Of a stretch of 64,000 nt of DNA, positions 1-64,000 are shown piece by piece. Numbering within the stretch: the first letter of the stretch is position 1; every line of letters begins with the position of its first letter. Source of the stretch: Tildeniella nuda ZEHNDER 1965/U140 (lineage in GTDB: Bacteria > Cyanobacteriota > Cyanobacteriia > Leptolyngbyales > Leptolyngbyaceae); NCBI GenBank assembly GCA_019358895.1, contig JAHHIG010000013.1, positions 62,001 through 126,000 of the forward strand, read 5' to 3'. Below the pieces are notes generated by a model, which was not told the DNA's origin, made no database searches, and saw only the letters and a program-made list of their open reading frames with translations. The translations under genes and the position numbers were made by a program.

Positions 1-63
1 ATCGTCTAGGTCAAACCACTGAAGCTTCACAACACGCCCATAAAACAGGAGCCGCTTTCAAAA

Positions 64-543
64 ATGGATATCGATCAACAAATTCAGGAACTTATCAATG
101 ATGCGCCTCAAGACGGTAGTACACCTACCTTGGTTGCTACGATCGCTCCTGTGCTGAAATTTTTAGCGTCACAGTTGCGTCATGCACAGTACTATATTGT
201 GCAGACTCTTAACCAAAATTGGGCAATCACCGCATTAGAAAATCGAGCACAACCCGGACTCGAAAAAAACGTCATCTACGCCTTCTCTAACTTGAAGGAT
301 GTGTCAACTGGTCCCTACCCCATGCACGATCCGCAGATGATCGCGCTGCCTATACCTGTGACGCACATCCTCTTCCAAATGCTCGCGACGGAAATGATTC
401 ACAGCATCATTTTCTTTGATACCCCTGGTAACACAACCGCTGGCACTGAAATTCAACGTGAACAGCTCAGTGGGCTTATCGAGTCTCATCTCTTGCAAAC
501 GCAGCAAGCGCCAGAAACCACACTGCCTCCTAACATTGCCTAA
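64..543 (+). CDS. Conserved cyanobacterial hypothetical protein
   Basis: A 159-residue soluble protein with no signal peptide or clear membrane segment. I do not recognise a catalytic motif. It opens with MDIDQQIQELINDAPQDG, followed by a helical stretch (LKFLASQLRHAQYYIVQTL) and a mixed core. The composition and the way it ends, in a polar Gln/Pro tail, resemble small conserved proteins of unknown function in cyanobacterial genomes. The ATG at 64 follows an A-rich stretch without a strong ribosome site. The next gene starts 380 bases downstream, so it is probably transcribed alone or with genes upstream of the window. No function is proposed. Confidence 0.75.
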   Translation: MDIDQQIQELINDAPQDGSTPTLVATIAPVLKFLASQLRHAQYYIVQTLNQNWAITALENRAQPGLEKNVIYAFSNLKDVSTGPYPMHDPQMIALPIPVTHILFQMLATEMIHSIIFFDTPGNTTAGTEIQREQLSGLIESHLLQTQQAPETTLPPNIA

Positions 544-924
544 CCGTCTTCCTTCAGTAAATGGCTTGGCGCACTGGCTTGGAAGCCTGGTTCTCTTGGA
601 AGCCTAGTTCACTGACTCCCGCATCATTCTAGTCGCACGTTTTCAAGCAGGAACTTTAAGCTTTATGCCACCGGAGCGATGCCACACCATACTGTTGTAC
701 CAATTCTTAAAATCGCCCTACAGATTCGTTTTTGCTGCTGACCGCTGACCGCTGACCGCCAGCCGAAGCTTGCTTATATAGCCACAATTTAGTGAAATGG
801 TATTAGGTCGCCCCAAGACGTGAACAAATGTAACGATATTGCCGTCATGGCGGCATGGTGTCTTGACAGCAATCGATTCAGTCGATATTCTGACTTCATA
901 CCCGGGTACACAATCGAGAGTTCT
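544..924. other. Spacer with MITE-like element
   Basis: No gene is visible here. The stretch contains the MITE-like element at about 697-805 and, downstream of it, the leader of the ribbon-helix-helix gene. An open frame at 416-607 overlaps the first gene in another frame and looks like a shadow. Confidence 0.6.
697..805. mobile_element. MITE-like element with GACCGCT heptamers, copy 1
   Basis: The ends are imperfect terminal inverted repeats: left TACCAATTCTTAAA, right (reverse complement) TACCATTTCACTAAA. The interior reads ACAGATTCGTTTTTGCTGCT, then tandem TGACCGC heptamers at about 738-760, then CAGCCGAAGCTTGC. A second copy with nearly the same order lies at 48895-48994, so this is a dispersed repeat. 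It encodes no protein and resembles non-autonomous miniature elements of cyanobacteria. Confidence 0.6.
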
Positions 925-1278
925 ATGCAAGACAAGCAGAAGGTCACACTATACCTCCCTCCAGAGCTGCACCGTCAATTGAAGGTTCGCGCAGCGCTGG
1001 ATTCTGAGACGATGACGGATATTGCCCAACGGGCTATTACGTTCTATCTTTCTCACGCGGAGTTGGTTGACGAATATGAGGATGCTAAGCACGGGCGACT
1101 GCACAGAGTCTATGCATGTCCTGATTGTTCTTCTCCTTCTGTCATAAGCGGTGATGCTTTAATTTCACTGCGCTCCCAGTCCAACATTTCGGTTGACGAT
1201 CGAGTTCCAGCTGGCAGAGGGCAAAATGTCAGTTCTTCAGCTGACTCTCAGGGTGAGGGCGAACTGGTTCCCTGTTGA
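925..1278 (+). CDS. Ribbon-helix-helix-like protein
   Basis: A 117-residue protein. Its N-terminal half (MQDKQKVTLYLPPELHRQLK, then RAALDSETMTDIAQRAI) has the pattern of a ribbon-helix-helix (CopG/Arc-like) DNA-binding domain: a short beta strand 'KVTLYLPPEL' followed by two helices. The C-terminal half is polar and contains a CPDC pair that could bind metal, but a second pair is absent. An open frame extends upstream to 820 in the same phase, but that extension crosses the region next to the MITE-like element and reads as non-coding. I therefore chose the ATG at 925. It lies just ahead of ycf46 on the same strand; a regulatory link is only a guess. Confidence 0.6.
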   Translation: MQDKQKVTLYLPPELHRQLKVRAALDSETMTDIAQRAITFYLSHAELVDEYEDAKHGRLHRVYACPDCSSPSVISGDALISLRSQSNISVDDRVPAGRGQNVSSSADSQGEGELVPC

Positions 1279-1368
1279 TACTGCTTTCCTTAGCTGCTGT
1301 TTGTTGGCTTCGGCGATTTAAGAAGTCTAGGTTTCAAGCGTTTGCGCCGTCTCTCGTGGGTTGATGCT

Positions 1369-2874
1369 ATGCAGGAAGAACTCAGTATTCTGATACAAGC
1401 CCAGTACCCTCTCATCTACATGGTGACATCTGAGGAGGAGCGAGCTGAGCAAACAATCGCAACAATTTCTCAGAGTAAGCCTCAGCGTCGCGTCTATATT
1501 TGGACGGTTACGCATGGTATCGTCGAACACGGTCAGCCGCGTAATGTGACCCAGCACAATACAGTTTCGCCCGAAGCGGCGATCGAGTGGGTGATTCGAC
1601 AGAAAGAGCCAGGTATCTTTGTTTTCAAAGATCTTCATCCGTTTTATTCGGCTCCAGTGATTCGCTGGTTGCGCGATGCGATCGCTAGTTTCAAAGGTAC
1701 TCAGAAAGCAATCATTCTGATGTCTCCTGTACAGGAGATTCCCATTGAGCTAGAGAAAGAGGTTGCTGTTCTGGATTTCCCGATGCCAGACATGGGTGAA
1801 CTCAACCACGTCCTTTCACAGCAGCTTGAGCAGGTTCGGACTCGACGCATCACTACAGAAGCTAGAGAGAAGCTGTTGAAAGCGGCTTTGGGTTTGACTC
1901 GTGATGAAGCTGAGAAGGTGTATCGCAAAGCTCAGGTGACAGCCGGTCGCTTAACAGAAGAGGAAGTTGATATTGTCCTCTCAGAGAAGAAGCAACTGAT
2001 TCGCCGCAATGGCATTTTGGAGTACGTTGAAGAAGACGAAACGATCGATTCCGTTGGCGGCTTGGAAGAATTAAAGCGTTGGCTGAAGCAGCGTTCTAAT
2101 GCTTTCACTGAACGCGCTAGAGAGTACGGGTTGCCTCAGCCAAAAGGGATGCTTATTTTGGGTGTTCCTGGTTGCGGTAAGTCACTCATTGCCAAAACCA
2201 CCTCTCGCCTCTGGGGGCTGCCCCTACTGCGCCTAGACATGGGACGTGTGTACGATGGTTCGATGGTTGGTCGCTCTGAAGCTAACCTTCGCGGTGCTTT
2301 GAGGACGGCAGAATCGATTTCTCCAGCGATTCTGTTTATTGACGAAATGGACAAAGCGTTCGCTGGCAGCACAGGTTCAGCAGACTCTGATGGGGGAACG
2401 TCCAGTCGGATTTTTGGCTCCTTCCTAACGTGGATGCAAGAGAAGTCTTCTCCTGTTTTTGTGATGGCGACCGCAAACCGAGTGGAACGCTTGCCAGGAG
2501 AATTTTTACGCAAGGGACGATTTGACGAAATCTTTTTTGTTGATCTGCCGAATAGTGAAGAGCGCAAGGAAATTTTTAAGATTCACCTTTCTAAGCGTCG
2601 GCGCGAGATTGCACGCTTCGATTTAGAACAGTTAGCGAATGTCTGCGATGGCTTTTCAGGAGCCGAAATTGAGCAGGCTTTGGTAGCCGCAATGTATGAG
2701 GCGTTTGCCCAGGATCGAGAATTTACTCAACTGGACATTATCGCTGCTATCAAGTCTACATTGCCGCTTTCTAAAACAATGACCGAGCAGGTAACTGCCC
2801 TTAGGGATTGGGCAAGGCAGCGCGCGCGACCTGCGGCATCCTCAGTTGCTGAATACCAGCGACTTGAGTTCTAA
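1369..2874 (+). CDS. ycf46: Ycf46-type AAA+ ATPase
   Basis: A 501-residue AAA+ ATPase of the Ycf46 family, conserved in cyanobacteria and some plastids. The N-terminal 200 residues form the family-specific domain, starting MQEELSILIQAQYPLIYMVT with the EEERAEQ segment. The C-terminal AAA core has Walker A GVPGCGKS, Walker B ILFIDEMDKAF, sensor-1 VFVMATANR and the arginine-finger segment FLRKGRFDEIFF. A TTG at 1342 could extend it by nine residues, but the ATG at 1369 matches the usual family start. It is followed 131 bases later by ycf35 on the same strand, a pairing that suggests an operon. In the family it has been linked to CO2 uptake or photosynthesis regulation; its substrate is not evident here. 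Confidence 0.9.
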   Translation: MQEELSILIQAQYPLIYMVTSEEERAEQTIATISQSKPQRRVYIWTVTHGIVEHGQPRNVTQHNTVSPEAAIEWVIRQKEPGIFVFKDLHPFYSAPVIRWLRDAIASFKGTQKAIILMSPVQEIPIELEKEVAVLDFPMPDMGELNHVLSQQLEQVRTRRITTEAREKLLKAALGLTRDEAEKVYRKAQVTAGRLTEEEVDIVLSEKKQLIRRNGILEYVEEDETIDSVGGLEELKRWLKQRSNAFTERAREYGLPQPKGMLILGVPGCGKSLIAKTTSRLWGLPLLRLDMGRVYDGSMVGRSEANLRGALRTAESISPAILFIDEMDKAFAGSTGSADSDGGTSSRIFGSFLTWMQEKSSPVFVMATANRVERLPGEFLRKGRFDEIFFVDLPNSEERKEIFKIHLSKRRREIARFDLEQLANVCDGFSGAEIEQALVAAMYEAFAQDREFTQLDIIAAIKSTLPLSKTMTEQVTALRDWARQRARPAASSVAEYQRLEF

Positions 2875-2876
2875 AG

Positions 2877-2921
2877 CTTTCTCCTGCTCCCAACAGGAGG
2901 AAAGGCTAGCGTTTTGCTAGC
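2877..2921 (+). other. Two hairpins between ycf46 and ycf35
   Basis: Directly after the ycf46 stop, CTTTCTCCTG (2877-2886) can pair with CAGGAGGAAAG (2894-2904) with one bulged base, sequestering an SD-like AGGAGG. Next is GCTAGC-GTTTT-GCTAGC (2905-2921). Neither has a T-run, so they look more like processing or stability elements than terminators. Confidence 0.4.
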
Positions 2922-3005
2922 AGTTGACCCAAAAAGCTAAGAGCGATCGCTGTTAGCTCCTGACCACCAAACGTTGTTCTCAAATCTCCACAGGAGGAAA
3001 CTCAA

Positions 3006-3359
3006 ATGTCTCACTTTAGCACTCTGCGTACCAAGATTACTGATGCCGAAATCCTGAAGGCTTCTCTCCGTGATCTGGGTATCTCGGTGAAGACGGATGC
3101 TGATGTTCGTGGCTATAACGGTCAACGCGTCCGTTCGGACATCGTTGCCATGCTGGAAGGCGAATATGATCTGGGCTGGTCTCGCAATACCGATGGTTCT
3201 TTTGACCTGATTGCTGACCTCTGGGGCGTTGCTAAGAAGCACAACCAGACCGAACTGATCAACTCGATCAACCAGAAGTATGCCGTGAACAAAACCTTGT
3301 CTGAAGTCAAGCGTCCTGGTCTACAAAACGCAAACGTCAAATTGGTACTACAAAAGTAG
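3006..3359 (+). CDS. ycf35: Ycf35 / DUF1257 family protein
   Basis: A 117-residue protein starting MSHFSTLRTKITDAEILKAS, the signature of the Ycf35/DUF1257 family found in cyanobacteria and red-algal plastids. It is soluble, with a central DVRGYNGQRVRSDIVAML segment and a conserved tail ending in QNANVKLVLQK. Its biochemical role is not established. An excellent ribosome site, ACAGGAGGAAA, lies 7 bases ahead of the ATG, implying high expression. It follows ycf46 and ends in a clear terminator at 3384-3416, so the two probably form one transcription unit. Confidence 0.9.
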   Translation: MSHFSTLRTKITDAEILKASLRDLGISVKTDADVRGYNGQRVRSDIVAMLEGEYDLGWSRNTDGSFDLIADLWGVAKKHNQTELINSINQKYAVNKTLSEVKRPGLQNANVKLVLQK

Positions 3360-3383
3360 TTTCCTTTCGCGTTCCCAAACTAG

Positions 3384-3416
3384 CGGGTTAACCCTTCCCC
3401 GGTTAGCCCGTTTTTT
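3384..3416 (+). terminator. Rho-independent terminator after ycf35
   Basis: CGGGTTAACC (3384-3393) pairs with GGTTAGCCCG (3401-3410) with one G-U pair. A run of six T (3411-3416) follows. Confidence 0.85.
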
Positions 3417-3515
3417 GTTTGAGCCTATTTGTTTGGCATAAGATTGATTGCAAGCGTGTCCAAGCAACCGCTGATCAGTCGTCTAAAATGCTTCTTTGAG
3501 CGCCGTGCTTTTGCT

Positions 3516-4391
3516 ATGAATCCGATTTCTTTAGATCTTGATCGACAGATCAGACAACTAGTGCGTAGCTGTGGGCAGTATGCCGAGCAAATGGCGGCAA
3601 GTCAATTTGAAGTTTTTGAGAAGGGTCCGGATGATTATGTGACCAGCATTGATGCGGCGCTGGATCAAAAGCTGTCGACTGCGTTTGCGATGATGTTCCC
3701 TGATGATGGCGTGATTACGGAAGAGAACGCACAGTCGCGCCAAAAGTTTCACGATCGCCATCGTCGGTTGTGGTGTATTGATCCGATCGATGGCACAGAA
3801 GATTTCATTCACCGGAAGCGCGACTATGCCGTCATGGTAGGGTTGTTGCAAAATCACCAGCCGATCGCGGGTTGGGTGTATGCTCCTGCCTATGATCAGC
3901 TTTATTATGGCGGACCGGGTTGGGGCATGTTTCAGGTAGCAGCCGACCTACCACCGGAGGCGCTAACCTTGCTTGAACCTGCGCCTCCAACCGCTGGCTT
4001 TTGCCCGGTCATTATCGGACATCGCGACCAGTCGCGGTTTGGTGAGGCGATCGCTCATTTGATTCCAGAGGCACAGTTTTACTCACTGGGTAGCTTTGGG
4101 CTGAAGGTCGTTGATGTTGTCTTAGGGCGAGCTGGACTTTATCTTTACTTCAACGGTCGGGTGAAACTCTGGGATACAGCCGGACCATTAGCCCTAGCAA
4201 GAGCGGCTGGACTTGTCTGCTGTGACTTAGAGGGGCGATCGATCAGTTTCTTGCCTGACGATTTAGATGCCGATACGCTCGCTCACAAACAACCGATTTT
4301 AGTTGGCTGGTCTAGCTATGTTGAATTGTTACGCCCCAAGCTTAAAGCCGCCGTCGAAACGGTGATGCAAAAGATGGAGCCTCTGACTTAG
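3516..4391 (+). CDS. Inositol monophosphatase family protein (CysQ/SuhB-like)
   Basis: A 291-residue Mg-dependent, Li-sensitive phosphatase-fold enzyme. The metal site is complete: DYVTSIDAALD (first Asp region), the EEN motif (ITEENAQ), the signature DPIDGTEDF, and the C-terminal WDTAGPLALARAAG. Family members dephosphorylate inositol phosphates, 3'-phosphoadenosine 5'-phosphate or sugar phosphates. The sequence alone does not decide between them, although the EEN plus DPIDGT pattern fits either IMPase or 3'(2'),5'-bisphosphate nucleotidase. The frame opens at 3429 but its first 29 residues are basic and unlike the family, so the ATG at 3516 is preferred. It stands alone after the ycf35 terminator. 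Confidence 0.85.
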   Translation: MNPISLDLDRQIRQLVRSCGQYAEQMAASQFEVFEKGPDDYVTSIDAALDQKLSTAFAMMFPDDGVITEENAQSRQKFHDRHRRLWCIDPIDGTEDFIHRKRDYAVMVGLLQNHQPIAGWVYAPAYDQLYYGGPGWGMFQVAADLPPEALTLLEPAPPTAGFCPVIIGHRDQSRFGEAIAHLIPEAQFYSLGSFGLKVVDVVLGRAGLYLYFNGRVKLWDTAGPLALARAAGLVCCDLEGRSISFLPDDLDADTLAHKQPILVGWSSYVELLRPKLKAAVETVMQKMEPLT

Positions 4392-4933
4392 AGGAACGCT
4401 CACCACGTAAAGCACACGCAAGTTCGGTAGAGCTTCAAACCGTGAGTACTGAACAATATCTCACCAAAACGCTTAAGGTCGTCTCGCTTCGGGACTGCCT
4501 ACCGTGCTCTAAAGATGCTTCCTTTACTTAGAAGCACAGGCAAAGTAACGGGAAAGACTGGCTACTTAAGGCATGATTAGAAGCGGGGAACGAGTACCAA
4601 TCCTTTGTAAGATGAGTCTAGGGCTTGATCATGTCGTGGGCAAAATGACTGCGGTTGTGCGATCGTACACTGTATCTGGTGCCTGCGCCTTACTTGCTAC
4701 AGCTCCAGCGCAACTGCATCGAGAGGCTGACCTCAAGACAAACTACAAGTACGGTTCAAAGCTTGCTAGTATCTTGGTCATTACATAAAATTTGCCGTTG
4801 GCTCAAAGAATCCGTAAATCCTCCCTCAAGGAAGATTCAGAGTTCCTGCCATGATGGTGGTGGGATACGTTATTTTCAACGTTACTCACTCTTGTTCGGT
4901 TCGTTCCTGTCCAGTCTCCTCTCTATCTCATAG
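4392..4933. other. Spacer without recognised feature
   Basis: 542 bases with short open frames (4573-4788 and 4655-4933) that overlap each other, lack ribosome sites and have no family-like composition. I see no tRNA or clear terminator. A small RNA or a long leader of the CRP-family gene is possible but not supported by an obvious structure. Confidence 0.4.
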
Positions 4934-5629
4934 ATGTTCATGCAGATTGAAGCGTTTAGTGAACTCTTTCCCCTTTTAACCGCTGCCAATCCGGAAACCC
5001 TTGAGTGGTTGCTATCAGTGGCTGTTGAGCATGAGTACCCCGCCAGTCGGGCGGTCTTAATGGAAGATGCGTGGGGCAACGCCGTTTACTTTATAGTCTC
5101 TGGGTGGGTCAAAGTGCGACGGCTATCAGGCTCCGGTGAAGATGTTGTGACGTTAGCGGTACTGGGGCGAGGGGACTTTTTTGGCGAAATGGCAATTCTG
5201 GATGAGTCACCACGATCGACCGATGTCATTGCTCTTTCTGCTGTGAAGCTTATCAGCATTTCAGCGCAACGGTTCATTCAAACCTTGTTCAAAGACCCAC
5301 AACTGCACCATCGGATGTTGCAACTGATGGTGCGACGGTTAAGGCAGACCAACCTCCGCTTTCAGTTACGGCATCAACCGCCAGCCGTTAAACTAGCAAA
5401 CACCCTGGTTTCTTTAGGGGAAAACTACGGTTATGACTCACAGGAGGGCGTAGAAATCTTCAACATTCCCTTTAAGGATCTGGCGGATGTGACTGATATT
5501 GGTGTGGAAGAAACAACCAAAATTATGGAAAAGCTCGATAGTAAGGGCTGGATTAAGATTGACACCGTTGGTCATACGGTCTCTCTGGTGAATTTAAAGC
5601 AACTGACGCATTTAGCAGGCAAAGTCTAG
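4934..5629 (+). CDS. CRP/FNR family transcriptional regulator
   Basis: A 231-residue regulator with an N-terminal cyclic-nucleotide-binding jelly roll and a C-terminal winged helix. The phosphate-binding cassette reads GDFFGEMAILDESPRSTDVIA, keeping the Glu and Arg that contact cAMP in CRP, so ligand binding is plausible. The dimer helix is followed by the DNA-binding part with IPFKDLADVTDIGVEETTKI as the helix-turn-helix. It is not obviously NtcA. Its stop is only 9 bases before the start of the M61 peptidase, so the two are likely cotranscribed. It may start at 4934 or six bases later (Met3). Confidence 0.88.
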   Translation: MFMQIEAFSELFPLLTAANPETLEWLLSVAVEHEYPASRAVLMEDAWGNAVYFIVSGWVKVRRLSGSGEDVVTLAVLGRGDFFGEMAILDESPRSTDVIALSAVKLISISAQRFIQTLFKDPQLHHRMLQLMVRRLRQTNLRFQLRHQPPAVKLANTLVSLGENYGYDSQEGVEIFNIPFKDLADVTDIGVEETTKIMEKLDSKGWIKIDTVGHTVSLVNLKQLTHLAGKV

Positions 5630-5638
5630 GGATTAGAC

Positions 5639-7504
5639 ATGAATCGAGAAGAACTGGAGTCCACTGCCCAGGTAGAACATTTTCAATTGCTGGAAACTGA
5701 TGTGAAGCAAGAAATGACTGCTTCATGCTCTGCGCCGCCATCGTTTCACCTTCGCTACCAAGTGGCAATGCCAGAGCCAGAAACGCACTTATTTGAGGTG
5801 TGTTTGCAGGTTAAAGGTTGGCAGCAGGGGGTAAGGTCTTTGCTTGATCTAAAAATGCCAGTCTGGACACCAGGATCGTATCTGGTAAGGGAATACGCCA
5901 GACACTTGCAGGACTTTACGGTGGTCGCTGGCGATCGCACCGAAACACCCCTACCTTGGCGCAAGCTCAGCAAAAACCATTGGCAGATCGATCGACAAGA
6001 ACGGGAATCGTTGACTATTCGCTACCGCATTTATGCTAACGAACTCTCCGTCCGAACCAATCATTTAGATGGCACGCACGGGTACTTTAATGGCGCAGCT
6101 CTATTTTTCTATGTGCCCGGACATGAGCGGCAATCAGTGCAGGTCACGATCGTTCCTCCCGTTGGCTGGTCTGTATCAACGCCATTGCCAACCGTAGAGG
6201 GGTACGCTAACACGTTTGAAGCAGCCGATTTTGACACGCTGGTGGACAGTCCGTTTGAGATTGGTCGCCATGATGTGTATGACTTCACGGTACTGGACAA
6301 ACCGCATCAACTGGCAGTTTGGGGAGACGGTAACCTCGAGCCAGAACGCTTGATTGGAGATATCCAAAAGCTAATCCAGGTAGAGGCGGATTTGTTTGGT
6401 GGGTTGCCCTACGATCGCTATCTGTTTTTACTGCATCTGTCGTCACAGGGCTTTGGTGGCTTGGAGCATAAGTCTGCCTGTTCGCTGATTTATCAACGTT
6501 TTGGGTTTCGGAGTAAAGATAAATACGATCGCTTCATTCAGCTTGTGGCACACGAGTTTTTTCATCTCTGGAACGTGAAGCGAATTCGCCCCAAAGCCCT
6601 CGAAGTGTTTGATTATGAGCAAGAGAACTACACGCCTTCGTTATGGTTTAGCGAAGGCACAACCAGTTTTTATGATCTGGTCATACCTTACCGAGCAGGC
6701 ATTTACGATTTGCGAACGTACTTAGTGGCGCTTAATCGTGAAATTACCCGCTTTCAGATGACCCCTGGTCGCACTGTGCAGCCATTAAGTGAATCCAGTT
6801 TTGATGCCTGGATTAAGCTGTACCGAGCAGATGCGAATAGTCCCAATTCCCAAATGTCTTACTACCTCAAGGGGGAAATGGTGTCACTGCTGCTGGATCT
6901 GCTGATCCGGGAACGGCATGGCAATCGGCGATCGCTGGATGACGTAATGCGGCAACTGTGGGAGCAGTTTGGCAAATCAGAAGTAGGCTTCACGCCTGCA
7001 CAACTTCAGCAGGTCATTGAAGCGGTTGCCGAAACCGATTTGTCGAACTTCTTTGAGCAAGCGTTGCACGGCACTGACGACCTGCCATTTGATGCTTATC
7101 TTAAACCGTTCGGGTTACGCTTACTCGCAGATGGTGGCGTAGAAGATGGCGTACCCTATTTAGGTCTGATGGCGAAAACAGAGTACGGACGGGAAATGGT
7201 CAAGTTTGTTGAGACAGCTTCGCCTGCCCAGCAAGCAGGCATTGATGCGGGTGATGAGCTACTGGCACTGAACGGGCTGCGGGTGAGTGCTGACCAGCTA
7301 ACTGAGCGTCTGCGGGATTTTCGAGCGGGCGATCGCCTCCAGCTTTGCGTTTTCCATCAAGATGAGCTGCGTTCTTGCACAGTGACTCTGGCAGCACCAC
7401 GCATCACTCGTTTTCAGGTTGTGCCAGTAGAGCAACCGTCTCGCAGTCAAGAGCAAAACTTTCTGGGCTGGCTAGGTGTACCCCTTGCATCGATTAGAGG
7501 TTAA
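5639..7504 (+). CDS. M61 family glycyl aminopeptidase with PDZ domain
   Basis: A 621-residue zinc metallopeptidase of family M61. Domains: an N-terminal beta-rich domain (to about residue 190); a catalytic gluzincin domain with HEFFH (zinc ligands and catalytic Glu) and the third ligand in the WFSEGTTSFYD helix; and a C-terminal PDZ domain (about residues 505-600, SPAQQAGIDAGDELLALNGL). Characterised members release N-terminal Gly or Ala. No signal peptide is visible, so it is probably cytoplasmic. It follows the CRP-type regulator by 9 bases. Met26 (5714) is an alternative start, because the first 25 residues are variable and acidic. Confidence 0.9.
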   Translation: MNREELESTAQVEHFQLLETDVKQEMTASCSAPPSFHLRYQVAMPEPETHLFEVCLQVKGWQQGVRSLLDLKMPVWTPGSYLVREYARHLQDFTVVAGDRTETPLPWRKLSKNHWQIDRQERESLTIRYRIYANELSVRTNHLDGTHGYFNGAALFFYVPGHERQSVQVTIVPPVGWSVSTPLPTVEGYANTFEAADFDTLVDSPFEIGRHDVYDFTVLDKPHQLAVWGDGNLEPERLIGDIQKLIQVEADLFGGLPYDRYLFLLHLSSQGFGGLEHKSACSLIYQRFGFRSKDKYDRFIQLVAHEFFHLWNVKRIRPKALEVFDYEQENYTPSLWFSEGTTSFYDLVIPYRAGIYDLRTYLVALNREITRFQMTPGRTVQPLSESSFDAWIKLYRADANSPNSQMSYYLKGEMVSLLLDLLIRERHGNRRSLDDVMRQLWEQFGKSEVGFTPAQLQQVIEAVAETDLSNFFEQALHGTDDLPFDAYLKPFGLRLLADGGVEDGVPYLGLMAKTEYGREMVKFVETASPAQQAGIDAGDELLALNGLRVSADQLTERLRDFRAGDRLQLCVFHQDELRSCTVTLAAPRITRFQVVPVEQPSRSQEQNFLGWLGVPLASIRG

Positions 7505-7555
7505 GGGCATCACGTCATGACCGAACGCAATCAGCCGTCAGAGCAAAGCTGATCG

Positions 7556-7582
7556 CTGATCCAAACAGATCAGGTATTTTTT
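7556..7582 (+). terminator. Possible terminator after the M61 peptidase
   Basis: CTGATC (7556-7561) pairs with GATCAG (7568-7573), followed by GTATTTTTT. The stem is short but the U-run is good, and the position between convergent genes fits. Confidence 0.45.
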
Positions 7583-7606
7583 AACGAGTTCTCAATGCTC
7601 GATCGC

Positions 7607-8386
7607 TTAACCCAAACGATAGCCAAACCCTCGTACTGTGATGATGTACTGCGGATTGCTAGGATCTAGCTCTAATTTTTCTCGCAGCCACCGAATGTGG
7701 ACATCAACCGTTTTAGAATCTCCCATAAAGTCTATGCCCCAAACTCTCTCTAGAAGCTGATCACGGGAGAAAACTCGACGCGGATTGTTAATAAACAATT
7801 CCAGTAGCGTAAATTCCTTTGGTGACAGATTGACAGCCCCGTCTCGCACGGTGACTCGACACTCTTGGGGATAGAGCGCAATCTCTTGAAACTGTACAAT
7901 CAGTTGTTCCTGCGATGCAGGTTGGCGGCTGGCACGACGTAAGAGCGATCGACACCGGGCAATCAGCTCCCGCATCCCAAACGGTTTCGCCAGATAGTCA
8001 TCGGCTCCAATTTCCAATCCAACGACGATATCTGTCTCAGTGCCCTTCGCGCTGAGCATTAAAATTGGCGTGGTAATGCCTTCTTGCCGCAAGAGACGGC
8101 ATAAATCCAGTCCATTAATGTAAGGCAACATTAAGTCGAGGATCAACAGGTCGATCGCGGACACATCCCCTTCATCACTGGTGCGAGAGGCATGAACGAC
8201 ATCTAATGCCTGACGACCATCTTCAACCGCCAAAACCTGATAGCCTTCCTCAGTCAACGCCATTGTGATAGTTTCGCGAATCAAAGACTCATCCTCAACA
8301 ATCAAGATGAAAGGCTGAGCGTCTTCAGGTAGCTTGTTCGCTCCAAGCGATCGCATTATCGTGCTAAATTTTGTAGCTTCAGACAT
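7607..8386 (-). CDS. OmpR/PhoB-type response regulator (SphR-like)
   Basis: A 259-residue regulator with a receiver domain and a winged-helix output domain. Receiver: acidic pair near residues 31-32 (VEDES), phosphoacceptor Asp84 in LLILDLMLP, and conserved Lys in DDYLAKPF. Output: SPKEFTLLELFINNPRRVFS and DSKTVDVHIRWLREKLE. The receiver start (LIVEDESLIRETITMALTEEG) and the DSKTVDVHIRWLREKLE helix resemble SphR, the cyanobacterial phosphate-regulon regulator. No sphS-like kinase or phosphate transporter is adjacent, so the symbol is withheld. The first 25 residues precede the receiver fold and may not all be translated. Confidence 0.85.
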   Translation of the reverse strand: MSEATKFSTIMRSLGANKLPEDAQPFILIVEDESLIRETITMALTEEGYQVLAVEDGRQALDVVHASRTSDEGDVSAIDLLILDLMLPYINGLDLCRLLRQEGITTPILMLSAKGTETDIVVGLEIGADDYLAKPFGMRELIARCRSLLRRASRQPASQEQLIVQFQEIALYPQECRVTVRDGAVNLSPKEFTLLELFINNPRRVFSRDQLLERVWGIDFMGDSKTVDVHIRWLREKLELDPSNPQYIITVRGFGYRLG

Positions 8387-9187
8387 TCAAGCGCCACAGG
8401 TTAAAGACTCCGGGGAAAACTTTTACAGGCACAAAGTAACAGAATAAATAGTAAGTGTCAGCATCGGGTTAAGCCCGAGTAAATTCAAGGTTAAGCCTCA
8501 AGCCAAGATCGTTTGAGCGCCGCTTGCCAAGAGCAAAAGATGTTGAAAAACCCATCAGCATCATACAGATCTTTTGCAAAACTATGACAATTCTGATAGA
8601 AGCAGTCTACTCAGAGCGCTTAACTGATTCTAAGCAGTCAGGCTGCTATAGCAGTCCCGAATCAGTTGTGAGTGGAACTTGATCGTTGAGCGGTCAGCGG
8701 TCAGCCACCAGCTTTTCTTTAACCGCTGACCGCTAAGAGCTGACATCAATATTGCTTCTCACGATTTGTTTAGGATCACTATAGGTTAAGCAGGGTGTTC
8801 ATTATGTCTGCGTAAACTTGCTTGCCCAAAAATTTTATTCGTCAATCTCGCTGTTTAAGCTGCTCGACCAAGTGAAAAAATACAATCCCAAAATTATTTT
8901 TTAGATCAACTAATTTGAGCATCTAATCATCTAAATCAGCTTCTAAAAGTAGCTAATACTAACTAGAAGAAAAGCGTTATGGAAGGTGATCTGGTTTCAA
9001 AAAACGCTTTGCCTTAGACACCTGATTAACTTCACTTGTTTGCTTCATCTCTCTCTTTAGGGTCAGGAAACACGAAAGCTTTTTGTTTAATGTTCGTTTG
9101 TTCTGCAGCGATCGATGACTCTGTCAATTCTTTAAGCAGAAACAAATGACTGCTTTGCTAAACGTTCGTTAACACAGGATTTTCCAT
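8387..9187. other. 800-bp spacer holding a MITE-like element and the catalase leader
   Basis: No convincing gene. It contains the element at 8646-8784 and then an AT-rich stretch leading to the manganese catalase. The two flanking genes diverge, so promoters for both should lie here. The AT-rich block at about 8820-8960 is the best place for them, but I could not assign clean boxes. Confidence 0.5.
8646..8784. mobile_element. MITE-like element with CTATAG ends
   Basis: The outer ends are imperfect inverted repeats (CTATAGCAGTCC at 8646 and GGATCACTATAG ending 8784, with GTGAG/CTCAC at their inner edges). Inside, AGCGGTCAGCGGT (8689-8701) and ACCGCTGACCGCT (8722-8734) form a perfect 13-bp hairpin built from the GACCGCT heptamer. 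No coding capacity. Confidence 0.55.
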
Positions 9188-9871
9188 ATGTTTTTCCACA
9201 AAAAAGAGCCGATTCACGCTGTAAAGATCGATGAACCCAACCCCAAATTTGCCCAGCTATTGCTAGAGCAGTTTGGTGGTGCTACCGGAGAATTGTCCGC
9301 TGCCTTGCAGTATTGGGTACAGTCGTTTCATGTCGAAAATCCTGGCATTCGCGATATGCTTCAAGACATTGCGATCGAAGAGTTTGGTCACTTAGAAATG
9401 GTGGGTAAGATGATCGAATCTCACACCAAAAACGTCGATCAAACTGAGGCGTTTAACAGTACACTCTTTGCAGTGCGAGGCATGGGACCGCACTTTCTCG
9501 ATAGCCAAGGTAATGCTTGGACAGCTAACTATCTCAATGAGGGTGGCGATGTTGTTAGAGATCTACGGGCAAACTTAGCGGCTGAAGCGGGGGCACGTCA
9601 AACCTATGAAGCGCTCATCAAACTAGCAACTGATGAAGGTACTAAGCAAACGTTAGTTCATCTCTTGACCCGAGAAATCTCGCACACAAAGATGTTTATG
9701 AAAGCGCTTGATTCGCTCGGCAAATTGACTGATCCCATGTTTGGCAACATTCAACCCGACGAAACCGTTGATCTTTACTACAACCTGTCGAGTAACGGTA
9801 AGGACGAGCGTGGACCCTGGAATGCTGAGCCCGACTTTCGATATATTGCTGATCCCATGAAGCAGAAATAG
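9188..9871 (+). CDS. Manganese catalase
   Basis: A 227-residue di-manganese catalase (ferritin-like four-helix bundle) that dismutates hydrogen peroxide in the cytoplasm. The ligand set is complete: Glu35 (GATGELSAAL), Glu65 and His68 (EEFGHLEM), Glu133 (AAEAGAR) and His166 (REISHTKMF). It matches the short cyanobacterial type, which lacks the long C-terminal tail of Lactobacillus and Thermus enzymes. An AGGA sequence precedes the ATG. The gene is monocistronic, ending in a perfect stem-loop terminator. Confidence 0.93.
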   Translation: MFFHKKEPIHAVKIDEPNPKFAQLLLEQFGGATGELSAALQYWVQSFHVENPGIRDMLQDIAIEEFGHLEMVGKMIESHTKNVDQTEAFNSTLFAVRGMGPHFLDSQGNAWTANYLNEGGDVVRDLRANLAAEAGARQTYEALIKLATDEGTKQTLVHLLTREISHTKMFMKALDSLGKLTDPMFGNIQPDETVDLYYNLSSNGKDERGPWNAEPDFRYIADPMKQK

Positions 9872-9900
9872 GTGAACGAGCAGGCACAATAAATTGCTCT

Positions 9901-9944
9901 GACTTAGCTAATAGTTATCTTTAGTTATTAGCTAAGTCTTATTT
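9901..9944 (+). terminator. Terminator after manganese catalase
   Basis: A perfect 13-bp inverted repeat: GACTTAGCTAATA (9901-9913) with TATTAGCTAAGTC (9926-9938), then TTATTTT. It may act on both strands between convergent genes. Confidence 0.85.
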
Positions 9945-10090
9945 TCAGACACATAAAACACGTTTGGCTGCATCCAGCTCTTGACGCTAGTGCCATTTAC
10001 AAAAAATGAATGGCACCAAGCTATCTCTCAATGAGCAATTGCTTGAAGAGCTACGATGAATCCTCAAGCAGTTAATTGGTGATGCTATGC

Positions 10091-11431
10091 CTAAACTTTG
10101 ACTGGTGACTGGCTGCCTATGGGCGCTTGGTAAACGCTATTGTCGATTGGTTCGCCCGTAATGATACGCGCACCGCGTTTGCGGGTGAAATAGTTCCACC
10201 CCCACTGCAATAGCACGATCAGCTTGTTGTCAAACTCAATGAGGAAGTAAATATGAGCGAAGATCCAGAGTAACCAGGCAAGCGGTCCGTCAAACTTCAC
10301 AAAACCGAGATCGACTACCGCCTCATTTTGACCAATAACTGCTAGGCTGCCGAAGTCTTTATACACAAACGGTGCAACTGTATTGCCAAGCAGTTGCTGC
10401 TTGATCAGTTTGGCGACGTATTCGCCTTCTTGCATAGCGACAGGTGCCACGCCGGGTAGTGGGCGTTCTCCTTGATGAGGGAAGTTTGCCAGATCCCCAA
10501 TCACAAAAATGTTCGGATGACCTGCCAAGCTCAGGTTTGGCTCAACCATGACTCTCCCCACTCGATCGAGGGTTGCCCCTGCGCGATCGGCGAGCACTTG
10601 CCCCATCGCTGATGCTTTCACTCCTGCTGCCCATAGAACGGTATGCGCAGGAATGTATTCTTCTTGCCCATCGCGCTTAACGGTGACGATGTGATTGTCG
10701 ATGTTAGTCACCAATACCTTTGTTTCGACGGTCACGCCCAGCCTGGTAAGGGAGGTTTCTGCTTTCGCTGATAGCTCGGGTGGGTAGGGTGGCAAGATCC
10801 GATCCAAACCTTCTAGTAGAAGTACCTGCGCTTCGGTTGTATCAATGTTGCGAAAATCGCGTTTTAGAGTCTTAAAGGCGAGTTCTGCGATCGCGCCTGC
10901 GAGTTCGACCCCTGTTGGACCGCCACCGACAATCACAAATGTCAACCAAGCGCGACGCTTCTCTTCATCAGCTTCCTTTTCTGCTGCTTCAAACGCCATA
11001 AAGATACGGCGACGCATTTCGAGAGCATCCTCGATCGTCTTCAAACCAGGTGCTGTTTGCTTCCAATGATCATTGCCAAAATAGTGGTGGCTGACCCCTG
11101 TCGCTACAATCAGAGTGTCGTAATCCAATGTTTCATCCTTTAGCACTACTTTTTGCTGCTGTGGATCTAGATCAACCACCTCATCCATCAGCACCTGAGT
11201 GTTTTTGCTGCCGCTGAGAATGCCACGCAGCGGCGATGAAATATCTGCTGGGGAGAGAGAGCCTGTGGCTACTTGATAGAGTAAGGGCTGAAACAAATGG
11301 AAATTTCGCTTGTCGATCAGCGTCACATCTACGGACGCATGACCTAACGCTTTAGCGGTATACAGTCCACCGAATCCGCCCCCTACGATGACAACATGAT
11401 GTGCAGGTTGTTTTTCAGTCGCATCTACCAT
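10091..11431 (-). CDS. Type II NADH dehydrogenase (NDH-2)
   Basis: A 446-residue FAD-dependent, non-proton-pumping NAD(P)H:quinone oxidoreductase. Two Rossmann motifs are clear: VVIVGGGFGGLYTAKAL near the N-terminus (FAD) and FVIVGGGPTGVELAGAI in the middle (NADH). The FAD-closing motif VFVIGDLA follows. A hydrophobic C-terminal segment (LLWIFAHIYFLIEF) fits peripheral membrane attachment. It passes electrons to plastoquinone in thylakoid or cytoplasmic membranes. The frame opens six residues upstream at 11449, but a GGGAG ribosome site favours 11431. Which of the NdbA/B/C types it is cannot be settled by eye. Confidence 0.9.
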   Translation of the reverse strand: MVDATEKQPAHHVVIVGGGFGGLYTAKALGHASVDVTLIDKRNFHLFQPLLYQVATGSLSPADISSPLRGILSGSKNTQVLMDEVVDLDPQQQKVVLKDETLDYDTLIVATGVSHHYFGNDHWKQTAPGLKTIEDALEMRRRIFMAFEAAEKEADEEKRRAWLTFVIVGGGPTGVELAGAIAELAFKTLKRDFRNIDTTEAQVLLLEGLDRILPPYPPELSAKAETSLTRLGVTVETKVLVTNIDNHIVTVKRDGQEEYIPAHTVLWAAGVKASAMGQVLADRAGATLDRVGRVMVEPNLSLAGHPNIFVIGDLANFPHQGERPLPGVAPVAMQEGEYVAKLIKQQLLGNTVAPFVYKDFGSLAVIGQNEAVVDLGFVKFDGPLAWLLWIFAHIYFLIEFDNKLIVLLQWGWNYFTRKRGARIITGEPIDNSVYQAPIGSQSPVKV

Positions 11432-11938
11432 TCCTTGTCGCTCCCTCATTCGCTATGGAAATAAGCCGCCTCTAATCTACTGCACACCTGCTAAGAATAG
11501 TTGCTGTGCCCATTGTCTATGAAGCTAATCTTGATTGACTCGTGGCTCTTTGATCGAATGAAGATTGCTGAGTTTTGAGAATGGGAGTGGAGCAAAGGCA
11601 TGTATTGCTATGGCTCTGCGCACAGTCTACGCCTTGCTACTGAGTGCAGCAGACGCTTTGAGTCGTAAGCTGTGCAGTAGGTTCAGTCGTTTCCCCTTTA
11701 CAGATGAAGAAGCGAAACCCACTTCTCTACTGAACTCTGTATATGCAAAAGGTGATTGAGCAATACCGCTCAAAATTGGTTTCGAGAGCGGAAAGACGCA
11801 GTCATGACCAGAAAAGCATTGGTGGCTTCAGCCGAAATCTTTACAAAATGTTAACACAACTCAACTCTAGCCTACGGCTTTCAGACTGTTAGTAGCAACG
11901 GTTACGAGACGATTTTTTAGCAACATTGACTATCCAGG
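11432..11938. other. Spacer without recognised feature
   Basis: An open frame at 11565-11759 lacks a ribosome site and any recognisable family. I see nothing else. Confidence 0.4.
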
Positions 11939-12712
11939 TTAGTACAGTTCGGAGCGACGATCGTTCAGGTAAGAGAAAACTGATCGTGTTTCCGCGATCG
12001 CTGCTCGATCAATCTCTGCCACCAATAGCGTTTCCTCTGCGCCTGCCTGAGCCAACACAGTACCATCAGGGGCAGCGATCGTACTGAAGCCGCAGTATTT
12101 TAGACTGCTTTCTACGCCAATGCGGTTGGCATAGGCAACGAAGACTTGATTTTCCAGCGCACGAGTGGGAATCAACACCCTTGGAATTTGGGTGTAAGGG
12201 AACATGAGCGCTGTGGGCACCGCAATGAGTTCAGCACCCTGTAATGCCAAAGCACGTACTGCTTCGGGAAATTCAACGTCATAACAAATCAGTACGCCAA
12301 CCCGAACGCCTGCGATCGTGTGCAACACTCGCTGCTGACCGGGAGTAAAGAGTCGTTGTTCCTCTGCCCCAAACAGATGCGCTTTGCGGTAACTCGCAGC
12401 TAGGTTGCCTTCTGCATCAATCAAGGCAGCAGCATTGTAGATCGTCTCGCCATCGCGTTCGGCATAGCCAAATAAGAGCGCTAACCTACATTCGCGGGCG
12501 ATACTGGCTGCAAACTGGAGCGATCGTCCATAACAGGGTTCAGCCAACTGCTTGACGGCATCGCCAATGTTGTAGCCTGTCAGAAATAATTCAGGAAAGA
12601 TCAACAAATTTGCTTGCTGCTTAGCTGCGGTTGTGGCTGTCTGCTCCAGTAGCATCAAGTTTGCTGACACATCCGACGGTATACCTGCGCCCTGGTAGAT
12701 TGCGAGTTTCAT
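11939..12712 (-). CDS. Nitrilase-superfamily carbon-nitrogen hydrolase
   Basis: A 257-residue cytoplasmic amidase-like enzyme. The Glu-Lys-Cys catalytic triad is intact: Glu41 (IFPELFLTGYN), Lys110 (YRKAHLF) and Cys143 (LICYDVEFPE). The length and the ICYDVEFPE sequence resemble bacterial aliphatic or amino-acid amidases and omega-amidase-like members rather than true nitrilases. The substrate cannot be read from the sequence. It is divergently oriented to the ParM-like gene and separated from it by a repeat-rich spacer. Confidence 0.85.
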   Translation of the reverse strand: MKLAIYQGAGIPSDVSANLMLLEQTATTAAKQQANLLIFPELFLTGYNIGDAVKQLAEPCYGRSLQFAASIARECRLALLFGYAERDGETIYNAAALIDAEGNLAASYRKAHLFGAEEQRLFTPGQQRVLHTIAGVRVGVLICYDVEFPEAVRALALQGAELIAVPTALMFPYTQIPRVLIPTRALENQVFVAYANRIGVESSLKYCGFSTIAAPDGTVLAQAGAEETLLVAEIDRAAIAETRSVFSYLNDRRSELY

Positions 12713-12740
12713 GAAGGCATCACAGGAAAGTGCGTAGTAT

Positions 12741-12846
12741 TCAGCGGTCAGCCGTCAGCCGTCAGCGAAGGCTACGAAGAAAGCAGTTCATGGTCTTGAA
12801 GAAGCAGTTGTGGTTGATCGCTGATCGCTAATAGCTGATCGCTCAA
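12741..12846. repeat. Heptamer-type repeats upstream of the ParM-like gene
   Basis: Two clusters: GTCAGCC units at about 12741-12766 and TGATCGC units at about 12815-12843. The second gives three near-identical GCTGATCGCT blocks. They belong to the GACCGCT-like repeat class found elsewhere in the window, but their position upstream of a segregation-type gene leaves open a centromere-like role. Confidence 0.5.
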
Positions 12847-12891
12847 TGGCAAGTTTGCGCGCATTGTTGACGAATTGCGATCGCTTAGGGG

Positions 12892-12920
12892 TTGCTATTC
12901 TGAATTGCTTGTCATATAGT
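12892..12920 (+). promoter_or_regulatory. Promoter of the ParM-like operon
   Basis: TTGCTA (12892-12897), 17 bases, then TATAGT (12915-12920): a good match to a sigma-70-type promoter at the right spacing, about 70 bases before the ATG at 12994. Confidence 0.6.
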
Positions 12921-12993
12921 ACAAAAATACTAATGGGGACAAACGAGAACAACTCGTAATTAGCCGCTACGGATTCAGTATAGAGAGGAACCC

Positions 12994-14013
12994 ATGACAT
13001 CCGCTACCAGACAGACAAAAGTTAAAAAGCCCCCGACTGCAACAACCGCTACTTGCTCGCTGGCGCTGGATGCAGGCAACTACGACCTGAAGTTTTGGAA
13101 CGGTGAAGCACATCCTAAAGCCATCCGCTCCGTCCGTTTTCAAATGCCTCAAGGTCGAGATGCCGTGCGCTTCACCGATGCCTCACCCTTGATTGAGCTG
13201 CCAGATGGTACCCGGTATCATTTTGGTGCACAGGCATACAAATATCGCCGCCAGCAGCAAACAGTGGTCGAAAACAAAGTCGAACTCTCTCGACTTCACC
13301 TTTACGCTTGTTTGGAACCCTGGGACGGTGAGACTGAGTTTGCGATCGACCTCTATGCCTCCACACCCGAACCCGCCAAGAACGAAGACGCGATCCGCCA
13401 GCAGTTGCTAGGAATGCATGAGTTCAAGCGCAATGGATTGGACTATCGTGTGCTGGTTGAGCGCGTTGAAGTTGAACGAGAAGGCATGGGTGCTTATCAT
13501 TATGCTCAACGTTTAGGGCTGATTCCTGATACGGGATACACGATCGTGGTAGACATCGGTGGTGGCACCTGGCTCACACGATTGGTCGATGCCGAGGGTG
13601 ATGTCATTGATGAAAATGTGATGGATCGTGGGGGTGCGTATGAATTGGCAACCTCCATTAGCTTCGATCGACGTCTCACCAATGCGCTCGGCACCACAGC
13701 AGACCCCAGTTTGATCATGGATGGCTTCCGTGCAGGGCACCTCTATGCAGACACAGAACTCACCTGGCAACCCTGGCTCGAAGAGCACCTTGACCCCTGG
13801 TTTAAGGGCATCTTCCAAACGGTGAAAGCGCAATACACTCCCTACATGGCGCGAGTCACTCGCTTCTTGGTGACAGGTGGTAGCTCTCATCTGATTTCGG
13901 AGCGGTTAGCAGGTCGCAAGTTGTTTGCTGTGATGACCGATCCTCAATTTGCGAATGTTCGTGGCTTATTTCCCGTTGTGAATGGAGCACAGCTATGTAT
14001 GACAACAAAGTAA
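12994..14013 (+). CDS. ParM/StbA-family actin-like ATPase
   Basis: A 339-residue actin-fold protein. The nucleotide-binding signatures are in order: phosphate-1 LALDAGNYDLKFW (residues 23-35), phosphate-2 VVDIGGGTWLTRL (185-197) and the adenosine motif FLVTGGSSHL (291-300). These place it with ParM/StbA and Alp-type filament-forming proteins, which segregate plasmids. Versions on cyanobacterial chromosomes have no settled role. GAGAGGAA precedes the start. Its last 19 bases overlap the next small gene, in the arrangement of parM-parR cassettes. A Pro/Thr-rich N-terminal extension of about 20 residues precedes the fold. Confidence 0.85.
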   Translation: MTSATRQTKVKKPPTATTATCSLALDAGNYDLKFWNGEAHPKAIRSVRFQMPQGRDAVRFTDASPLIELPDGTRYHFGAQAYKYRRQQQTVVENKVELSRLHLYACLEPWDGETEFAIDLYASTPEPAKNEDAIRQQLLGMHEFKRNGLDYRVLVERVEVEREGMGAYHYAQRLGLIPDTGYTIVVDIGGGTWLTRLVDAEGDVIDENVMDRGGAYELATSISFDRRLTNALGTTADPSLIMDGFRAGHLYADTELTWQPWLEEHLDPWFKGIFQTVKAQYTPYMARVTRFLVTGGSSHLISERLAGRKLFAVMTDPQFANVRGLFPVVNGAQLCMTTK

Positions 14014-14258
14014 GGCTGAGTCAAGATGTGCTGCAAAAAGCCGACTTGATTGCCTCTGAATGGGGTTTGAAGAACGCTCGTGCAGCCGTAGAGGCAGTCT
14101 TTCGCAGATATGCTGACGAGTATTTGGATGGCACTGGACGCACAACCCGCTGGGCAACTCACGAAGCATTGCCGATGGGCATGTTTACGACGGCTGATCG
14201 TGGAGCAGTCTCTAGCTGTGAAGCGCTGAATGAACTGGATGACTTGCTAGGACTGTAG
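13995..14258 (+). CDS. Small partner protein of the ParM-like gene (candidate ParR-type adaptor)
   Basis: An 87-residue protein whose start overlaps the end of the actin-like gene by 19 bases, with GGAG 7 bases ahead of the ATG. The N-terminus MYDNKVRLSQDVLQKADLIA followed by AAVEAVFRRYADEYL looks like a ribbon-helix-helix: a short strand (KVRLS) and two helices. The C-terminal tail ends acidic and hydrophobic (ALNELDDLLGL), as in adaptor tails that contact ParM filaments. Assignment as a ParR-like adaptor rests on size, overlap and fold pattern, not on recognised homology. Confidence 0.7.
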   Translation: MYDNKVRLSQDVLQKADLIASEWGLKNARAAVEAVFRRYADEYLDGTGRTTRWATHEALPMGMFTTADRGAVSSCEALNELDDLLGL

Positions 14259-14295
14259 TCCCTATGCTTCGCGGTTGGTTGCAATCGGTATGAAT

Positions 14296-14335
14296 CCCCT
14301 CTATCAAGACGGCGCTATCCGCTTGTTTAGAGGGG
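14296..14335 (+). terminator. Stem-loop after the ParM-like operon
   Basis: CCCCTCTA (14296-14303) pairs with TAGAGGGG (14328-14335), followed by CTTGTTCT. The T-run is poor, so termination is probable rather than certain. Confidence 0.45.
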
Positions 14336-14442
14336 CTTGTTCTGGCAGGTGCGATCGCTCAAGCGCCAAGTACAGTTAGGATGGGCGTAATTTTCTGTTG
14401 CTACAGATCTGTTGCTACAGAGCGCGCGACGCTAGGAGTTTT

Positions 14443-16890
14443 ATGGTTGATTTTCATACGGCTGAGCCTGATGTTGCTGCTGAAGCGGTTGCAGCGCGAG
14501 AAGCGAAGCTATCACCGCTTCCGCAAGCACAGTCCCAGATTTCTGGTAGTCAGTGGGCATCGCCACCGGAACCCATCAACCAGATTTTGGATGCGCCGAG
14601 TCTGCCAGCCGTGCTGATCTCGCCTGACAACCAGTGGTTAATCGAGCTTGGTCAACCCTCTTTGCCGACGATCGCTGAACTGGCAGAACCGGAAATTGCC
14701 GTTGCGGGCTTTCGTCTGAACCCTAAACTCAGTAGTCCTGCACGTCACCATACGTACCGTGGGATGATGCTCAACGCAGTTTGGTCAAACGTCAGCAACC
14801 CTGTTCTCTTGCCCGATGAGGCTCGGATCAGCTATGCCTGCTGGTCGCCTGATGGGCAAAAACTCGCGTTTGCACTGACCCAAGCGACCGGACTGGAACT
14901 CTGGTTTCTGGCATTGTCTGACGGCATTCCACATCGGCTCACAGAGCCTGTTTTGAATGCAACGTATGGCGTTCCGTATCGTTGGCTTTCGGATGAGTCG
15001 CTGTTGTGTAAATTCGTTCCAGCCGATCGCGGCGCACCACCTGAGAAGCCGTCTGCACCAGCAGGACCGATTATTCAGGAGAATTTAGGACGTAAAACTG
15101 CCAGCCGCACGTACACCAATCTGTTGCAGAATCCACACGATGAACAACTGTTTGAGTATTACGTCACTTCAACGCTAGAAGTGGTCACGTTTGATGGACA
15201 GCAACAGCGTCTCGGCAAACCCTGCTTGATCGATGAAGCGATCCCTTCACCGGACGGTAATTACATTCTCCTCACGACGCTACATCGCCCGTTTTCTTAT
15301 CAGTTGCCGAGTTCCTACTTTCCCCTACGGTTTCAAGTATTAAACGCCAGGGGTCAGGTCGTGCAGGAACTGGCTGATCGCTCTTTAGCCGATGCTGTCT
15401 CCACTAAGTTCGACGCGGTAATTACTGGACCTAGACGCATGTGCTGGCGCAGCGATCGCCCCGCAACCCTGTACTGGGTGGAAGCCCTGGATGGAGGCGA
15501 TCCGGATCAGGTGGTACCGTATCGCGATGCATTGTACGAACTCAACGCACCGTTTACTGAACTGCCACGGGAATTGTGGCGATCGCAGTATCGCTTTCGG
15601 CGAGTGCGTTGGGGTAGCGATACTGTAGCGTTAGTCTGGGAACGCTGGCACGATACGCGTCAGTTAAAGGTATGGCAGCTTAACCCTGCACAACCGGAGC
15701 TAGACTTGCATTGTTTGGTCGATCGCAGCTATGAAGACCACTACAGTGATCCAGGTATGCCGCTAACGGTGCCGGGACAGTTTGGACGATCGGTCTTGCA
15801 GTTTACCCCGGATGGCAACAGTCTTTACTTCAGTGGACGAGGCGCTTCACCAACGGGCGTTTACCCTTTCCTCGATCGCCTGGATCTTGCGACAGCGGCA
15901 ACCGAACGTCTCTGGCAGTCTCAATCCCCCTATTTTGAGTCGGTGATCAAACTACTTGACGATGAGGCGCAGCAGTTTTTTACGTTACGCCAATCCAAAA
16001 CCGAGCCGCCTAACTTTTTTCTGCGTACGCGATCGCAGCCCGACCCGATCCCCTTAACTCAGTATCCCGATCGCGCACCACAGTTTGCAGACGTGCATAA
16101 AGAGGTGGTGCGGTATCAGCGCGTTGATGGAGTACAGCTTTCGGCAAAACTCTATCTACCAGCAGGCTATGACCCAGCGCGGGATGGCGCATTGCCAATG
16201 GTGTTCTGGATCTATCCTGAAGAATTTAAGAATCGAGAGTTGGCTGGTCAAGTTACCACGGCTGAACATGCTTTTAACCGTCCCAGCGGCACCTCGGTCT
16301 TATTTTTACTGACTCAGGGCTATGCGGTGTTAAGCGATCCTAGTCTGCCCATTATTGGGGAAGGCGATGCCGAGCCTAATGACACCTACGTTGAGCAACT
16401 GTTGACTGGTATTCAAGCTGCGATCGAGTATGTCGTTGATCGCGGGATCGCAAACCGTGAGCAACTCGGCATTGGCGGGCACTCTTACGGTGCGTTTACC
16501 ACAGCGAATATTTTGGTGCACAGCAATCTGTTTCGCGCTGGGATCGCTCGTAGTGGCGCGTACAACCGTACCCTTACACCCTTCGGTTTTCAGGGGGAAC
16601 AGCGTCACTTTTGGGACGCTACAGAGACCTATCTGCATCTATCGCCGTTTACCCACGTGAGCAAAATTACCGCGCCCCTGCTGCTGATTCATGGCGCTGA
16701 TGATAGCAACGCGGGTACCTATCCCCTACAAACTGAGCGTTTCTATGAAGCCCTCAAGGGTCTAGGAGCAACCGTTCGTCAGGTCATGCTGCCGTTGGAA
16801 GACCACGGCTACCATTCTCGTGAAGCGGTTGGGCATGTGCTTTGGGAAATGGTGCGTTGGTGCGATCGATACCTCAAGGCTGTTCACTAG
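14443..16890 (+). CDS. S9 family serine peptidase (glutamyl endopeptidase-like)
   Basis: An 815-residue prolyl-oligopeptidase-type protein: an N-terminal beta-propeller region with repeats such as ISYACWSPDGQKLAFAL, then a C-terminal alpha/beta hydrolase. The catalytic triad is Ser681 in GGHSYGAF, Asp in HGADDSNAG (about 753-754) and His in EDHGYHSRE (about 788). Overall it resembles the chloroplast/cyanobacterial glutamyl endopeptidase group, which degrades peptides in the stroma or cytoplasm. No signal peptide is seen. The ATG at 14443 has TAGGAG ahead of it; the frame's upstream extension to 14398 is not needed. Confidence 0.88.
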   Translation: MVDFHTAEPDVAAEAVAAREAKLSPLPQAQSQISGSQWASPPEPINQILDAPSLPAVLISPDNQWLIELGQPSLPTIAELAEPEIAVAGFRLNPKLSSPARHHTYRGMMLNAVWSNVSNPVLLPDEARISYACWSPDGQKLAFALTQATGLELWFLALSDGIPHRLTEPVLNATYGVPYRWLSDESLLCKFVPADRGAPPEKPSAPAGPIIQENLGRKTASRTYTNLLQNPHDEQLFEYYVTSTLEVVTFDGQQQRLGKPCLIDEAIPSPDGNYILLTTLHRPFSYQLPSSYFPLRFQVLNARGQVVQELADRSLADAVSTKFDAVITGPRRMCWRSDRPATLYWVEALDGGDPDQVVPYRDALYELNAPFTELPRELWRSQYRFRRVRWGSDTVALVWERWHDTRQLKVWQLNPAQPELDLHCLVDRSYEDHYSDPGMPLTVPGQFGRSVLQFTPDGNSLYFSGRGASPTGVYPFLDRLDLATAATERLWQSQSPYFESVIKLLDDEAQQFFTLRQSKTEPPNFFLRTRSQPDPIPLTQYPDRAPQFADVHKEVVRYQRVDGVQLSAKLYLPAGYDPARDGALPMVFWIYPEEFKNRELAGQVTTAEHAFNRPSGTSVLFLLTQGYAVLSDPSLPIIGEGDAEPNDTYVEQLLTGIQAAIEYVVDRGIANREQLGIGGHSYGAFTTANILVHSNLFRAGIARSGAYNRTLTPFGFQGEQRHFWDATETYLHLSPFTHVSKITAPLLLIHGADDSNAGTYPLQTERFYEALKGLGATVRQVMLPLEDHGYHSREAVGHVLWEMVRWCDRYLKAVH

Positions 16891-17035
16891 CGGGTGAGCC
16901 TGGGAAACAGCAGTCCATCGGTTCCACGATCTCTAACCCACTTTGATCAGATTATGGAATCAGTGCTCTTAATTGAGGTACTATTGTATTTCTGTGGGTT
17001 TTTAAGCTTAGAAAGATTGTGGCAAAGGAAAGGCT

Positions 17036-17494
17036 ATGGCGAAGCGTGTACAGTTAGTTCTCAGTCGAGATGTAAGCAAGTTGGGTAAGGCAGGAGACCT
17101 CGTTGAAGTTGCCCCTGGTTATGCTCGCAACTATTTGATTCCTCAAGGCATTGGGGCGCGAACGACTCCTGGTCTTTTGAAGCAGGTCGAGCGTCGCAGA
17201 GCCTTAGAGCAGCAGCGGTTGCTGGAAGAAAAGCAGCAGGCAGAAACGCTCAAGAAGACTCTAGAAGCCGTTGGACGCTATACGATCGCCAAGCAAGCGG
17301 GTGAAAAAGACGCGATTTTTGGCACCGTTACCAACCAGGATGTGGCGGATGTCATCTTGGAAGCGACGAAGCAAGAAATCGATCGTCGCGGCATTACCTT
17401 GCCTGATATTCACAGTCTTGGGTCTTACAAAGCCGATATCAAGCTTCATCCTGATATCACTGCAACGGTTGAAATCCAGGTGGTCGCCAGCTAG
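17036..17494 (+). CDS. rplI: 50S ribosomal protein L9
   Basis: A 152-residue L9 with the typical N-terminal domain ([20 protein letters not shown], then [16 protein letters not shown]), the long connecting helix (residues about 40-75, rich in Glu, Gln and Arg) and the C-terminal RNA-binding domain. It binds 23S rRNA near the L1 stalk. AAAGGAAAGG lies just before the start. dnaB follows 250 bases downstream on the same strand, the usual rplI-dnaB neighbourhood. Confidence 0.96.
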
Positions 17495-17743
17495 GGCAGC
17501 AACAGGGAAGGCTTGCCATCGCACCACCGCCCTGCTAGAATGGTACAAAGTTACTACAGCAGGGTAAGCAACGCTGGCGTAGCACAGGCACCGATGAAGC
17601 TCCTCTATTTAGCGTCCTTCCAGGCTATTCTGATCTCGATTGCGCTAAATGTAGTGAAGTGTGGGCTGCCTTAGCTGTATATTGAGGTGGGTTGCTCCTT
17701 GCGGCAACTCATCTTAGCCCATCACTGCCTTTCCCAAAAGCCC

Positions 17744-20578
17744 ATGGTTCAGGAACTCAATTTTCAGACCTTTAGCGATCGCCTGCCGCCCCAAAACATT
17801 GATGCTGAAGAGTCAATTTTGGGCGGTATTTTGCTTGATCCGGAGGCAATCAATCGAGTTGCGGATCTGCTGCACCCTGAGGCATTTTATCTGAGCGCGC
17901 ACCGAGAGATTTACCGCGCAGCGCTGGTTTTGCAGGGACATGGCAGCGCTACGGATCTGATGAGCATCACCTCCTGGTTGATCGATCGAGGACTGCTGGA
18001 GAAAGTGGGTGGACAGAGCAAACTCGCGCAGTTGATCGATCGCACTGTGAGTGCTGTCAACATCGACCAGTACGCTCAACTGGTGATGGACAAATACATG
18101 CGCCGCATGTTGATCAAGGCAGGTAACGAAATTGCTCACCTTGGACACGATACAGCCAATGATCTAGAAGCAGTGCTGGATCAGTCTGAACAAAAACTCT
18201 TCGGTGTGACCCAGGATCGCCCGCAGCAGGGATTGATGGCAGCGTCCGACATTTTGACGCATACTTTCTCTGATATCGAGAGTCGATCGCTGGGCATGGT
18301 TTTGCCCGGTCTCTCCTGCGGTTTCTATGATTTAGATGCGATGACTCAGGGCTTTCAGCGCTCTGATTTAATCATCGTTGCAGGACGACCGTCAATGGGA
18401 AAGTGTCTAGAGGCAAGTTCAGAAATCCTGCTGTCAGATGGAAGTATCGCCACGATCGAAGAACTATATCGGCGGCAGCAAGCTGAGCTATTGACGCTTG
18501 ACAGAAATTGGAAGTTTAAATTCACTCAACCTTCGGTCTTTGTTGACGACGGTGCTAAACCCGTGTTTCGAGTCACGACCCGTCTAGGACGCACCATTGA
18601 AACAACGCTGACTCACCCTTACCTGACCATTGAAGGCTGGCGACCATTAGCAGCGTTGAGTGTTGCTGATAAGATCGCAGTACCCCGTAAGGTTGATGTG
18701 TTTGGTGTGCAGCCAACCCGAGAATGTGCGGTTAAGCTGTTGGGGTATTTGATCGGGGATGGTTCTTTAACTGGAATCAACCCTGCTTTTACAAACAGCA
18801 ATACTCAGATTCAGAATGAGTTTATTCAATGTGTTACAGAGTTTGGCGATCTTATTGTTCGGAGGGAGGGCTCAAAGGGTAAGCGTACGCCATGCTTTTA
18901 CGTCTCAGCGAATCTAGACGTTGCTGTGGAGAATCGGAAATGGTTTGGTAACTGTCTTCAAAGTCTCCTTACAGAGAAGAGCATAACGGGAAGAACTCTC
19001 GCTAGGGCACTGGGAGTCAGCCCTAGTTTGGTTTGTCAATGGCAGAAAGGAATCTGTGTTCCTGGGCTAGATGTATTAGATCAGCTTTGCAAAATACTTA
19101 CGGTTGAGCAACATGATCTCTTTCCTGCGGGATTCCCCGCAGCCAGTTCCCGCAATACTTTAACTACCTGGTTACGGGAAATTGGCTTATGGGGAAAGAC
19201 CGCCCATACGAAAACGATTCCCTCCCTTGTATTTAAGCTGCCACGATCGCAGCTTGCCATGTTTCTTAATCGACTGTTTGCAACTGATGGGTGGGCAAGT
19301 GTCCTCACTAGTGGGCAAGCCCAATTAGGCTATGCAACGGTTAGTGAGCGCTTGGCAAGGCAGGTGCAACATCTCCTCCTGCGATTTGGTGTTGTTGCGG
19401 CTTTGAGACAGCGATCGGTGAAGTATCAGGACAGTTGTCGAACAGCTTGGCAAATCGATATTACCGATGCGTTGTCAATTAAAACTTTCAGTTCAGAAAT
19501 TGGTATTTTTGGCAAAGAAAAGGCGGTTCTGAGTGTAGAAGCAGCTTTGGCGACAAGAAAATATCAGACAAATTGCGATTTAATTCCGATAGAGGTTTGG
19601 GATCAGCTTAACGTTGCCAGGAAAAAAGAGCCTTGGGCAACGCTTGCTCGTCGAGCGGGCATTGACGGTTACACCAATATTCATGTCAGTCAGCGTGCAC
19701 CAACACGGGAACGACTTTTCTCCCTGGCAACAGCAATTGGAAATGAAAATCTCCAATATCTGGCGACGAGTGATCTTTACTGGGATGAAATCGTTTCCAT
19801 TCAACCAATGGGTGAAAAGCAAGTCTACGATCTGACCATTCCAGACACCCACAACTTTGTTGCAAATGACATTTGCGTTCATAACACCAGCTTTGTTATG
19901 AATGTTGCCCGCAACATTGCGGCGTTTCACAAGCTACCCGTTGCTATCTTTAGCCTGGAAATGTCCAAAGAGCAGCTTGTACAGCGCTTACTGGCAAGTG
20001 AGGTGCGGATTGAAAGTGGGCGGCTGCGGGCAGGGCGTGTGAGCCAAAACGAATGGGAACCGCTGGGGCACGCGATCAGCACACTGTCACAACTACCCAT
20101 GTTTATTGACGATACGCCCAACATCAGCATTACAGAGATGCGATCGAAAGCACGGCGGCTTCAGGCAGAACAGGGAGGAGCGCTGGGCTTGATCCTACTG
20201 GATTACTTGCAGTTGATGGATGGCGGCAGCGACAATCGTGTCCAAGAGCTATCGCGCATCACGCGGGCACTCAAAGGGTTGGCGCGAGAACTGAGTGTGC
20301 CTGTAATCGCCCTCTCGCAGTTGAGTCGCAGCGTCGAGTCACGCACCAATAAACGGCCCATGATGTCAGACTTGCGGGAATCAGGCGCGATCGAGCAAGA
20401 CGCTGACCTGATCATGATGCTCTATCGCGACGAGTACTACAATCCTGATACACCCGATCGAGGGATCGCTGAAGTAATCATCTCCAAGCATCGGAATGGA
20501 CCGACGGGAACGGTAAAATTGCTGTTTGAATCCCAGTTCACCCAGTTTCGCAACCTTGCCGCCCCCAATCGTACGTAA
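17744..20578 (+). CDS. dnaB: Replicative DNA helicase DnaB with intein
   Basis: A 944-residue precursor; removing the intein leaves a 450-residue DnaB, normal for the hexameric replication helicase. The N-terminal domain begins LPPQNIDAEESILGGILLDP. The RecA-like domain has GRPSMGK followed, after the intein, by TSFVMNVARN. The P-loop is therefore split between Lys and Thr. Walker B region LGLILLDYLQLMDG and the motif SDLRESGAIEQDADLIMMLY are intact and uninterrupted. Without splicing the ATPase would be inactive. A GTG at 17687 extends the frame by 19 residues, but the ATG at 17744 begins the conserved sequence. Confidence 0.96.
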   Translation: MVQELNFQTFSDRLPPQNIDAEESILGGILLDPEAINRVADLLHPEAFYLSAHREIYRAALVLQGHGSATDLMSITSWLIDRGLLEKVGGQSKLAQLIDRTVSAVNIDQYAQLVMDKYMRRMLIKAGNEIAHLGHDTANDLEAVLDQSEQKLFGVTQDRPQQGLMAASDILTHTFSDIESRSLGMVLPGLSCGFYDLDAMTQGFQRSDLIIVAGRPSMGKCLEASSEILLSDGSIATIEELYRRQQAELLTLDRNWKFKFTQPSVFVDDGAKPVFRVTTRLGRTIETTLTHPYLTIEGWRPLAALSVADKIAVPRKVDVFGVQPTRECAVKLLGYLIGDGSLTGINPAFTNSNTQIQNEFIQCVTEFGDLIVRREGSKGKRTPCFYVSANLDVAVENRKWFGNCLQSLLTEKSITGRTLARALGVSPSLVCQWQKGICVPGLDVLDQLCKILTVEQHDLFPAGFPAASSRNTLTTWLREIGLWGKTAHTKTIPSLVFKLPRSQLAMFLNRLFATDGWASVLTSGQAQLGYATVSERLARQVQHLLLRFGVVAALRQRSVKYQDSCRTAWQIDITDALSIKTFSSEIGIFGKEKAVLSVEAALATRKYQTNCDLIPIEVWDQLNVARKKEPWATLARRAGIDGYTNIHVSQRAPTRERLFSLATAIGNENLQYLATSDLYWDEIVSIQPMGEKQVYDLTIPDTHNFVANDICVHNTSFVMNVARNIAAFHKLPVAIFSLEMSKEQLVQRLLASEVRIESGRLRAGRVSQNEWEPLGHAISTLSQLPMFIDDTPNISITEMRSKARRLQAEQGGALGLILLDYLQLMDGGSDNRVQELSRITRALKGLARELSVPVIALSQLSRSVESRTNKRPMMSDLRESGAIEQDADLIMMLYRDEYYNPDTPDRGIAEVIISKHRNGPTGTVKLLFESQFTQFRNLAAPNRT
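18404..19885 (+). other. DnaB intein (P-loop insertion site) with LAGLIDADG endonuclease and internal HTH
   Basis: A 494-residue intein, precursor residues 221-714. It starts CLEASSEILLSDGS (Cys1 nucleophile) and ends NFVANDICVHN with Thr as the +1 extein residue. Block B contains TLTHPY, with the usual Thr and His. Two dodecapeptide motifs (LLGYLIGDGSL and FLNRLFATDGWA) mark a LAGLIDADG homing endonuclease with its acidic residues intact. Between them lies GRTLARALGVSPSLVCQWQKG, an XRE-like helix-turn-helix. All splicing blocks look intact, so protein splicing is likely. Confidence 0.93.
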
Positions 20579-20605
20579 ACAGAATTCAGCCGTCTCGCTT
20601 GGGCA

Positions 20606-20938
20606 TTAGTGGGCGGCAGATTTAGAAAAGAGTTGAAGTACTACCACGCCAGCCACAATCAGCCCCATGCCAATCAGTCCTGCCTGGTCAATCGCCTGAC
20701 GGTAGAAAAACCAGCCTAACAGCGCGACTAGGACAATTCCCAGTCCTGACCAGATTGCATAGGCAACCCCAACGCTGATGGTGTTTAAGCACAGCGAGAG
20801 AAAATAGAAAGCAGAACTATACCCAGCCAGGACGATGAGGCTGGGTACCAGTTTTGTAAATGATACCGTTGCTTTAAGTGCGCTCGTTGCAATCACCTCA
20901 GACACGATCGCAATGAGCAGGTACACATAGTCCGGCAT
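20606..20938 (-). CDS. Small multidrug resistance (SMR) family transporter
   Basis: A 110-residue inner-membrane protein with four predicted helices. The membrane-embedded Glu of the family is present in helix 1 (IAIVSEVIATSALK), as is the YAIWSGLGIV motif in helix 3. EmrE-type members exchange protons for cationic drugs as antiparallel dimers; others export guanidinium or polyamines. The short loops and SEVIATS sequence fit the Qac/EmrE branch. It lies 15 bases downstream of the FKBP gene on the same strand and may be cotranscribed with it. Confidence 0.9.
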   Translation of the reverse strand: MPDYVYLLIAIVSEVIATSALKATVSFTKLVPSLIVLAGYSSAFYFLSLCLNTISVGVAYAIWSGLGIVLVALLGWFFYRQAIDQAGLIGMGLIVAGVVVLQLFSKSAAH

Positions 20939-20953
20939 AAAAACTCAAGTTGG

Positions 20954-21514
20954 TTAACTGAGCTTCAACAGTTCGACATCAAAAAGGAGTGTCGCATTTG
21001 GAGGAATCACACCGCCAGCCCCACGCGCACCATAACCCAGTTCGGATGGAATGGTTAACTGGCGACGACCGCCTACTTTCATGGTGCCAACGCCTTCGTC
21101 CCAGCCTTTGATGACCTGTCCTACACCGATTTTGAACTGAAAGGGCTGGTTACGATCGCGCGAGCTATCAAATTTAGTGCCATCTTCCAGAGTGCCTGTG
21201 TAATGCACGACGACCGTTTGACCAGGTTGGGGTGAAGCGCCCGTTCCTTCCACTAAATCAACATACTTCAATCCAGAAGGCGTTGTCACAAGAGCCTTGT
21301 CTCCAGATTTTTTCGGTGTTGCTGCACTTGAGGCATCTGACATGAGCGTGGGTGCGATCGACGCATTGGTTTGAGCTTTAGTAATGGTTGCAGCAACTTG
21401 AGTGCTGGTCAGCTCATTGGCGATCGCTGCTTCTGGTTTGCCACCAATCTGCGAAACGAACAGCACCACGAGGCAGGTGAGCATAACCCCCAAGCTGACT
21501 AAAATTTCCTTCAA
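20954..21514 (-). CDS. FKBP-type peptidyl-prolyl isomerase, membrane-anchored or exported
   Basis: A 186-residue protein. An N-terminal hydrophobic stretch ([17 protein letters not shown]) acts as signal or anchor. A low-complexity linker runs to about residue 75. The FKBP domain follows, with [33 protein letters not shown] and [19 protein letters not shown]. It catalyses cis-trans isomerisation of prolyl bonds, probably in the periplasm or thylakoid lumen. The start is TTG: an AGGAGG sits 7 bases upstream of it and no better ATG is close, so the unusual start is well supported. Confidence 0.92.
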
Positions 21515-21528
21515 AATAAACCCTCCTG
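21507..21528 (-). promoter_or_regulatory. Shine-Dalgarno that fixes a TTG start
   Basis: On the minus strand, ACAGGAGGGTTTATT immediately precedes TTGAAGG. The SD core is 7 bases from TTG, and the encoded MKEILVSLG leads straight into the signal segment. Confidence 0.7.
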
Positions 21529-21585
21529 TCAGGTTGTAAGCGGCGGTTGCATGATGAATCGCTGACTTGCCTATTGTACAGGGAT

Positions 21586-22374
21586 TCAGGAAGGAGAAAC
21601 TCCAGAAGAGCCTTGTAGTTTTTGTAGATTTTGTGCAAGCTGGAGATCAAAAAAGGTGTGTTGGTTGGCATCTCCAGCCAGGACACGAAACGGCGAGGTT
21701 GGTTCTCCCAACTGGTCAATCACCAGTGCTGCACCCGTAAAGTCTTGGTCTTTCGTATACTCATTCACTGTAATCACCGTTTGCAAGTTTGCCTGCCTCG
21801 CCGACTGCAAACCTGCATGGGAATCTTCAAACGCTAAACATGCGTTGGGGGCTAATTGCATACGCTCTAAAACATAGTCATAAATGTCAGGTGCGGGCTT
21901 CTTGGCTGGCACAATGTCCCCAGCCGCAATCACTTCAAACCAAGCAAGGCTATCCGGCGCGATCGCGGTTTCCAGGAGAGCCGTCACATTTTCGGGTGTC
22001 GTGGTAGTGGCGATCGCAAGTCGAATGCCCTGCTCACGAGCGTCCTGAAGCAGCCGCTTGACCCCCGAACGGAGAGGGATGGCATTCGACTGCACAAGCT
22101 CCTTGTAGTGACGAGTCTTTGCCTTATGCAATCCTGCTGCCCACGCTGGGATATCGTCCGCTGGTTTTAGCTCTGAACGGTATGTCCGTAGATAATGTTG
22201 AATGCGTTCTTTACCACCTGTCACCGACAGTAGTTCGCCATACTGCTCAACCGACCACTGCCAATCCAGTCCCGCGTCCGCAAACGCCTGGTTAAACGCT
22301 ATGCGGTGTCCATCCCGCTCGGTATCCGCCAACGTACCATCAACATCAAAAATCAGTGCTTGCAGTGTAGTCAT
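21586..22374 (-). CDS. HAD-family phosphatase, CbbY-like
   Basis: A 262-residue haloacid dehalogenase-type phosphatase. Motif I is [16 protein letters not shown], with nucleophile and acid Asp. Motif II is [11 protein letters not shown], motif III includes the Lys in [15 protein letters not shown], and motif IV is [14 protein letters not shown]. The cap and the [15 protein letters not shown] sequence match CbbY, which in photosynthetic organisms removes the Rubisco inhibitor xylulose-1,5-bisphosphate. Beta-phosphoglucomutase-like activity is the alternative. It lies upstream of the FKBP gene on the same strand, separated by about 70 bases. Confidence 0.87.
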
Positions 22375-22414
22375 AGGTAGTAATCCGAAGGAGCGTCAAT
22401 GGTCTGATGAGGCA

Positions 22415-23614
22415 TCAATCTGGAGATAACGTCTCGTGGGTTGGGTTGTCTGTTGGCTCAGAGCTACCCTGTGCTGTAACCGATCGTGCTTGTGAGAGCG
22501 TATCCGTCGTGCCAGTGGGAGCGCGATCGTCTCGTCTGTCACTCTCCTCAATAGAAGAGGGCGTTAAGCGCTTTTGCTCCTGTACGCCCCACTGATCCAT
22601 CACATCCTCTATCACTACTCGTCGCAACCAGATTTGGCTAACGACCGTGAGTGGTAGCGCCAGTGCTAACCCTAAAAAGCCAAAAACAGTGGCAAAAAAG
22701 ACTTGCGCTAATAATGTAGCAGCAGGCAGAAGCGCCACTTGTTGAGACATCACGTAGGGGGTCAGCAAGTTACTCTCAAACTGCTGAATCGCAATGTATA
22801 AAGCGAACACAAGCAGCGATTTTACAGGTGAGTCTAGGAGTGCCGTTGACATGGGTAGCACGACGCTCAGCGTGGGACCAATGTTGGGAATAAAATTGAG
22901 TAGCCCTGCGAGAACGCCCTGTGCTAATGCTGCTTTGACTCCCAGTAACGCCAGCCCAGCGCTACTGAGCACTGCCACCACACTCATGCTGATTAAGGCA
23001 CCAACAATCCATCGTCCCAACGAGAATTCGCACTCCTTTAGAATGCCATCAATGCGAACACGGTAAAACGCCGGAAACAGGCGGATGAAGCCCCGCCGAT
23101 AAGCCGATGGGTTGATCAGCATCATCAATGCCAGGATCAGCACCAGTAAGATGTTGACGACCACTCCTAGCGAACTGGAAAAGAACGCCAGTGAACCACC
23201 GAGCAAGCGGTTAATGTATGGCTGTAACTGTTCGCCCAGGCTGTCAAGGTTGGGTAGATAGGCGCTCACCGATCGCGGCACAAAATGGCTCATGTTAGTC
23301 GTCCAATCGTTCAGGCGCTCAACCCCTGCTGGCACCAACACGATCAAATCTTGAAACTGTGCTGTAAAAGGCGGCACGATGAGCAGAAAGAACGCAATTA
23401 GCGCTGCCAGAAAACAAACAACGCTGAGCAAGACCGCACCCGATCGCCGTATGCCTGTTTCCTGAAACCGTCGCGAAAGTAAATTCAAGCTGTTTGCTAG
23501 CACCACCGCTGCAAACACCAGCAGCAATACCTGGCGAATTTGCCAGACAATGTAGAGGCTAACGGCTAGAACGAGAAAACCAATCCATTGACCCAGATTC
23601 ACCACAAACTCCAA
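22415..23614 (-). CDS. AI-2E family transporter (PerM/UPF0118)
   Basis: A 399-residue polytopic membrane protein with about seven to eight helices, including FLVLAVSLYIVWQIRQ at the start and the family motif FIPNIGPTLSVVLPM. Members include TqsA (autoinducer-2 export) and Na/H exchangers; the substrate here is unknown. The C-terminal 50 residues are polar and repeat-like (SSIEESDRRDDRAPTGTTD). The start is uncertain: TTG at 23614, or GTG codons at 23605/23602. None has a strong ribosome site. Confidence 0.88.
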   Translation of the reverse strand: MEFVVNLGQWIGFLVLAVSLYIVWQIRQVLLLVFAAVVLANSLNLLSRRFQETGIRRSGAVLLSVVCFLAALIAFFLLIVPPFTAQFQDLIVLVPAGVERLNDWTTNMSHFVPRSVSAYLPNLDSLGEQLQPYINRLLGGSLAFFSSSLGVVVNILLVLILALMMLINPSAYRRGFIRLFPAFYRVRIDGILKECEFSLGRWIVGALISMSVVAVLSSAGLALLGVKAALAQGVLAGLLNFIPNIGPTLSVVLPMSTALLDSPVKSLLVFALYIAIQQFESNLLTPYVMSQQVALLPAATLLAQVFFATVFGFLGLALALPLTVVSQIWLRRVVIEDVMDQWGVQEQKRLTPSSIEESDRRDDRAPTGTTDTLSQARSVTAQGSSEPTDNPTHETLSPD

Positions 23615-23694
23615 AAGAAGAGGAAGAAACGTTGCTAACTGTCAAACAGTAGAGCAGCAAACGGTCATCAATTCAAACGCTGATCCGTCCATCG

Positions 23695-23895
23695 CTACCG
23701 TTCGCGGCTGTATCTGTTACCACGCCCTTGCTGCCAGCGCCAACCGAGCAGGAGCGCGGCGATCGTGCCTGGAAACCACACTGCAATCAGTACATTAGTT
23801 GTTGTTGGCGAGATCGCTAGAGCGGGTGCGCCATACTTGATGGCGATCGATAGGGCAGTAGAGAGTACAAAAACCTTGAAAATTAATCCAGTCAT
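23695..23895 (-). CDS. Small membrane protein
   Basis: A 66-residue protein with two hydrophobic segments (FKVFVLSTALSIAIKYGAPA and VLIAVWFPGTIAALLLGWRW) and a basic tail. This is the pattern of small conserved cyanobacterial inner-membrane proteins. No function can be inferred. It lies 80 bases upstream of the AI-2E transporter on the same strand. Confidence 0.6.
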   Translation of the reverse strand: MTGLIFKVFVLSTALSIAIKYGAPALAISPTTTNVLIAVWFPGTIAALLLGWRWQQGRGNRYSRER

Positions 23896-24280
23896 CTCAC
23901 ATTACATCAGTGCCTCTACCCAGTAGCCATTATGCCTGCAAGCTCAGCGATTTCTACAGAATCCATGCCTTGTTCTCTTTTATCTTCTATGCTTCAACCT
24001 CTACCTTCTGACCCTGGAGTCCTGGCTCTATAGCGGGTTCCCACCAAGCAAAGTACAGTTGCGAAAAGGTGGAGGGCAGAGGGCAGAAGCAAGGAGGAGC
24101 ACCGTTTTCCTTCTGCCTTCTGCCTTAGAACGTGTACCGTACTCAAACGAGAGCCGCTATGCGCGTGGTCAGTATGAAGCAAGTTAGGGAACTCTACCGT
24201 TGGATCTTGGCACGCACTGCCAACCAAACGGTTTCATTCGATGCTTGCCAGTAAATGGCGTGTGTTTTGCAGGAGTTTTC
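23896..24280. other. Spacer with MITE-like element before the histidine kinase
   Basis: Between divergent genes; it holds the element at 24028-24161. The frame running from 24200 into the kinase is an in-phase extension without family character. Confidence 0.5.
24028..24161. mobile_element. MITE-like element with CTATAGCGG ends and GGCAGAA core
   Basis: Left end CTATAGCGGGTTCCC and right end (reverse complement) CATAGCGGCTCTCG form imperfect terminal inverted repeats. The core holds GGCAGAGGGCAGAAG (about 24074) facing CTTCTGCCTTCTGCC (about 24110), a hairpin of GGCAGAA heptamers. Similar miniature elements with TATAGCGG ends are common in cyanobacteria. Confidence 0.55.
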
Positions 24281-25582
24281 ATGCTAGAGACGTTACAAAA
24301 TTTCTTGAATCCACAGGGGTTTGTCGCCCATGGGCACTGCTACCTCTGGCAGACGGAGTTGGTTTGGCTACATGTGATTGGCGATGGCGCGATCGCCCTG
24401 GCTTACTTCTCTATTCCCTTAACGCTGGTTTATTTTGTCTCCCAGCGCAAAGACATTCCCTTCAACTGGATTTTTTGGATGTTTGGTTCGTTCATCATCG
24501 CCTGTGGCGTTGGGCACGTGATGGACATCTGGACAATCTGGCATCCAACCTACTGGGTAGCCGGAGCGATCAAAGCGTTGACTGCGCTCATTTCCGTCAT
24601 CACGGCGGTAGAACTCATCCCGTTAGTACCCAAAGTCTTAGCGCTACCCAGCCCAGCTCAGCTAGAAGCCGCAAACCAAGAATTAGAGGCGACCTTAAAT
24701 CGGCTCAAACAAACTCAAGTACAGCTGATTCAAACAGAAAAAATGTCCAGCCTGGGGCAGTTAGTTGCGGGCGTTGCTCATGAGATCAACAATCCAGTCA
24801 ACTTTATTCACGGCAATCTGGTGCACACCACGGAGTATACACACGAGTTGCTGCGACTCGTGCAGGCGTATCGAGAGTCGTATCCTCAACCGACAGGTGC
24901 AGTACAGGCTGTCATTGACGCAAGCGATTTAGAGTTTCTCAACGAAGATCTGCCGAAAATGCTGTCGTCGATGAAAGTGGGCACCGATCGCATTCGTCAG
25001 CTCGTGCTGTCACTCCGCAACTTTGCGCGCCTAGACGAAGCGCAGAAGAAACCTGTCAATATTCATGAGGGTATTGATAGTACTCTGATGATTTTGCAAA
25101 GTCATCTGAAGTCAAAGTCCGATCGCCCTGGTATTCAGGTTGTCAAAGCCTATGGTGACTTTCCTCTCTTTGAGTGCTACGCCGGACAACTCAATCAAGT
25201 CTTTATGAATTTGCTGAGTAACGCGATCGATGCGCTGGAAATAGAAACAAAGTTTTCGCATGTTAGCGATCCACCCCTTTTACCGACGATTCGCATTCAA
25301 ACCTCAACGCTGACTGCTGATTGGCTGCAAATCGAAATTACTGATAATGGTTCAGGTATCCCAGAATCTGTAAGGCAGCAAATCTTCAAGCCCTTTTTTA
25401 CAACCAAAGCGGTCGGCAAAGGAACGGGCTTAGGCTTGTCGATCAGCCATCAAATTGTGGTCGAGAAGCACGGCGGACAACTGGACTGCCTCTCTACGGT
25501 GGGACAAGGAACGACATTCCGCATCAAGCTTCCAATCCAACAGTCTGAGCAACGTACGGTTCCCAAGTCTGTTTTCGCCTAG
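24281..25582 (+). CDS. Ethylene-receptor-like sensor histidine kinase
   Basis: A 433-residue kinase. The first 120 residues are a three-helix membrane domain matching the plant ETR1 ethylene/copper-binding domain: Asp35, Tyr42 ([12 protein letters not shown]), Cys75 and His79 ([15 protein letters not shown]). The spacing is identical to ETR1 Asp25/Tyr32/Cys65/His69. A coiled coil (residues about 125-155) leads to the kinase core: H-box His167 ([12 protein letters not shown]), N box [12 protein letters not shown], and G boxes [10 protein letters not shown] and [11 protein letters not shown]. The ATG at 24281 has AGGAG ahead of it. No response regulator is adjacent, so the output partner is unknown. 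No GAF or PAS domain is present. Confidence 0.9.
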
Positions 25583-25658
25583 AAACACATACGCTCTGGT
25601 AAGCATACGTAAATCTGTGCTAGATTTAAAAGCGGTGTTTGAATCAACACAAAGCAAC

Positions 25659-25730
25659 GGGTTGCTAGCTCAGTGGTAGAGCATTCGGCTTTTAACCGAC
25701 TGGTCCCGGGTTCGAATCCCGGGCAACCCA
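25659..25730 (+). tRNA. tRNA-Lys (UUU)
   Basis: Acceptor GGGTTGC (25659-25665) pairs with GCAACCC (25723-25729), discriminator A. D-arm GCTC-AGTGGTA-GAGC, anticodon loop CTTTTAA with anticodon TTT, T-arm CCGGGTTCGAATCCCGG. CCA is not encoded. Confidence 0.96.
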
Positions 25731-25743
25731 TCAATGAAGCACG

Positions 25744-28083
25744 TCAGTGGTCGTTCTCAGAGGATGCAGTCTCTCGTGTTAATTCGCTTACCCCAACGGC
25801 AGCGATCGACACTGGTAACATAGGCGTAGAGGTTGTCTCTGGCACAATCCATTCGCTTGCTCGGTTGAGCGCATAGAGACCACCGCAGAGCAATAACCGA
25901 TCGCCAATTTGCAAATCGCTACCTCCATCCGGAAAGCGAATAAACTTTCCTTCTCGGCGAATTGCCTGGATCAGCACGCCAAACTGCCGTCGAATATGTA
26001 GTTCTGACAGCGTTTTGCCGACAACGGGGCTACCCTCAGGCACCAGCAGCCACTGACACGACGCATTTTCTGTTGGAATAGCGGCTCCGCCTTTTGCTAG
26101 TTCGTCAAAGGCGGCAATTTCGGTGGCTTCTCCGACGACCAAAAGGCGATCGCCCGTCTGCAAAGCCGTTTTCCCATCGGGATAATCGAGTTCTTCGCCG
26201 TCTGCCCGCCGGATTGCCATCAGGCTCACACCAGTTAGACGACGTAAGTCGGTTTCTTCTACCGTCATGCCAATCAAAGGTGAGGCGATCGGCAGGGGAT
26301 ACCAGCGGTTATTCATGTCTTGCGTCGCTTCTTTAAGCTCTCGTGAAACCTGATAGGACGGCTTTTCAGTGCGTAGATCCAGGTAGTGAGAATTGCGAAT
26401 CTGCTGCACTTCACGCTGAATGACAGGCAGTGGTAAGCCAATACCCGTCAGCAGATGAGATGACAATTCCAGGCTGGCTTCAAACTCAGGCTGTACAACC
26501 TCTTTTGCGCCTAGTTGGTAGAGCAATTCAATATCTTTATCCTGATTTGCCAGCACGACCACATCCAGATCGGGAGCCAGTTCCAAAGAGCGTTTGAGGC
26601 AAAGACGTGTACTCATCGGGTCAGGAAGCGCGATCGCCATGCCCTGTGCCGTATCAACCCCTGCCTTCTCCAGCACGTGTAAACTCGCCGCATTGCCATA
26701 GACGTAGGGAATTCCAGCCTCCCGCACCTCCTGAATGCGACGCTCCGATTGATCAATCACAATCACGGGATAGCTATGTTCGCGCAGCAGTTGCACAATG
26801 TTGCGTCCTACCTGCCCATACCCGCAGACCACGACATGGTTTTGCGTCGGTAGATCATCGGCGATCTCCAGAGCAACATCGGTGCGCTCCAGATAGTCTT
26901 TCAGCCAGGGGAGCGATTCTGCCCAAGCAAAAAGCTGAGGGATGAATCGCAGCACAAATGGTGTCAGCACCAGCGTTACGGCGGTTGTTCCTAAGATCAG
27001 CAGGTACACGCGACGAGATACCAAGCCCAATGATTGCCCTTCACTCGCCAGCACAAAGGAAAACTCCCCGATTTGCGCCAGCCCCAAGCCAGCCGTCAAC
27101 GCGGTTTTAAGGGGATAGCGAAAAAGCACGACCAGCGGGGTCACAATCAGAAATTTGCCTACAAAGACCAGCGCTACCAGACCCAGGATCAGTTCCAGGT
27201 TGTTCCACAGAAATGTGGGATCAATCAACATCCCGATCGCAGCGAAAAACAGGCAGGCAAAAATATCACGCAGCGGCTCGACATAATTCAGGGTTTGATC
27301 AGCGTACTCGACCTCTGAGATCATCAGTCCCGCCACAAATGCACCCATCTCGATCGACAGCCCCAGGTGTTCCGTCAGTAGCGCAATGCCCAGACAAATC
27401 GCCACCACACCCAAGAGAAAGAGTTCCTTACTTTCTGTACGCGCCAGCATTCGCAGCAGCGGCGGTATCACCCAGATACCTGCAATGACTGCGCCTAATC
27501 CCAGTAGACCTGTTTGCAGCAGTGCCCAACCGATCGCCAGCCCGACTTCTTCTACAGGTTTGTCGAGCGCTGGCAGCACTGCCAGCATCACGCCCAGCGC
27601 CAGATCTTGCACGACTAGAATGCCCAACATCACCTGTCCGTGAGGCGTTGCGGTTTCGTTGCGCTCCATCAGGCACTTCAGCACAACAGCAGTGGACGAT
27701 AGCGAAAGAATTGCGCCCAGGAAGACACCCTGAGCAGGCGATGTGACCCAACCCATGCCCAGCGATACCAGCGCTGTGACCGCGATCGTCAGCACGATCT
27801 GCAAGCCGCCTCCGCCGAGGCTGATCCCCTTCACTTTCTTTAGCTCTGAAAAAGAAAATTCAACTCCCAGAGCAAAGAGCAGAAAGGCGACTCCAAACTG
27901 AGCCAGCGTCTCCACCTGGACTAGCTCTTTGATCAGCCCCAGTCCGGCTGGACCAACCACCATGCCTGCCAACAGGTAACCCAACAGAATCGGTTGCCGC
28001 AGCACTGCCGCCAGAATGCCACCTGCTGCTGCTGCTGCCAGTACTGTGACTAAATCAACGATCAGCCTGAAATCTTCTTGCAC
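25744..28083 (-). CDS. KefB/CPA2-type cation:proton antiporter with TrkA domains
   Basis: A 779-residue membrane protein. Residues about 1-390 form a 12-helix CPA2 exchanger (GYLLAGMVVGPAGLG, GAILSLSSTAVVLK, EMGAFVAGLMISEVEY). A TrkA-N/RCK domain follows (HVVVCGYGQVGRNIVQLL, NAD-binding, about 415-540). Two TrkA-C domains end the protein (DLRRLTGVSLMAIRRADGEE and ELHIRRQFGVLIQAIRREGK). It probably exchanges K or Na for H, gated by nucleotide binding. Translation appears to start at GTG. The gene ends 13 bases from the tRNA-Lys gene on the opposite strand. Confidence 0.9.
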   Translation of the reverse strand: MQEDFRLIVDLVTVLAAAAAGGILAAVLRQPILLGYLLAGMVVGPAGLGLIKELVQVETLAQFGVAFLLFALGVEFSFSELKKVKGISLGGGGLQIVLTIAVTALVSLGMGWVTSPAQGVFLGAILSLSSTAVVLKCLMERNETATPHGQVMLGILVVQDLALGVMLAVLPALDKPVEEVGLAIGWALLQTGLLGLGAVIAGIWVIPPLLRMLARTESKELFLLGVVAICLGIALLTEHLGLSIEMGAFVAGLMISEVEYADQTLNYVEPLRDIFACLFFAAIGMLIDPTFLWNNLELILGLVALVFVGKFLIVTPLVVLFRYPLKTALTAGLGLAQIGEFSFVLASEGQSLGLVSRRVYLLILGTTAVTLVLTPFVLRFIPQLFAWAESLPWLKDYLERTDVALEIADDLPTQNHVVVCGYGQVGRNIVQLLREHSYPVIVIDQSERRIQEVREAGIPYVYGNAASLHVLEKAGVDTAQGMAIALPDPMSTRLCLKRSLELAPDLDVVVLANQDKDIELLYQLGAKEVVQPEFEASLELSSHLLTGIGLPLPVIQREVQQIRNSHYLDLRTEKPSYQVSRELKEATQDMNNRWYPLPIASPLIGMTVEETDLRRLTGVSLMAIRRADGEELDYPDGKTALQTGDRLLVVGEATEIAAFDELAKGGAAIPTENASCQWLLVPEGSPVVGKTLSELHIRRQFGVLIQAIRREGKFIRFPDGGSDLQIGDRLLLCGGLYALNRASEWIVPETTSTPMLPVSIAAVGVSELTRETASSENDH

Positions 28084-28536
28084 TGCAATTAATGTTAAAA
28101 AACGTATCGTTTGCTCTCATTTTAGAATACAAACTTTTTGGAACAAGCGGGGGTATGTTGAGTCAGAAGACTCAGCGATCGCCCTACAAACCACCATTCT
28201 TTGATCGTTGCTCGTTACGATTCCAGGTTCTGATGCTAATGCAGCAGTTTCACCTTAAACTTTGATCTGCATTGGTGCCTGTTTTCAACCTGAGAGGATG
28301 TTTTAAAAGTGTCTGGCGGTTAAAACCGCGACTACGTAGACAAAGTCCGCCTGCGCGGACTACCGCAACACGAGGATTTTGGAACCTGTGGAGGCAGGTT
28401 TTGTCCCTGTAGCCGCGACTTCAGTCGCCAAGGCTACAAGCATCTGGACTTTTAAAACATCCTCTGAAGCGTTCCCCTTACCTTGAAAACAAGCGCTAAG
28501 GATCGCTACTCTATCTGTCAGTAACAAAATCTGCCC
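28084..28536. other. Spacer with a MITE-like element
   Basis: Lies between divergent genes. Apart from the element at 28293-28465 I see no gene or RNA. Confidence 0.5.
28293..28465. mobile_element. MITE-like element with perfect 18-bp terminal inverted repeats
   Basis: AGAGGATGTTTTAAAAGT (28293-28310) is perfectly repeated in inverse orientation at 28448-28465. The 137-bp interior is itself rich in short palindromes (GGCGGTTAAAACCGC, AGTCCGCCTGCGCGGACT, GCGACTTCAGTCGC) and has no coding capacity. The interior is related to 30221-30336 in the other orientation. Confidence 0.75.
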
Positions 28537-29553
28537 ATGATGAAACATTGCCAATCATGGAAAAAACACGATAAAGCTGACGCTACATCGACTCCGTATT
28601 TTATGAAGCAACTGTGGCAAATACTTTTTAGTTGCGGTCGATCGCCTGCAAAACGATCGCTCAGCACGCGCCCTATTAAACGACAGCGCAACGCTCAAAA
28701 CCTCATTCAGGCAGCGATCATAGCCCTGGCGATCGGAACTCTAATGTTGGTCACTTCTCCTGGCAGGGCACTGCAAGTCCAGGTTGTACCGAACAATCCT
28801 CAACTGGGCGATACCCTCTCTGTAACCGTTGAATCTGATACTCCTGGTAACACAGCGCCAGCGGTGAGTCTGGGAAAACGTACCTATAGCGCGTTCCCGA
28901 TCGGGAACAATCGCTTTCGGGCGCTACTGCCAACAACGCCACTCGATAAACCAGGTGTACTGCAACTTCGGATTAGTGATGGTAACGAGACTCGTCTCCT
29001 GGGATTACCGCTTCGGGGGCGCAAATTTCCTACCCAGTCAATCTGGTTACCTCCAGGTAAAGACCAGGACTTGTCAGACTTCGAGTTCGATCGCGTCGAT
29101 GCCTTCAAAAAACTCGTCACGCCTGAAAAGTTTTGGAGTGGACTCTTTCTCAAACCCAACAATGGACCGATCACGACAATCTACGGCGTTCGTCGGTATT
29201 ACAACGGCAAATTTGCGCATGATTATTATCACCGTGGCGTAGACTACGCAGGAGCTTACGGTTCACCTATCATTGCCCCTGCGGCTGGACGAGTTGCGCT
29301 GGTGGGTCAAGAGTCGAAGGGCTTTGTCATTCATGGCAACTGCATTGGCATCGATCACGGGCAGGGCGTGGAGAGTATTTTCTTACACTTAAGCCGAATT
29401 TTGGTGAAGAACGGGGAGTTTGTTAAAGCGGGTCAGGTGATTGGTGCCTTAGGTGGAACAGGCGCTGCCACGGGTCCTCACCTCCACTGGGGACTGTATG
29501 TCAACGGTCAGGCTGTTGATCCGTCACCCTGGCGCAACAAACGGTTTGAATAA
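28537..29553 (+). CDS. M23 family (LytM-type) peptidase, exported
   Basis: A 338-residue protein with a hydrophobic export segment (IQAAIIALAIGTLMLV, about residues 53-68) after a basic N-terminus. A beta-sandwich region (about 80-190) comes next, then a C-terminal LytM domain with the zinc ligands HRGVDYAG and HLHWGLYVNG. It should cut peptide cross-links of peptidoglycan or activate amidases in the periplasm. Met at 28603 is an alternative start and gives a shorter leader; neither has a strong ribosome site. Confidence 0.88.
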   Translation: MMKHCQSWKKHDKADATSTPYFMKQLWQILFSCGRSPAKRSLSTRPIKRQRNAQNLIQAAIIALAIGTLMLVTSPGRALQVQVVPNNPQLGDTLSVTVESDTPGNTAPAVSLGKRTYSAFPIGNNRFRALLPTTPLDKPGVLQLRISDGNETRLLGLPLRGRKFPTQSIWLPPGKDQDLSDFEFDRVDAFKKLVTPEKFWSGLFLKPNNGPITTIYGVRRYYNGKFAHDYYHRGVDYAGAYGSPIIAPAAGRVALVGQESKGFVIHGNCIGIDHGQGVESIFLHLSRILVKNGEFVKAGQVIGALGGTGAATGPHLHWGLYVNGQAVDPSPWRNKRFE

Positions 29554-29657
29554 CTTTATGTTTGAAGCTCGATTAAGCTGATACTGAACGTGGATTCTGG
29601 GGCAAGATGATTGAAGGCTAATCGTCGAAAAACGGCGCTGCGGAGTTTAGAAGCATT

Positions 29658-30209
29658 ATGAGTATTGAAAAGATCGTAGAGCAGGCGTTGCAAGACGGCT
29701 ACCTGACTCCGGCGATGGAAGCAGAGGTTGGCAGAATTTGTGATACGGCATCAGAACTGTCGATCGAAGAGTATATGTCGCTCGATCGACTCATGGGAGC
29801 ACTACTGACAGGGGAAGTGGTGGCAGTTCCCCGCAAGCAGTTTATTAATGTGATGGAAGAACTGGTGCTTACAGAGGCGATCGCCCGTGTGGCTGAAATT
29901 GAGGCGACGAGCGATCGTACCCTCGATTTAGGCGACATTGCAGCCTATGCACTCAACCGCTTACCGCCCCTCTACGCCACCACCGAAGAAGGGGCAACCT
30001 ATCAGCGGCAACGCGCAAAAGAAGAACTCCAGGGCTTGATTGCCCAACAAGTGGGCGAAGCCATTGCCCGGAACCTTGATCGTCCTGAATTCTTCCCAGA
30101 ACGACAGGCGATCGGTAAGAACTCTGGCGATGAAATTCTGACCCAGGTGAGTGCTCTACTCCAGGCATACGCACCGAGCTTTGAACCACAGCCAGGTGTG
30201 TCGCATTAA
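29658..30209 (+). CDS. ComFB domain protein (possible cyclic-dinucleotide receptor)
   Basis: A 183-residue soluble protein. After an N-terminal helical part (MSIEKIVEQALQDGYLTPAM), the ComFB domain covers about residues 60-150: NVMEELVLTEAIARVAEIE, then DLGDIAAYALNRLPPLYATT, with ARNLDRPEFFPER at its end. In cyanobacteria, proteins of this type have been reported to bind c-di-GMP or related nucleotides and to influence cell size or competence. I infer that role from family resemblance only. It lies about 100 bases downstream of the M23 peptidase on the same strand. Confidence 0.82.
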   Translation: MSIEKIVEQALQDGYLTPAMEAEVGRICDTASELSIEEYMSLDRLMGALLTGEVVAVPRKQFINVMEELVLTEAIARVAEIEATSDRTLDLGDIAAYALNRLPPLYATTEEGATYQRQRAKEELQGLIAQQVGEAIARNLDRPEFFPERQAIGKNSGDEILTQVSALLQAYAPSFEPQPGVSH

Positions 30210-30220
30210 CCAGCTCGTCT

Positions 30221-30336
30221 CTTCGGCGACTGAAGTTGCAGCCACAAAAACCCAACCTGCCGATGCAGGTTCAAGCCCTCGCTTGCCATAAGTCCATGCA
30301 GACGTACGGGTGGTTGTAGTCACGGTTTCAACCACC
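30221..30336. repeat. Second, degenerate copy of the 28.3-kb element interior
   Basis: Read on the minus strand it aligns with the interior of 28293-28465: GAACCTGC..GGCAGGTT, TTGTGGCTGCAACTTCAGTCGCC and GTAGTCACGGTTTCAACCACC correspond to GAACCTGTGGAGGCAGGTT, TGTAGCCGCGACTTCAGTCGCC and the complement of GGCGGTTAAAACCGCGACTAC. The 18-bp end repeats are not preserved. Confidence 0.65.
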
Positions 30337-30385
30337 GAACGTTTCTCAGTAAGATTTTGTGTCTACAGTCCATAGCTTGAGCAAG

Positions 30386-30973
30386 CTATGGACGAACATT
30401 CACAGGCGTTCCTGGCTCCACCTGGTCGTACAGTGCCACCACGTCTCGGTTTCGCATACGGATGCAACCATGCGAAACAGCCTGTCCAATCAGTTCCTCC
30501 TGGTTGGTGCCGTGAAAACCAATGTGAGCACGCCCCTCATGTAAAAAGCTAATCCATCGCTTGCCGAGCGGGTTGGCAGAGCCTGGGGGGATCACTTCGC
30601 CTGTGATCGGATGCTGCCATTTGGGATCGCGCTGCATTTCCAGAATGTGGAAAGAGCCGAGGGGTGTTTCCCAACCCGTCTGTCCAACCGCGATCGGATA
30701 ACTGGTGACGAGTTGCTGTTCTCGATACAGAAGCACCCGTCGATCGCTCAAATCGATCGTGAGCCTCGCGCTGCTTTTGGAGGGCGTTGAGATTGTTTTG
30801 CTGTCGTTGCTTTGGGTGCTTTTAACCACTGTCGTCTGCACGCTCAAAGTCGGCGTATTCTGAGCATTCGCTGTCCAGGCTCGCCATTGAATGCCCAGTA
30901 GCAACAGCGCTGTTCCAATACAGAGAAACATCACACTACGAGAAAGGCGATCGTCGCGAACAGTTGCAGTCAT
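30386..30973 (-). CDS. L,D-transpeptidase (YkuD domain)
   Basis: A 195-residue exported enzyme. An N-terminal hydrophobic segment (VMFLCIGTALLLLGIQW) is followed by a Ser/Thr-rich linker and the YkuD domain from about residue 70. The active site HGTNQEELIGQAVSHGCIRM contains the catalytic Cys of the SHGCIRM motif. It should form 3-3 peptidoglycan cross-links or attach proteins to the wall in the periplasm. It faces the ComFB gene convergently across the 30221-30336 repeat. Confidence 0.93.
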   Translation of the reverse strand: MTATVRDDRLSRSVMFLCIGTALLLLGIQWRAWTANAQNTPTLSVQTTVVKSTQSNDSKTISTPSKSSARLTIDLSDRRVLLYREQQLVTSYPIAVGQTGWETPLGSFHILEMQRDPKWQHPITGEVIPPGSANPLGKRWISFLHEGRAHIGFHGTNQEELIGQAVSHGCIRMRNRDVVALYDQVEPGTPVNVRP

Positions 30974-31287
30974 CGTCTCCTACCTCACGGCGTTCTCTCT
31001 AATCTACTCCGACACGTCCCTTTCAATCTACTCCGACAGCAGCAATCTAACGATGCCTCTAAAGTAATACCATCCCTACATTAGCGGCGTGCCAGAAAAA
31101 TTTGCACACAGACTTTATACTATCTTGATTTTTGAGGCTGGATTCTTTCGTCAGAACGGGCACAATATGGACAGGGATTTCGTTGAAGTGTGTAGGTGGA
31201 TTCGGGAATCTAAGTTGAGTGCGGTGTAACTAAGCTTAATTCCACGAGTGAACCGTGTGATTTCGACCGAAGGCAAGAGGAGTGGAT
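30974..31287. other. Spacer upstream of a small exported protein
   Basis: A TATACT box at 31116-31121 is a possible -10 element, but no good -35 partner is seen. No gene. Confidence 0.35.
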
Positions 31288-31461
31288 ATGTTTGAGAAGT
31301 TACTACTAGCTGCGACCATCACGTTCTCGCTCAATTTGTTTATTGGCATGAGCGTCCAGACGACGAAGCAGCCAACCGTTATTGCCCAATTAACCGACTA
31401 TCCTGTCTACGTTGCCAAGGCGCAGGACGATCGCCGCTCTTTGTGGAGTTTGTTTCAGTAA
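31288..31461 (+). CDS. Small protein with N-terminal hydrophobic segment
   Basis: A 57-residue reading frame. GAGGAG lies about 6 bases before the ATG. The first 24 residues (MFEKLLLAATITFSLNLFIG) form a signal peptide or membrane anchor. The rest is a short polar part ending SLWSLFQ. It is followed 116 bases later by the ECF sigma factor on the same strand. I do not recognise a family. The good ribosome site and the typical export signal make it likely to be real. Confidence 0.6.
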   Translation: MFEKLLLAATITFSLNLFIGMSVQTTKQPTVIAQLTDYPVYVAKAQDDRRSLWSLFQ

Positions 31462-31577
31462 AAAGCACGTTTAATTGAAACCATTAAACAATGGCAACCA
31501 TCAAGGTGTTCTGGTGGGAACTTCGCGAGAGCCGAACGCGTCACGAAACATGGAATGTCTGAGAAGCGAAGCCATCC

Positions 31578-32234
31578 ATGAATCAGTCTGTTTCTGCCTC
31601 CTGGTCATCGATTAGGGCGATCGATCCCCCTGTGTCAGCCGAAAAGCTTTCTAATGTTGATCTGGTGCTACAATGTCAGGCTGGGCACCGTCCAGAGAAA
31701 GCTGCCTTTGCAGAGTTGCTCCGTCGCTATCAGCCTCATGTTGAGCGAGTACTTTATCACCTGGCTCCCGACTGGCAAGATCGTTCCGATCTCGTGCAAG
31801 AGGTGTGGATTCGGGTGTATCGGAATATCAAGCGCTTACAAGAGCCGATCAAATTTCGGGGTTGGCTCAGCCGGATCGCGACTAACCTGTTTTATGACGA
31901 ACTGCGTAAACGCAAACGCAACAAACATCCGTTGTCGCTGGATGCCCGCCTAGCCGTTGAGGATGGTGAAATGGACTGGGAAATTGCCTCAGAGACACCT
32001 GGACCAGACGAGGATCTGACGACGAGAGAGTTCTACGACCAACTGCGATCGGCGATCGCAGATTTGCCAGAAGTCTTTCGTACGACGATTGTGCTGCGTG
32101 AAATTCAAGGAATGGCGTATGAGGAAATTGCCGAACTGACAGGTGTATCGTTAGGTACGGTAAAGTCCAGAATCGCCAGAGCACGTTTAAGGCTACAGTC
32201 TCAACTTCAACGTTATTTAGATGGCAACTCATAA
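31578..32234 (+). CDS. ECF-type RNA polymerase sigma factor (SigG-like)
   Basis: A 218-residue group-4 sigma factor. Region 2 contains FAELLRRYQPHVERVLYHLA and DLVQEVWIRVYRNIKRL (core binding and -10 recognition). Region 4 is GMAYEEIAELTGVSLGTVKS followed by RIARARLRL (-35 recognition). There is no region 3, as expected for ECF factors. The sequence resembles cyanobacterial SigG, linked to envelope and oxidative stress responses. The next gene encodes a membrane protein with an anti-sigma layout, so activity is probably held in check at the membrane. Confidence 0.9.
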   Translation: MNQSVSASWSSIRAIDPPVSAEKLSNVDLVLQCQAGHRPEKAAFAELLRRYQPHVERVLYHLAPDWQDRSDLVQEVWIRVYRNIKRLQEPIKFRGWLSRIATNLFYDELRKRKRNKHPLSLDARLAVEDGEMDWEIASETPGPDEDLTTREFYDQLRSAIADLPEVFRTTIVLREIQGMAYEEIAELTGVSLGTVKSRIARARLRLQSQLQRYLDGNS

Positions 32235-32449
32235 CCAAGGCTTGTGGAAGCAGTTAATTTTTTCGTTAAGACTATCGCCTCTATGAGTGATTCAAGGTTT
32301 ACTGGTGATCAGGCTAGATGACTTTTCCCGCGACTCGCTTTTGCTACAGATTGGCGTTTGACTCACTGGCTTCTAATGGTTCGCTTCTATCTGACTGGTT
32401 CGCTTCTAATAGAATGCTGCGCTCTTTCAACACACGACGTGGTGCCGAA

Positions 32450-33034
32450 ATGACCTCCAATCCTCCTCCAAACAACAACCATCAGCCCTCACCCATGAAC
32501 GGTCAAAATTCGTCTTCATCCTCGTCTAACTTGATTCAGCGCGATCGCTTTGAGCTACTAAGTGCTTATTTGGACGGTGAAGTAACCGCCCTCGAACGCA
32601 AGCAAGTTGAGGAATGGTTAGCCAATGACCCAACGGTACAGCGTCTCCACAGTCGCTTGCTGAAGTTGCGTCATGGGTTGCAAACCATGCCTGTGCCTAC
32701 CGCATCACAACCCACGGAACAACTGGTTAGTCAGGTGCTTACCCGCCTAGACCGCAAGCCAAAGTCCCTGGTGTGGGGTGGTGCAGCCATTGCAGCGCTC
32801 GTTGTGGGTGCAGTTGTGAGCAGCCTCTTCTCCGAGAGCCAAACGCCCATGCCTCAACTTGCCAAAGGTTCACAGCAGCCTGCGATCGAGTCGCCTCAAG
32901 CGATCTCTAATGAAACGCTGCTGGTAGCACTGGATAAGCCGCTGGTAGAGATTCCCAAAACACCTGTTGTGGTGCCAAACGGTGCCTTTAAAGACGCGAC
33001 CAAACCTTCTGCACCTGGAACAGTCACCCGCTAA
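32450..33034 (+). CDS. Membrane anti-sigma factor partner
   Basis: A 194-residue protein with a cytoplasmic N-terminal part: an Asn/Ser-rich leader, then RDRFELLSAYLDGEVTALER, an anti-sigma-type helical bundle. A single membrane helix follows (GGAAIAALVVGAVVSSLF, about residues 104-121), then a Pro/Thr-rich periplasmic tail. The LLSAYLDGEVT pattern is typical of zinc-less anti-sigma domains in cyanobacteria. It follows the ECF sigma gene in the same direction. The frame is open upstream to 32318, but the ATG at 32450 begins the family-like sequence. Confidence 0.82.
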   Translation: MTSNPPPNNNHQPSPMNGQNSSSSSSNLIQRDRFELLSAYLDGEVTALERKQVEEWLANDPTVQRLHSRLLKLRHGLQTMPVPTASQPTEQLVSQVLTRLDRKPKSLVWGGAAIAALVVGAVVSSLFSESQTPMPQLAKGSQQPAIESPQAISNETLLVALDKPLVEIPKTPVVVPNGAFKDATKPSAPGTVTR

Positions 33035-33062
33035 ACAGAATCATTTGAGCAGCGATGGTTGC

Positions 33063-33551
33063 CTAGTTTACGATGTGCGTCTGGTGCCAGCGTCCGTCGG
33101 GTAGTAAGATGCCGCCCAGCGCAAGTGTCTGTTCTCTGGTCATTAAGTATGCCCAGGCTAGACTCAAGAAGCGTTGGGCTGTATCGTATGTGGCGATCGT
33201 GCTCCGCTCGTATGCATGTTGCTCTAGACGTTGACTGGGAGCACAACGAGAAAATTCTTCCGGGTCGTGTCGTTCAAAGGCATCCAGGCAGTCGAGAATG
33301 TCTGAATGTGCAAAGGATAAGAGTTCTCCCTGCACAATGCCCGCTTCCAGCGTCATTGCTGGGTAGCCGAAGGGTAAGGTATACAGACATCCTTGAGCGA
33401 TCGCGGGGCGTGACTGCACAATGTGGCTGGAACACACATGATGGTTTACCTCTCCTCGCTTCAAGGTGCCGTAGACGAAGACGTGAATCACTGCTTTGTC
33501 TAAGCTTGACAGCATTTTTCGACTTGCAATGATCTCACAACACACGTCCAT
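33063..33551 (-). CDS. Gamma-glutamylcyclotransferase-fold protein
   Basis: A 162-residue protein with the GGCT signature FVYGTLKRGEVNHH near the start. The central GELLSFAHSDILDCLDAFE matches the segment that carries the catalytic Glu region in this fold. Members act on gamma-glutamyl peptides or gamma-glutamylamines, but many bacterial ones are uncharacterised. Met13 (33515) is a possible alternative start. It is convergent with the anti-sigma gene. Confidence 0.82.
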   Translation of the reverse strand: MDVCCEIIASRKMLSSLDKAVIHVFVYGTLKRGEVNHHVCSSHIVQSRPAIAQGCLYTLPFGYPAMTLEAGIVQGELLSFAHSDILDCLDAFERHDPEEFSRCAPSQRLEQHAYERSTIATYDTAQRFLSLAWAYLMTREQTLALGGILLPDGRWHQTHIVN

Positions 33552-33633
33552 ACATGTGGAATGGCACGGTGGGATACAGTCACCATGCCGTTCAATTAGC
33601 AGTGTAAATCATGCGTTGATATGATGTGTGAAC

Positions 33634-33706
33634 GGGCTAGGAGGGATTCGAACCCCCGACACCGCGGTTCGTAGCCGCGTGCTCTAGTCCACTGAGCTAC
33701 AAGCCC
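33634..33706 (-). tRNA. tRNA-Arg (ACG)
   Basis: Read on the minus strand: acceptor GGGCTTG with its complement, D-arm GCTC..GAGC, anticodon loop CTACGAA with anticodon ACG, T-loop GGGTTCGAATCCC. 73 bases; CCA is not encoded. Confidence 0.96.
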
Positions 33707-33740
33707 TTGCAAGAACACTATACTACCATACTCTGCCACA

Positions 33741-34274
33741 ATGACACAAAACTCCTCTGATACGGCTGCTGCTGTCAGCCAACCGCTGACGCATCTGGAT
33801 GCACAGGGACAGGCGCAAATGGTTGATGTTTCCTTGAAGCAGCAGACCGTTCGAGAGGCGATCGCGGTGGGACAGGTGCGAATGCTGCCCGAAACCTTTG
33901 CGGCGATCGCGGCGGGCAATGCGCCTAAAGGTGATGTCTTAGGCACTGCCAGATTAGCAGGCATCATGGCAGCCAAACAAACCGCTCAACTGATTCCTCT
34001 TTGTCACCCGCTGCCGTTGCACAAAGTTGAAGTAGATTTGCTGCCGTCTCCTGACTTACCGGGTTATCGTATTCAGGCGATCGTGAAGACGAAAGCTGAA
34101 ACGGGTGTAGAAATGGAGGCACTCACAGCCGTTGCTGTTGCGGCTCTCACGCTCTACGACATGGCAAAAGCCTTGGATAAAGCGATGCAAATCGAAAACA
34201 TCCATTTGCTCAGTAAAACTGGCGGCAAGTCGGGAGACTATCAATGCCATCCGACAATCAGTAGCTGGGCGTGA
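33741..34274 (+). CDS. moaC: Cyclic pyranopterin monophosphate synthase
   Basis: A 177-residue MoaC, which with MoaA converts GTP to cyclic pyranopterin monophosphate, the first stage of molybdenum cofactor synthesis. Characteristic sequences are [48 protein letters not shown] and [12 protein letters not shown], which include the known active-site residues. It lies alone, divergent from tRNA-Arg. The N-terminus is slightly extended with a Thr/Ala-rich stretch. Confidence 0.95.
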
Positions 34275-34392
34275 TTAAACTAAAGATGATTTTGGGGGTA
34301 GATGGGGTGAAACCCCCTTCGGCTTTCTTACAATCAATTAGGGCTACCGACTTACCGATTCAGTTCTAGGTTCTGCTCCTGAGTGGGAGAGA

Positions 34393-34446
34393 TTTAGAAA
34401 GCTGCCTATACTCTAGACGTTTAGAAAGCTGCTTATACTCTAGACG
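34393..34446 (+). promoter_or_regulatory. Tandem 27-bp repeat with duplicated -10-like boxes
   Basis: TTTAGAAAGCTGCCTATACT followed by CTAGACG (34393-34419) is repeated at 34420-34446 with one C/T change. Each unit carries TATACT, so the upstream region of the next gene holds two possible -10 elements 27 bases apart. Confidence 0.55.
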
Positions 34447-34489
34447 GTGACATTGCAACAACACATTCTTTGTCTGTACCGTTGCGCTT

Positions 34490-34975
34490 ATGCTGAGACG
34501 CTTCTTTTACCTGACGGCACCCATCGCTGCACTGACCACACTCATTGCTGTACTGGTTCGCAGCCAACCGTTGCCCGCTCCTGCAAACCAGACGATACCG
34601 CCACGTCTCAGTGAATCATCTGCCAACGCAATCATGCCAATCTGTTACATCCAGCTAAACGGTCAGTTGAGAGATCTCCGTAGTCTATGCGGTAGGAAAG
34701 CTACCAATCTTGTGCCATCTCGCGGTGTGCCGCGATCGGTTTCGCAGCCAAGCCCAACGGTAGATGATGATGACTCAACTTCAACAGCCACTCCCAAGCC
34801 TCAGTCCACGCCTACTAGCACACCATCACCGACTAAGCCTGTCCCACAGCCCGGTGCTAGTCCTGCGCCAAGCCCGATCGGTCGCCCTGCCAGTGTCCAG
34901 CTCTCGCCTGGTAACGCCTCGACCATTGCACCCAGTGCACCCAATCCGCTAGCCATTCCAGAAGACCGCGATTGA
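34490..34975 (+). CDS. Exported Pro/Thr/Ser-rich protein
   Basis: A 161-residue protein. An N-terminal signal segment (FYLTAPIAALTTLIAVLV) is followed by a short conserved core MPICYIQLNGQLRDLRSLCG, with two Cys that could form a disulfide. The remainder is a low-complexity Pro/Ser/Thr linker. The C-x-n-G-x-L-x-x-L-C-G pattern occurs in other small exported cyanobacterial proteins of unknown function. I assign no activity. Confidence 0.65.
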   Translation: MLRRFFYLTAPIAALTTLIAVLVRSQPLPAPANQTIPPRLSESSANAIMPICYIQLNGQLRDLRSLCGRKATNLVPSRGVPRSVSQPSPTVDDDDSTSTATPKPQSTPTSTPSPTKPVPQPGASPAPSPIGRPASVQLSPGNASTIAPSAPNPLAIPEDRD

Positions 34976-35096
34976 AGGGCGATCGCAACTGAAGCAGCAC
35001 AATCAAGGGCGATCGTTAATACTTTCATAGCGTCTGCTTAACTCATTGCTGATAGTGTGTTGAACTGTTCAGGCATTTTAGAATGTGGCAACTGTA

Positions 35097-37334
35097 ATGA
35101 GCAGCAAAGACTCGCATGGGTTCGGTCAAATTAGGTGGATACAAAGCATCTCCTGTACGTTAACAACAGCATTGCGTTCGGTTGATCAATTCTGGAGCCG
35201 CCATTCATTTAGACGTTTATTAGCTGTCATCTTTAGCGTATTTTTTCTCGTTGTTACCACCCATGCAGTTATTGCCCAAGGTTCAGGCGTGCCCAAACCA
35301 AAGGTCATTCTCATTTCATTAGATGGTGCAACGCCTGGTTTAATTAATGACTATTTAAAAACCGGAATTCTCGACTCCAACACAGGCTTAGGGTTGCTCA
35401 AACGTCGGGGTATTGCAGCACAGCGAAACGTGACCTGCAATCCATCGTTGACGGCTGCCTGCCACGTGAGCATCGGCACAGGTTCCACAACGGTCAAAAC
35501 CGATGTGGTTTCCAACAGCTTTCATCTCGTTGCCAGTCCCTTCGCCCGTAACGTGAGCGGTTTTGCGGCTCCGATCGGTGGTTACTCTGTGAAGCCCGTT
35601 GGACCCGCCGCCCCACCCCTTGCAGAGCCAATCTGGGTGAAGCTGAGACAGAACGGTAAGAAAGTTGTTGCTGCAACGTTCCCTGGTGCTGATGGTGCTG
35701 AAATCACGCTGGCTGGTGCAGGTACCCCTGTGCTTCAAGCCGCCGCCGATCGCACCGTCGATTACACCGTACCGTTTGGAGCGTTCGCAGGACAAGGCGC
35801 TAGAGGTTTTAGCCTGACAGCGACCGATTTTACGCCTGCACCTGGTCAGACGATTAGCCAACTTGAAGCGGCGGGTAAACGCTCTTACAGCCCCATTTTG
35901 CAGAAAACGACCCCTTTGGATACGTTTCCGATCGGCACTGTAAACTACACCATCCAGGTAGCCGCACTCGATACGACCGACGATGGCGCGGGTAACTACG
36001 ATACGCTGGTTTTCTTTGACACAACCGCAGGTATTCAGCCCGGACCCTTCAGCCTGCCTGCAACCGGACCAGCATACGTCAAGGCGAGCGATCGCACTTC
36101 CGCTCTTTTTTATCTGGAAGGCAGTGCTAGCAAAGCAGGCACCGGGTTCTACGTGAGTACGCTTGCGCCAGATTTAGCAACCGTTAGAATTGCCCGTTAC
36201 TCTGCCAACTCTATTCCCAGGAATGCGGCAGTGCTGGCAGATGTAGATGACATCAACAACAATGTTGGCTTCTGGGCACCCCAGCCAGACTTCCGCATTC
36301 CAGAGCGACTCAGCCCTGGCTTTACTGATTTTCCTGATGCCGACTTAGAAGCAATCTACGAAGATCTGGTACGCACCTTTGTGGATTACCAGACTCGCGT
36401 TATTTTGCGCGCGATCGCCAGAACTCCCGATGCTGATTTGGTGCTGACATACATTGAGCAGCCCGATGGTTCCGAACACCAGTTTTTGGCGATCGATCCA
36501 CGGCAAGCGACGACTATTACCGATCCTAATACGATCGGTGCTGGACAAGATCAGGCAAAAATTGCACGTTATCAAACCTACGTTCAAACCGCTTACCGAG
36601 TGGCTAACAGCTCTGTGCAGCGCATCATTGACACAGTGGGTACAACTCGCAACGGCACACCCAAGAGCAACATCATTGTCGTCTCTGATCACGGGTTTGC
36701 GCCGTTTCACACAGCCGTTGATTTCAACACTCTCTTGAGAAACAACGGGATCGACTCCACCAAAGTTCGCGCGATTACGTCTGGACCTGCTACCCACATT
36801 TACATCAATCTCAAAGGGCGCGAACCAGATGGCATCGTCACTCCAGACGAGTATGTCGTGTTGCAGAAGCAAATCGTCAAAATCCTCGAGGACTTTGTGG
36901 AGACAAACCCAAACTACACGAAGCGTGACAAGCCAATCTTTGACAAAATCTACGCTCGTCCCATCCCGGCTGACGTGAACGATCCATCCTTCGGCTTAAG
37001 CACCAATAACTTTATTGGTCAAGATTCAGGTGATGTCTTCGCAACGATGGTACAAGGCTACAACTTTGACGGTATACAGTCCCCTGTTATACAGCGCTTA
37101 GGCGACGCGCCAGCAACTCCTCCCGTGCTTTCCGTGCCAAACTTCTATGGCGCACACGGTTATGATCCCAACACGCTCAATATGAGCGCCATTTTCTTTG
37201 CGGCGGGTCCAGATATCCGTCGTGGCAAGCTGCAACAGGTGCGTAACATTGATGTTGTCCCAACGATTAACAAGTTGTTGGGCGTGGAGTCGGCTTCTAC
37301 AGTGCAGGGTAAGGATCTGAAGCTTGGTTCTTGA
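35097..37334 (+). CDS. Type I phosphodiesterase / nucleotide pyrophosphatase family protein, exported
   Basis: A 745-residue alkaline-phosphatase-superfamily protein. A signal peptide near residues 38-60 (LLAVIFSVFFLVVTTHAV) precedes the catalytic domain. Metal-site sequences are KVILISLDGATPGLI near the start, LVLTYIEQPDGSEHQF in the middle and NIIVVSDHGFAPFHT near residue 530. A final His region reads VPNFYGAHGYDPN. It should hydrolyse phosphodiester or phosphate monoester bonds outside the cytoplasm, perhaps for phosphate scavenging. The middle (about 200-400) is an insertion with no motif I know. The ATG at 35097 is preferred over a GTG at 35085. Confidence 0.85.
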   Translation: MSSKDSHGFGQIRWIQSISCTLTTALRSVDQFWSRHSFRRLLAVIFSVFFLVVTTHAVIAQGSGVPKPKVILISLDGATPGLINDYLKTGILDSNTGLGLLKRRGIAAQRNVTCNPSLTAACHVSIGTGSTTVKTDVVSNSFHLVASPFARNVSGFAAPIGGYSVKPVGPAAPPLAEPIWVKLRQNGKKVVAATFPGADGAEITLAGAGTPVLQAAADRTVDYTVPFGAFAGQGARGFSLTATDFTPAPGQTISQLEAAGKRSYSPILQKTTPLDTFPIGTVNYTIQVAALDTTDDGAGNYDTLVFFDTTAGIQPGPFSLPATGPAYVKASDRTSALFYLEGSASKAGTGFYVSTLAPDLATVRIARYSANSIPRNAAVLADVDDINNNVGFWAPQPDFRIPERLSPGFTDFPDADLEAIYEDLVRTFVDYQTRVILRAIARTPDADLVLTYIEQPDGSEHQFLAIDPRQATTITDPNTIGAGQDQAKIARYQTYVQTAYRVANSSVQRIIDTVGTTRNGTPKSNIIVVSDHGFAPFHTAVDFNTLLRNNGIDSTKVRAITSGPATHIYINLKGREPDGIVTPDEYVVLQKQIVKILEDFVETNPNYTKRDKPIFDKIYARPIPADVNDPSFGLSTNNFIGQDSGDVFATMVQGYNFDGIQSPVIQRLGDAPATPPVLSVPNFYGAHGYDPNTLNMSAIFFAAGPDIRRGKLQQVRNIDVVPTINKLLGVESASTVQGKDLKLGS

Positions 37335-37670
37335 TGAATTCTCGATCGAAACGCGAGTGGCTCCAGTCCCATTTTTGAGCTGCATGATGCAGTAGAGGCT
37401 CTCAACAACGTAACGTGCAATGGCTTCTAGATAATCGCTAGAAGCCATTGCGCCTTTAAATTTTCGAGAAGGTTTGTACTACAGGTGATGCGGTCGATCG
37501 CAAGCCATTGCGTTCACTTCACTGGTTCGTTCGCAGCCTTGCGTTTCAAAGTTGATGCGAGGTTGAGCCTGTGTCTGAGGGACGAATCCTGCTAGACTTG
37601 TCAACGCCAGAAGGCTAGATGCTATGAACGATCGCATGAAAATTCTCCTCTACAAGACAGTGTCCATACA
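37335..37670. other. Spacer between convergent genes
   Basis: Contains the strong stem-loop at 37418-37450 and nothing else that I can name. Confidence 0.5.
37418..37450. terminator. Perfect stem-loop between convergent genes
   Basis: CAATGGCTTCTAG (37418-37430), loop ATAATCG, CTAGAAGCCATTG (37438-37450), extendable by two further pairs. Only TTTAAATTTT follows, so it may be a weak terminator or a transcript-stabilising hairpin. Confidence 0.5.
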
Positions 37671-38369
37671 TTAGAGTGATTCTGTCGGAAACCCAAAGCG
37701 ATAGCCTCTGCCATAGACGGTGTTAATCAAGGGTGGTTCGCCATCGGCTTCGATTTTGCGTCGCAGTAGCCGGACTTGTGCAGCGAGGGCGTTGCTGGTT
37801 GGTTTTTCAGCGCCATCGCCCCAGAGATATTGGTGAATTTGCTCATGCGTGAGGATCTGGTTGGGGTGTCGCATCAGGTATTCGAGTAGCTGCGTTTCTT
37901 TTTCGGACAGCTCGATCGCCCGTCCCTGTCGGTAGGCAAGCTGATTGCTCAGATCGAGTTCCAAATCGTCCACGTGCAGCCGTTGAGTTGGCGTAACTTG
38001 CTCCAAAGAGGGTGGACGACGCAGCAGTGCTCGCACTCTGGCAAGTAACTCTCGCAGTTCAAACGGTTTAATGATGTAATCGTCGGCTCCTGCGTCTAAA
38101 CCCTGCACACGATCGTCAACGGTATCCTTTGCTGTCAGAAATAAGACAGGAGTAGTATCACCACGCGATCGCAACTGCTGGCAAATTTCCAACCCAGAGT
38201 AACGAGGCAGCATCCAGTCCAGAATCAACAGGTCATAGTGTCCCTGTTGTGCTAACTGGTTGCCGCGATCGCCGTCATACGCTACATCCACTGCATAGCC
38301 TTCGCGCGTCAAAAGGAGGCTCAAGGGATCTGCCATTTCGACTTCGTCATCCACCAAGAGAATCCGCAT
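37671..38369 (-). CDS. OmpR-type response regulator
   Basis: A 232-residue regulator: receiver domain ([20 protein letters not shown], phosphoacceptor Asp51 in [13 protein letters not shown], Lys in DYIIKPFEL) and winged-helix output ([17 protein letters not shown], then [20 protein letters not shown]). The LLILDWMLP plus [17 protein letters not shown] sequence resembles cyanobacterial ManR- or RppA-like regulators, but I cannot assign it firmly. No kinase is adjacent. The frame opens 24 bases upstream at 38393; the ATG at 38369 starts the fold. Confidence 0.85.
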
Positions 38370-38451
38370 AGAAGCGATTAGCCTTTTAGACATCAGCTTT
38401 CAGCTATTATTATCGTGCTGTTCGATGTCTGCTGATAGCCAAACGCTCGTT

Positions 38452-39096
38452 ATGATCACCGTTGCACTCCCCAAAGGCGCTCTTTTATCCGACAGCATTC
38501 GCTTGCTGCAAGCTGTTGGGCTAGACTTCAGCGCTTTCCTCGATCCAACCAATCGGCTGCTGCAAATTACAGACCCAACAGGCACAGCTAAGGCGCTGCT
38601 GGTAAGGAATTACGATGTGCCAGTCTATGTGGAGTATGGTCAGGCGCAGTTAGGCATTATTGGCTACGATGTGCTGCGCGAGAAAACGCCCCCTGTCGCA
38701 CATCTAGTAGATTTAGGCTTTGGCAAATGCCGCATGTCGGTAGCAGTAAAGCAGTCTAGCCCCTATCGATCGGCGTTAGAGTTGCCACTTTACGGACGAG
38801 TTGCGTCGAAGTTTGTCCACTGTGCCCGCGAGTATTTTGATAGTTTGGATTTGCCTGTAGAAATTGTGCCGCTCTACGGCTCGGTCGAGTTGGGACCCAT
38901 CACAGGAATGTCAGAGGCGATCGTCGATTTGGTCGCTACTGGCACCACGCTGCGCGAAAACGGCTTGGTTGAAACCGATCTTCTCTTTGAGAGCACCGCA
39001 CGCCTGATCGCACACCCGCTCAGCTATCGCCTGAATACCGATGGTCTGCATGAGTGGATTGAGAAAGTGCGATCGCAGGTGACGATCGCTGCCTGA
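38452..39096 (+). CDS. hisG: ATP phosphoribosyltransferase, short form
   Basis: A 214-residue HisG of the short (HisG-S) type, first enzyme of histidine synthesis, joining ATP and PRPP. Conserved parts are [19 protein letters not shown] at the start, [19 protein letters not shown], and the PRPP loop [18 protein letters not shown]. The short form lacks the regulatory ACT-like domain and needs the HisZ subunit, which is not in this window. The frame is open to 38425, but the ATG at 38452 begins the conserved sequence. Confidence 0.95.
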
Positions 39097-39670
39097 AGCA
39101 GCTAAAGCAACTAATCGATCTAAAACATCAACAGATGCGATCGCACTGGCTGGGAAAGGCTGCAATTGCGCCGCATTCTTAGGTTCAATGCAGCCATGGT
39201 GCGGAGTGTAGGCAATCAACAAAAGAGTTGGGGTCTGGTTGACTGACAAATCTTTTGCACTGTTGCCCAAACAGCACTCGTCCGCTGAGAGAGGGGTTGG
39301 AGGTGAGGGCGATTGAGTTTTGTCAGTCAATCAGCAGTCACTGCACATTAAAGCTCGATCAAAGCATACCAACCGCTTAAAAAATTATGCTTTTGATCAA
39401 TTATCGCCTATTTGTTTTTAAGCCAGATTTTGTATTGATAAATAACTCAAGTTCTTATTCCAACTCAGCCTATAGAGAGATGTTTTTATTGTTTTTTATC
39501 CGAGGTTAATCTCTTTTTAAGATGTAGAAAATATATCTAATGCATGTATAAAAGTACTCAGTGTAATAGCGCATCAGACTAAAGAGATCAGGTCAATTTG
39601 TAGCGATCGCACTATTTTATTGATAAGTGGTTTATAATTGTTTACAGACACACAATCTTAGGTAAAACAC
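39097..39670. other. AT-rich spacer upstream of the fasciclin gene
   Basis: 574 bases. The right third is AT-rich and contains TATAAT at 39633-39638, a good -10 box about 32 bases before the ATG, with no good -35 partner. The rest shows nothing I can support. Confidence 0.5.
39633..39638 (+). promoter_or_regulatory. Possible -10 box of the fasciclin gene
   Basis: A perfect TATAAT in a very AT-rich context. The lack of a -35 element would fit an activator- or stress-sigma-dependent promoter. Confidence 0.4.
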
Positions 39671-40072
39671 ATGGCTGATATCATCGATACTGCTGTTAAT
39701 GCTGGTTCTTTTACCACTTTGGCTGCTGCTTTGAAAGCTGCTGATTTGGTCACAACTCTGAAAGGAAAAGGTCCTTTCACCGTTTTTGCTCCTACCGACG
39801 AAGCCTTTGCTAAGCTCCCTGCTGGAACCGTTGATAGCTTGCTTAAGGATCTTCCTAAACTCAAGCAAATCCTGACCTATCACGTTGTTTCTGGCAAAGT
39901 GATGGCGGCTGATGTCGTTAAGCTGAAGTCGGCGACTACCGTTCAAGGTTCAGATGTGAAAATTGACGCTTCTAACGGTGTTAAAATCAATGAATCTACC
40001 GTTTCAACTCCTGATGTTGCGGCTGACAATGGCGTTATCCACATCATTGACACAGTGTTAATGCCCGCATAA
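39671..40072 (+). CDS. Fasciclin (FAS1) domain protein
   Basis: A 133-residue single FAS1 domain with both hallmark segments: [15 protein letters not shown] (H1) and [16 protein letters not shown] (H2), ending [13 protein letters not shown]. No signal peptide is visible; cyanobacterial single-domain FAS1 proteins are usually reported as secreted or cell-surface adhesion-like proteins. Codon use (GCT, GTT, ACC) suggests high expression. It is monocistronic and ends in a good terminator. Confidence 0.92.
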
Positions 40073-40095
40073 GCGATCGCTTATTAGCAAATAGC

Positions 40096-40141
40096 AGCGA
40101 GGGTGCAGTAATTATCTTTAACTACTGACCCCTCGCTTTTT
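40096..40141 (+). terminator. Terminator after the fasciclin gene
   Basis: AGCGAGGG (40096-40103) pairs with CCCTCGCT (40130-40137), and the TGCAGTA/TACTGA inner segments extend the stem. TTTTT follows. Confidence 0.75.
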
Positions 40142-40243
40142 GCTGGCGATTGATCATCACGTTTGAACTGTTCAACTAGATCGAGCTAATTAAACGCGAT
40201 CGCATACCCAACGGTGTAATCTGCGGTTGCAAGTATGTTCAAG

Positions 40244-43200
40244 CTAACCAGATAAGCCATCGAACAATCCATAACCACCACCACCAGGTGTTTCAATTAC
40301 AAAGGTATCGCCGGGATGCATGGTGACTTCGGCTTTGCTGTCTAGAGGTTCGATCGTGCCATCGGCTCGTTCAACCCAGTTGCGTCCCACTATGCCGGGT
40401 GCGCCACCCTCCAAACCAAACGGTGCCACCAACCGATGCCCCGACAGAATTGCTGCTGTCATCGTTTCCTTAAAGCGGAGCCGACGAATCACACCATTAC
40501 CGCCACGATGCGAACCTCGTCCACCGCTGTCGGGACGAATTGCAAAGTCTTCCAACCGGACGGGAAAGCGCCATTCCAACACTTCTGGATCAGTCAGGCG
40601 AGAGTTAGTCATGTGCGTTTGGACTGCATCCGTACCGTCAAACGTTGACCCTGCACCTGAACCACCACAGACCGTTTCATAATACTGATAGCGCTGATTG
40701 CCAAAGGTGAAGTTGTTCATCGTCCCCTGTGAGGCTGCCATCACGTTCAACGCGCCATACAAAGCATCTGTCACAACTTGAGACGTTTCCACGTTCCCTG
40801 CGACGACGGCGGCTGGAGAATGTGGATTGAGCATACAGCCATCAGGAATGATGATATTTAGAGGTTTAAGACAGCCTGCATTGAGTGGAATATCGTCGTC
40901 TACTAAACTGCGGAAGACATAGAGAACGGCAGCTTTGCACACAGCCACAGGCGCGTTGAAGTTGTTGGGTTGCTGGGGTGATGTGTCTGTGAAGTCGATC
41001 GTAGCGCTGCGAGTAGGACGATCGAATGTGACCGACACCGCAATCTGACTACCATCATCCATCGCATAGGTAAAGCTGCCATCCGTCAACATATCAATGA
41101 CACGGCGCACCGATGCTTCCGCATTGTCTTGCACGTGCCGCATATACGCTTGCACAGTGTCTAACCCATAGTGCTGCACCATCTTGTGGAGTTCCTGTAC
41201 ACCACGCTCGTTGGCAGCAATTTGAGCCTGCAAATCCGCCACGTTCTGCATTGGATTGCGTACTGGATAGTCGCCTGTCGTGAGTAGTTCAAGCAGTTCC
41301 CGCTCACGAAATTTTCCCTGATCCACCAATTGAAAATTGTCGATGAGAATGCCTTCTTGCGCGATCGACACACTATTTGGCGGCATCGATCCCGGCGAAA
41401 TGCCACCGATATCGGCGTGGTGTCCGCGAGAGGCGACGTAGAAGAGAGGGCGATCGGGAAAGGCTAAAGGATGAATGCTAAAGGATGAATCAGCTTGCTT
41501 CTTAGCCTTTATTCTTTCGCCTTTATCCTTCTCAAACACTGGCGTAATCACCGTCACATCCGGCAAATGCGTTCCCCCGTTGTAAGGATTATTGAGAACG
41601 TAAACATCGCCTGGTTGCAACGTGCTGCCGTGAGTGGTGATGAGTGACTGGACGCTTTCGCTCATGGAGCCGAGATGCACGGGAATGTGCGGCGCATTGG
41701 CAACTAACTGTCCGTGCTGATCAAACACAGCGCAGGAAAAGTCGAGACGCTCTTTGATGTTGACAGAGTAGCTGGTATTTTGCAGCGTGAAGCCCATCTG
41801 CTCGGCGATCGCCATAAATAAATGGTTGAAGATTTCGAGCAAAACGGGATCGGGGGAGTGGGGAGTGGGGAGTGGGGAGCAGGGTGAAGAGGAAGTGAGG
41901 TGAGTTTTGAGTTCTGAGTTTTGAGTTCTGAGTGCTTCATTTTCATGCTCCCTCTGCTCCTCCGCTTCTAACCGCTGACCGCTGACCGCTGACCGCTCTC
42001 TCCTCTCCTTCCTCAAAATCAGATGCCCTCGCTCCGTCAATTCCGCCTGCCATCCGGTTGCAATGACGTTAGTACCTGTGGGTTCGATGATGAGTGCGGG
42101 ACCGAGGATGCGATCGCCCGGAAGCAGTTGCTCACGCTGAAACACGGGGGTTGAGTGCCAGGAGTCAGCCCCATAGGTCTGGACGGTTGCGATCGCAGTT
42201 AAGGGCTTTTTACGAGTTTCTGTACTGATCGGTTCGTCGATCGTATTGGTCACACCGATCGCTTCAACAGATATCGCTTCGACCAGCAATGGCTTGTTCT
42301 CAGCGATAAAGCCATAGCGTTGACGGTGTGCTTGTTCAAAAGCGGCAGTCATCGCGTTGCAATCACCAAAGCTAACGATTAGCGCAGAGTCAGTGCCTTG
42401 ATAGCGCAAATGGGCTTTGGGCAACACTTGCATCTGTGCGTCGAGAATGCCCTGCTGAAGCAGTTCAGCTTTTGCGTCTGCTGTGAGATTGGCAAGGGCA
42501 CGTTCAAGTTCTGGCAATCGCGGTTGGCTTAATGGGGCTTCGATCGCCCTTTCGCGCATCACACGAACATCCGCCAAACCCATACCGTAGGCAGATAAAA
42601 CGCCTGCAAACGGGTGCAGAAAGACTTGTTGCATCCCTAATGTGTCCGCGATCGCGCAGGCATGTTGTCCCCCAGCTCCACCAAAACAGCAAAGGGTGTA
42701 CTCAGTTACGTCGTAGCCGCGCTGAACGGAGATTTTTTTGATCGCGCTTGCCATTTTTTCGATGGCGATCGTCAGAAAACCTTGCGCTACTTGTGCGGGC
42801 GATCGGATATCACCTGTTGCGGCTTGAATTTGCGCTGCCAGATCACTGAACTTCTGCTGTACTACGGCAACATCAAGCGGCAGATCACCGTTTGCCCCAA
42901 ACACGTGCGGGAAAAAGTCTGGTTGCAGGTTGCCTACCATCACATTGCAATCCGTTACTGCCAGTACGCCGCCATTGCGGTAGCAAGCAGGACCCGGATT
43001 TGCCCCTGCCGACTCTGGACCAACGCGATACCGCGACCCATCGAAGTGCAAAAGCGAACCGCCACCTGCCGCCACGGTATGAATCGACATCATCGGTGCC
43101 CGCAGACGCACGCCTGCCACCTCCGTTTCAAATTCCCGCTCATATTCGCCCGCATAGTGCGCGACATCCGTGGAGGTGCCGCCCATATCAAAGCTAATGA

Positions 43201-44359
43201 TTTTGTCTAGCCCAGCCAGCTTACTGGTTTGCACCGCTCCCACAATGCCGCCTGCAGGACCGGAGAGGATGCTGTCTTTGCCCTGGAACGATCGAGCATC
43301 CGTTAAGCCTCCGTTGGATTGCATGAAGAGGAGTTGGGGAGTGGGGAGTGGGGAGTGGGGAGTGGGGGGTGGGGAGTGGGGAGTGGGGAGTGGGGAGTGG
43401 GGAGTGGGGAGTGGGGAGTTCTGAGCTGCAATATCCGAGTTTTGAGGTCGAAGTGCCGAGTTCCGAGCTGCAACGTCCGAGTTCTGAGGTCGAAGTGCCG
43501 AGTTCTGAGCTGCAACATCTGAGCTTTGAGCTGCAACATCCGAGTTCTGAGGTCGAAGTGCCGAGTTCTCAACCACTAACGTAGCCTGACTCTCTGCGCC
43601 TCTGCGTCTCTGCGGTTTTCTATCTTCCCCCGCTTCCCCTACTTCCCCAAGCTCCTGGCTCACCTGCTCCACATACCGCCGCAGAATGGGTGACAGGTAC
43701 GCATCAACAACAGTGGTATCACCGCGACTAATGAACTTCATCAAGGGACTGACCACATGAGAGACAGAAATCTGGGTAAACCCAACTGCTTGAGCGATCG
43801 CCGCTGCCTTCTGCTCATGATTGGGATACCGATAGCCGTGCATAAAGGCGATCGCACAAGCTCGAATACCCTCTGCATACGCCTCTTCCAGAGCGCTGGT
43901 TAAGGCGGCTTCGGCAGTGGCATCAAGCGGTAAAAGTTCCTCACCCTGTGCGCTATAGCGTTCCTCAACCTCAATCACTCGTTCGTACAGCATTTCGGGC
44001 AGAACGATGTGACGCGCAAAAATGTTGGGACGATTCTGGTAGCCAATTCGCAACGCATCCCGAAAGCCTTTGGTGATGACAAGAACCACGCGATCGCCCT
44101 TGCGTTCTAGCAGTGCGTTAGTTGCAACAGTGGTACCCATTTTGATCGCGGCAATTTGCTCGGTGGGAATCGGCGCATCGGCTGCAAGTCCTAAAAGATC
44201 GCGGATGCCCTGCATGGATGCATCACGATAGCGTGAGGGATTTTCAGACAGTAGCTTATGCACCGTCAGGCTTCCGTCTGGTCTGCGCGCCACGATGTCA
44301 GTAAAGGTACCGCCTCGATCGATCCAAAATTCCCAGCGGGCATCTGCATGAGTCGCCAT
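40244..44359 (-). CDS. Fused 5-oxoprolinase / hydantoinase (HyuA-HyuB) with repeat-derived inserts
   Basis: A 1371-residue protein of the ATP-dependent 5-oxoprolinase/N-methylhydantoinase family. The HyuA half has [33 protein letters not shown] and [19 protein letters not shown]. The HyuB half has [34 protein letters not shown] and [19 protein letters not shown]. It should open 5-oxoproline or a related lactam with ATP. It is about 100 residues longer than usual. The excess lies in two low-complexity inserts (about 43333-43640 within HyuA and 41851-42004 between the halves) made from heptamer-type repeats that remain in frame. The core motifs are intact, so activity is plausible. Confidence 0.88.
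41851..42000. repeat. In-frame GGGGAGT and GACCGCT repeats, HyuA-HyuB linker
   Basis: GGGGAGT heptamers at 41854-41880, TTTTGAGTTCTGAG units at about 41903-41932, and GACCGCT heptamers at 41971-41998. On the coding strand they encode [20 protein letters not shown] and [15 protein letters not shown]. Confidence 0.85.
43333..43570. repeat. In-frame minisatellite inside the HyuA domain
   Basis: About twelve GGGGAGT heptamers (43333-43421) are followed by 42-base units (43422-43570) that encode [14 protein letters not shown]-like repeats. On the coding strand the whole block is translated without a stop. Confidence 0.9.
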
Positions 44360-44487
44360 CCCAATCTCCCTACCGTGTCTTTTAGACCTATTGTGGCGCG
44401 ATCGCTCAAGGCTGTTTCAGAGATAGCAACCTCATTCGTTAAAATACAGTCAGCTACCCCGACGATCGCACGCATGGTAACGCCAGC

Positions 44488-45195
44488 ATGGTACAGTACG
44501 ACCCTTTAAGCTGTTTGCCCTCCGCAGCCGAGCTACCCGATTCGGACGATACGCCTGTGGATAATGAGCTGCAAAACCTCATCCCCAATTTGCTACAAGC
44601 AATTCTGGCTCTAGCATGGAGCGATCGCACCGATTGGTTTTTCGGCATCGACATGGGCATTTACTACGCCCCCAGCCAGCCGCCGATCGTGCCCGACGGC
44701 TTTCTCAGCCTTGGAGTCGATCGGTTCATCGACGAAGAAGGACGCTTAAGCTACGTCCTATGGGAAGAAGATGGCATTGTACCCGTGCTGGCGTTAGAAG
44801 TCGTCTCCAAAACCTATGGCGGCGAATACGAGCAGAAAAAGTTCGATTATGCTCAGCTTGGCATTCTCTATTACGTCATCTATGTCCCCAGTCGCCGCTA
44901 TCGCCGCAAGCGCGCTCCACTAGAGGTGTATCGGCTGGTAGACGGACGCTACGTGCTGCAACCCGACGATCGCGTTTGGCTCCCAGAGGTTGGACTGGCG
45001 ATCGGGCGCGATCGTGGCACTCATTGCGGTCGCACCCGCGAATGGCTGTACTGGTATGACCAGCAAGGCAACCGTCTACTCAGCCCCGAAGAGTTGGCAA
45101 TTCGAGAAGGGCAGCGCGCCAATGCATCGCAGCAACGAGCCGATCGCCTCGCGGCACAATTGCGATCGCTGGGGATCGATCCCGACGAGATTTAG
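44488..45195 (+). CDS. Uma2-family (DUF820) putative endonuclease
   Basis: A 235-residue Uma2 protein, a restriction-endonuclease-like fold very abundant in cyanobacteria. Family landmarks are PIVPDGFLSLGVDRF (the P-D segment), VLALEVVSKTYGGEYEQKK (the E-x-S and K region) and YAQLGILYYVIYVP. Catalysis is unproven for the family. The C-terminal third is a helical, Arg/Gln-rich tail (ANASQQRADRLAAQLRSLG). A nearer upstream ATG at 44474 is out of phase. Confidence 0.88.
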   Translation: MVQYDPLSCLPSAAELPDSDDTPVDNELQNLIPNLLQAILALAWSDRTDWFFGIDMGIYYAPSQPPIVPDGFLSLGVDRFIDEEGRLSYVLWEEDGIVPVLALEVVSKTYGGEYEQKKFDYAQLGILYYVIYVPSRRYRRKRAPLEVYRLVDGRYVLQPDDRVWLPEVGLAIGRDRGTHCGRTREWLYWYDQQGNRLLSPEELAIREGQRANASQQRADRLAAQLRSLGIDPDEI

Positions 45196-45614
45196 CGATC
45201 GCTAAAGACAACAGCACACAGTTGGATTAGCTCTCAGCCACTAGCCAATCCTTCGGGAAGCCAGCTACAGCATCAGCTTTTTTCTGACCGCTGACCCCTG
45301 ACCGCTAATTGCTGACCGCTAATTGCTGACCGCTGACCCCTGACCGCTGACCGCTAATTTACGTCCTCAGTCCATTCATATTCTGCCAGACTGCATTCCG
45401 TGGACAAAATCGATGATGCGGTACTCATAACCCTCTTTGTGACTGAAGTCTCGCAGCGGTTGACCGATCGTATCAAGTCCTCTAAACCACAAAAATCGGC
45501 TTAGTGATCGAGCAACACTAAAAAAACGCAACAATATTTCTTTAAAATTAGAGTCGTCAGAGCCTATACTAGATGTTCTTGTCAAAACTCTTAGACGAAT
45601 TTAGAGGAAGTTAG
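45196..45614. other. Spacer with GACCGCT repeats upstream of rpsD
   Basis: Holds the repeat array at 45286-45358 and the leader of rpsD. TATACT at 45565-45570 is a plausible -10 box, about 45 bases before the rpsD ATG. No gene. Confidence 0.5.
45286..45358. repeat. GACCGCT heptamer array
   Basis: Eight to nine TGACCGC or TGACCCC units, interspersed with TAATTGC units, in 73 bases. This is the longest non-coding array of this class in the window. Confidence 0.85.
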
Positions 45615-46223
45615 ATGTCGCGATATCGAGGTCCACGGCTGCGGATTGTGCGTCGGCTGGGAGATTTGCCTGGGTTGACTCGCAAAGCACCCAGACGTGC
45701 ATACCCACCCGGTCAGCATGGTCAAGACCGCAAAAAACGTTCTGAGTATGCGGTTCGACTGGAAGAAAAGCAAAAGCTCCGCTTCAACTACGGGATCACC
45801 GAACGCCAACTACTGCGCTATGTGCGAAAAGCTCGCCGAGCCGCAGGTTCCACAGGGCAAACCTTACTGCAACTGCTGGAGATGCGCCTGGATAACACCA
45901 TTTTTCGCTTAGGGATGGCTCCGACCATTCCGGGGGCACGTCAACTGGTGAATCATGGTCATGTCACTGTCAACGGACGTGTGGTCGATATTCCAAGTTA
46001 CCAGTGCCGTCCCGGTGAAGTGATTGGCGTGAAGGATCAGGAACGCTCTCGTAAGATTGTTGAAACCAACCTGCAATATCCAGGGTTGGCAAACTTGCCT
46101 AGCCATTTGGAGTTCGATAAGAGCAAACTCGTTGGTAAGGTTAATAGCGTCATCGATCGCGAGTGGGTAGCGCTTCAAATTAACGAGCTGCTGGTGGTTG
46201 AGTACTACTCTCGACAAGCGTAG
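45615..46223 (+). CDS. rpsD: 30S ribosomal protein S4
   Basis: A 202-residue S4 that starts small-subunit assembly on 16S rRNA. It begins [20 protein letters not shown], followed by the [20 protein letters not shown] segment. The S4 RNA-binding motif is complete ([11 protein letters not shown], then [20 protein letters not shown]). It is alone here rather than in a ribosomal operon, as usual in cyanobacteria. GAGGAAG precedes the ATG. Confidence 0.97.
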
Positions 46224-46265
46224 GGTTCCTCAGCATCTCAGTTTCACGCGGCATGAAATGATTAA

Positions 46266-46303
46266 AACAGCCCCCTGAACCCGTCAGTTAGGAGGCTGTT
46301 TTT
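46266..46303 (+). terminator. Terminator after rpsD
   Basis: AACAGCCCCCTGA (46266-46278) pairs with TTAGGAGGCTGTT (46288-46300) with mismatches in the middle; TTTTT follows. Confidence 0.75.
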
Positions 46304-46411
46304 CTGCGTCTAGCGAGTCTGCTATCAGAAGCGCGACAAAAACGAGGCTAACAGCCTCTTCTTGGATGGTCTCAGTTCCGATCTGCTTAGAACCGTTATT
46401 TTCTCTAAAGG

Positions 46412-46783
46412 TTAACCCCAAGAATCAAGGTCTAAGGCTTGAGAGCCGCCGCGCTCTAGCTGCGCCAGAATCTTGCCTAGTTGCGACCAGATGAGCCAGC
46501 CGATCAGCACGGTAAGTGGTAGAGCGATCGCATACGACAGTTGAGTTGTAAAGCCAAACACTTCCATCCCAGACGAGAGAAAAAGGCATATACCCAACGC
46601 AATACCCAGGAAGGGAAGAAAAAGCTGGATGCCTTGCAAATTTGCCAGGGTGCGTGTCGAACGGTTTTTTGACCAATCCTGAACCGCTTTCTTCAAAACG
46701 GATTCAAAGGCAACGCCCGAAGCGAGGCTAAAAAACAGACCACCAATTAGCAGTACGTATGGCGGTTCGGGAATGGAATACAT
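46412..46783 (-). CDS. Conserved membrane protein
   Basis: A 123-residue protein with three hydrophobic segments: YVLLIGGLFFSLASGVAF, LFLPFLGIALGICLFLSS and YAIALPLTVLIGWLIWSQLG. It ends in a cytoplasmic Leu/Gln/Arg tail. I do not recognise a named family; the layout is that of small cyanobacterial inner-membrane proteins. It lies about 150 bases upstream of rpsD's terminator on the other strand and downstream of the AarF-like gene. Confidence 0.7.
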   Translation of the reverse strand: MYSIPEPPYVLLIGGLFFSLASGVAFESVLKKAVQDWSKNRSTRTLANLQGIQLFLPFLGIALGICLFLSSGMEVFGFTTQLSYAIALPLTVLIGWLIWSQLGKILAQLERGGSQALDLDSWG

Positions 46784-46933
46784 AGTTGATAGAGATGAAG
46801 TTCTAAGTTTTGGTGCCGGGATTTAAGTTGCAACAGTGAACTTAAGATGTTGTGGTCTTAAGATTTTGTAGTGCAACAGCGCAACGCGCTACTAATCATT
46901 CTGGCTCCTTTAACCCTACACCGTTTCGGCGCT

Positions 46934-48679
46934 CTAGACCTTGCGAATAGCGGTCAATGCAGAGGGTATCAGTGCGGCTGTTCCAGCAGTAGAAAATTCT
47001 GCCAAAGCCCCAATCGCCGCGCTAAATAAGCGACCGGGTTGAAGATCGCCCTTAATTAGATTCCAGAGACGCTGCACTTCTTCAGTGTGTAAGCGATCGT
47101 CCTGTGTCAGGGCAATAATCAACTGTCGTCGAAGAAATTTGCCTTCGTCAGACAGTAAGTATTGCAGTCCTAACTGAGCGGTAGGCAAAAGGTCAAATGA
47201 CTGATCGCTGCGGGCGATCGCAATCAGGTTTTCCAATCGCTCCCATTGGAACTTATCGTCTTTAAAGAGTACTTCCAGCAACCTGCGCCGCAAAGCGGGG
47301 GACTCTCCGGTCAAAAGTCGTTGCGCGATGTAAGGGTACGCAACATCCACAATCTTAAAATTGGGGTTGAGGGTCAAGGCAAGACCTTCTTGAGTGACCA
47401 ACGAGCGAATGATCAGCGCAAACTTGGCTGGCAGTCTGAAGGGGTACTCGTACATCAATTCCGAAAAGCGATCGGTGATCGTTTTGAAGTTAAAGTCCTT
47501 GACGCTTTCGCCCAAGACATCGCCCAGCACCGCTTCTAAAGCAGGGACGATCGGCTGAATATCGGTATCGGGTGTCAGAAAGCCAAGCTTGACGAAATCT
47601 TTTGCCAAATCAACATAGTCTTTGTTGATCAGATGCACCACGGCATCGACGATCGTTTCCTTCGCAGCCTCTTCAAGCTGATCCATCATGCCAAAGTCAA
47701 TGTATGCCATCTGAGCGATCGGCTGCTCAGCACTACTACTGCCGCCCTGAAGGTCACAATGCGGTGCCATTGCGAAAAGATTGCCAGGATGAGGGTCGGC
47801 GTGGAAAAAACCATACTCCAGCAACTGACGCAGACCCGATGTGACTCCAATTTCAATCAGCGCATCCGTTCCTAGTCCAACGTCTCGAATGCGTTCTGTG
47901 TCGGTCAGCTTAACGCCATGAATCCACTCTAGAACCAGTACATGCTGGCTGCTGTAGCGCCAGTAGATCGCGGGCACCTTAACCGTTGCGTCATTACGGA
48001 AATTAGTTGCAAACTTCTCAGCGTTGCGCCCTTCGTTAAGGTAATCGATTTCTTCAAACAGTTTGACACCAAACTCGTCAACCACCAGCGTCAGGTCGTG
48101 CCCCAGATTGAGCGGGAGCCAAGGAGCCAGCCAACTAGCTGCCCACCGCATCAGATAGAGGTCTAATGTCAGCACAGGTAAGAGATTAGGGCGCTGCACT
48201 TTCACAGCAACCTCTTCGCCACTGTAAAGACGGGCGTAGTAGACCTGTCCCAGACTGGCGGCGGCTACAGGAAGTGGCGAAATCTGACTGAACATCTCGT
48301 CAACCGAGCGATCGAGTTCTGCTTCAATCAGAGCAAAGGCAATGGGGGTCGGAAACGGAGGTAGCTGGTCTTGCAGCTTGATCAGCTCATCAAGAAAATC
48401 TTTACGAATTAAATCCGGTCGCGTCGATAGGGCTTGCCCAACTTTGATAAACGTAGGACCCAGCTTAATCAACGTTCTGCGCAGTTGATCCGCCCGCTTG
48501 GGCTGAGCGCTGATCTGATTGCCTCGCCACTCATCCCATTTCAGACCCCAAAGAAAAGCCAGGAATGATACTACGACTTGTAAAGAACGTCCAACTGTTT
48601 TCCAGGGACGATAGCGATAGTGTTGAGCGATCGCGCCCGCATCATAGCGTCTCAACCGACTAAGGGGATGCTGACCCAC
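46934..48679 (-). CDS. AarF/UbiB (ABC1) family kinase-like protein
   Basis: A 581-residue atypical kinase. Family marks: the KxGQ motif in FIKVGQALSTRPDLI, the Ala-rich loop AAASLGQVYYARLYSGE, VAVKVQRPNL with the catalytic Lys, HADPHPGNLF, and YIDFGMMDQL. In cyanobacteria and plastids such proteins support prenylquinone metabolism or thylakoid lipids; which of several paralogues this is remains open. Translation appears to start at GTG. A C-terminal helical region (about 440-560) lacks a clear membrane helix. Confidence 0.92.
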   Translation of the reverse strand: MGQHPLSRLRRYDAGAIAQHYRYRPWKTVGRSLQVVVSFLAFLWGLKWDEWRGNQISAQPKRADQLRRTLIKLGPTFIKVGQALSTRPDLIRKDFLDELIKLQDQLPPFPTPIAFALIEAELDRSVDEMFSQISPLPVAAASLGQVYYARLYSGEEVAVKVQRPNLLPVLTLDLYLMRWAASWLAPWLPLNLGHDLTLVVDEFGVKLFEEIDYLNEGRNAEKFATNFRNDATVKVPAIYWRYSSQHVLVLEWIHGVKLTDTERIRDVGLGTDALIEIGVTSGLRQLLEYGFFHADPHPGNLFAMAPHCDLQGGSSSAEQPIAQMAYIDFGMMDQLEEAAKETIVDAVVHLINKDYVDLAKDFVKLGFLTPDTDIQPIVPALEAVLGDVLGESVKDFNFKTITDRFSELMYEYPFRLPAKFALIIRSLVTQEGLALTLNPNFKIVDVAYPYIAQRLLTGESPALRRRLLEVLFKDDKFQWERLENLIAIARSDQSFDLLPTAQLGLQYLLSDEGKFLRRQLIIALTQDDRLHTEEVQRLWNLIKGDLQPGRLFSAAIGALAEFSTAGTAALIPSALTAIRKV

Positions 48680-49132
48680 GCTTGTCTTTACCTCTCTAAC
48701 GTGCTCTCAAGTGTATAGGGCAGCACCGCAACTCGCCAGCATCGCCCCCGGTGGAACCAATTAAATGCAAGAACTTTCCTGGTCTATTTAAGGACTCAGT
48801 GTCGATCTCGTTATAACTTAATCATAGTATACGAAACTACAAATACCTAGCGTTTTAATTAACCTAACGTTAACTCTTGACCCAGCAATGCATTTAATAC
48901 CACTTCTATAAAATCGCCCTACAGATTCGTTTTTGCTGCTGATCGCTGACCGCCAGCCGAAGCTTGCCTGTGTAGCCACAGTTTAGTGGAAGTTCAACCG
49001 ACTCTGAGAAAGAAGCAAGGGGCGGCAAGGAGTATCACAGCGACACTCGTTGTCGATCGCCGCAAGCTTGCTCTCTCATGGCTAAGCATACCCAAGGTGT
49101 TGAGATTTTCGCCTGCTCGACCGGACGAGCGC
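48680..49132. other. Spacer with MITE-like element
   Basis: Contains the element at 48895-48994 and an AT-rich stretch (about 48790-48890) that could hold the AarF promoter. No gene. Confidence 0.5.
48895..48994. mobile_element. MITE-like element with GACCGCT heptamers, copy 2
   Basis: Begins TAATACCACTTCTATAAA and ends in TTTAGTGGAAGTTC. The interior ACAGATTCGTTTTTGCTGCT plus CGCTGACCGCCAGCCGAAGC matches copy 1 at 697-805. It has fewer heptamers than copy 1, so the copies differ by repeat number. Confidence 0.6.
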
Positions 49133-50278
49133 TCAAACAAGGCAATCCTTTAAGCTATACACGACTCGATCTTGTTCTTCAGGGGAGAGTTCAGGAAACA
49201 TAGGTAACGAAAGCACTTCACCAGCAGCCCGTTCCGCGATTGGGTGAAGCTTGGGCGGTTGCGCTTGATCTGTGTAGATTGGCTGTAGATGCAGTGGTAG
49301 AGGGTAATAAACCATTGAACTGACCCCATCCGCCTGCAACTGTTGACGCACCGCATCTCTGTAAGAGCTTTTAGTTTGTTCAGCGCTGTGCGTATGACCG
49401 AGAACGCGAAGCGTGTACTGGTTCCAAACGCCCTTTCCACCTACTGGCTCTTGCGGTGGCGCGATGTTTGGAACATGCTGCAACAGATGCTGATAGCGAT
49501 CGGCAATAGCCCGACGCTGTTGATTCCAGGTGTCCAGATAGCGCAACTTGACTTGCAAGATGGCAGCCTGCAACGCATCCAAGCGAGAGTTAACACCGAT
49601 CGCTTCATGGTAGTAGCCACCTGCACGTCTACCGTGATCGCGGAGCATTCTCATCCTAGCGGCGATCGCGGGATCATTCGTCGTCACTGCCCCGCCGTCG
49701 CCACAAGCACCCAGATTTTTGGTGGGATAAAAGCTGAAGCAGCCAATGTGTCCGATGCTGCCGACTTTTTGCGCTGCCCATTCTGCACCGACAGCCTGAG
49801 CGCAATCTTCGATGATAGCCAGATTGTGACGTTGAGCGATCGCCATCAGTCGCGTCATGTCAACGGGTTGCCCAAACAGATGTACGGGTAGAATTGCCCG
49901 TGTCCGTTCCGTCATCGCAGCTTCCACCAGATCCAGATCCAGATTAAAGGTCTGCGCTTCAATATCCACAAAAACAGGCGTAGCACCAACCGCGCTGATC
50001 ATCTCTGCTGTAGCAATGAAGGTAAACGGCGTTGTAATGACCTCATCGCCTGCGCCAATGTTGAGCGATCGCAATGCCAGGTACAGCGCATCCGTGCCAG
50101 AGTTACAAGCAATGCATTCTGAGGTGCTGATATAGTCAGCGAACTGTTGTTCAAAGCCTTCAACCGCTGCACCGCCAATGTAGCGACCGGAGGAAAGCAC
50201 GGCTAAAACTGCCGCATTCACCTCATCGCCAATGATTTTATACTGCTCGGATAAATCAAACGGGGGAATTTTACTCAC
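49133..50278 (-). CDS. DegT/DnrJ/EryC1-family aminotransferase
   Basis: A 381-residue PLP-dependent sugar aminotransferase. The PLP Lys is in CFSFYPTKNLGACGDGG. Other landmarks are ACNSGTDALYLALRSLNIG, EVITTPFTFIATAEMISAVG and RLDALQAAILQVKLRYLD. It transfers an amino group to a nucleotide-linked keto-sugar, usually for surface polysaccharide or lipopolysaccharide. No other sugar-nucleotide genes are adjacent, so the exact sugar is unknown. Translation probably starts at GTG. Confidence 0.93.
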   Translation of the reverse strand: MSKIPPFDLSEQYKIIGDEVNAAVLAVLSSGRYIGGAAVEGFEQQFADYISTSECIACNSGTDALYLALRSLNIGAGDEVITTPFTFIATAEMISAVGATPVFVDIEAQTFNLDLDLVEAAMTERTRAILPVHLFGQPVDMTRLMAIAQRHNLAIIEDCAQAVGAEWAAQKVGSIGHIGCFSFYPTKNLGACGDGGAVTTNDPAIAARMRMLRDHGRRAGGYYHEAIGVNSRLDALQAAILQVKLRYLDTWNQQRRAIADRYQHLLQHVPNIAPPQEPVGGKGVWNQYTLRVLGHTHSAEQTKSSYRDAVRQQLQADGVSSMVYYPLPLHLQPIYTDQAQPPKLHPIAERAAGEVLSLPMFPELSPEEQDRVVYSLKDCLV

Positions 50279-50553
50279 TCACTTACACCACACATCACAC
50301 TCTGTCTATAGAATCAAACTTTGCCTTTAAATGGAATCAAATTGTGTCATTTAGATGATTGGACTGGCTTAAAGGGATGATTGTTGCAGCCATGTTGGCT
50401 GAGATGAGGAGTAAGGGATAAGGAATGAAGAGAAAGAGTTTGGTTTAGCGCCGCACCCTAAAGAGCTTTGAGCTGTGCATGAACTCTGTGCCTCTTTCCT
50501 CTCCTACTTCTCCTTCCCATTCTCTAACAACTAACAACCAACAACTACTCTAT

Positions 50554-51318
50554 ATGGATTCACCGCTACAAATCGTCTGGGCGCTAGGCATGATGGCGAT
50601 CGCCATTGCGCTCTCGGCATGGCAGCGCTTAGGGCTGGAGTGGCATTTAGCAGTGGCAACCGGGCGCACGATCATGCAATTGCTGGTCGTAGGCTACGTG
50701 CTGGCGGCGGTTTTTGCGATTCGGAATCCCTGGGTAGTGCTGGGGGTGCTAGGGGTGATGCTGACGATCGCCACGATCGTGGCTCGCAACCGCATTAGCA
50801 AAAAAGTGCCGCATCTCTTGCCCCTAGTGGGAGGCTCCATGCTGATCAGCACTGCTTTGACCTTAGCGTATACGGGTTTGCTAGTCATTCAGCCGCAGGT
50901 TTGGTACGAGCCGCAGTACCTGATTCCGTTAGCAGGCATTGTGCTGGGGAATGCGATGAATGGAGCGGCGATCGCGGGCGAACGCTTAGTCAGCACCCTG
51001 AACAATAGCCAGCTAGAGATTGAAACGCACTTGAGTTTAGGCGCTACGCCACAGCAGGCGATCGCTCAATACCGCAAAGATGCCATTAAAGCGGGACTCA
51101 TTCCCACAATTAACACCATGATGGTGGTAGGGATCGTCACCTTACCGGGCATCATGACCGGACAGATCCTGGCTGGGGCTGACCCTTTATTGGCAGCCGC
51201 TTACCAGATGCTAGTCATGTTCATGCTAGCGTTTGCCACACTCATCACAACACTGCTCGTGAGCTGGGGCATCTGCCGCCAATTTTTCAACAAAGCATCG
51301 CAACTCATTCTATGGTGA
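50554..51318 (+). CDS. FetB-like ABC transporter permease (UPF0014)
   Basis: A 254-residue membrane protein with about seven helices. Family motifs are LAVATGRTIMQLLVVGYVL near the start and GNAMNGAAIAGERL in the middle, followed by the EAA-like loop LSLGATPQQAIAQYRKDAIK. With an ATP-binding partner (FetA type) it would export iron or act in metal resistance, but no ATPase gene is adjacent. The frame opens at 50479; the first 25 residues are Ser/Thr-rich and non-family, so the ATG at 50554 is chosen. Its end overlaps the next, convergent gene by 9 bases. Confidence 0.85.
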   Translation: MDSPLQIVWALGMMAIAIALSAWQRLGLEWHLAVATGRTIMQLLVVGYVLAAVFAIRNPWVVLGVLGVMLTIATIVARNRISKKVPHLLPLVGGSMLISTALTLAYTGLLVIQPQVWYEPQYLIPLAGIVLGNAMNGAAIAGERLVSTLNNSQLEIETHLSLGATPQQAIAQYRKDAIKAGLIPTINTMMVVGIVTLPGIMTGQILAGADPLLAAAYQMLVMFMLAFATLITTLLVSWGICRQFFNKASQLILW

Positions 51319-51957
51319 TTGGGTTTGCAGACATTCTTGCACCCACGATCGGAAGGCTTTGACCACACCTCTTTCGCCCAGATGAGTGCTTTGGCTGAGA
51401 AACCTGGGAATTTCCGTCAAGGGTAAATTGGCAAAGGTCGGGCTATGGTCAAGCTGCACGTATCTTCCCTGGCGTAGCTGCTTGATCGTCAGTTCGCCTC
51501 TGGCATAGCGCCAAAACTCTGGCACTCCTAATGCCAAATAGATTGGCTCTTTGTTCAAAGAGGAACTGCTAAAGTCTACTTCGAGCATCAAGTCTGGCGG
51601 CGGATCTCGCATCAAATCGATGTGTTCCAGGTGCCGAATGAACGGTTCGGTCTGGATGTAGAAGCCAGAATCTGGCTCAATACCACGCTCTAAATCGTTG
51701 CGCTTGCAAGTCAACGATCCGGCGCTACGAATGGGAAGGTCAAGATCATCACAAAGCGTCTCAACAAAACGTTCAATCAGTCGTTTGACGTGTTCATGCG
51801 GCATGAAAGGCGACATGATTTCTAAAACCCCTCGATCGTAAGCAAGTCGCGCTGCCCGATTCTCGCCCAACTCATTCAGCAAATACTCAAAGCATTGCCA
51901 GCTAATGTTCTGAAGAATAACGCGCTGTTCTCCTAGTACAGGTGGTGTGACAACCAT
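51310..51957 (-). CDS. Uma2-family (DUF820) putative endonuclease
   Basis: A 215-residue Uma2 protein. It contains LEIMSPFMPHEHVKRLIERF, GIEPDSGFYIQTEPFIRHL and PDLMLEVDFSSSSLNKEPIY, with the acidic E-x-D pair of the nuclease-like fold, and then LALGVPEFWRYARGELTIK. It is a different subgroup from the copy at 44488-45195, with little similarity beyond the fold. No antitoxin or partner gene is visible. It overlaps the convergent FetB-like gene by 9 bases. Confidence 0.87.
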   Translation of the reverse strand: MVVTPPVLGEQRVILQNISWQCFEYLLNELGENRAARLAYDRGVLEIMSPFMPHEHVKRLIERFVETLCDDLDLPIRSAGSLTCKRNDLERGIEPDSGFYIQTEPFIRHLEHIDLMRDPPPDLMLEVDFSSSSLNKEPIYLALGVPEFWRYARGELTIKQLRQGRYVQLDHSPTFANLPLTEIPRFLSQSTHLGERGVVKAFRSWVQECLQTQSP

Positions 51958-51990
51958 GACTTGCTCCTGGCGCTATATTGTTCATTCTAA

Positions 51991-52021
51991 TGGGGAGTGG
52001 GGAGTGGGGAGTAGGGAGTAG
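51991..52021. repeat. GGGGAGT heptamer array
   Basis: Four GGGGAGT or TAGGGAGT units between the Uma2 gene and the kinase gene. Confidence 0.8.
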
Positions 52022-52023
52022 GG

Positions 52024-54048
52024 CTATGAGTAGCGATCGCTCCCCTCCTTAAGTTGCCAAACGCGAATGGTACGATCGCTGCTACCGCTAATAAGGGTTT
52101 TACCATCGGCACTGAGAGCGATCGCGTTAATCGAATCGCTGTGTCCGCTCAGGACGATCGCAGGCGATTGGCGATCGGTTAAAGCCCACAGTTTCAATGT
52201 GCCGTCCCAACTGGCGCTGATGAGCGTCAAGCCGTCTGGGGTGAATTTGAGCGCGCTCACCGTCCAGGAGTGTCCTGGGAAGGTGTGGAGCAAGCGTCCA
52301 GTTTGGGTACTCCAAAGTTTGATGGTGCGATCGTCCCCGCCCGTTGCCAGTATCTGGCTGTCCAGGCTGAAGGCGACTGCTTGCACTGTGCCAATGTGAT
52401 CGCTGAAGGTGTAGCGCATCTGAATACTGAGATTCGCTTCGGTTGTCCACAAGCAGGCGGTGTGATCGGCGCTGGCGCTGGCAAGAAACCGTCCATCGGG
52501 GCTAAACGCGATCGCTGTGACGTTAAGTCGATGTGCTTTCAGCGTGCAAAGTTCTTCTCGTGTCTGAAGATTCCAAAGCTTGATGGTTTTATCGCGGCTG
52601 GCGCTGGCAAGCATTCGTCCATTGGGGGTAAATGCGATCGCGGTAACTGCGTGCGTATGATGTCCTAAGGTTGTGCTGCGACCCGCAATATCCAGCTGCC
52701 ATTTTCGCGTTAGCACGACGCTGCGATCTTGTCCTCCAGAGACGACTGTTTCACCATCCGGGCTAAAGGCGATCGCACGAACCGCCAGCACATGATCAAG
52801 CACAGCCGTCATTACACTGCCCGTTTGTAGATCCCAGAAGCGGATCGTTTTGTCTTCGCTACTGCTGGCAAGAATAGGGCGATTGGGGTTAAGGGCGACT
52901 GCATTAACGCTGGCAGTGTGCCCAGTGAGAGTATGAACGCACTGCCAGGGGATAAATGGTGGGGAGTAGGGAGTCGGGAGTGGGGAGTAGGGAACAGAAA
53001 GAGATGAAAAGGTTGTTAGCTTTCGGTTGTTAGTTGTTGGTAATAAAGCATCTCCCGCTTCTCCCCTTGCTCCCTCTGCTCCCTCTGCTGACTCCCCAAT
53101 CGCCCTCATCACTTCATCTGCTGATTGAAACCGTTTGATCAAGGCATTTTGCAGGAGCCGATCGAGGATTGCTGCAAGGCGATCGCTCACTGGAGCCGTC
53201 ACATACTGCCGCCAAACCCAAGCATCGTTGACCGAATCAAACAGATCAAAGGGCGATAGATTTGTTAGCAGGTGAAGACAGGTCACACCCAAGCTGTAGA
53301 GGTCGCTGGCAAAAACAGCTTTGCCACGCGCCTGCTCTGGTGCAACGTACTCAGCGCTACCGATACTGGTGCCCATTTTGAGGTGATCGCTCGGCTGCAC
53401 CAATTTTGCTGCGCCAAAATCCACTAAAACGAGACGAGAAAAGGTGCCGTCCCGTCGCCAGATCAGGTTGGCAGGTTTGATGTCGCGGTGAATGATTTGG
53501 CGATCGTGGATAAACTTCAGCACCGGGAGTATCGCCGTCAGCAAGTGCCAAATTGCGGCTTCGGTGAACGCTTCCTGTTCTGCTAATGTCTGCTCTAAAT
53601 TCTGACCATCAATAAACTCTTGCACCAGGTAAAACTGTTGCCTATCCTCAAACGCATCCAACAGCGTTGGAATTTGGGGATGTTCGCCCAGTTCTTTGAG
53701 CCGCTGTGCCTCTTGGCGAAAAAGGGCGATCGCGGCTTCCGGTTCCGTGAAGGCAGGTTGCTGTGGGAAAAACTGTTTGATGACACAAAGAGCAGCATCG
53801 GAAGCAAACAGTTCGTTTGTTCTCTGATCCTCAGCTTCTAGTTCTATCCCTTCTGCCTTCTGCCTTCTGCCTTCTGCCTGCTCCCGCTCATCGATCGCTA
53901 AAACCGTCCGCCCAAAACCACCCTGCCCAATCAGCGCTATCGCACGGTAACGGTTGTGCAACTGCAAGCGAAAACCGCAGGCTTGACAGCATTCGGCACT
54001 GTCAAGGTTCTGCGGTGAGGTGCAAATTAAATTCAAGCAATAGCTCAT
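52024..54048 (-). CDS. Serine/threonine protein kinase with seven WD40 repeats
   Basis: A 674-residue protein. It opens MSYCLNLICTSPQNLDSAEC, a Cys4 zinc-ribbon typical of cyanobacterial kinases. The kinase domain has GQGGFGRTVLAIDE (Gly loop), Lys in CVIKQFFP, IIHRDIKPANLIW and LVDFGAAKLV. A low-complexity linker (about 330-375) leads to seven WD40 repeats forming one propeller (for example GHTASVNAVALNPNRPILAS and IRFWDL). Two inserts come from the heptamer repeats: AEGRRQKAEG between the Gly loop and the catalytic Lys, and SPLPTPYSP in the linker. The frame extends to 54075; the MSYCLN start is preferred. Confidence 0.9.
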   Translation of the reverse strand: MSYCLNLICTSPQNLDSAECCQACGFRLQLHNRYRAIALIGQGGFGRTVLAIDEREQAEGRRQKAEGIELEAEDQRTNELFASDAALCVIKQFFPQQPAFTEPEAAIALFRQEAQRLKELGEHPQIPTLLDAFEDRQQFYLVQEFIDGQNLEQTLAEQEAFTEAAIWHLLTAILPVLKFIHDRQIIHRDIKPANLIWRRDGTFSRLVLVDFGAAKLVQPSDHLKMGTSIGSAEYVAPEQARGKAVFASDLYSLGVTCLHLLTNLSPFDLFDSVNDAWVWRQYVTAPVSDRLAAILDRLLQNALIKRFQSADEVMRAIGESAEGAEGARGEAGDALLPTTNNRKLTTFSSLSVPYSPLPTPYSPPFIPWQCVHTLTGHTASVNAVALNPNRPILASSSEDKTIRFWDLQTGSVMTAVLDHVLAVRAIAFSPDGETVVSGGQDRSVVLTRKWQLDIAGRSTTLGHHTHAVTAIAFTPNGRMLASASRDKTIKLWNLQTREELCTLKAHRLNVTAIAFSPDGRFLASASADHTACLWTTEANLSIQMRYTFSDHIGTVQAVAFSLDSQILATGGDDRTIKLWSTQTGRLLHTFPGHSWTVSALKFTPDGLTLISASWDGTLKLWALTDRQSPAIVLSGHSDSINAIALSADGKTLISGSSDRTIRVWQLKEGSDRYS
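52961..52990. repeat. GGGGAGT-type repeat translated in the kinase linker
   Basis: GGGGAGTAGGGAGTCGGGAG and the next unit encode VPYSPLPTPYSPP between the kinase and WD40 parts on the minus strand. Confidence 0.8.
53847..53882. repeat. TTCTGCC heptamers translated inside the kinase N-lobe
   Basis: Four TTCTGCC units encode AEGRRQKAEG on the minus strand, between the Gly-rich loop and the catalytic Lys of the kinase. Confidence 0.85.
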
Positions 54049-54352
54049 ACAACGAGCGGCAAAGGCATCAGGCATCAGGCTTTCATTCTGACACCTGAAC
54101 TCAAGTTCCTACCGCATCTCTAGGTTTTGCGCTGTTCTTCGGCAATTTTGCGATCGGTCTGCGTTTGCATCAAGGTCTCAGGCGGCTGGATGTCACCAAT
54201 GAAAGCTTTAAATTCGTCGTAGTTGATTTGAGTTTGATGGACAGAATCACTGAGTTGGATGTCGTATGGATACCCAGTAGGACGATCGTGTTACAGAAAA
54301 GTGAGGAGCGAGGAGACATGGAGAGTTTTAAGTTTCGCCTTAGCCACCTCTG

Positions 54353-54384
54353 CCCCTACTCCCTACTCCCCACTCCCTACTCCC
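54353..54384. repeat. GGGGAGT-type array upstream of the kinase
   Basis: CCCTACTCCCTACTCCCCAC and two further units, in inverse orientation to the arrays at 51991 and 52961. Confidence 0.8.
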
Positions 54385-54389
54385 CCAAC

Positions 54390-55406
54390 CTAAGGACACT
54401 CGTCGCTGATGCATTGGCGTTGGCACAGCAATAAGCCAAACCAATGATTTGGATCAGTCCAGACTTGCAACGGTTGAAAGGCGTATGTCTCCAATGTCTT
54501 CACCAGCGTTGGCAAATGGAACTTGCGTGAGATCTCGGTGCGAATGGTTTCTCCGGCTTGTAGTGTTGTCTGAAAGTCTAGTGTTTCCAAGGCAATTGTC
54601 TGCGTTGCCAAGCTGCGAAGATGCATTTCAATTTGATGCTCAACTGTGTTGTAAAATGCCCAATGAGAAAATTGATCCAGCTTAAAATTGCCCCGAAAAC
54701 GCCAATTTAAGTGATTCAAAAGGTTGAGATTAAATGCAGCGGTAATAGCTTGAGAATCGTTGTAAGCGGCTTCGAGAACAGCAGGATTTTTTTGCAGGTC
54801 AACGCCTAAGAGAAAAAATTCTCCTGGTTGAAGGGCATTGCGAACACGATCGAGAAAGCGATCGCACTCCGCCGGGTTCAAATTGCCCATTGTGCTACCC
54901 AGAAAAATCAGCATACGATTTTCTAACTCGGCGGGAGGGAGTTGATCGAGCGCCTGTTCATAGGTGCCAGCTAAGCCGCAGAGCTTCAGTTTGGGGTATT
55001 GATGCAGCAATTCCAGCGCAGTCGTTTTAAGGATGCCAGCGCTCACATCGATCGGGCAGTATTGCAGTTGATCATTCGTCTTGCTGTAAGCTTCTAGCAG
55101 CAAGCGAGTTTTGCGAGAGCTGCCGCTGCCTAATTCCACTAATTCACAAGAACCCGTCAACTGAGCAATTTCGGCAGCATAGGTTTCTAGAATTGCCTGC
55201 TCGGTGCGAGTGGGATAATATTCTGGCAAATCGCAAATTTGCTCGAACAATTGGGAGCCGCGATCGTCATAAAAATATTGGCAAGGAAGCGTCTTGGGCA
55301 TTTGCTTTAAGCCCTGAATAATCGCTGCTCCTTCGTCTACATTTGTGTCTGAAGCATTGAGTGTGACCCAACGAAAGCGGGCATTTTCTTGTTGTACAAC
55401 GTTCAC
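54390..55406 (-). CDS. egtD: L-histidine N-alpha-methyltransferase
   Basis: A 338-residue EgtD, which trimethylates histidine to hercynine in ergothioneine synthesis. Features: PCQYFYDDRGSQLFEQICDL and PEYYPTRTEQAILE near the start, the SAM-binding ELVELGSGSSRKTRLLLEA, FLGSTMGNLNPAE and EFFLLGVDLQKNP. The C-terminal IRTEISRKFHLP resembles the histidine-binding segment. It starts at GTG with AAAGGAG 9 bases upstream. No egtB-type oxygenase gene is in the window, so the partner enzyme would have to be elsewhere. Confidence 0.92.
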   Translation of the reverse strand: MNVVQQENARFRWVTLNASDTNVDEGAAIIQGLKQMPKTLPCQYFYDDRGSQLFEQICDLPEYYPTRTEQAILETYAAEIAQLTGSCELVELGSGSSRKTRLLLEAYSKTNDQLQYCPIDVSAGILKTTALELLHQYPKLKLCGLAGTYEQALDQLPPAELENRMLIFLGSTMGNLNPAECDRFLDRVRNALQPGEFFLLGVDLQKNPAVLEAAYNDSQAITAAFNLNLLNHLNWRFRGNFKLDQFSHWAFYNTVEHQIEMHLRSLATQTIALETLDFQTTLQAGETIRTEISRKFHLPTLVKTLETYAFQPLQVWTDPNHWFGLLLCQRQCISDECP

Positions 55407-55838
55407 TGAAGCGGTCTCCTTTCACGATATCTGCATTAGTCCAGTGACAAAGTTCTATGCCTTGTTCTCTGCCTTAAGCATCGCTATGGCACAAACTTTG
55501 AAGCAGTTTGAAGGCAAAGTCTAGGCTATCAGGATTAGTCACTCCCTAAAGATTAAACAGTGCTTGTAACCGCTTTTACATCTGTCTTTAAGTTGAAGGG
55601 GATCAGCGACTGATTGCTTTGAGGGCATTTTCAAGCGGTTGCGCGCCTAAAGCTCAAGCTCAACCGCTATTCTCCACTTTTAATGCGATCGCCAGTTGAA
55701 ACCCAGTTTAGAAATTGATGAGAACGTTTAGCACTCGTGAAACATGGCTCAAAGCAACGCGTGAGATTGTCATGGGTTACTAACCGATCACAACACCACT
55801 AGATAACTGCATGACTCGTCGCCAGTCAGAAACTCGTT
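55407..55838. other. Spacer without recognised feature
   Basis: 432 bases between egtD and the pilin-like gene, both on the minus strand. I see no gene, repeat array or strong terminator. Confidence 0.45.
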
Positions 55839-56933
55839 TCACGGCGCTTTCGCAGGCTCTGCGGGACATTGAACAATGCCCTCAGACGACAGAAAGATAA
55901 GTGGTGGCACTTTTGCTGCTTGCTGAGATGCACAAATTGCCGCTACAGCCTGGTTGGTCGGCTTGACGATCGCGACTGCGGCTGTGTAGCTCTTGAGACC
56001 TTCAGGTTTTGGCATTGCGGTAAGTTGAGCCTGTGTTTTGCTGGGCACTGTGAGTTTGTAGGTGTAGTCACTGCGAGAGGCGATCGGTACGGCAGCGAAC
56101 CGCTCCAGTTCTTCCAACGTTGAAGCAAAACGGTTGTTCTGACGATAAAACGTCTGTTGTGCCTTATTCATGGTTTCCAGGTAGTTTCTGGCTGCGTCTT
56201 GCTGCTGGTTGCGAGTCCGTTCTGCTTCAGATTTGATGGTCAGTTGGCTGCCAGCGGCGGTCGTAGAAGTTGCTTGCTTGCGATCGTCCTTACCAACGGT
56301 AAACGAGTTGGCAAGCAGCGCTACTGCACCCCCAGTGACAAACGCTGCCAGCGTCACCAACACAGAGAGCTTGAGATAGGTAAGCGGTCGGCGTTTGGTT
56401 CGCGCATGATCAGAGGGTTCTCGTTTGAGGCGATCGCGCTGCTGAGCCAAAAATTCTTTGAATCCCTTGAAAGTGCTGTTCAAGGAGGCTTGCAACGGTA
56501 AGGCTCGTGCCCATTGCTGCTGTCCTTCGCCTGGTGTTACAAGCTTGGGTGGCGAGTTGTCGATCACACCTGTTGGTGTGTGAGACAGTGCCTCTAGCGC
56601 TTCAGCAACCTGCGCCTCTAGCCCTTCAGCAACCCGCGATCGCTGAATCACAAACGTTTCGACCCAGAGCGGGTGCTCATCTTCGGAGTGCTGCCCATAA
56701 ACCTGCACTCGTTCAATAGAGTCAATTTCTAAACGAAGAATGCCTCGCTGAATAAACGCCACCAGTGCTTTGGCATTTAACGGACGGGCTGAGCGAAGAA
56801 ACACGTACAGACAGTCATCTTCTATGGCTGCTTTTGCGATCACTCCCTTCGGTTCTAAGGCGAGATTGATGAGCGTGGCGATCGCGTTTGGTTCACCCTG
56901 TTGAGCAAGTTTGAGCAGGTTCGGCTGAGTCAT
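55839..56933 (-). CDS. Membrane protein with C-terminal pilin G/H-like domain
   Basis: A 364-residue protein. Residues 1-110 form a cytoplasmic domain (MTQPNLLKLAQQGEPNAIAT, then LYVFLRSARPLNAKALVAFI) seen at the N-terminus of several cyanobacterial membrane proteins. A membrane helix lies near 186-210 (KLSVLVTLAAFVTGGAVALL). The outer part DAARNYLETMNKAQQTFYRQ followed by NNRFASTLEELE is the type IV pilin-like G/H pattern. A role in pilus-related or surface function is inferred; it lacks a prepilin cleavage site, so it is not a classical pilin subunit. Confidence 0.75.
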   Translation of the reverse strand: MTQPNLLKLAQQGEPNAIATLINLALEPKGVIAKAAIEDDCLYVFLRSARPLNAKALVAFIQRGILRLEIDSIERVQVYGQHSEDEHPLWVETFVIQRSRVAEGLEAQVAEALEALSHTPTGVIDNSPPKLVTPGEGQQQWARALPLQASLNSTFKGFKEFLAQQRDRLKREPSDHARTKRRPLTYLKLSVLVTLAAFVTGGAVALLANSFTVGKDDRKQATSTTAAGSQLTIKSEAERTRNQQQDAARNYLETMNKAQQTFYRQNNRFASTLEELERFAAVPIASRSDYTYKLTVPSKTQAQLTAMPKPEGLKSYTAAVAIVKPTNQAVAAICASQQAAKVPPLIFLSSEGIVQCPAEPAKAP

Positions 56934-57245
56934 GGCAGAGCATCGATCGAGAAAAATTGACTCGACAAATCATTTAGCATCAGGATACTCGCAAACCGTC
57001 GATCGGGCGAAAAGTAACCCAAAGCCCTCCAGCACGGCACACACCATGTTTCAAGACATTTACCCTGAAACCCTAACTCTCTGCCTCCTGCCTTCTGCCT
57101 TTTACTTCCTGCCTTCTGCCCTCTGCCTCCTGCCTCCTACCTTCTCACACCGCTCCCCTCTCTCCCAACAGTTGCCATTTCGCCTTACAATGCTTGGCAA
57201 GCCGACTCACAACACCCTGACTAACCCCTCTAAATCGACGTTCTT
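56934..57245. other. Spacer with TTCTGCC-type repeats
   Basis: CTGCCTT/CTGCCTC heptamers at about 57080-57143 between the divergent pilin-like and GH57 genes. No gene. Confidence 0.6.
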
Positions 57246-58835
57246 ATGAGTATTGGATACCTCGCCCTTGTTCTGCACGCCCACCTGCCCTTTGTCCGCC
57301 ATCCCGAAAGCGACTACGTGTTGGAAGAAGAGTGGCTCTATGAGGCAATCACAGAAACCTATATTCCGCTCCTGCAAGTCTTTGAAGGGTTAAAGCGAGA
57401 CGGCGTTGATTTTAAGATCACGATGAGCATGACACCGCCGCTGGTATCAATGCTGCGCGATCCGCTGCTGCAAGAGCGCTACGACGAGCATCTCGCTCAG
57501 CTAGAAGAACTGGCAGAGATGGAAATTGAGCGCAACACGCACAACGGGCACCTTAAGTATTTGGCAGAGTATTACGCCAAAGAGTTCAATCAGGTGCGGC
57601 AGGTTTGGGAAAAGTACGATCGCAACCTCATCAAAGCCTTCAACCAGTTTGCCGAGTCCAATAACCTCGAAATCATTACCTGCGGCGCAACTCACGGCTA
57701 CTTCCCATTAATGAAGATGTATCCGCAAGCCGTATGGGCGCAGATTAAAGTTGCTTGCGAACACTACGAGGAAACCTTTGGACGCGCCCCCAAAGGCATC
57801 TGGCTGCCCGAATGCGCCTATTACGAAGGGGTTGAGCGAATGCTGGCGGATGCTGGCTTGCGCTACTTTTTGACGGATGGACACGGCATTCTCTACGCCC
57901 GTCCGCGTCCCCGTTTCGGCACCTATGCGCCTATCTTCACCCCGACAGGTGTAGCGGCGTTTGGGCGCGATCACGAATCGTCACAGCAGGTCTGGTCGTC
58001 CGAAGTGGGCTATCCCGGTGCCAGCGAATACCGGGAGTTCTACCGCGATTTGGGCTGGGATGCCGAATATGAGTACATCAAGCCCTACGTCATGCCCAAT
58101 GGACAGCGTAAGAATGTGGGCATCAAATACCACAAAATTACTGGAAAAGGTCTGGGTCTGGGCGACAAGCAGCTCTACGATCCCTACTGGGCAAAGGAAA
58201 AGGCGGCAGAGAATGCTGGTAACTTTGCTTACAATCGAGAACGTCAGGTGGAGCATCTTTACGGCATGATGCAGCGCAAGCCCATTATCGTCTCGCCGTA
58301 TGATGCCGAACTGTTTGGGCACTGGTGGTATGAAGGTCCCTGGTTCATCGATTACTTGTTCCGCAAGGCGTGGTTTGACCAGGGCACGTTTGAAATGACG
58401 CACCTGGCAGACTATCTGCAAGTCAATCAAACGCAACAGGTGTCTAATCCGTCTCAATCAAGCTGGGGTTATAAGGGCTTTCACGAGTATTGGCTCAATG
58501 AAACCAACGCCTGGATTTATCCCCATTTGCACAAGGCAACCGAGCGGATGATTGAACTGGCAAAAATCGAGCCAGAAGATGAACTGGGCTGGCGATCGCT
58601 CAATCAAGCAGCACGAGAACTTCTGCTGGCGCAATCGTCCGACTGGGCATTCATTATGCGGACTGGGACGATGGTGCCGTATGCAGTGCGCCGAACACGA
58701 TCGCACCTCATGCGTTTTCACAAGCTGTATGAGGAAATCAAGCAAGGCAAGGTTGATGCGGGCTGGCTGGAAAAGGTAGAGGCGATCGACAATATTTTCC
58801 CCAACATCAACTACCGTGTGTATCGTCCACTCTGA
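57246..58835 (+). CDS. GH57 1,4-alpha-glucan branching enzyme
   Basis: A 529-residue glycoside hydrolase family 57 protein of the branching-enzyme group. The N-terminus GYLALVLHAHLPFVRHPES contains the family His motif. The catalytic nucleophile is Glu189 in IWLPECAYYEG and the acid/base Asp353 in VSPYDAELFGHWWYEG, positions that agree closely with the Thermococcus enzyme. The C-terminal domain has the helical layout of this group. It would make alpha-1,6 branches in glycogen in the cytoplasm. The start is ATG; it has no close partner gene. Confidence 0.93.
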   Translation: MSIGYLALVLHAHLPFVRHPESDYVLEEEWLYEAITETYIPLLQVFEGLKRDGVDFKITMSMTPPLVSMLRDPLLQERYDEHLAQLEELAEMEIERNTHNGHLKYLAEYYAKEFNQVRQVWEKYDRNLIKAFNQFAESNNLEIITCGATHGYFPLMKMYPQAVWAQIKVACEHYEETFGRAPKGIWLPECAYYEGVERMLADAGLRYFLTDGHGILYARPRPRFGTYAPIFTPTGVAAFGRDHESSQQVWSSEVGYPGASEYREFYRDLGWDAEYEYIKPYVMPNGQRKNVGIKYHKITGKGLGLGDKQLYDPYWAKEKAAENAGNFAYNRERQVEHLYGMMQRKPIIVSPYDAELFGHWWYEGPWFIDYLFRKAWFDQGTFEMTHLADYLQVNQTQQVSNPSQSSWGYKGFHEYWLNETNAWIYPHLHKATERMIELAKIEPEDELGWRSLNQAARELLLAQSSDWAFIMRTGTMVPYAVRRTRSHLMRFHKLYEEIKQGKVDAGWLEKVEAIDNIFPNINYRVYRPL

Positions 58836-58844
58836 AGTGGGAAC

Positions 58845-58872
58845 GTAGGGACGTTGCACACAATGTCCCTAC
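58845..58872. repeat. Stem-loop repeat after the GH57 gene
   Basis: GTAGGGACGTTG (58845-58856) pairs with CAATGTCCCTAC (58861-58872), one G-U pair, loop CACA. This GTAGGGAC..GTCCCTAC sequence is a common dispersed palindrome in cyanobacteria and could also end the GH57 transcript. Confidence 0.65.
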
Positions 58873-58899
58873 TGCTAGAAACCTCAGCCGATCGGGTAC

Positions 58900-58928
58900 T
58901 TGACTCACTCTGATGCCTCTGTTAATTT
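58900..58928 (+). promoter_or_regulatory. Promoter upstream of the aromatic leader
   Basis: TTGACT (58900-58905), 17 bases, TAATTT (58923-58928). It would start a leader of about 370 bases ahead of the DAHP synthase gene, covering both leader peptides. Confidence 0.6.
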
Positions 58929-58980
58929 CAGGTAAGCATTGATTCACATTCTCGACGAAAATTCTTAACGAAACAGGCAA

Positions 58981-59037
58981 ATGAGCAGCACCGCCTTCTA
59001 CTTTTACTTTTGGCAACCATCGGTTCACCTGGAGTGA
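58981..59037 (+). CDS. Aromatic leader peptide 1
   Basis: An 18-codon frame: ATG at 58981, TGA at 59035-59037. Its middle, AFYFYFW, has six consecutive aromatic codons (Phe, Tyr, Phe, Tyr, Phe, Trp at 58996-59013). An AGG lies just before the start, a weak ribosome site. The final codons (59021-59033) form one strand of the antiterminator, and the stop follows at once. Leader peptides of this kind report charged-tRNA supply to a downstream attenuator. It is too short to be recognised by usual gene finders. Confidence 0.75.
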   Translation: MSSTAFYFYFWQPSVHLE

Positions 59038-59094
59038 CAACCGTTCTTGCTGAACGTGTCCAGGCGAACCGCAGAGTCAACTCTGCGGTTTTTT
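59021..59094 (+). promoter_or_regulatory. Attenuator 1: antiterminator and terminator
   Basis: Antiterminator: CGGTTCACCTGGA (59021-59033) pairs with TCCAGGCGAACCG (59059-59071), 12 of 13 positions. Terminator: AACCGCAGAG (59067-59076) pairs perfectly with CTCTGCGGTT (59081-59090), followed by TTTT. The two structures share 59067-59071 and exclude each other. Confidence 0.8.
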
Positions 59095-59135
59095 CGTTTT
59101 AAGAATTTGTCGGCAGGAAGAGATAGGAAAGAGTG

Positions 59136-59216
59136 ATGACAGCGTTTATGAGTTGGTTTTACAGCGTTTACTTTTGGTTCGGCTTTTACTTTTGGTTCGG
59201 AACATGTTCCGGGTAA
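59136..59216 (+). CDS. Aromatic leader peptide 2
   Basis: A 26-codon frame: ATG at 59136, TAA at 59214-59216; AGGA lies 7 bases ahead. Thirteen codons are aromatic (7 Phe, 3 Tyr, 3 Trp), clustered as SWFYSVYFWFGFYFWF. An internal ATG at 59148 is an alternative start. The final codons GTTCCGGG (59206-59213) form the antiterminator strand and the stop follows directly, the same geometry as leader 1. This is a strong signature of ribosome-mediated attenuation by Phe, Tyr and Trp tRNA charging. Confidence 0.85.
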   Translation: MTAFMSWFYSVYFWFGFYFWFGTCSG

Positions 59217-59271
59217 AGTCTGTTGCGCCTTCGTTCGTACAGCCCGGAACCCAAAAGGTTTCGGGCTTTTT
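59198..59271 (+). promoter_or_regulatory. Attenuator 2: alternative hairpins
   Basis: Hairpin 1:2: palindrome CGGAACATGTTCCG (59198-59211). Antiterminator 2:3: GTTCCGGG (59206-59213) with CCCGGAAC (59243-59250), perfect. Terminator 3:4: AGCCCGGAACC (59241-59251) with GGTTTCGGGCT (59257-59267), one G-U pair, then a T-run. Segments 2, 3 and 4 compete exactly as in classical amino-acid attenuators. Confidence 0.85.
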
Positions 59272-59307
59272 GTTTGCAATCACCCAATCACACCAAGGAG
59301 TAATGTC

Positions 59308-60213
59308 ATGTTGGATGCCAAACTAGTCACCAAATCTCATCCTGACCATCGGACTATTGTCCATCTGTCTGAACAGGTGGCGATCGGTGGCAGCAATGTC
59401 ATCGTCATCGGTGGTCCCTGTACAGTAGAAAGCGCCGAACAAATGGAGCAGGTTGCCAGTCAGTTGTCTACGGCTCCCATTCATGCCCTGCGGGGAGGTG
59501 TGTACAAGCCGCGCACTTCCCCGTACTCGTTTCAGGGGATGGGCGTAGAGGGACTGCAAATTCTGGCAGACGTGCGATCGCGCTACAATCTGCCAGTCGT
59601 GACAGAAGTGATGTCGATCGCCCAAATTGCACCCGTCGCCGCCTATGCCGATCTGCTCCAGATTGGTAGCCGCAATATGCAAAACTTCGAGTTGCTCAAG
59701 GCGTTGGGGCAGGCAGGCAAACCCGTGTTGCTGAAGCGGGGACTTTCAGCCACGATCGAAGAATTCGTGATGGCAGCCGAATACATCATGGCGCATGGCA
59801 ACCCCAATGTGGTGCTGTGTGAGCGTGGTATCCGTAGCTTCGACACGTATACTCGCAATGTGTTGGACTTGGGTGCCGTGGTCGCCCTGCGCCAATTGAC
59901 ACACCTACCCGTGATTGTTGATCCTAGCCATGCCGCTGGTAAACGCGAGTTGGTTGCCGATCTTGCCAGAGCAGCCGTCGCCTGCGGAGCCGATGGACTC
60001 ATCATTGAATGCCACCCTGAGCCTGACCAATCTGTATCGGACGCACGTCAGGCTCTTTCATTAGAAGCGATGGTAGATTTGGTGCAGAGTCTGGAGCCGA
60101 TCGCCCAAGCAGTGGGGCGCACCTTGACCAAAGACAGTGTTGCCGACGAACTCGAATTCAACGCCAAAAGCTTGCCTGTTGAGCATCTAAGGTTAGCTGT
60201 AGCCAGTGCTTAG
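59308..60213 (+). CDS. aroF: 3-deoxy-7-phosphoheptulonate (DAHP) synthase, type I-beta
   Basis: A 301-residue DAHP synthase, which joins phosphoenolpyruvate and erythrose 4-phosphate in the first shikimate step, leading to Phe, Tyr and Trp. Active-site sequences are VIGGPCTVESAEQME, LRGGVYKPRTSPYSFQGMG, LLQIGSRNMQNFELL and VIVDPSHAAGKRELVA (metal and substrate ligands). It belongs to the I-beta group; no chorismate mutase or ACT regulatory domain is fused. AAGGAG lies 7 bases before the ATG. The gene is preceded by the tandem aromatic attenuator at 58981-59271, which would supply the regulation that a missing domain cannot. Confidence 0.96.
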   Translation: MLDAKLVTKSHPDHRTIVHLSEQVAIGGSNVIVIGGPCTVESAEQMEQVASQLSTAPIHALRGGVYKPRTSPYSFQGMGVEGLQILADVRSRYNLPVVTEVMSIAQIAPVAAYADLLQIGSRNMQNFELLKALGQAGKPVLLKRGLSATIEEFVMAAEYIMAHGNPNVVLCERGIRSFDTYTRNVLDLGAVVALRQLTHLPVIVDPSHAAGKRELVADLARAAVACGADGLIIECHPEPDQSVSDARQALSLEAMVDLVQSLEPIAQAVGRTLTKDSVADELEFNAKSLPVEHLRLAVASA

Positions 60214-60341
60214 GAGTGTTAGTCTGGTTCAACGTATTGGTTAAACATCGTTAGAGATTGTTGTTACGCTCCTTAAATGAGCGCTTCAGTTTTAGCGGCA
60301 AAGTGCTGAGGACGCGATCAAGAAAACGTTATAAGCGATGC

Positions 60342-62642
60342 ATGGTTAGACAGCCTCATCCTTCAAGTCCCCCTCTACCTCTTCCTTTCTCCATGCCCGC
60401 AACTGCCCCTTCCTACGCCTCACTAGAGCAACTCCGCAACACGCTGCGATCGGGTCAGCGTGAGATTGCCCTGTGGACAGGCGGAGCGTTGGCGGTTTCG
60501 GCAGTGCCCGGAGCGGGAAAGTCTACGGGAATGGCAGTGGCGGCAGCGATCGCCATCGCGCAGCATCAGCTTCATGCCCGTCGTCAGTTGGTGGTAGTGA
60601 CATTTACGCGATCGGCAGCGGCAAATCTCAAGGCAAAGATTCGCGCCAACCTGAAAGTGCTGGGGTTGCCACCAGGAGGCTTTGTCGTGCAAACACTGCA
60701 TGGGCTTGCCTGGGCGATCGCGCGCGTCCATCCTGAACTCTCCGGTTTGAACCCAGATAGCGTTTTGGTGACACCCAATCAGAACCATCGCTTGATTCGG
60801 ACGTGCGTTGAGCAGTGGATTTCGGCGAATGCACGTCACTATCAAACGCTGCTGGAAGGGCGGCAGTTTGACGGGGAAGAAACGGAGCGCTTACGCCGTC
60901 AGTCAGTGCTGCGAACAGAGGTGCTGCCTGCCTTGGCAACCACGGTCATTCACGAAGCAAAAAGTTCTGGTTTGCTGCCAGACGACCTGCGATCGCACAA
61001 TGAGGTGGATGATCCCTACGCTGTGCTAACGATCGCGGCAGGACTGTACGAGTTCTACCAAACCCAACTTCGCTTTCGGAACCTGATCGACTACGACGAA
61101 ATGATTCTAGGGGCGCTGCGGGTGCTGGACGATGCTCAGGTGCGGCAATCCTGGCAGCAGCAGGTGTTTGCCGTTTTTGAGGATGAAGCGCAGGATTCCA
61201 GCCCACTCCAGACGCGACTGCTGGAAATTCTAGCGGCTGATCCGGCTGATCCCACGAACCGCGATCGCACAAATCTGGTACGAGTCGGTGATCCGAATCA
61301 GGCAATCAACTCCACGTTTACACCCGCAGACCCCATCTTCTTTCGCGAGTTTTGCGAAGTGTGCGAGGCTCACGATCGACTCGCTACGATGACGCAAGCA
61401 GGACGCAGCAGTCGTCCCATTTTTGAGGCAGCAAACTTTGTGCTTCAGTGGGTGAACCAATCGAAGCTGGCAGGAACGGAGCAACCCTTTCGTGTGCAGA
61501 CCATTCGCCCCGTGGCTGCCGATGATCCCCAACCCAATGCCAACCCTGCACCGGAGGGTCGAGGACTGGAACTCTACACGCCAGAGGATGTGTATCAAAC
61601 GGTTGAGCGTATTGGGCAGCGAGCATTGCAATTGCTCAAGCAGCACCCACAGGGACGATCGGCAGTGCTGGTGCGGACCAACGACCAGGGGCGGTTTGTG
61701 GCAAAGGAACTGTATCGCTGGTACGGAGATACCCTATCGGTGTATGAGGTCGGTCAGCGCGATCGCCAATCGCATGTCCCAGCCGAAATGCTGACCCTGC
61801 TACAATTTCTCGATCGTCCCCATTCGCCGGATAATTTGAAAGCTGCCTTGACAGTTTTGGTAGCACGCAAGCGCATTCCCACTCAAGATCTTAATGCGAT
61901 CGTGAGTTTCCCCGAACAGTTTCTTTATCCAGGACCCCTTGACCCCGTACAGCCAGAAGCCGTTGTTGAAGCGCGTCGTTACTGCAACAGCCTCCTGAAC
62001 GCTCGTTTGCAGCTTCCGCCTGCTCAACTGATTCCATTTTTAGCCTTGACGCTCGACTATGAGCAGACTGAGTTAGCAACTGCCGACAAGCTTACAGAAC
62101 GCATCGCCCAACAGACCAGCAGCAGTACGCTTGCAGCTATTTTGGGCATCTTGAACGAAATAGTTGCCTCCGAGCAGTTTGAGCCAGTAGACGCAGAGGA
62201 CGGGGAAGAGCGCTACACTCGACCCGGACAGCTTACCGTCATTACCATGCACAAGGCGAAGGGGCTGGATTGGGACTACGTATTCATCCCCTTTCTGCAT
62301 GAGCAAACGATTCCTGGTAGTCAGTGGATTCCGCCGCAAGCACAGTTTTTGGGCGATTTTACGCTGGCAGAGGTTGCCCGTGCCCAGATTCGTGCCAGTT
62401 TGCACAATCAGTTTCCACTGCCGTCGATCGCCACTGCCTGGGAGCGTGCCAAAAACCTGAAAACTGCTGAGGAATTTCGGCTCCTCTATGTAGCGATGAC
62501 GCGGGCAAAACGGCTGTTGTGGCTAGCGGCAGCACGCAGAGCACCGTTTACGTGGAACAAGCCCGAAAATCTGCAAGACCGTGAACCGTGCCCCGTTTTG
62601 CCAGCTTTGATGGAACGGTTTCCCGATTCGGTGATGACGTGA
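60342..62642 (+). CDS. UvrD/Rep-family (SF1A) DNA helicase
   Basis: A 766-residue superfamily 1 helicase. Motifs in order: Walker A SAVPGAGKSTGMA, Ia VVTFTRSAAANLKAKI, II VFEDEAQDSSPLQ (Walker B), III VRVGDPNQAINSTF, V ITMHKAKGLDWDYVFIP and VI LLYVAMTRAKRLLWLAAAR. It should unwind DNA 3' to 5' in repair or replication restart. It lacks the Tudor-like C-terminal domain of UvrD and has only a short tail. A Met at 60393 begins the conserved part and is an alternative start. It lies downstream of DAHP synthase on the same strand. Confidence 0.9.
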   Translation: MVRQPHPSSPPLPLPFSMPATAPSYASLEQLRNTLRSGQREIALWTGGALAVSAVPGAGKSTGMAVAAAIAIAQHQLHARRQLVVVTFTRSAAANLKAKIRANLKVLGLPPGGFVVQTLHGLAWAIARVHPELSGLNPDSVLVTPNQNHRLIRTCVEQWISANARHYQTLLEGRQFDGEETERLRRQSVLRTEVLPALATTVIHEAKSSGLLPDDLRSHNEVDDPYAVLTIAAGLYEFYQTQLRFRNLIDYDEMILGALRVLDDAQVRQSWQQQVFAVFEDEAQDSSPLQTRLLEILAADPADPTNRDRTNLVRVGDPNQAINSTFTPADPIFFREFCEVCEAHDRLATMTQAGRSSRPIFEAANFVLQWVNQSKLAGTEQPFRVQTIRPVAADDPQPNANPAPEGRGLELYTPEDVYQTVERIGQRALQLLKQHPQGRSAVLVRTNDQGRFVAKELYRWYGDTLSVYEVGQRDRQSHVPAEMLTLLQFLDRPHSPDNLKAALTVLVARKRIPTQDLNAIVSFPEQFLYPGPLDPVQPEAVVEARRYCNSLLNARLQLPPAQLIPFLALTLDYEQTELATADKLTERIAQQTSSSTLAAILGILNEIVASEQFEPVDAEDGEERYTRPGQLTVITMHKAKGLDWDYVFIPFLHEQTIPGSQWIPPQAQFLGDFTLAEVARAQIRASLHNQFPLPSIATAWERAKNLKTAEEFRLLYVAMTRAKRLLWLAAARRAPFTWNKPENLQDREPCPVLPALMERFPDSVMT

Positions 62643-62952
62643 GGTGTTCGGTTATCCGATCGGGAAAATGAGAGTCAGGCAGTGAAGATGAGAAAAGTTA
62701 CATTTAGACTCATGACATTCTCATTCAATTCTCAGCTATGGTTTTAGTTCTCAGCTATGGTTTTAGACTGAAGGCTGCAAAACCTTATTCCCTGATGAAC
62801 CACAGTAGTCTCAGTCTCACGGCTCAAATTTGTGGCTCAAGCAGCACGTTCTCGAAGAATGAAGTACATTGTTTCTGAGAGAGTGTTGCATAAGTTAACA
62901 AATTCCTAATCAGTAAACTCAGATTCATCACAAGAGGCTGGATGGAGGCTCA
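62643..62952. other. Spacer with a 19-bp tandem duplication
   Basis: Holds the perfect repeat at 62729-62766. GTTGCATAAGTTAAC near 62887 is AT-rich and may belong to the promoter of the next gene. Confidence 0.5.
62729..62766. repeat. Perfect 19-bp tandem duplication
   Basis: TTCTCAGCTATGGTTTTAG occurs at 62729-62747 and again directly at 62748-62766, with no mismatches. Confidence 0.8.
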
Positions 62953-63132
62953 ATGGAAGCCCGTTTGATTCAATTTTTACAAGAAGAACTGGCGATTTCA
63001 GACTCGGCGATCGCCACTGTCAAGCGTCACCAAGAATTCAACGCCACCCGGCTGCCCATGCTTCTCTGGCAGTATGGACTCGTCACGCTGGAAGAATTAG
63101 ACAAAATTTTCGATTGGCTGGAAACTGCTTAG
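62953..63132 (+). CDS. DUF2949 family protein
   Basis: A 59-residue frame, ATG 62953 to TAG 63130-63132. Sequence elements LIQFLQEELAISDSAI and LPMLLWQYGLVTLEELDKIF followed by DWLE match the small cyanobacterial DUF2949 family. Its function is unknown. GGAGG lies 6 bases ahead of the start. It is shorter than common ORF cut-offs and could be missed. Confidence 0.8.
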   Translation: MEARLIQFLQEELAISDSAIATVKRHQEFNATRLPMLLWQYGLVTLEELDKIFDWLETA

Positions 63133-63187
63133 TAGAGAATTCAGGTTTTACTTAAAGCCATTCGGTAGCGGTGCGTCAATGCCATAA

Positions 63188-63673
63188 CTAACGCCGTTTT
63201 ACAGCCCGATATACGGGTGGTGGCGGAGGCTGAACGATCGGCGCTTTCATCGTCCCCATCTTCTGATTCAGTTCACGGATGCGGCGTGAGAGTAGGCGAA
63301 TGATGTTGACGGCAATACCAGGGGTTTCGTCGATCGCCTCATACAACTGCTGCTGCGTTAACACGAGGCATTCACAGGGAGCCAGCGTCGTCACAGACGC
63401 AGAACGTGGTTCGGCATCGAAGAGAGACATTTCGCCAAAGCAGGTGCCTTGTTCAAGCTGCACAATTTCTTGATTGCCAATGTGGACACTGACCCTGCCC
63501 GAAACAACGACATAGAGCGATCGTCCCTCCTGCCCTTCGGTAAAAATCGTGTGATTCGTCGGAAACGATAGCTCGTCCATAATGGATGCCAACCGCACCA
63601 GAAAGTCATCCCGCAACTCTTTGAAGATGGGAACTTGCCGGACAAACAGTAAGCGATCGACGCTGGTTAACAT
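63188..63673 (-). CDS. Cyclic-nucleotide-binding domain protein without DNA-binding part
   Basis: A 161-residue protein holding one CRP-type cNMP-binding jelly roll (LTSVDRLLFVRQVPIFKEL, then GRSLYVVVSGRVSVHIGNQ). The phosphate-binding cassette reads CFGEMSLFDAEPRSASVTT, with the key Glu and Arg-Ser-Ala retained, so cAMP or cGMP binding is likely. A short helix and a Pro-rich tail follow; there is no helix-turn-helix, so it is not a classical regulator. The frame opens with TTG at 63745, but the ATG at 63673 starts the domain. Confidence 0.85.
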   Translation of the reverse strand: MLTSVDRLLFVRQVPIFKELRDDFLVRLASIMDELSFPTNHTIFTEGQEGRSLYVVVSGRVSVHIGNQEIVQLEQGTCFGEMSLFDAEPRSASVTTLAPCECLVLTQQQLYEAIDETPGIAVNIIRLLSRRIRELNQKMGTMKAPIVQPPPPPVYRAVKRR

Positions 63674-63745
63674 AAATCGATGGCGTGCAGCTTGGGCTGG
63701 AGACGAGGAACGATAGCGATGCTCAGTGACAATGAATCTCTCCAA

Positions 63746-64000
63746 CCGTACGGTTAAAAGGCTTGTGTTCAGGATAGATGGCGATTAGCCCAACGTCTAA
63801 GAGCGATCGCCTAAGGTCTATAAGTGAGAAAGCGCTTTCTCTAAGATGCCCACGATCCGTGTGTGAACCTTACTAAATCGTCTCAAATCCAGTGCGATTT
63901 GGGAAATCAATCACATTATTGCCTCGTTTTGCTGTTTGGTTGACTGTTTTTGCTGAAGCTGATGCAAATTCTTGCATAATCGTCTGCACCTGATCAGCAA
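63746..64000. other. Right edge without recognised gene
   Basis: 255 bases beyond the last gene. No complete reading frame with gene-like character is visible; a gene may start beyond the edge. Confidence 0.4.

Follow-up and report, generated by a model that had tools for sequence, protein, structure and literature searches.

The DAHP synthase gene in the window (the whole stretch of 64,000 nucleotides that was analysed, part of a 6.08 Mb genome assembly) is very probably preceded by two complete trp-type ribosome-mediated transcription attenuators arranged in series. Two short ORFs rich in codons for Phe, Tyr and Trp, the helices that follow each of them, the overlap of these helices, their covariation, and the conservation of the arrangement in related cyanobacteria were all observed directly. 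From these features we infer that the leaders are translated, that ribosomes stall on them, that transcription terminates between the leaders and the gene, and that the system responds to all three aromatic amino acids. The kind of control, ribosome-mediated attenuation, is a classical mechanism; what is new is the double mixed-aromatic form and its occurrence in cyanobacteria. If the mechanism is true, coupled transcription and translation serves amino acid control in these bacteria, and a pair of serial attenuators, each of them complete and both receiving the same input, offers a natural test of why one gate falls short. It would also have a bearing on the engineering of aromatic production in cyanobacteria.

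Leader ORFs and candidate switching structures in the window

The following features were identified on the forward (+) strand of the window.

58900–58928, + strand: probable promoter (TTGACT at 58900–58905, 17 bases, TAATTT at 58923–58928); the motif is kept in relatives
58981–59037, + strand: leader ORF 1, read directly (start ATG 58981; 18 aa, MSSTAFYFYFWQPSVHLE); regulatory codons at 58996–59013
59022–59033, + strand: 5' arm of antiterminator 1, within the final codons of leader 1; 94.6% of cells paired
59059–59070, + strand: 3' arm of antiterminator 1; its final four bases double as the foot of terminator 1
59067–59095, + strand: terminator 1; 10-bp stem (59067–59076/59081–59090) and U tract
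59136–59216, + strand: leader ORF 2, read directly (start ATG 59136; 26 aa, MTAFMSWFYSVYFWFGFYFWFGTCSG); 13 of 26 codons aromatic
59206–59214, + strand: 5' arm of antiterminator 2, covering the final codons of leader 2 and reaching one base into its stop codon
59242–59250, + strand: shared arm, at once the 3' arm of antiterminator 2 and the 5' arm of terminator 2, as indicated by covariation
59241–59271, + strand: terminator 2; 10–11-bp stem (59242–59251/59257–59266) and U tract
59308–60213, + strand: DAHP synthase of type I-beta, 301 aa long and lacking an N-terminal extension (NCBIfam, Pfam, structure-chain alignment)

An earlier note on this DNA had described two aromatic-rich short frames, and direct reading confirmed both, with six consecutive aromatic codons at 58996–59013 in leader 1 and 13 aromatic codons out of 26 at 59136–59216 in leader 2. 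That note had also placed one antiterminator strand in the final codons of each peptide, with the stop codon following within 0–1 base, which the arm coordinates bear out: the 5' arm ends one base before the stop codon in unit 1 and at the stop codon in unit 2. Its proposal that each leader is followed by a terminator and by an antiterminator excluding it held as far as the presence of both structures is concerned. The antiterminator precedes the terminator, however, and the overlap in unit 1 comprises four bases only (59067–59070, the foot of the terminator stem), so that antiterminator 1 disrupts just the lower four pairs of the terminator 1 stem. In unit 2, the overlap takes in the entire 3' arm of the antiterminator, which doubles as the 5' terminator arm.

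Folding energies were −16.0 kcal/mol for terminator 1 (z −6.5) and −18.1 kcal/mol for terminator 2 (z −3.6). Across all four helices, z ranged from −3.1 to −6.5, and 0 to 2 of 200 shuffled sequences folded equally well. A terminator pattern scan of positions 58840–59320 returned terminators 1 and 2 and no third (0.7 expected in shuffles). Antiterminator 1 contains one A-C mismatch in the window (59027/59065). A short local hairpin spans the stop codon of leader 1 (59025–59037; TTCAC with GTGAA in relatives) and could compete with antiterminator 1.

The motif TTGAC was present in the 200 bases preceding leader 1 in 78 of 79 distinct loci (defined below), versus 19% of shuffled stretches. The second promoter box, taken as the best choice among spacings of 16–19 bases, lay at a spacing of 17 or 18 in all 78. 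A strict sigma-70 scan of the region reported no promoter at 58900–58928.

According to the proposed mechanism, RNA polymerase would start near 58900 and a ribosome would follow on leader 1. With ample charged tRNA-Phe, tRNA-Tyr and tRNA-Trp, the ribosome would run on to the stop codon, and with the antiterminator's 5' arm covered by it, the terminator would form. Were any of the three charged tRNAs short, the ribosome would stall in the aromatic run and leave the arm free, the antiterminator would form first, and the polymerase would pass. Leader 2 would then repeat the test, and a full-length mRNA would require passage through both gates.

Conservation of the leaders in related loci

Among 386 sampled genomes of the phylum, 38 contained a close ortholog of the DAHP synthase gene (at least 67% identity, the next at most 57% among the matches listed). 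We examined these 38 ortholog loci together with the best 80 of 562 named loci, among which the nearest named relative was Stenomitos frigidus ULC18 (91% identity). L051 and L059, for which the available upstream sequence was too short, were dropped, resulting in 116 counted loci that are partly non-independent, some genomes being present in both collections. Both leaders were found in 110 of these 116 loci, 105 by rule and five by eye (L069, L110, L007, L029 and L105). The remaining six comprised one locus with leader 1 only (L039), four with leader 2 only (L038, L067, L086 and L091), and one with neither (L041), where the match starts at residue 73 and hence less true upstream DNA was covered. 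The rule, which accepted ORFs of 8–70 aa with at least five aromatic residues in eight, returned 236 ORFs on the strand of the gene versus 4 on the opposite strand, and at least two such ORFs were present in 110 loci on the strand of the gene versus none on the opposite strand. This mechanical count of 110 differs in membership from the 110 loci judged to have both leaders, as it includes L091 through an unrelated ORF and excludes L105. The earlier note had proposed to compare the same spacer in relatives, where conserved peptides and compensatory changes would support its reading. The aromatic peptides proved to be kept in the 110 loci, and compensatory changes in the paired segments exceeded those in shuffles in the 79 distinct loci, least strongly for antiterminator 2 (see the following section).

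The consensus-like sequences were M..NSYFYFW..VHRE for leader 1 and MTYFS.WFYGFYFWPR.SSG for leader 2. The longest aromatic run took 31 distinct forms in leader 1 and 25 in leader 2, with F, Y and W interchanging freely, the pattern to be anticipated were charged tRNA the signal. In 76 of the 79 distinct loci, codons for Phe, Tyr and Trp all occur in each leader. With a DAHP synthase gene downstream, this agrees with the previous suggestion that a mixture of aromatics fits the first shared enzyme of the pathway. The stop codon of leader 2 varied (TAA in 43, TGA in 18 and TAG in 18 of the 79 loci), and its distance from the antiterminator arm was constant in most rows.

Some loci deviate from this layout. 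In L007 and L029, leader 1 has 13 codons instead of 18 and its stop codon no longer abuts the antiterminator arm. In one lineage, made up of L033, L093 and L103 (the last being Calothrix sp. NIES-3974), the leader 2 stop codon beside the antiterminator arm is lost and a frame of 44 codons reads through the terminator; unit 2 of these three loci may work otherwise or may be broken.

The peptides themselves could in principle be the sensors. TnaC is an arrest peptide that responds to tryptophan, and nascent-peptide sensing of this type, in which the leader stalls the ribosome by its own sequence upon binding free aromatic amino acids, would account for WFYGFYFW being the commonest core of leader 2 (25 of the 61 rows with the pattern), often followed by P-R. 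We nevertheless consider it very unlikely that the leaders are arrest peptides, given that F, Y and W substitute for one another throughout the 31 and 25 different longest runs and that P-R is replaced by T-R, F-G, L-R or another pair in many loci, including the window. Arrest of this kind would also be expected to regulate a biosynthetic gene in the wrong direction, barring an opposite wiring of the structures.

Covariation of the four helices

The alignments of the two units (A3 and A4) contained 79 of 109 loci after removal of those at least 88% alike, L105 lying outside the 109. For antiterminator 1 (11 of 12 columns), 94.6% of the cells were paired and 57 were changed on both sides, versus a shuffled mean of 13.4. 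The corresponding values were 97.2% and 12 versus 1.6 for terminator 1, 91.4% and 20 versus 6.4 for antiterminator 2, and 89.5% and 51 versus 12.8 for terminator 2. For all four helices, none of 500 shuffles, which disregard the kinship of the loci, was as high in paired share and both-side changes. When the partner was slid by 1 to 3 columns, a control that retains kinship and over which the counted structures are favoured by having been taken from the window's own sequence, the paired cells fell from 89–97% to at most 65%.

Antiterminator 2 had the weakest support of the four helices, as two of its five covariation measures, pairs changed on both sides (2) and further pair types (9), were not above shuffles. 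The further pair types of terminator 1 were matched by 52 of 500 shuffles and thus also were not clearly above them. In unit 2, a shared base varies together with both of its partners at one position, with U-A-U in 41 and C-G-C in 8 of the 79 loci, and this three-way change fits the requirement of a shared arm that has two alternative partners. Unguided folding of the alignment with RNAalifold drew terminator 1 and the local hairpin across the leader 1 stop codon; antiterminator 1 was not drawn.

These data also bear on whether the leaders could instead yield stable RNAs of small size, or small proteins, that have an independent function and are merely ended by the terminators. Both units are compact and have strong terminators at their ends, in agreement with such an explanation, but it leaves unexplained that the antiterminators covary in step with the terminators, and it accounts neither for the aromatic codons nor for the placement of the stop codons or the tie to the DAHP synthase gene. 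We regard it as highly improbable, more so than arrest peptides. Riboswitches and T-boxes share with attenuators the use of mutually exclusive structures ahead of a biosynthetic gene, but control of the gene by a ligand-binding riboswitch or T-box with incidental ORFs has the slightest chance of all, because the ORFs are kept as ORFs and the sequence outside the switching helices is variable across the aligned loci; moreover, Rfam contained no family reaching the gathering score in four related loci, and its single match in the window region scored far below that threshold and lay on the other strand.

Predicted effect of ribosome position

The behavior expected of two trp-type attenuators was explored by folding each unit with a ribosome in place. 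The ribosome was represented by an unpaired stretch reaching from 17 bases before to 12 bases after the first base of the A-site codon, the transcript was cut ahead of the last terminator arm, and a mean pair probability above 0.5 was used as the criterion for a formed antiterminator. Unit 1 was folded for 77 of the 79 loci (excluding L007 and L029) and the truncated unit 2 for 76 of 79 (three rows are without letters at the needed columns). With a ribosome at the stop codon, no locus was predicted to form the antiterminator (0 of 77 in unit 1, 0 of 76 in unit 2); the most favourable aromatic stall allowed it in 77 of 77 and 69 of 76 loci, respectively. The model thus reproduced the previously suggested behavior, in which a ribosome at the stop masks the strand and one stalled at aromatic codons frees it. 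Counted from the last aromatic codon backwards, stalls permitted the antiterminator of unit 1 in 27, 70, 77, 77 and 77 of 77 loci and then in 69 of 69, and that of unit 2 in 49, 53, 56, 64, 65 and 64 of 76 loci. The low counts at the very last aromatic codon suggest that the arm is frequently masked in part by a ribosome located there. For the window itself, the antiterminator probability was 0.68 at the last aromatic codon and 0.90 before it for unit 1, and 0.26 at the last aromatic codon and at least 0.93 before it for unit 2. By a like measure, E. coli trpL yielded 0.00 at the stop codon and 0.30 and 0.73 at its two Trp codons.

In the absence of a ribosome, the antiterminator formed in 76 of 77 loci for unit 1 and in 37 of 76 for unit 2. 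In trp-type attenuators, a protector (1:2) hairpin brings about termination when translation is absent; here, an upstream partner for the arm with a probability above 0.3 was predicted for unit 1 in 0 of 77 loci and for unit 2 in 35 of 76, among which the window does not figure. The folding of unit 1 without a ribosome, with its antiterminator formed, is unlike that of E. coli trp. These predictions suggest that the two gates may differ when translation fails. Because the window's unit 2 is also open without a ribosome (antiterminator 0.93), this difference is predicted for only some members of the clade.

At equilibrium and full length, terminator 2 was favoured in most loci and in every state, the antiterminator being ahead in 6 to 23 of 79 loci depending on the stall. 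For unit 1, the antiterminator was ahead in 1 of 77 loci at the last aromatic codon, in 16 of 77 at the last but one, and in 42 of 69 to 58 of 77 at earlier stalls. The terminator of E. coli trpL was favoured at equilibrium in every state, too. Equilibrium folding was therefore discarded as a criterion for the switch, trpL not passing it either, and since equilibrium favours the terminator even in trpL, the switch must be kinetic.

The DAHP synthase

The gene at 59308–60213 scored above the cut-offs of the NCBIfam models NF006421, TIGR01361 and NF009239 and matched Pfam DAHP_synth_1. NF009239 names a bifunctional enzyme with chorismate mutase; the protein encoded here is without a chorismate mutase part. 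Its neighbours are a glycosyl hydrolase family 57 / branching-enzyme gene and a UvrD-like helicase gene, one on either side. The own genome encodes three DAHP synthases: the gene at 59308–60213, an AroFGH-like one (L002) and a second I-beta-like one (L001), which is ~70 residues longer than the 59308–60213 protein ahead of the barrel. L002 (G000:C24:58880-61058) is located near a prephenate-dehydrogenase-like gene on the same strand.

In structure-chain alignments, residue 5 of the 59308–60213 protein aligned to residue 70 of 1rzm (338-residue chain), which is the Thermotoga maritima enzyme and has a ferredoxin-like feedback domain at its N-terminus, and the short chain 1vs1, the Aeropyrum pernix enzyme without such a feedback domain, aligned with the protein over most of its length (enzyme descriptions from PMC6362186). 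A possible N-terminal addition, in a frame starting after terminator 2, amounts to at most 63 codons in the 79 loci and exceeds 20 codons in 4 of them. Judged by its sequence, the enzyme consists of the type I-beta barrel alone and lacks the N-terminal extension that is usual. Because type I-beta enzymes lacking a regulatory domain are generally not inhibited by aromatic amino acids (PMC6362186) and no extension is found here, we infer that control sits in the RNA. RNA control may thus substitute for feedback inhibition of this DAHP synthase, with the double gate standing in for the feedback domain that the isozyme lacks.

Relation to known attenuation systems

The units carry the features of trp-type attenuators: an aromatic leader ORF, an intrinsic terminator before the gene, and a gene in the pathway of the encoded amino acids; a covariation-supported antiterminator that excludes the terminator (by four bases of overlap in unit 1, and with the weakest support for antiterminator 2); and, in the folding model, an arm masked by a ribosome at the stop codon and not by one at the regulatory codons. 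They resemble E. coli trpL and pheL in having a leader peptide rich in the end product, an arm that would be covered at the stop, and an intrinsic terminator before the gene, and trpL showed a matching pattern under the same folding model. In contrast to trpL and pheL, the present system consists of two full units in series and would read three amino acids at once. Unlike in the E. coli trp type, the arm is predicted to have no upstream pairing partner in unit 1 and to have one in part of the loci in unit 2.

An aromatic leader before a DAHP synthase gene is known in Corynebacterium glutamicum, namely aroR (PMC11802643, PMC4046766). As described in PMC4046766, aroR precedes aroF as an aromatic leader peptide, as in the system reported here, but it is one leader with Phe-Tyr-Phe and belongs to an actinobacterium. 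The Salmonella mgtCBR leader RNA likewise contains two short ORFs, one of them with regulatory codons, but its units respond to different signals (ATP and proline) and are unlike intrinsic terminators (PMC3641672), whereas both of the present units have the same three aromatics and intrinsic terminators. Judged by codons, an mgtCBR-type division into two leaders with different signals was not found, as each leader has all three aromatics in 76 of 79 loci. Before aroF of Acholeplasma, which also encodes a DAHP synthase, a Phe-coding uORF beside a terminator has been predicted (uORFC-13-1; PMC8632094); by its description there, it differs in belonging to another phylum and in an additional substructure, and a second unit is unmentioned. 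Attenuators have furthermore been predicted before tyrA-containing operons, with two units in Streptococcus pneumoniae, and the predicted attenuators in the available part of that paper include no cyanobacterial one (PMC1173090). A 2016 paper states that there are no reliable data on attenuation in cyanobacteria (PMC4833913).

The earlier note knew of no description of a double mixed leader for DAHP synthase in cyanobacteria. Consistent with this, we found none in the titles and abstracts of the open-access literature, and the available parts of PMC12125101, PMC1262725, PMC6435475, PMC10875765 and PMC7997468 do not mention a double aromatic element. That statement has to be qualified by the aromatic attenuation known for the Corynebacterium DAHP synthase and by the tandem attenuators of Salmonella mgtCBR.

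Distribution beyond the locus

A covariance model of unit 1 detected a single place in the own genome. Of 388 genomes sampled from the class, 146 matched at E 0.01 and 140 of these 146 at E ≤1.4e-8, counts that include matches by construction, since some of the genomes searched had themselves contributed loci to the model. One match per genome was obtained in 143 genomes, and a second weak one occurred in three. All of the 30 best matches had at least two aromatic ORFs and a downstream DAHP synthase motif. Twenty of these 30 were located in genomes outside the 386-genome ortholog set, and the whole arrangement was present in all 20.

Five loci with both leaders and a related DAHP synthase (L069, L110, L112, L114 and L117) derive from MAGs labelled Melainabacteria or Obscuribacter. 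In the tree, these five loci grouped together (support 88/94) within a weakly supported group of Leptolyngbya-like rows; their origin may lie in transfer, old inheritance or misbinning.

Under a broader hypothesis, feedback control across an entire enzyme clade would reside in RNA and not in protein. An allosteric-domain-free DAHP synthase would be under a serial double RNA gate that reads the three end products simultaneously. The two gates would differ in the absence of translation (unit 1 being open in nearly every locus and unit 2 in roughly half of them), and the arrangement would be common to Nostocales, Leptolyngbya-like lineages and some Melainabacteria-labelled MAGs. We put this forward tentatively and with some doubt, as it is made less likely by the window's own unit 2, which has no closed default state.

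Within the own genome, no leader with five aromatic residues in eight was found in the ~900 bases upstream of the domain match of trpE, pheA, two tyrA-type genes and the two other DAHP synthases; two ORFs upstream of these genes reach four in eight. The unit 2 model returned the true place and five weaker matches in this genome. The strongest of these five (G000:C34, E 1e-4) was an ordinary terminator without an aromatic run, and the other four had E values of 0.07 to 0.8. The unit 1 model also matched weakly in G024 and G465; these two hits were rejected as one ordinary terminator and one partial remnant-like stretch. A strong match of the same model in a genome without a close ortholog (G030; L159, G030:C48:74050-74114) consists of remnants of leader 1 and of the antiterminator, fused to a broken DAHP synthase frame and, as read from the sequence, is a decay of the unit in one genome.
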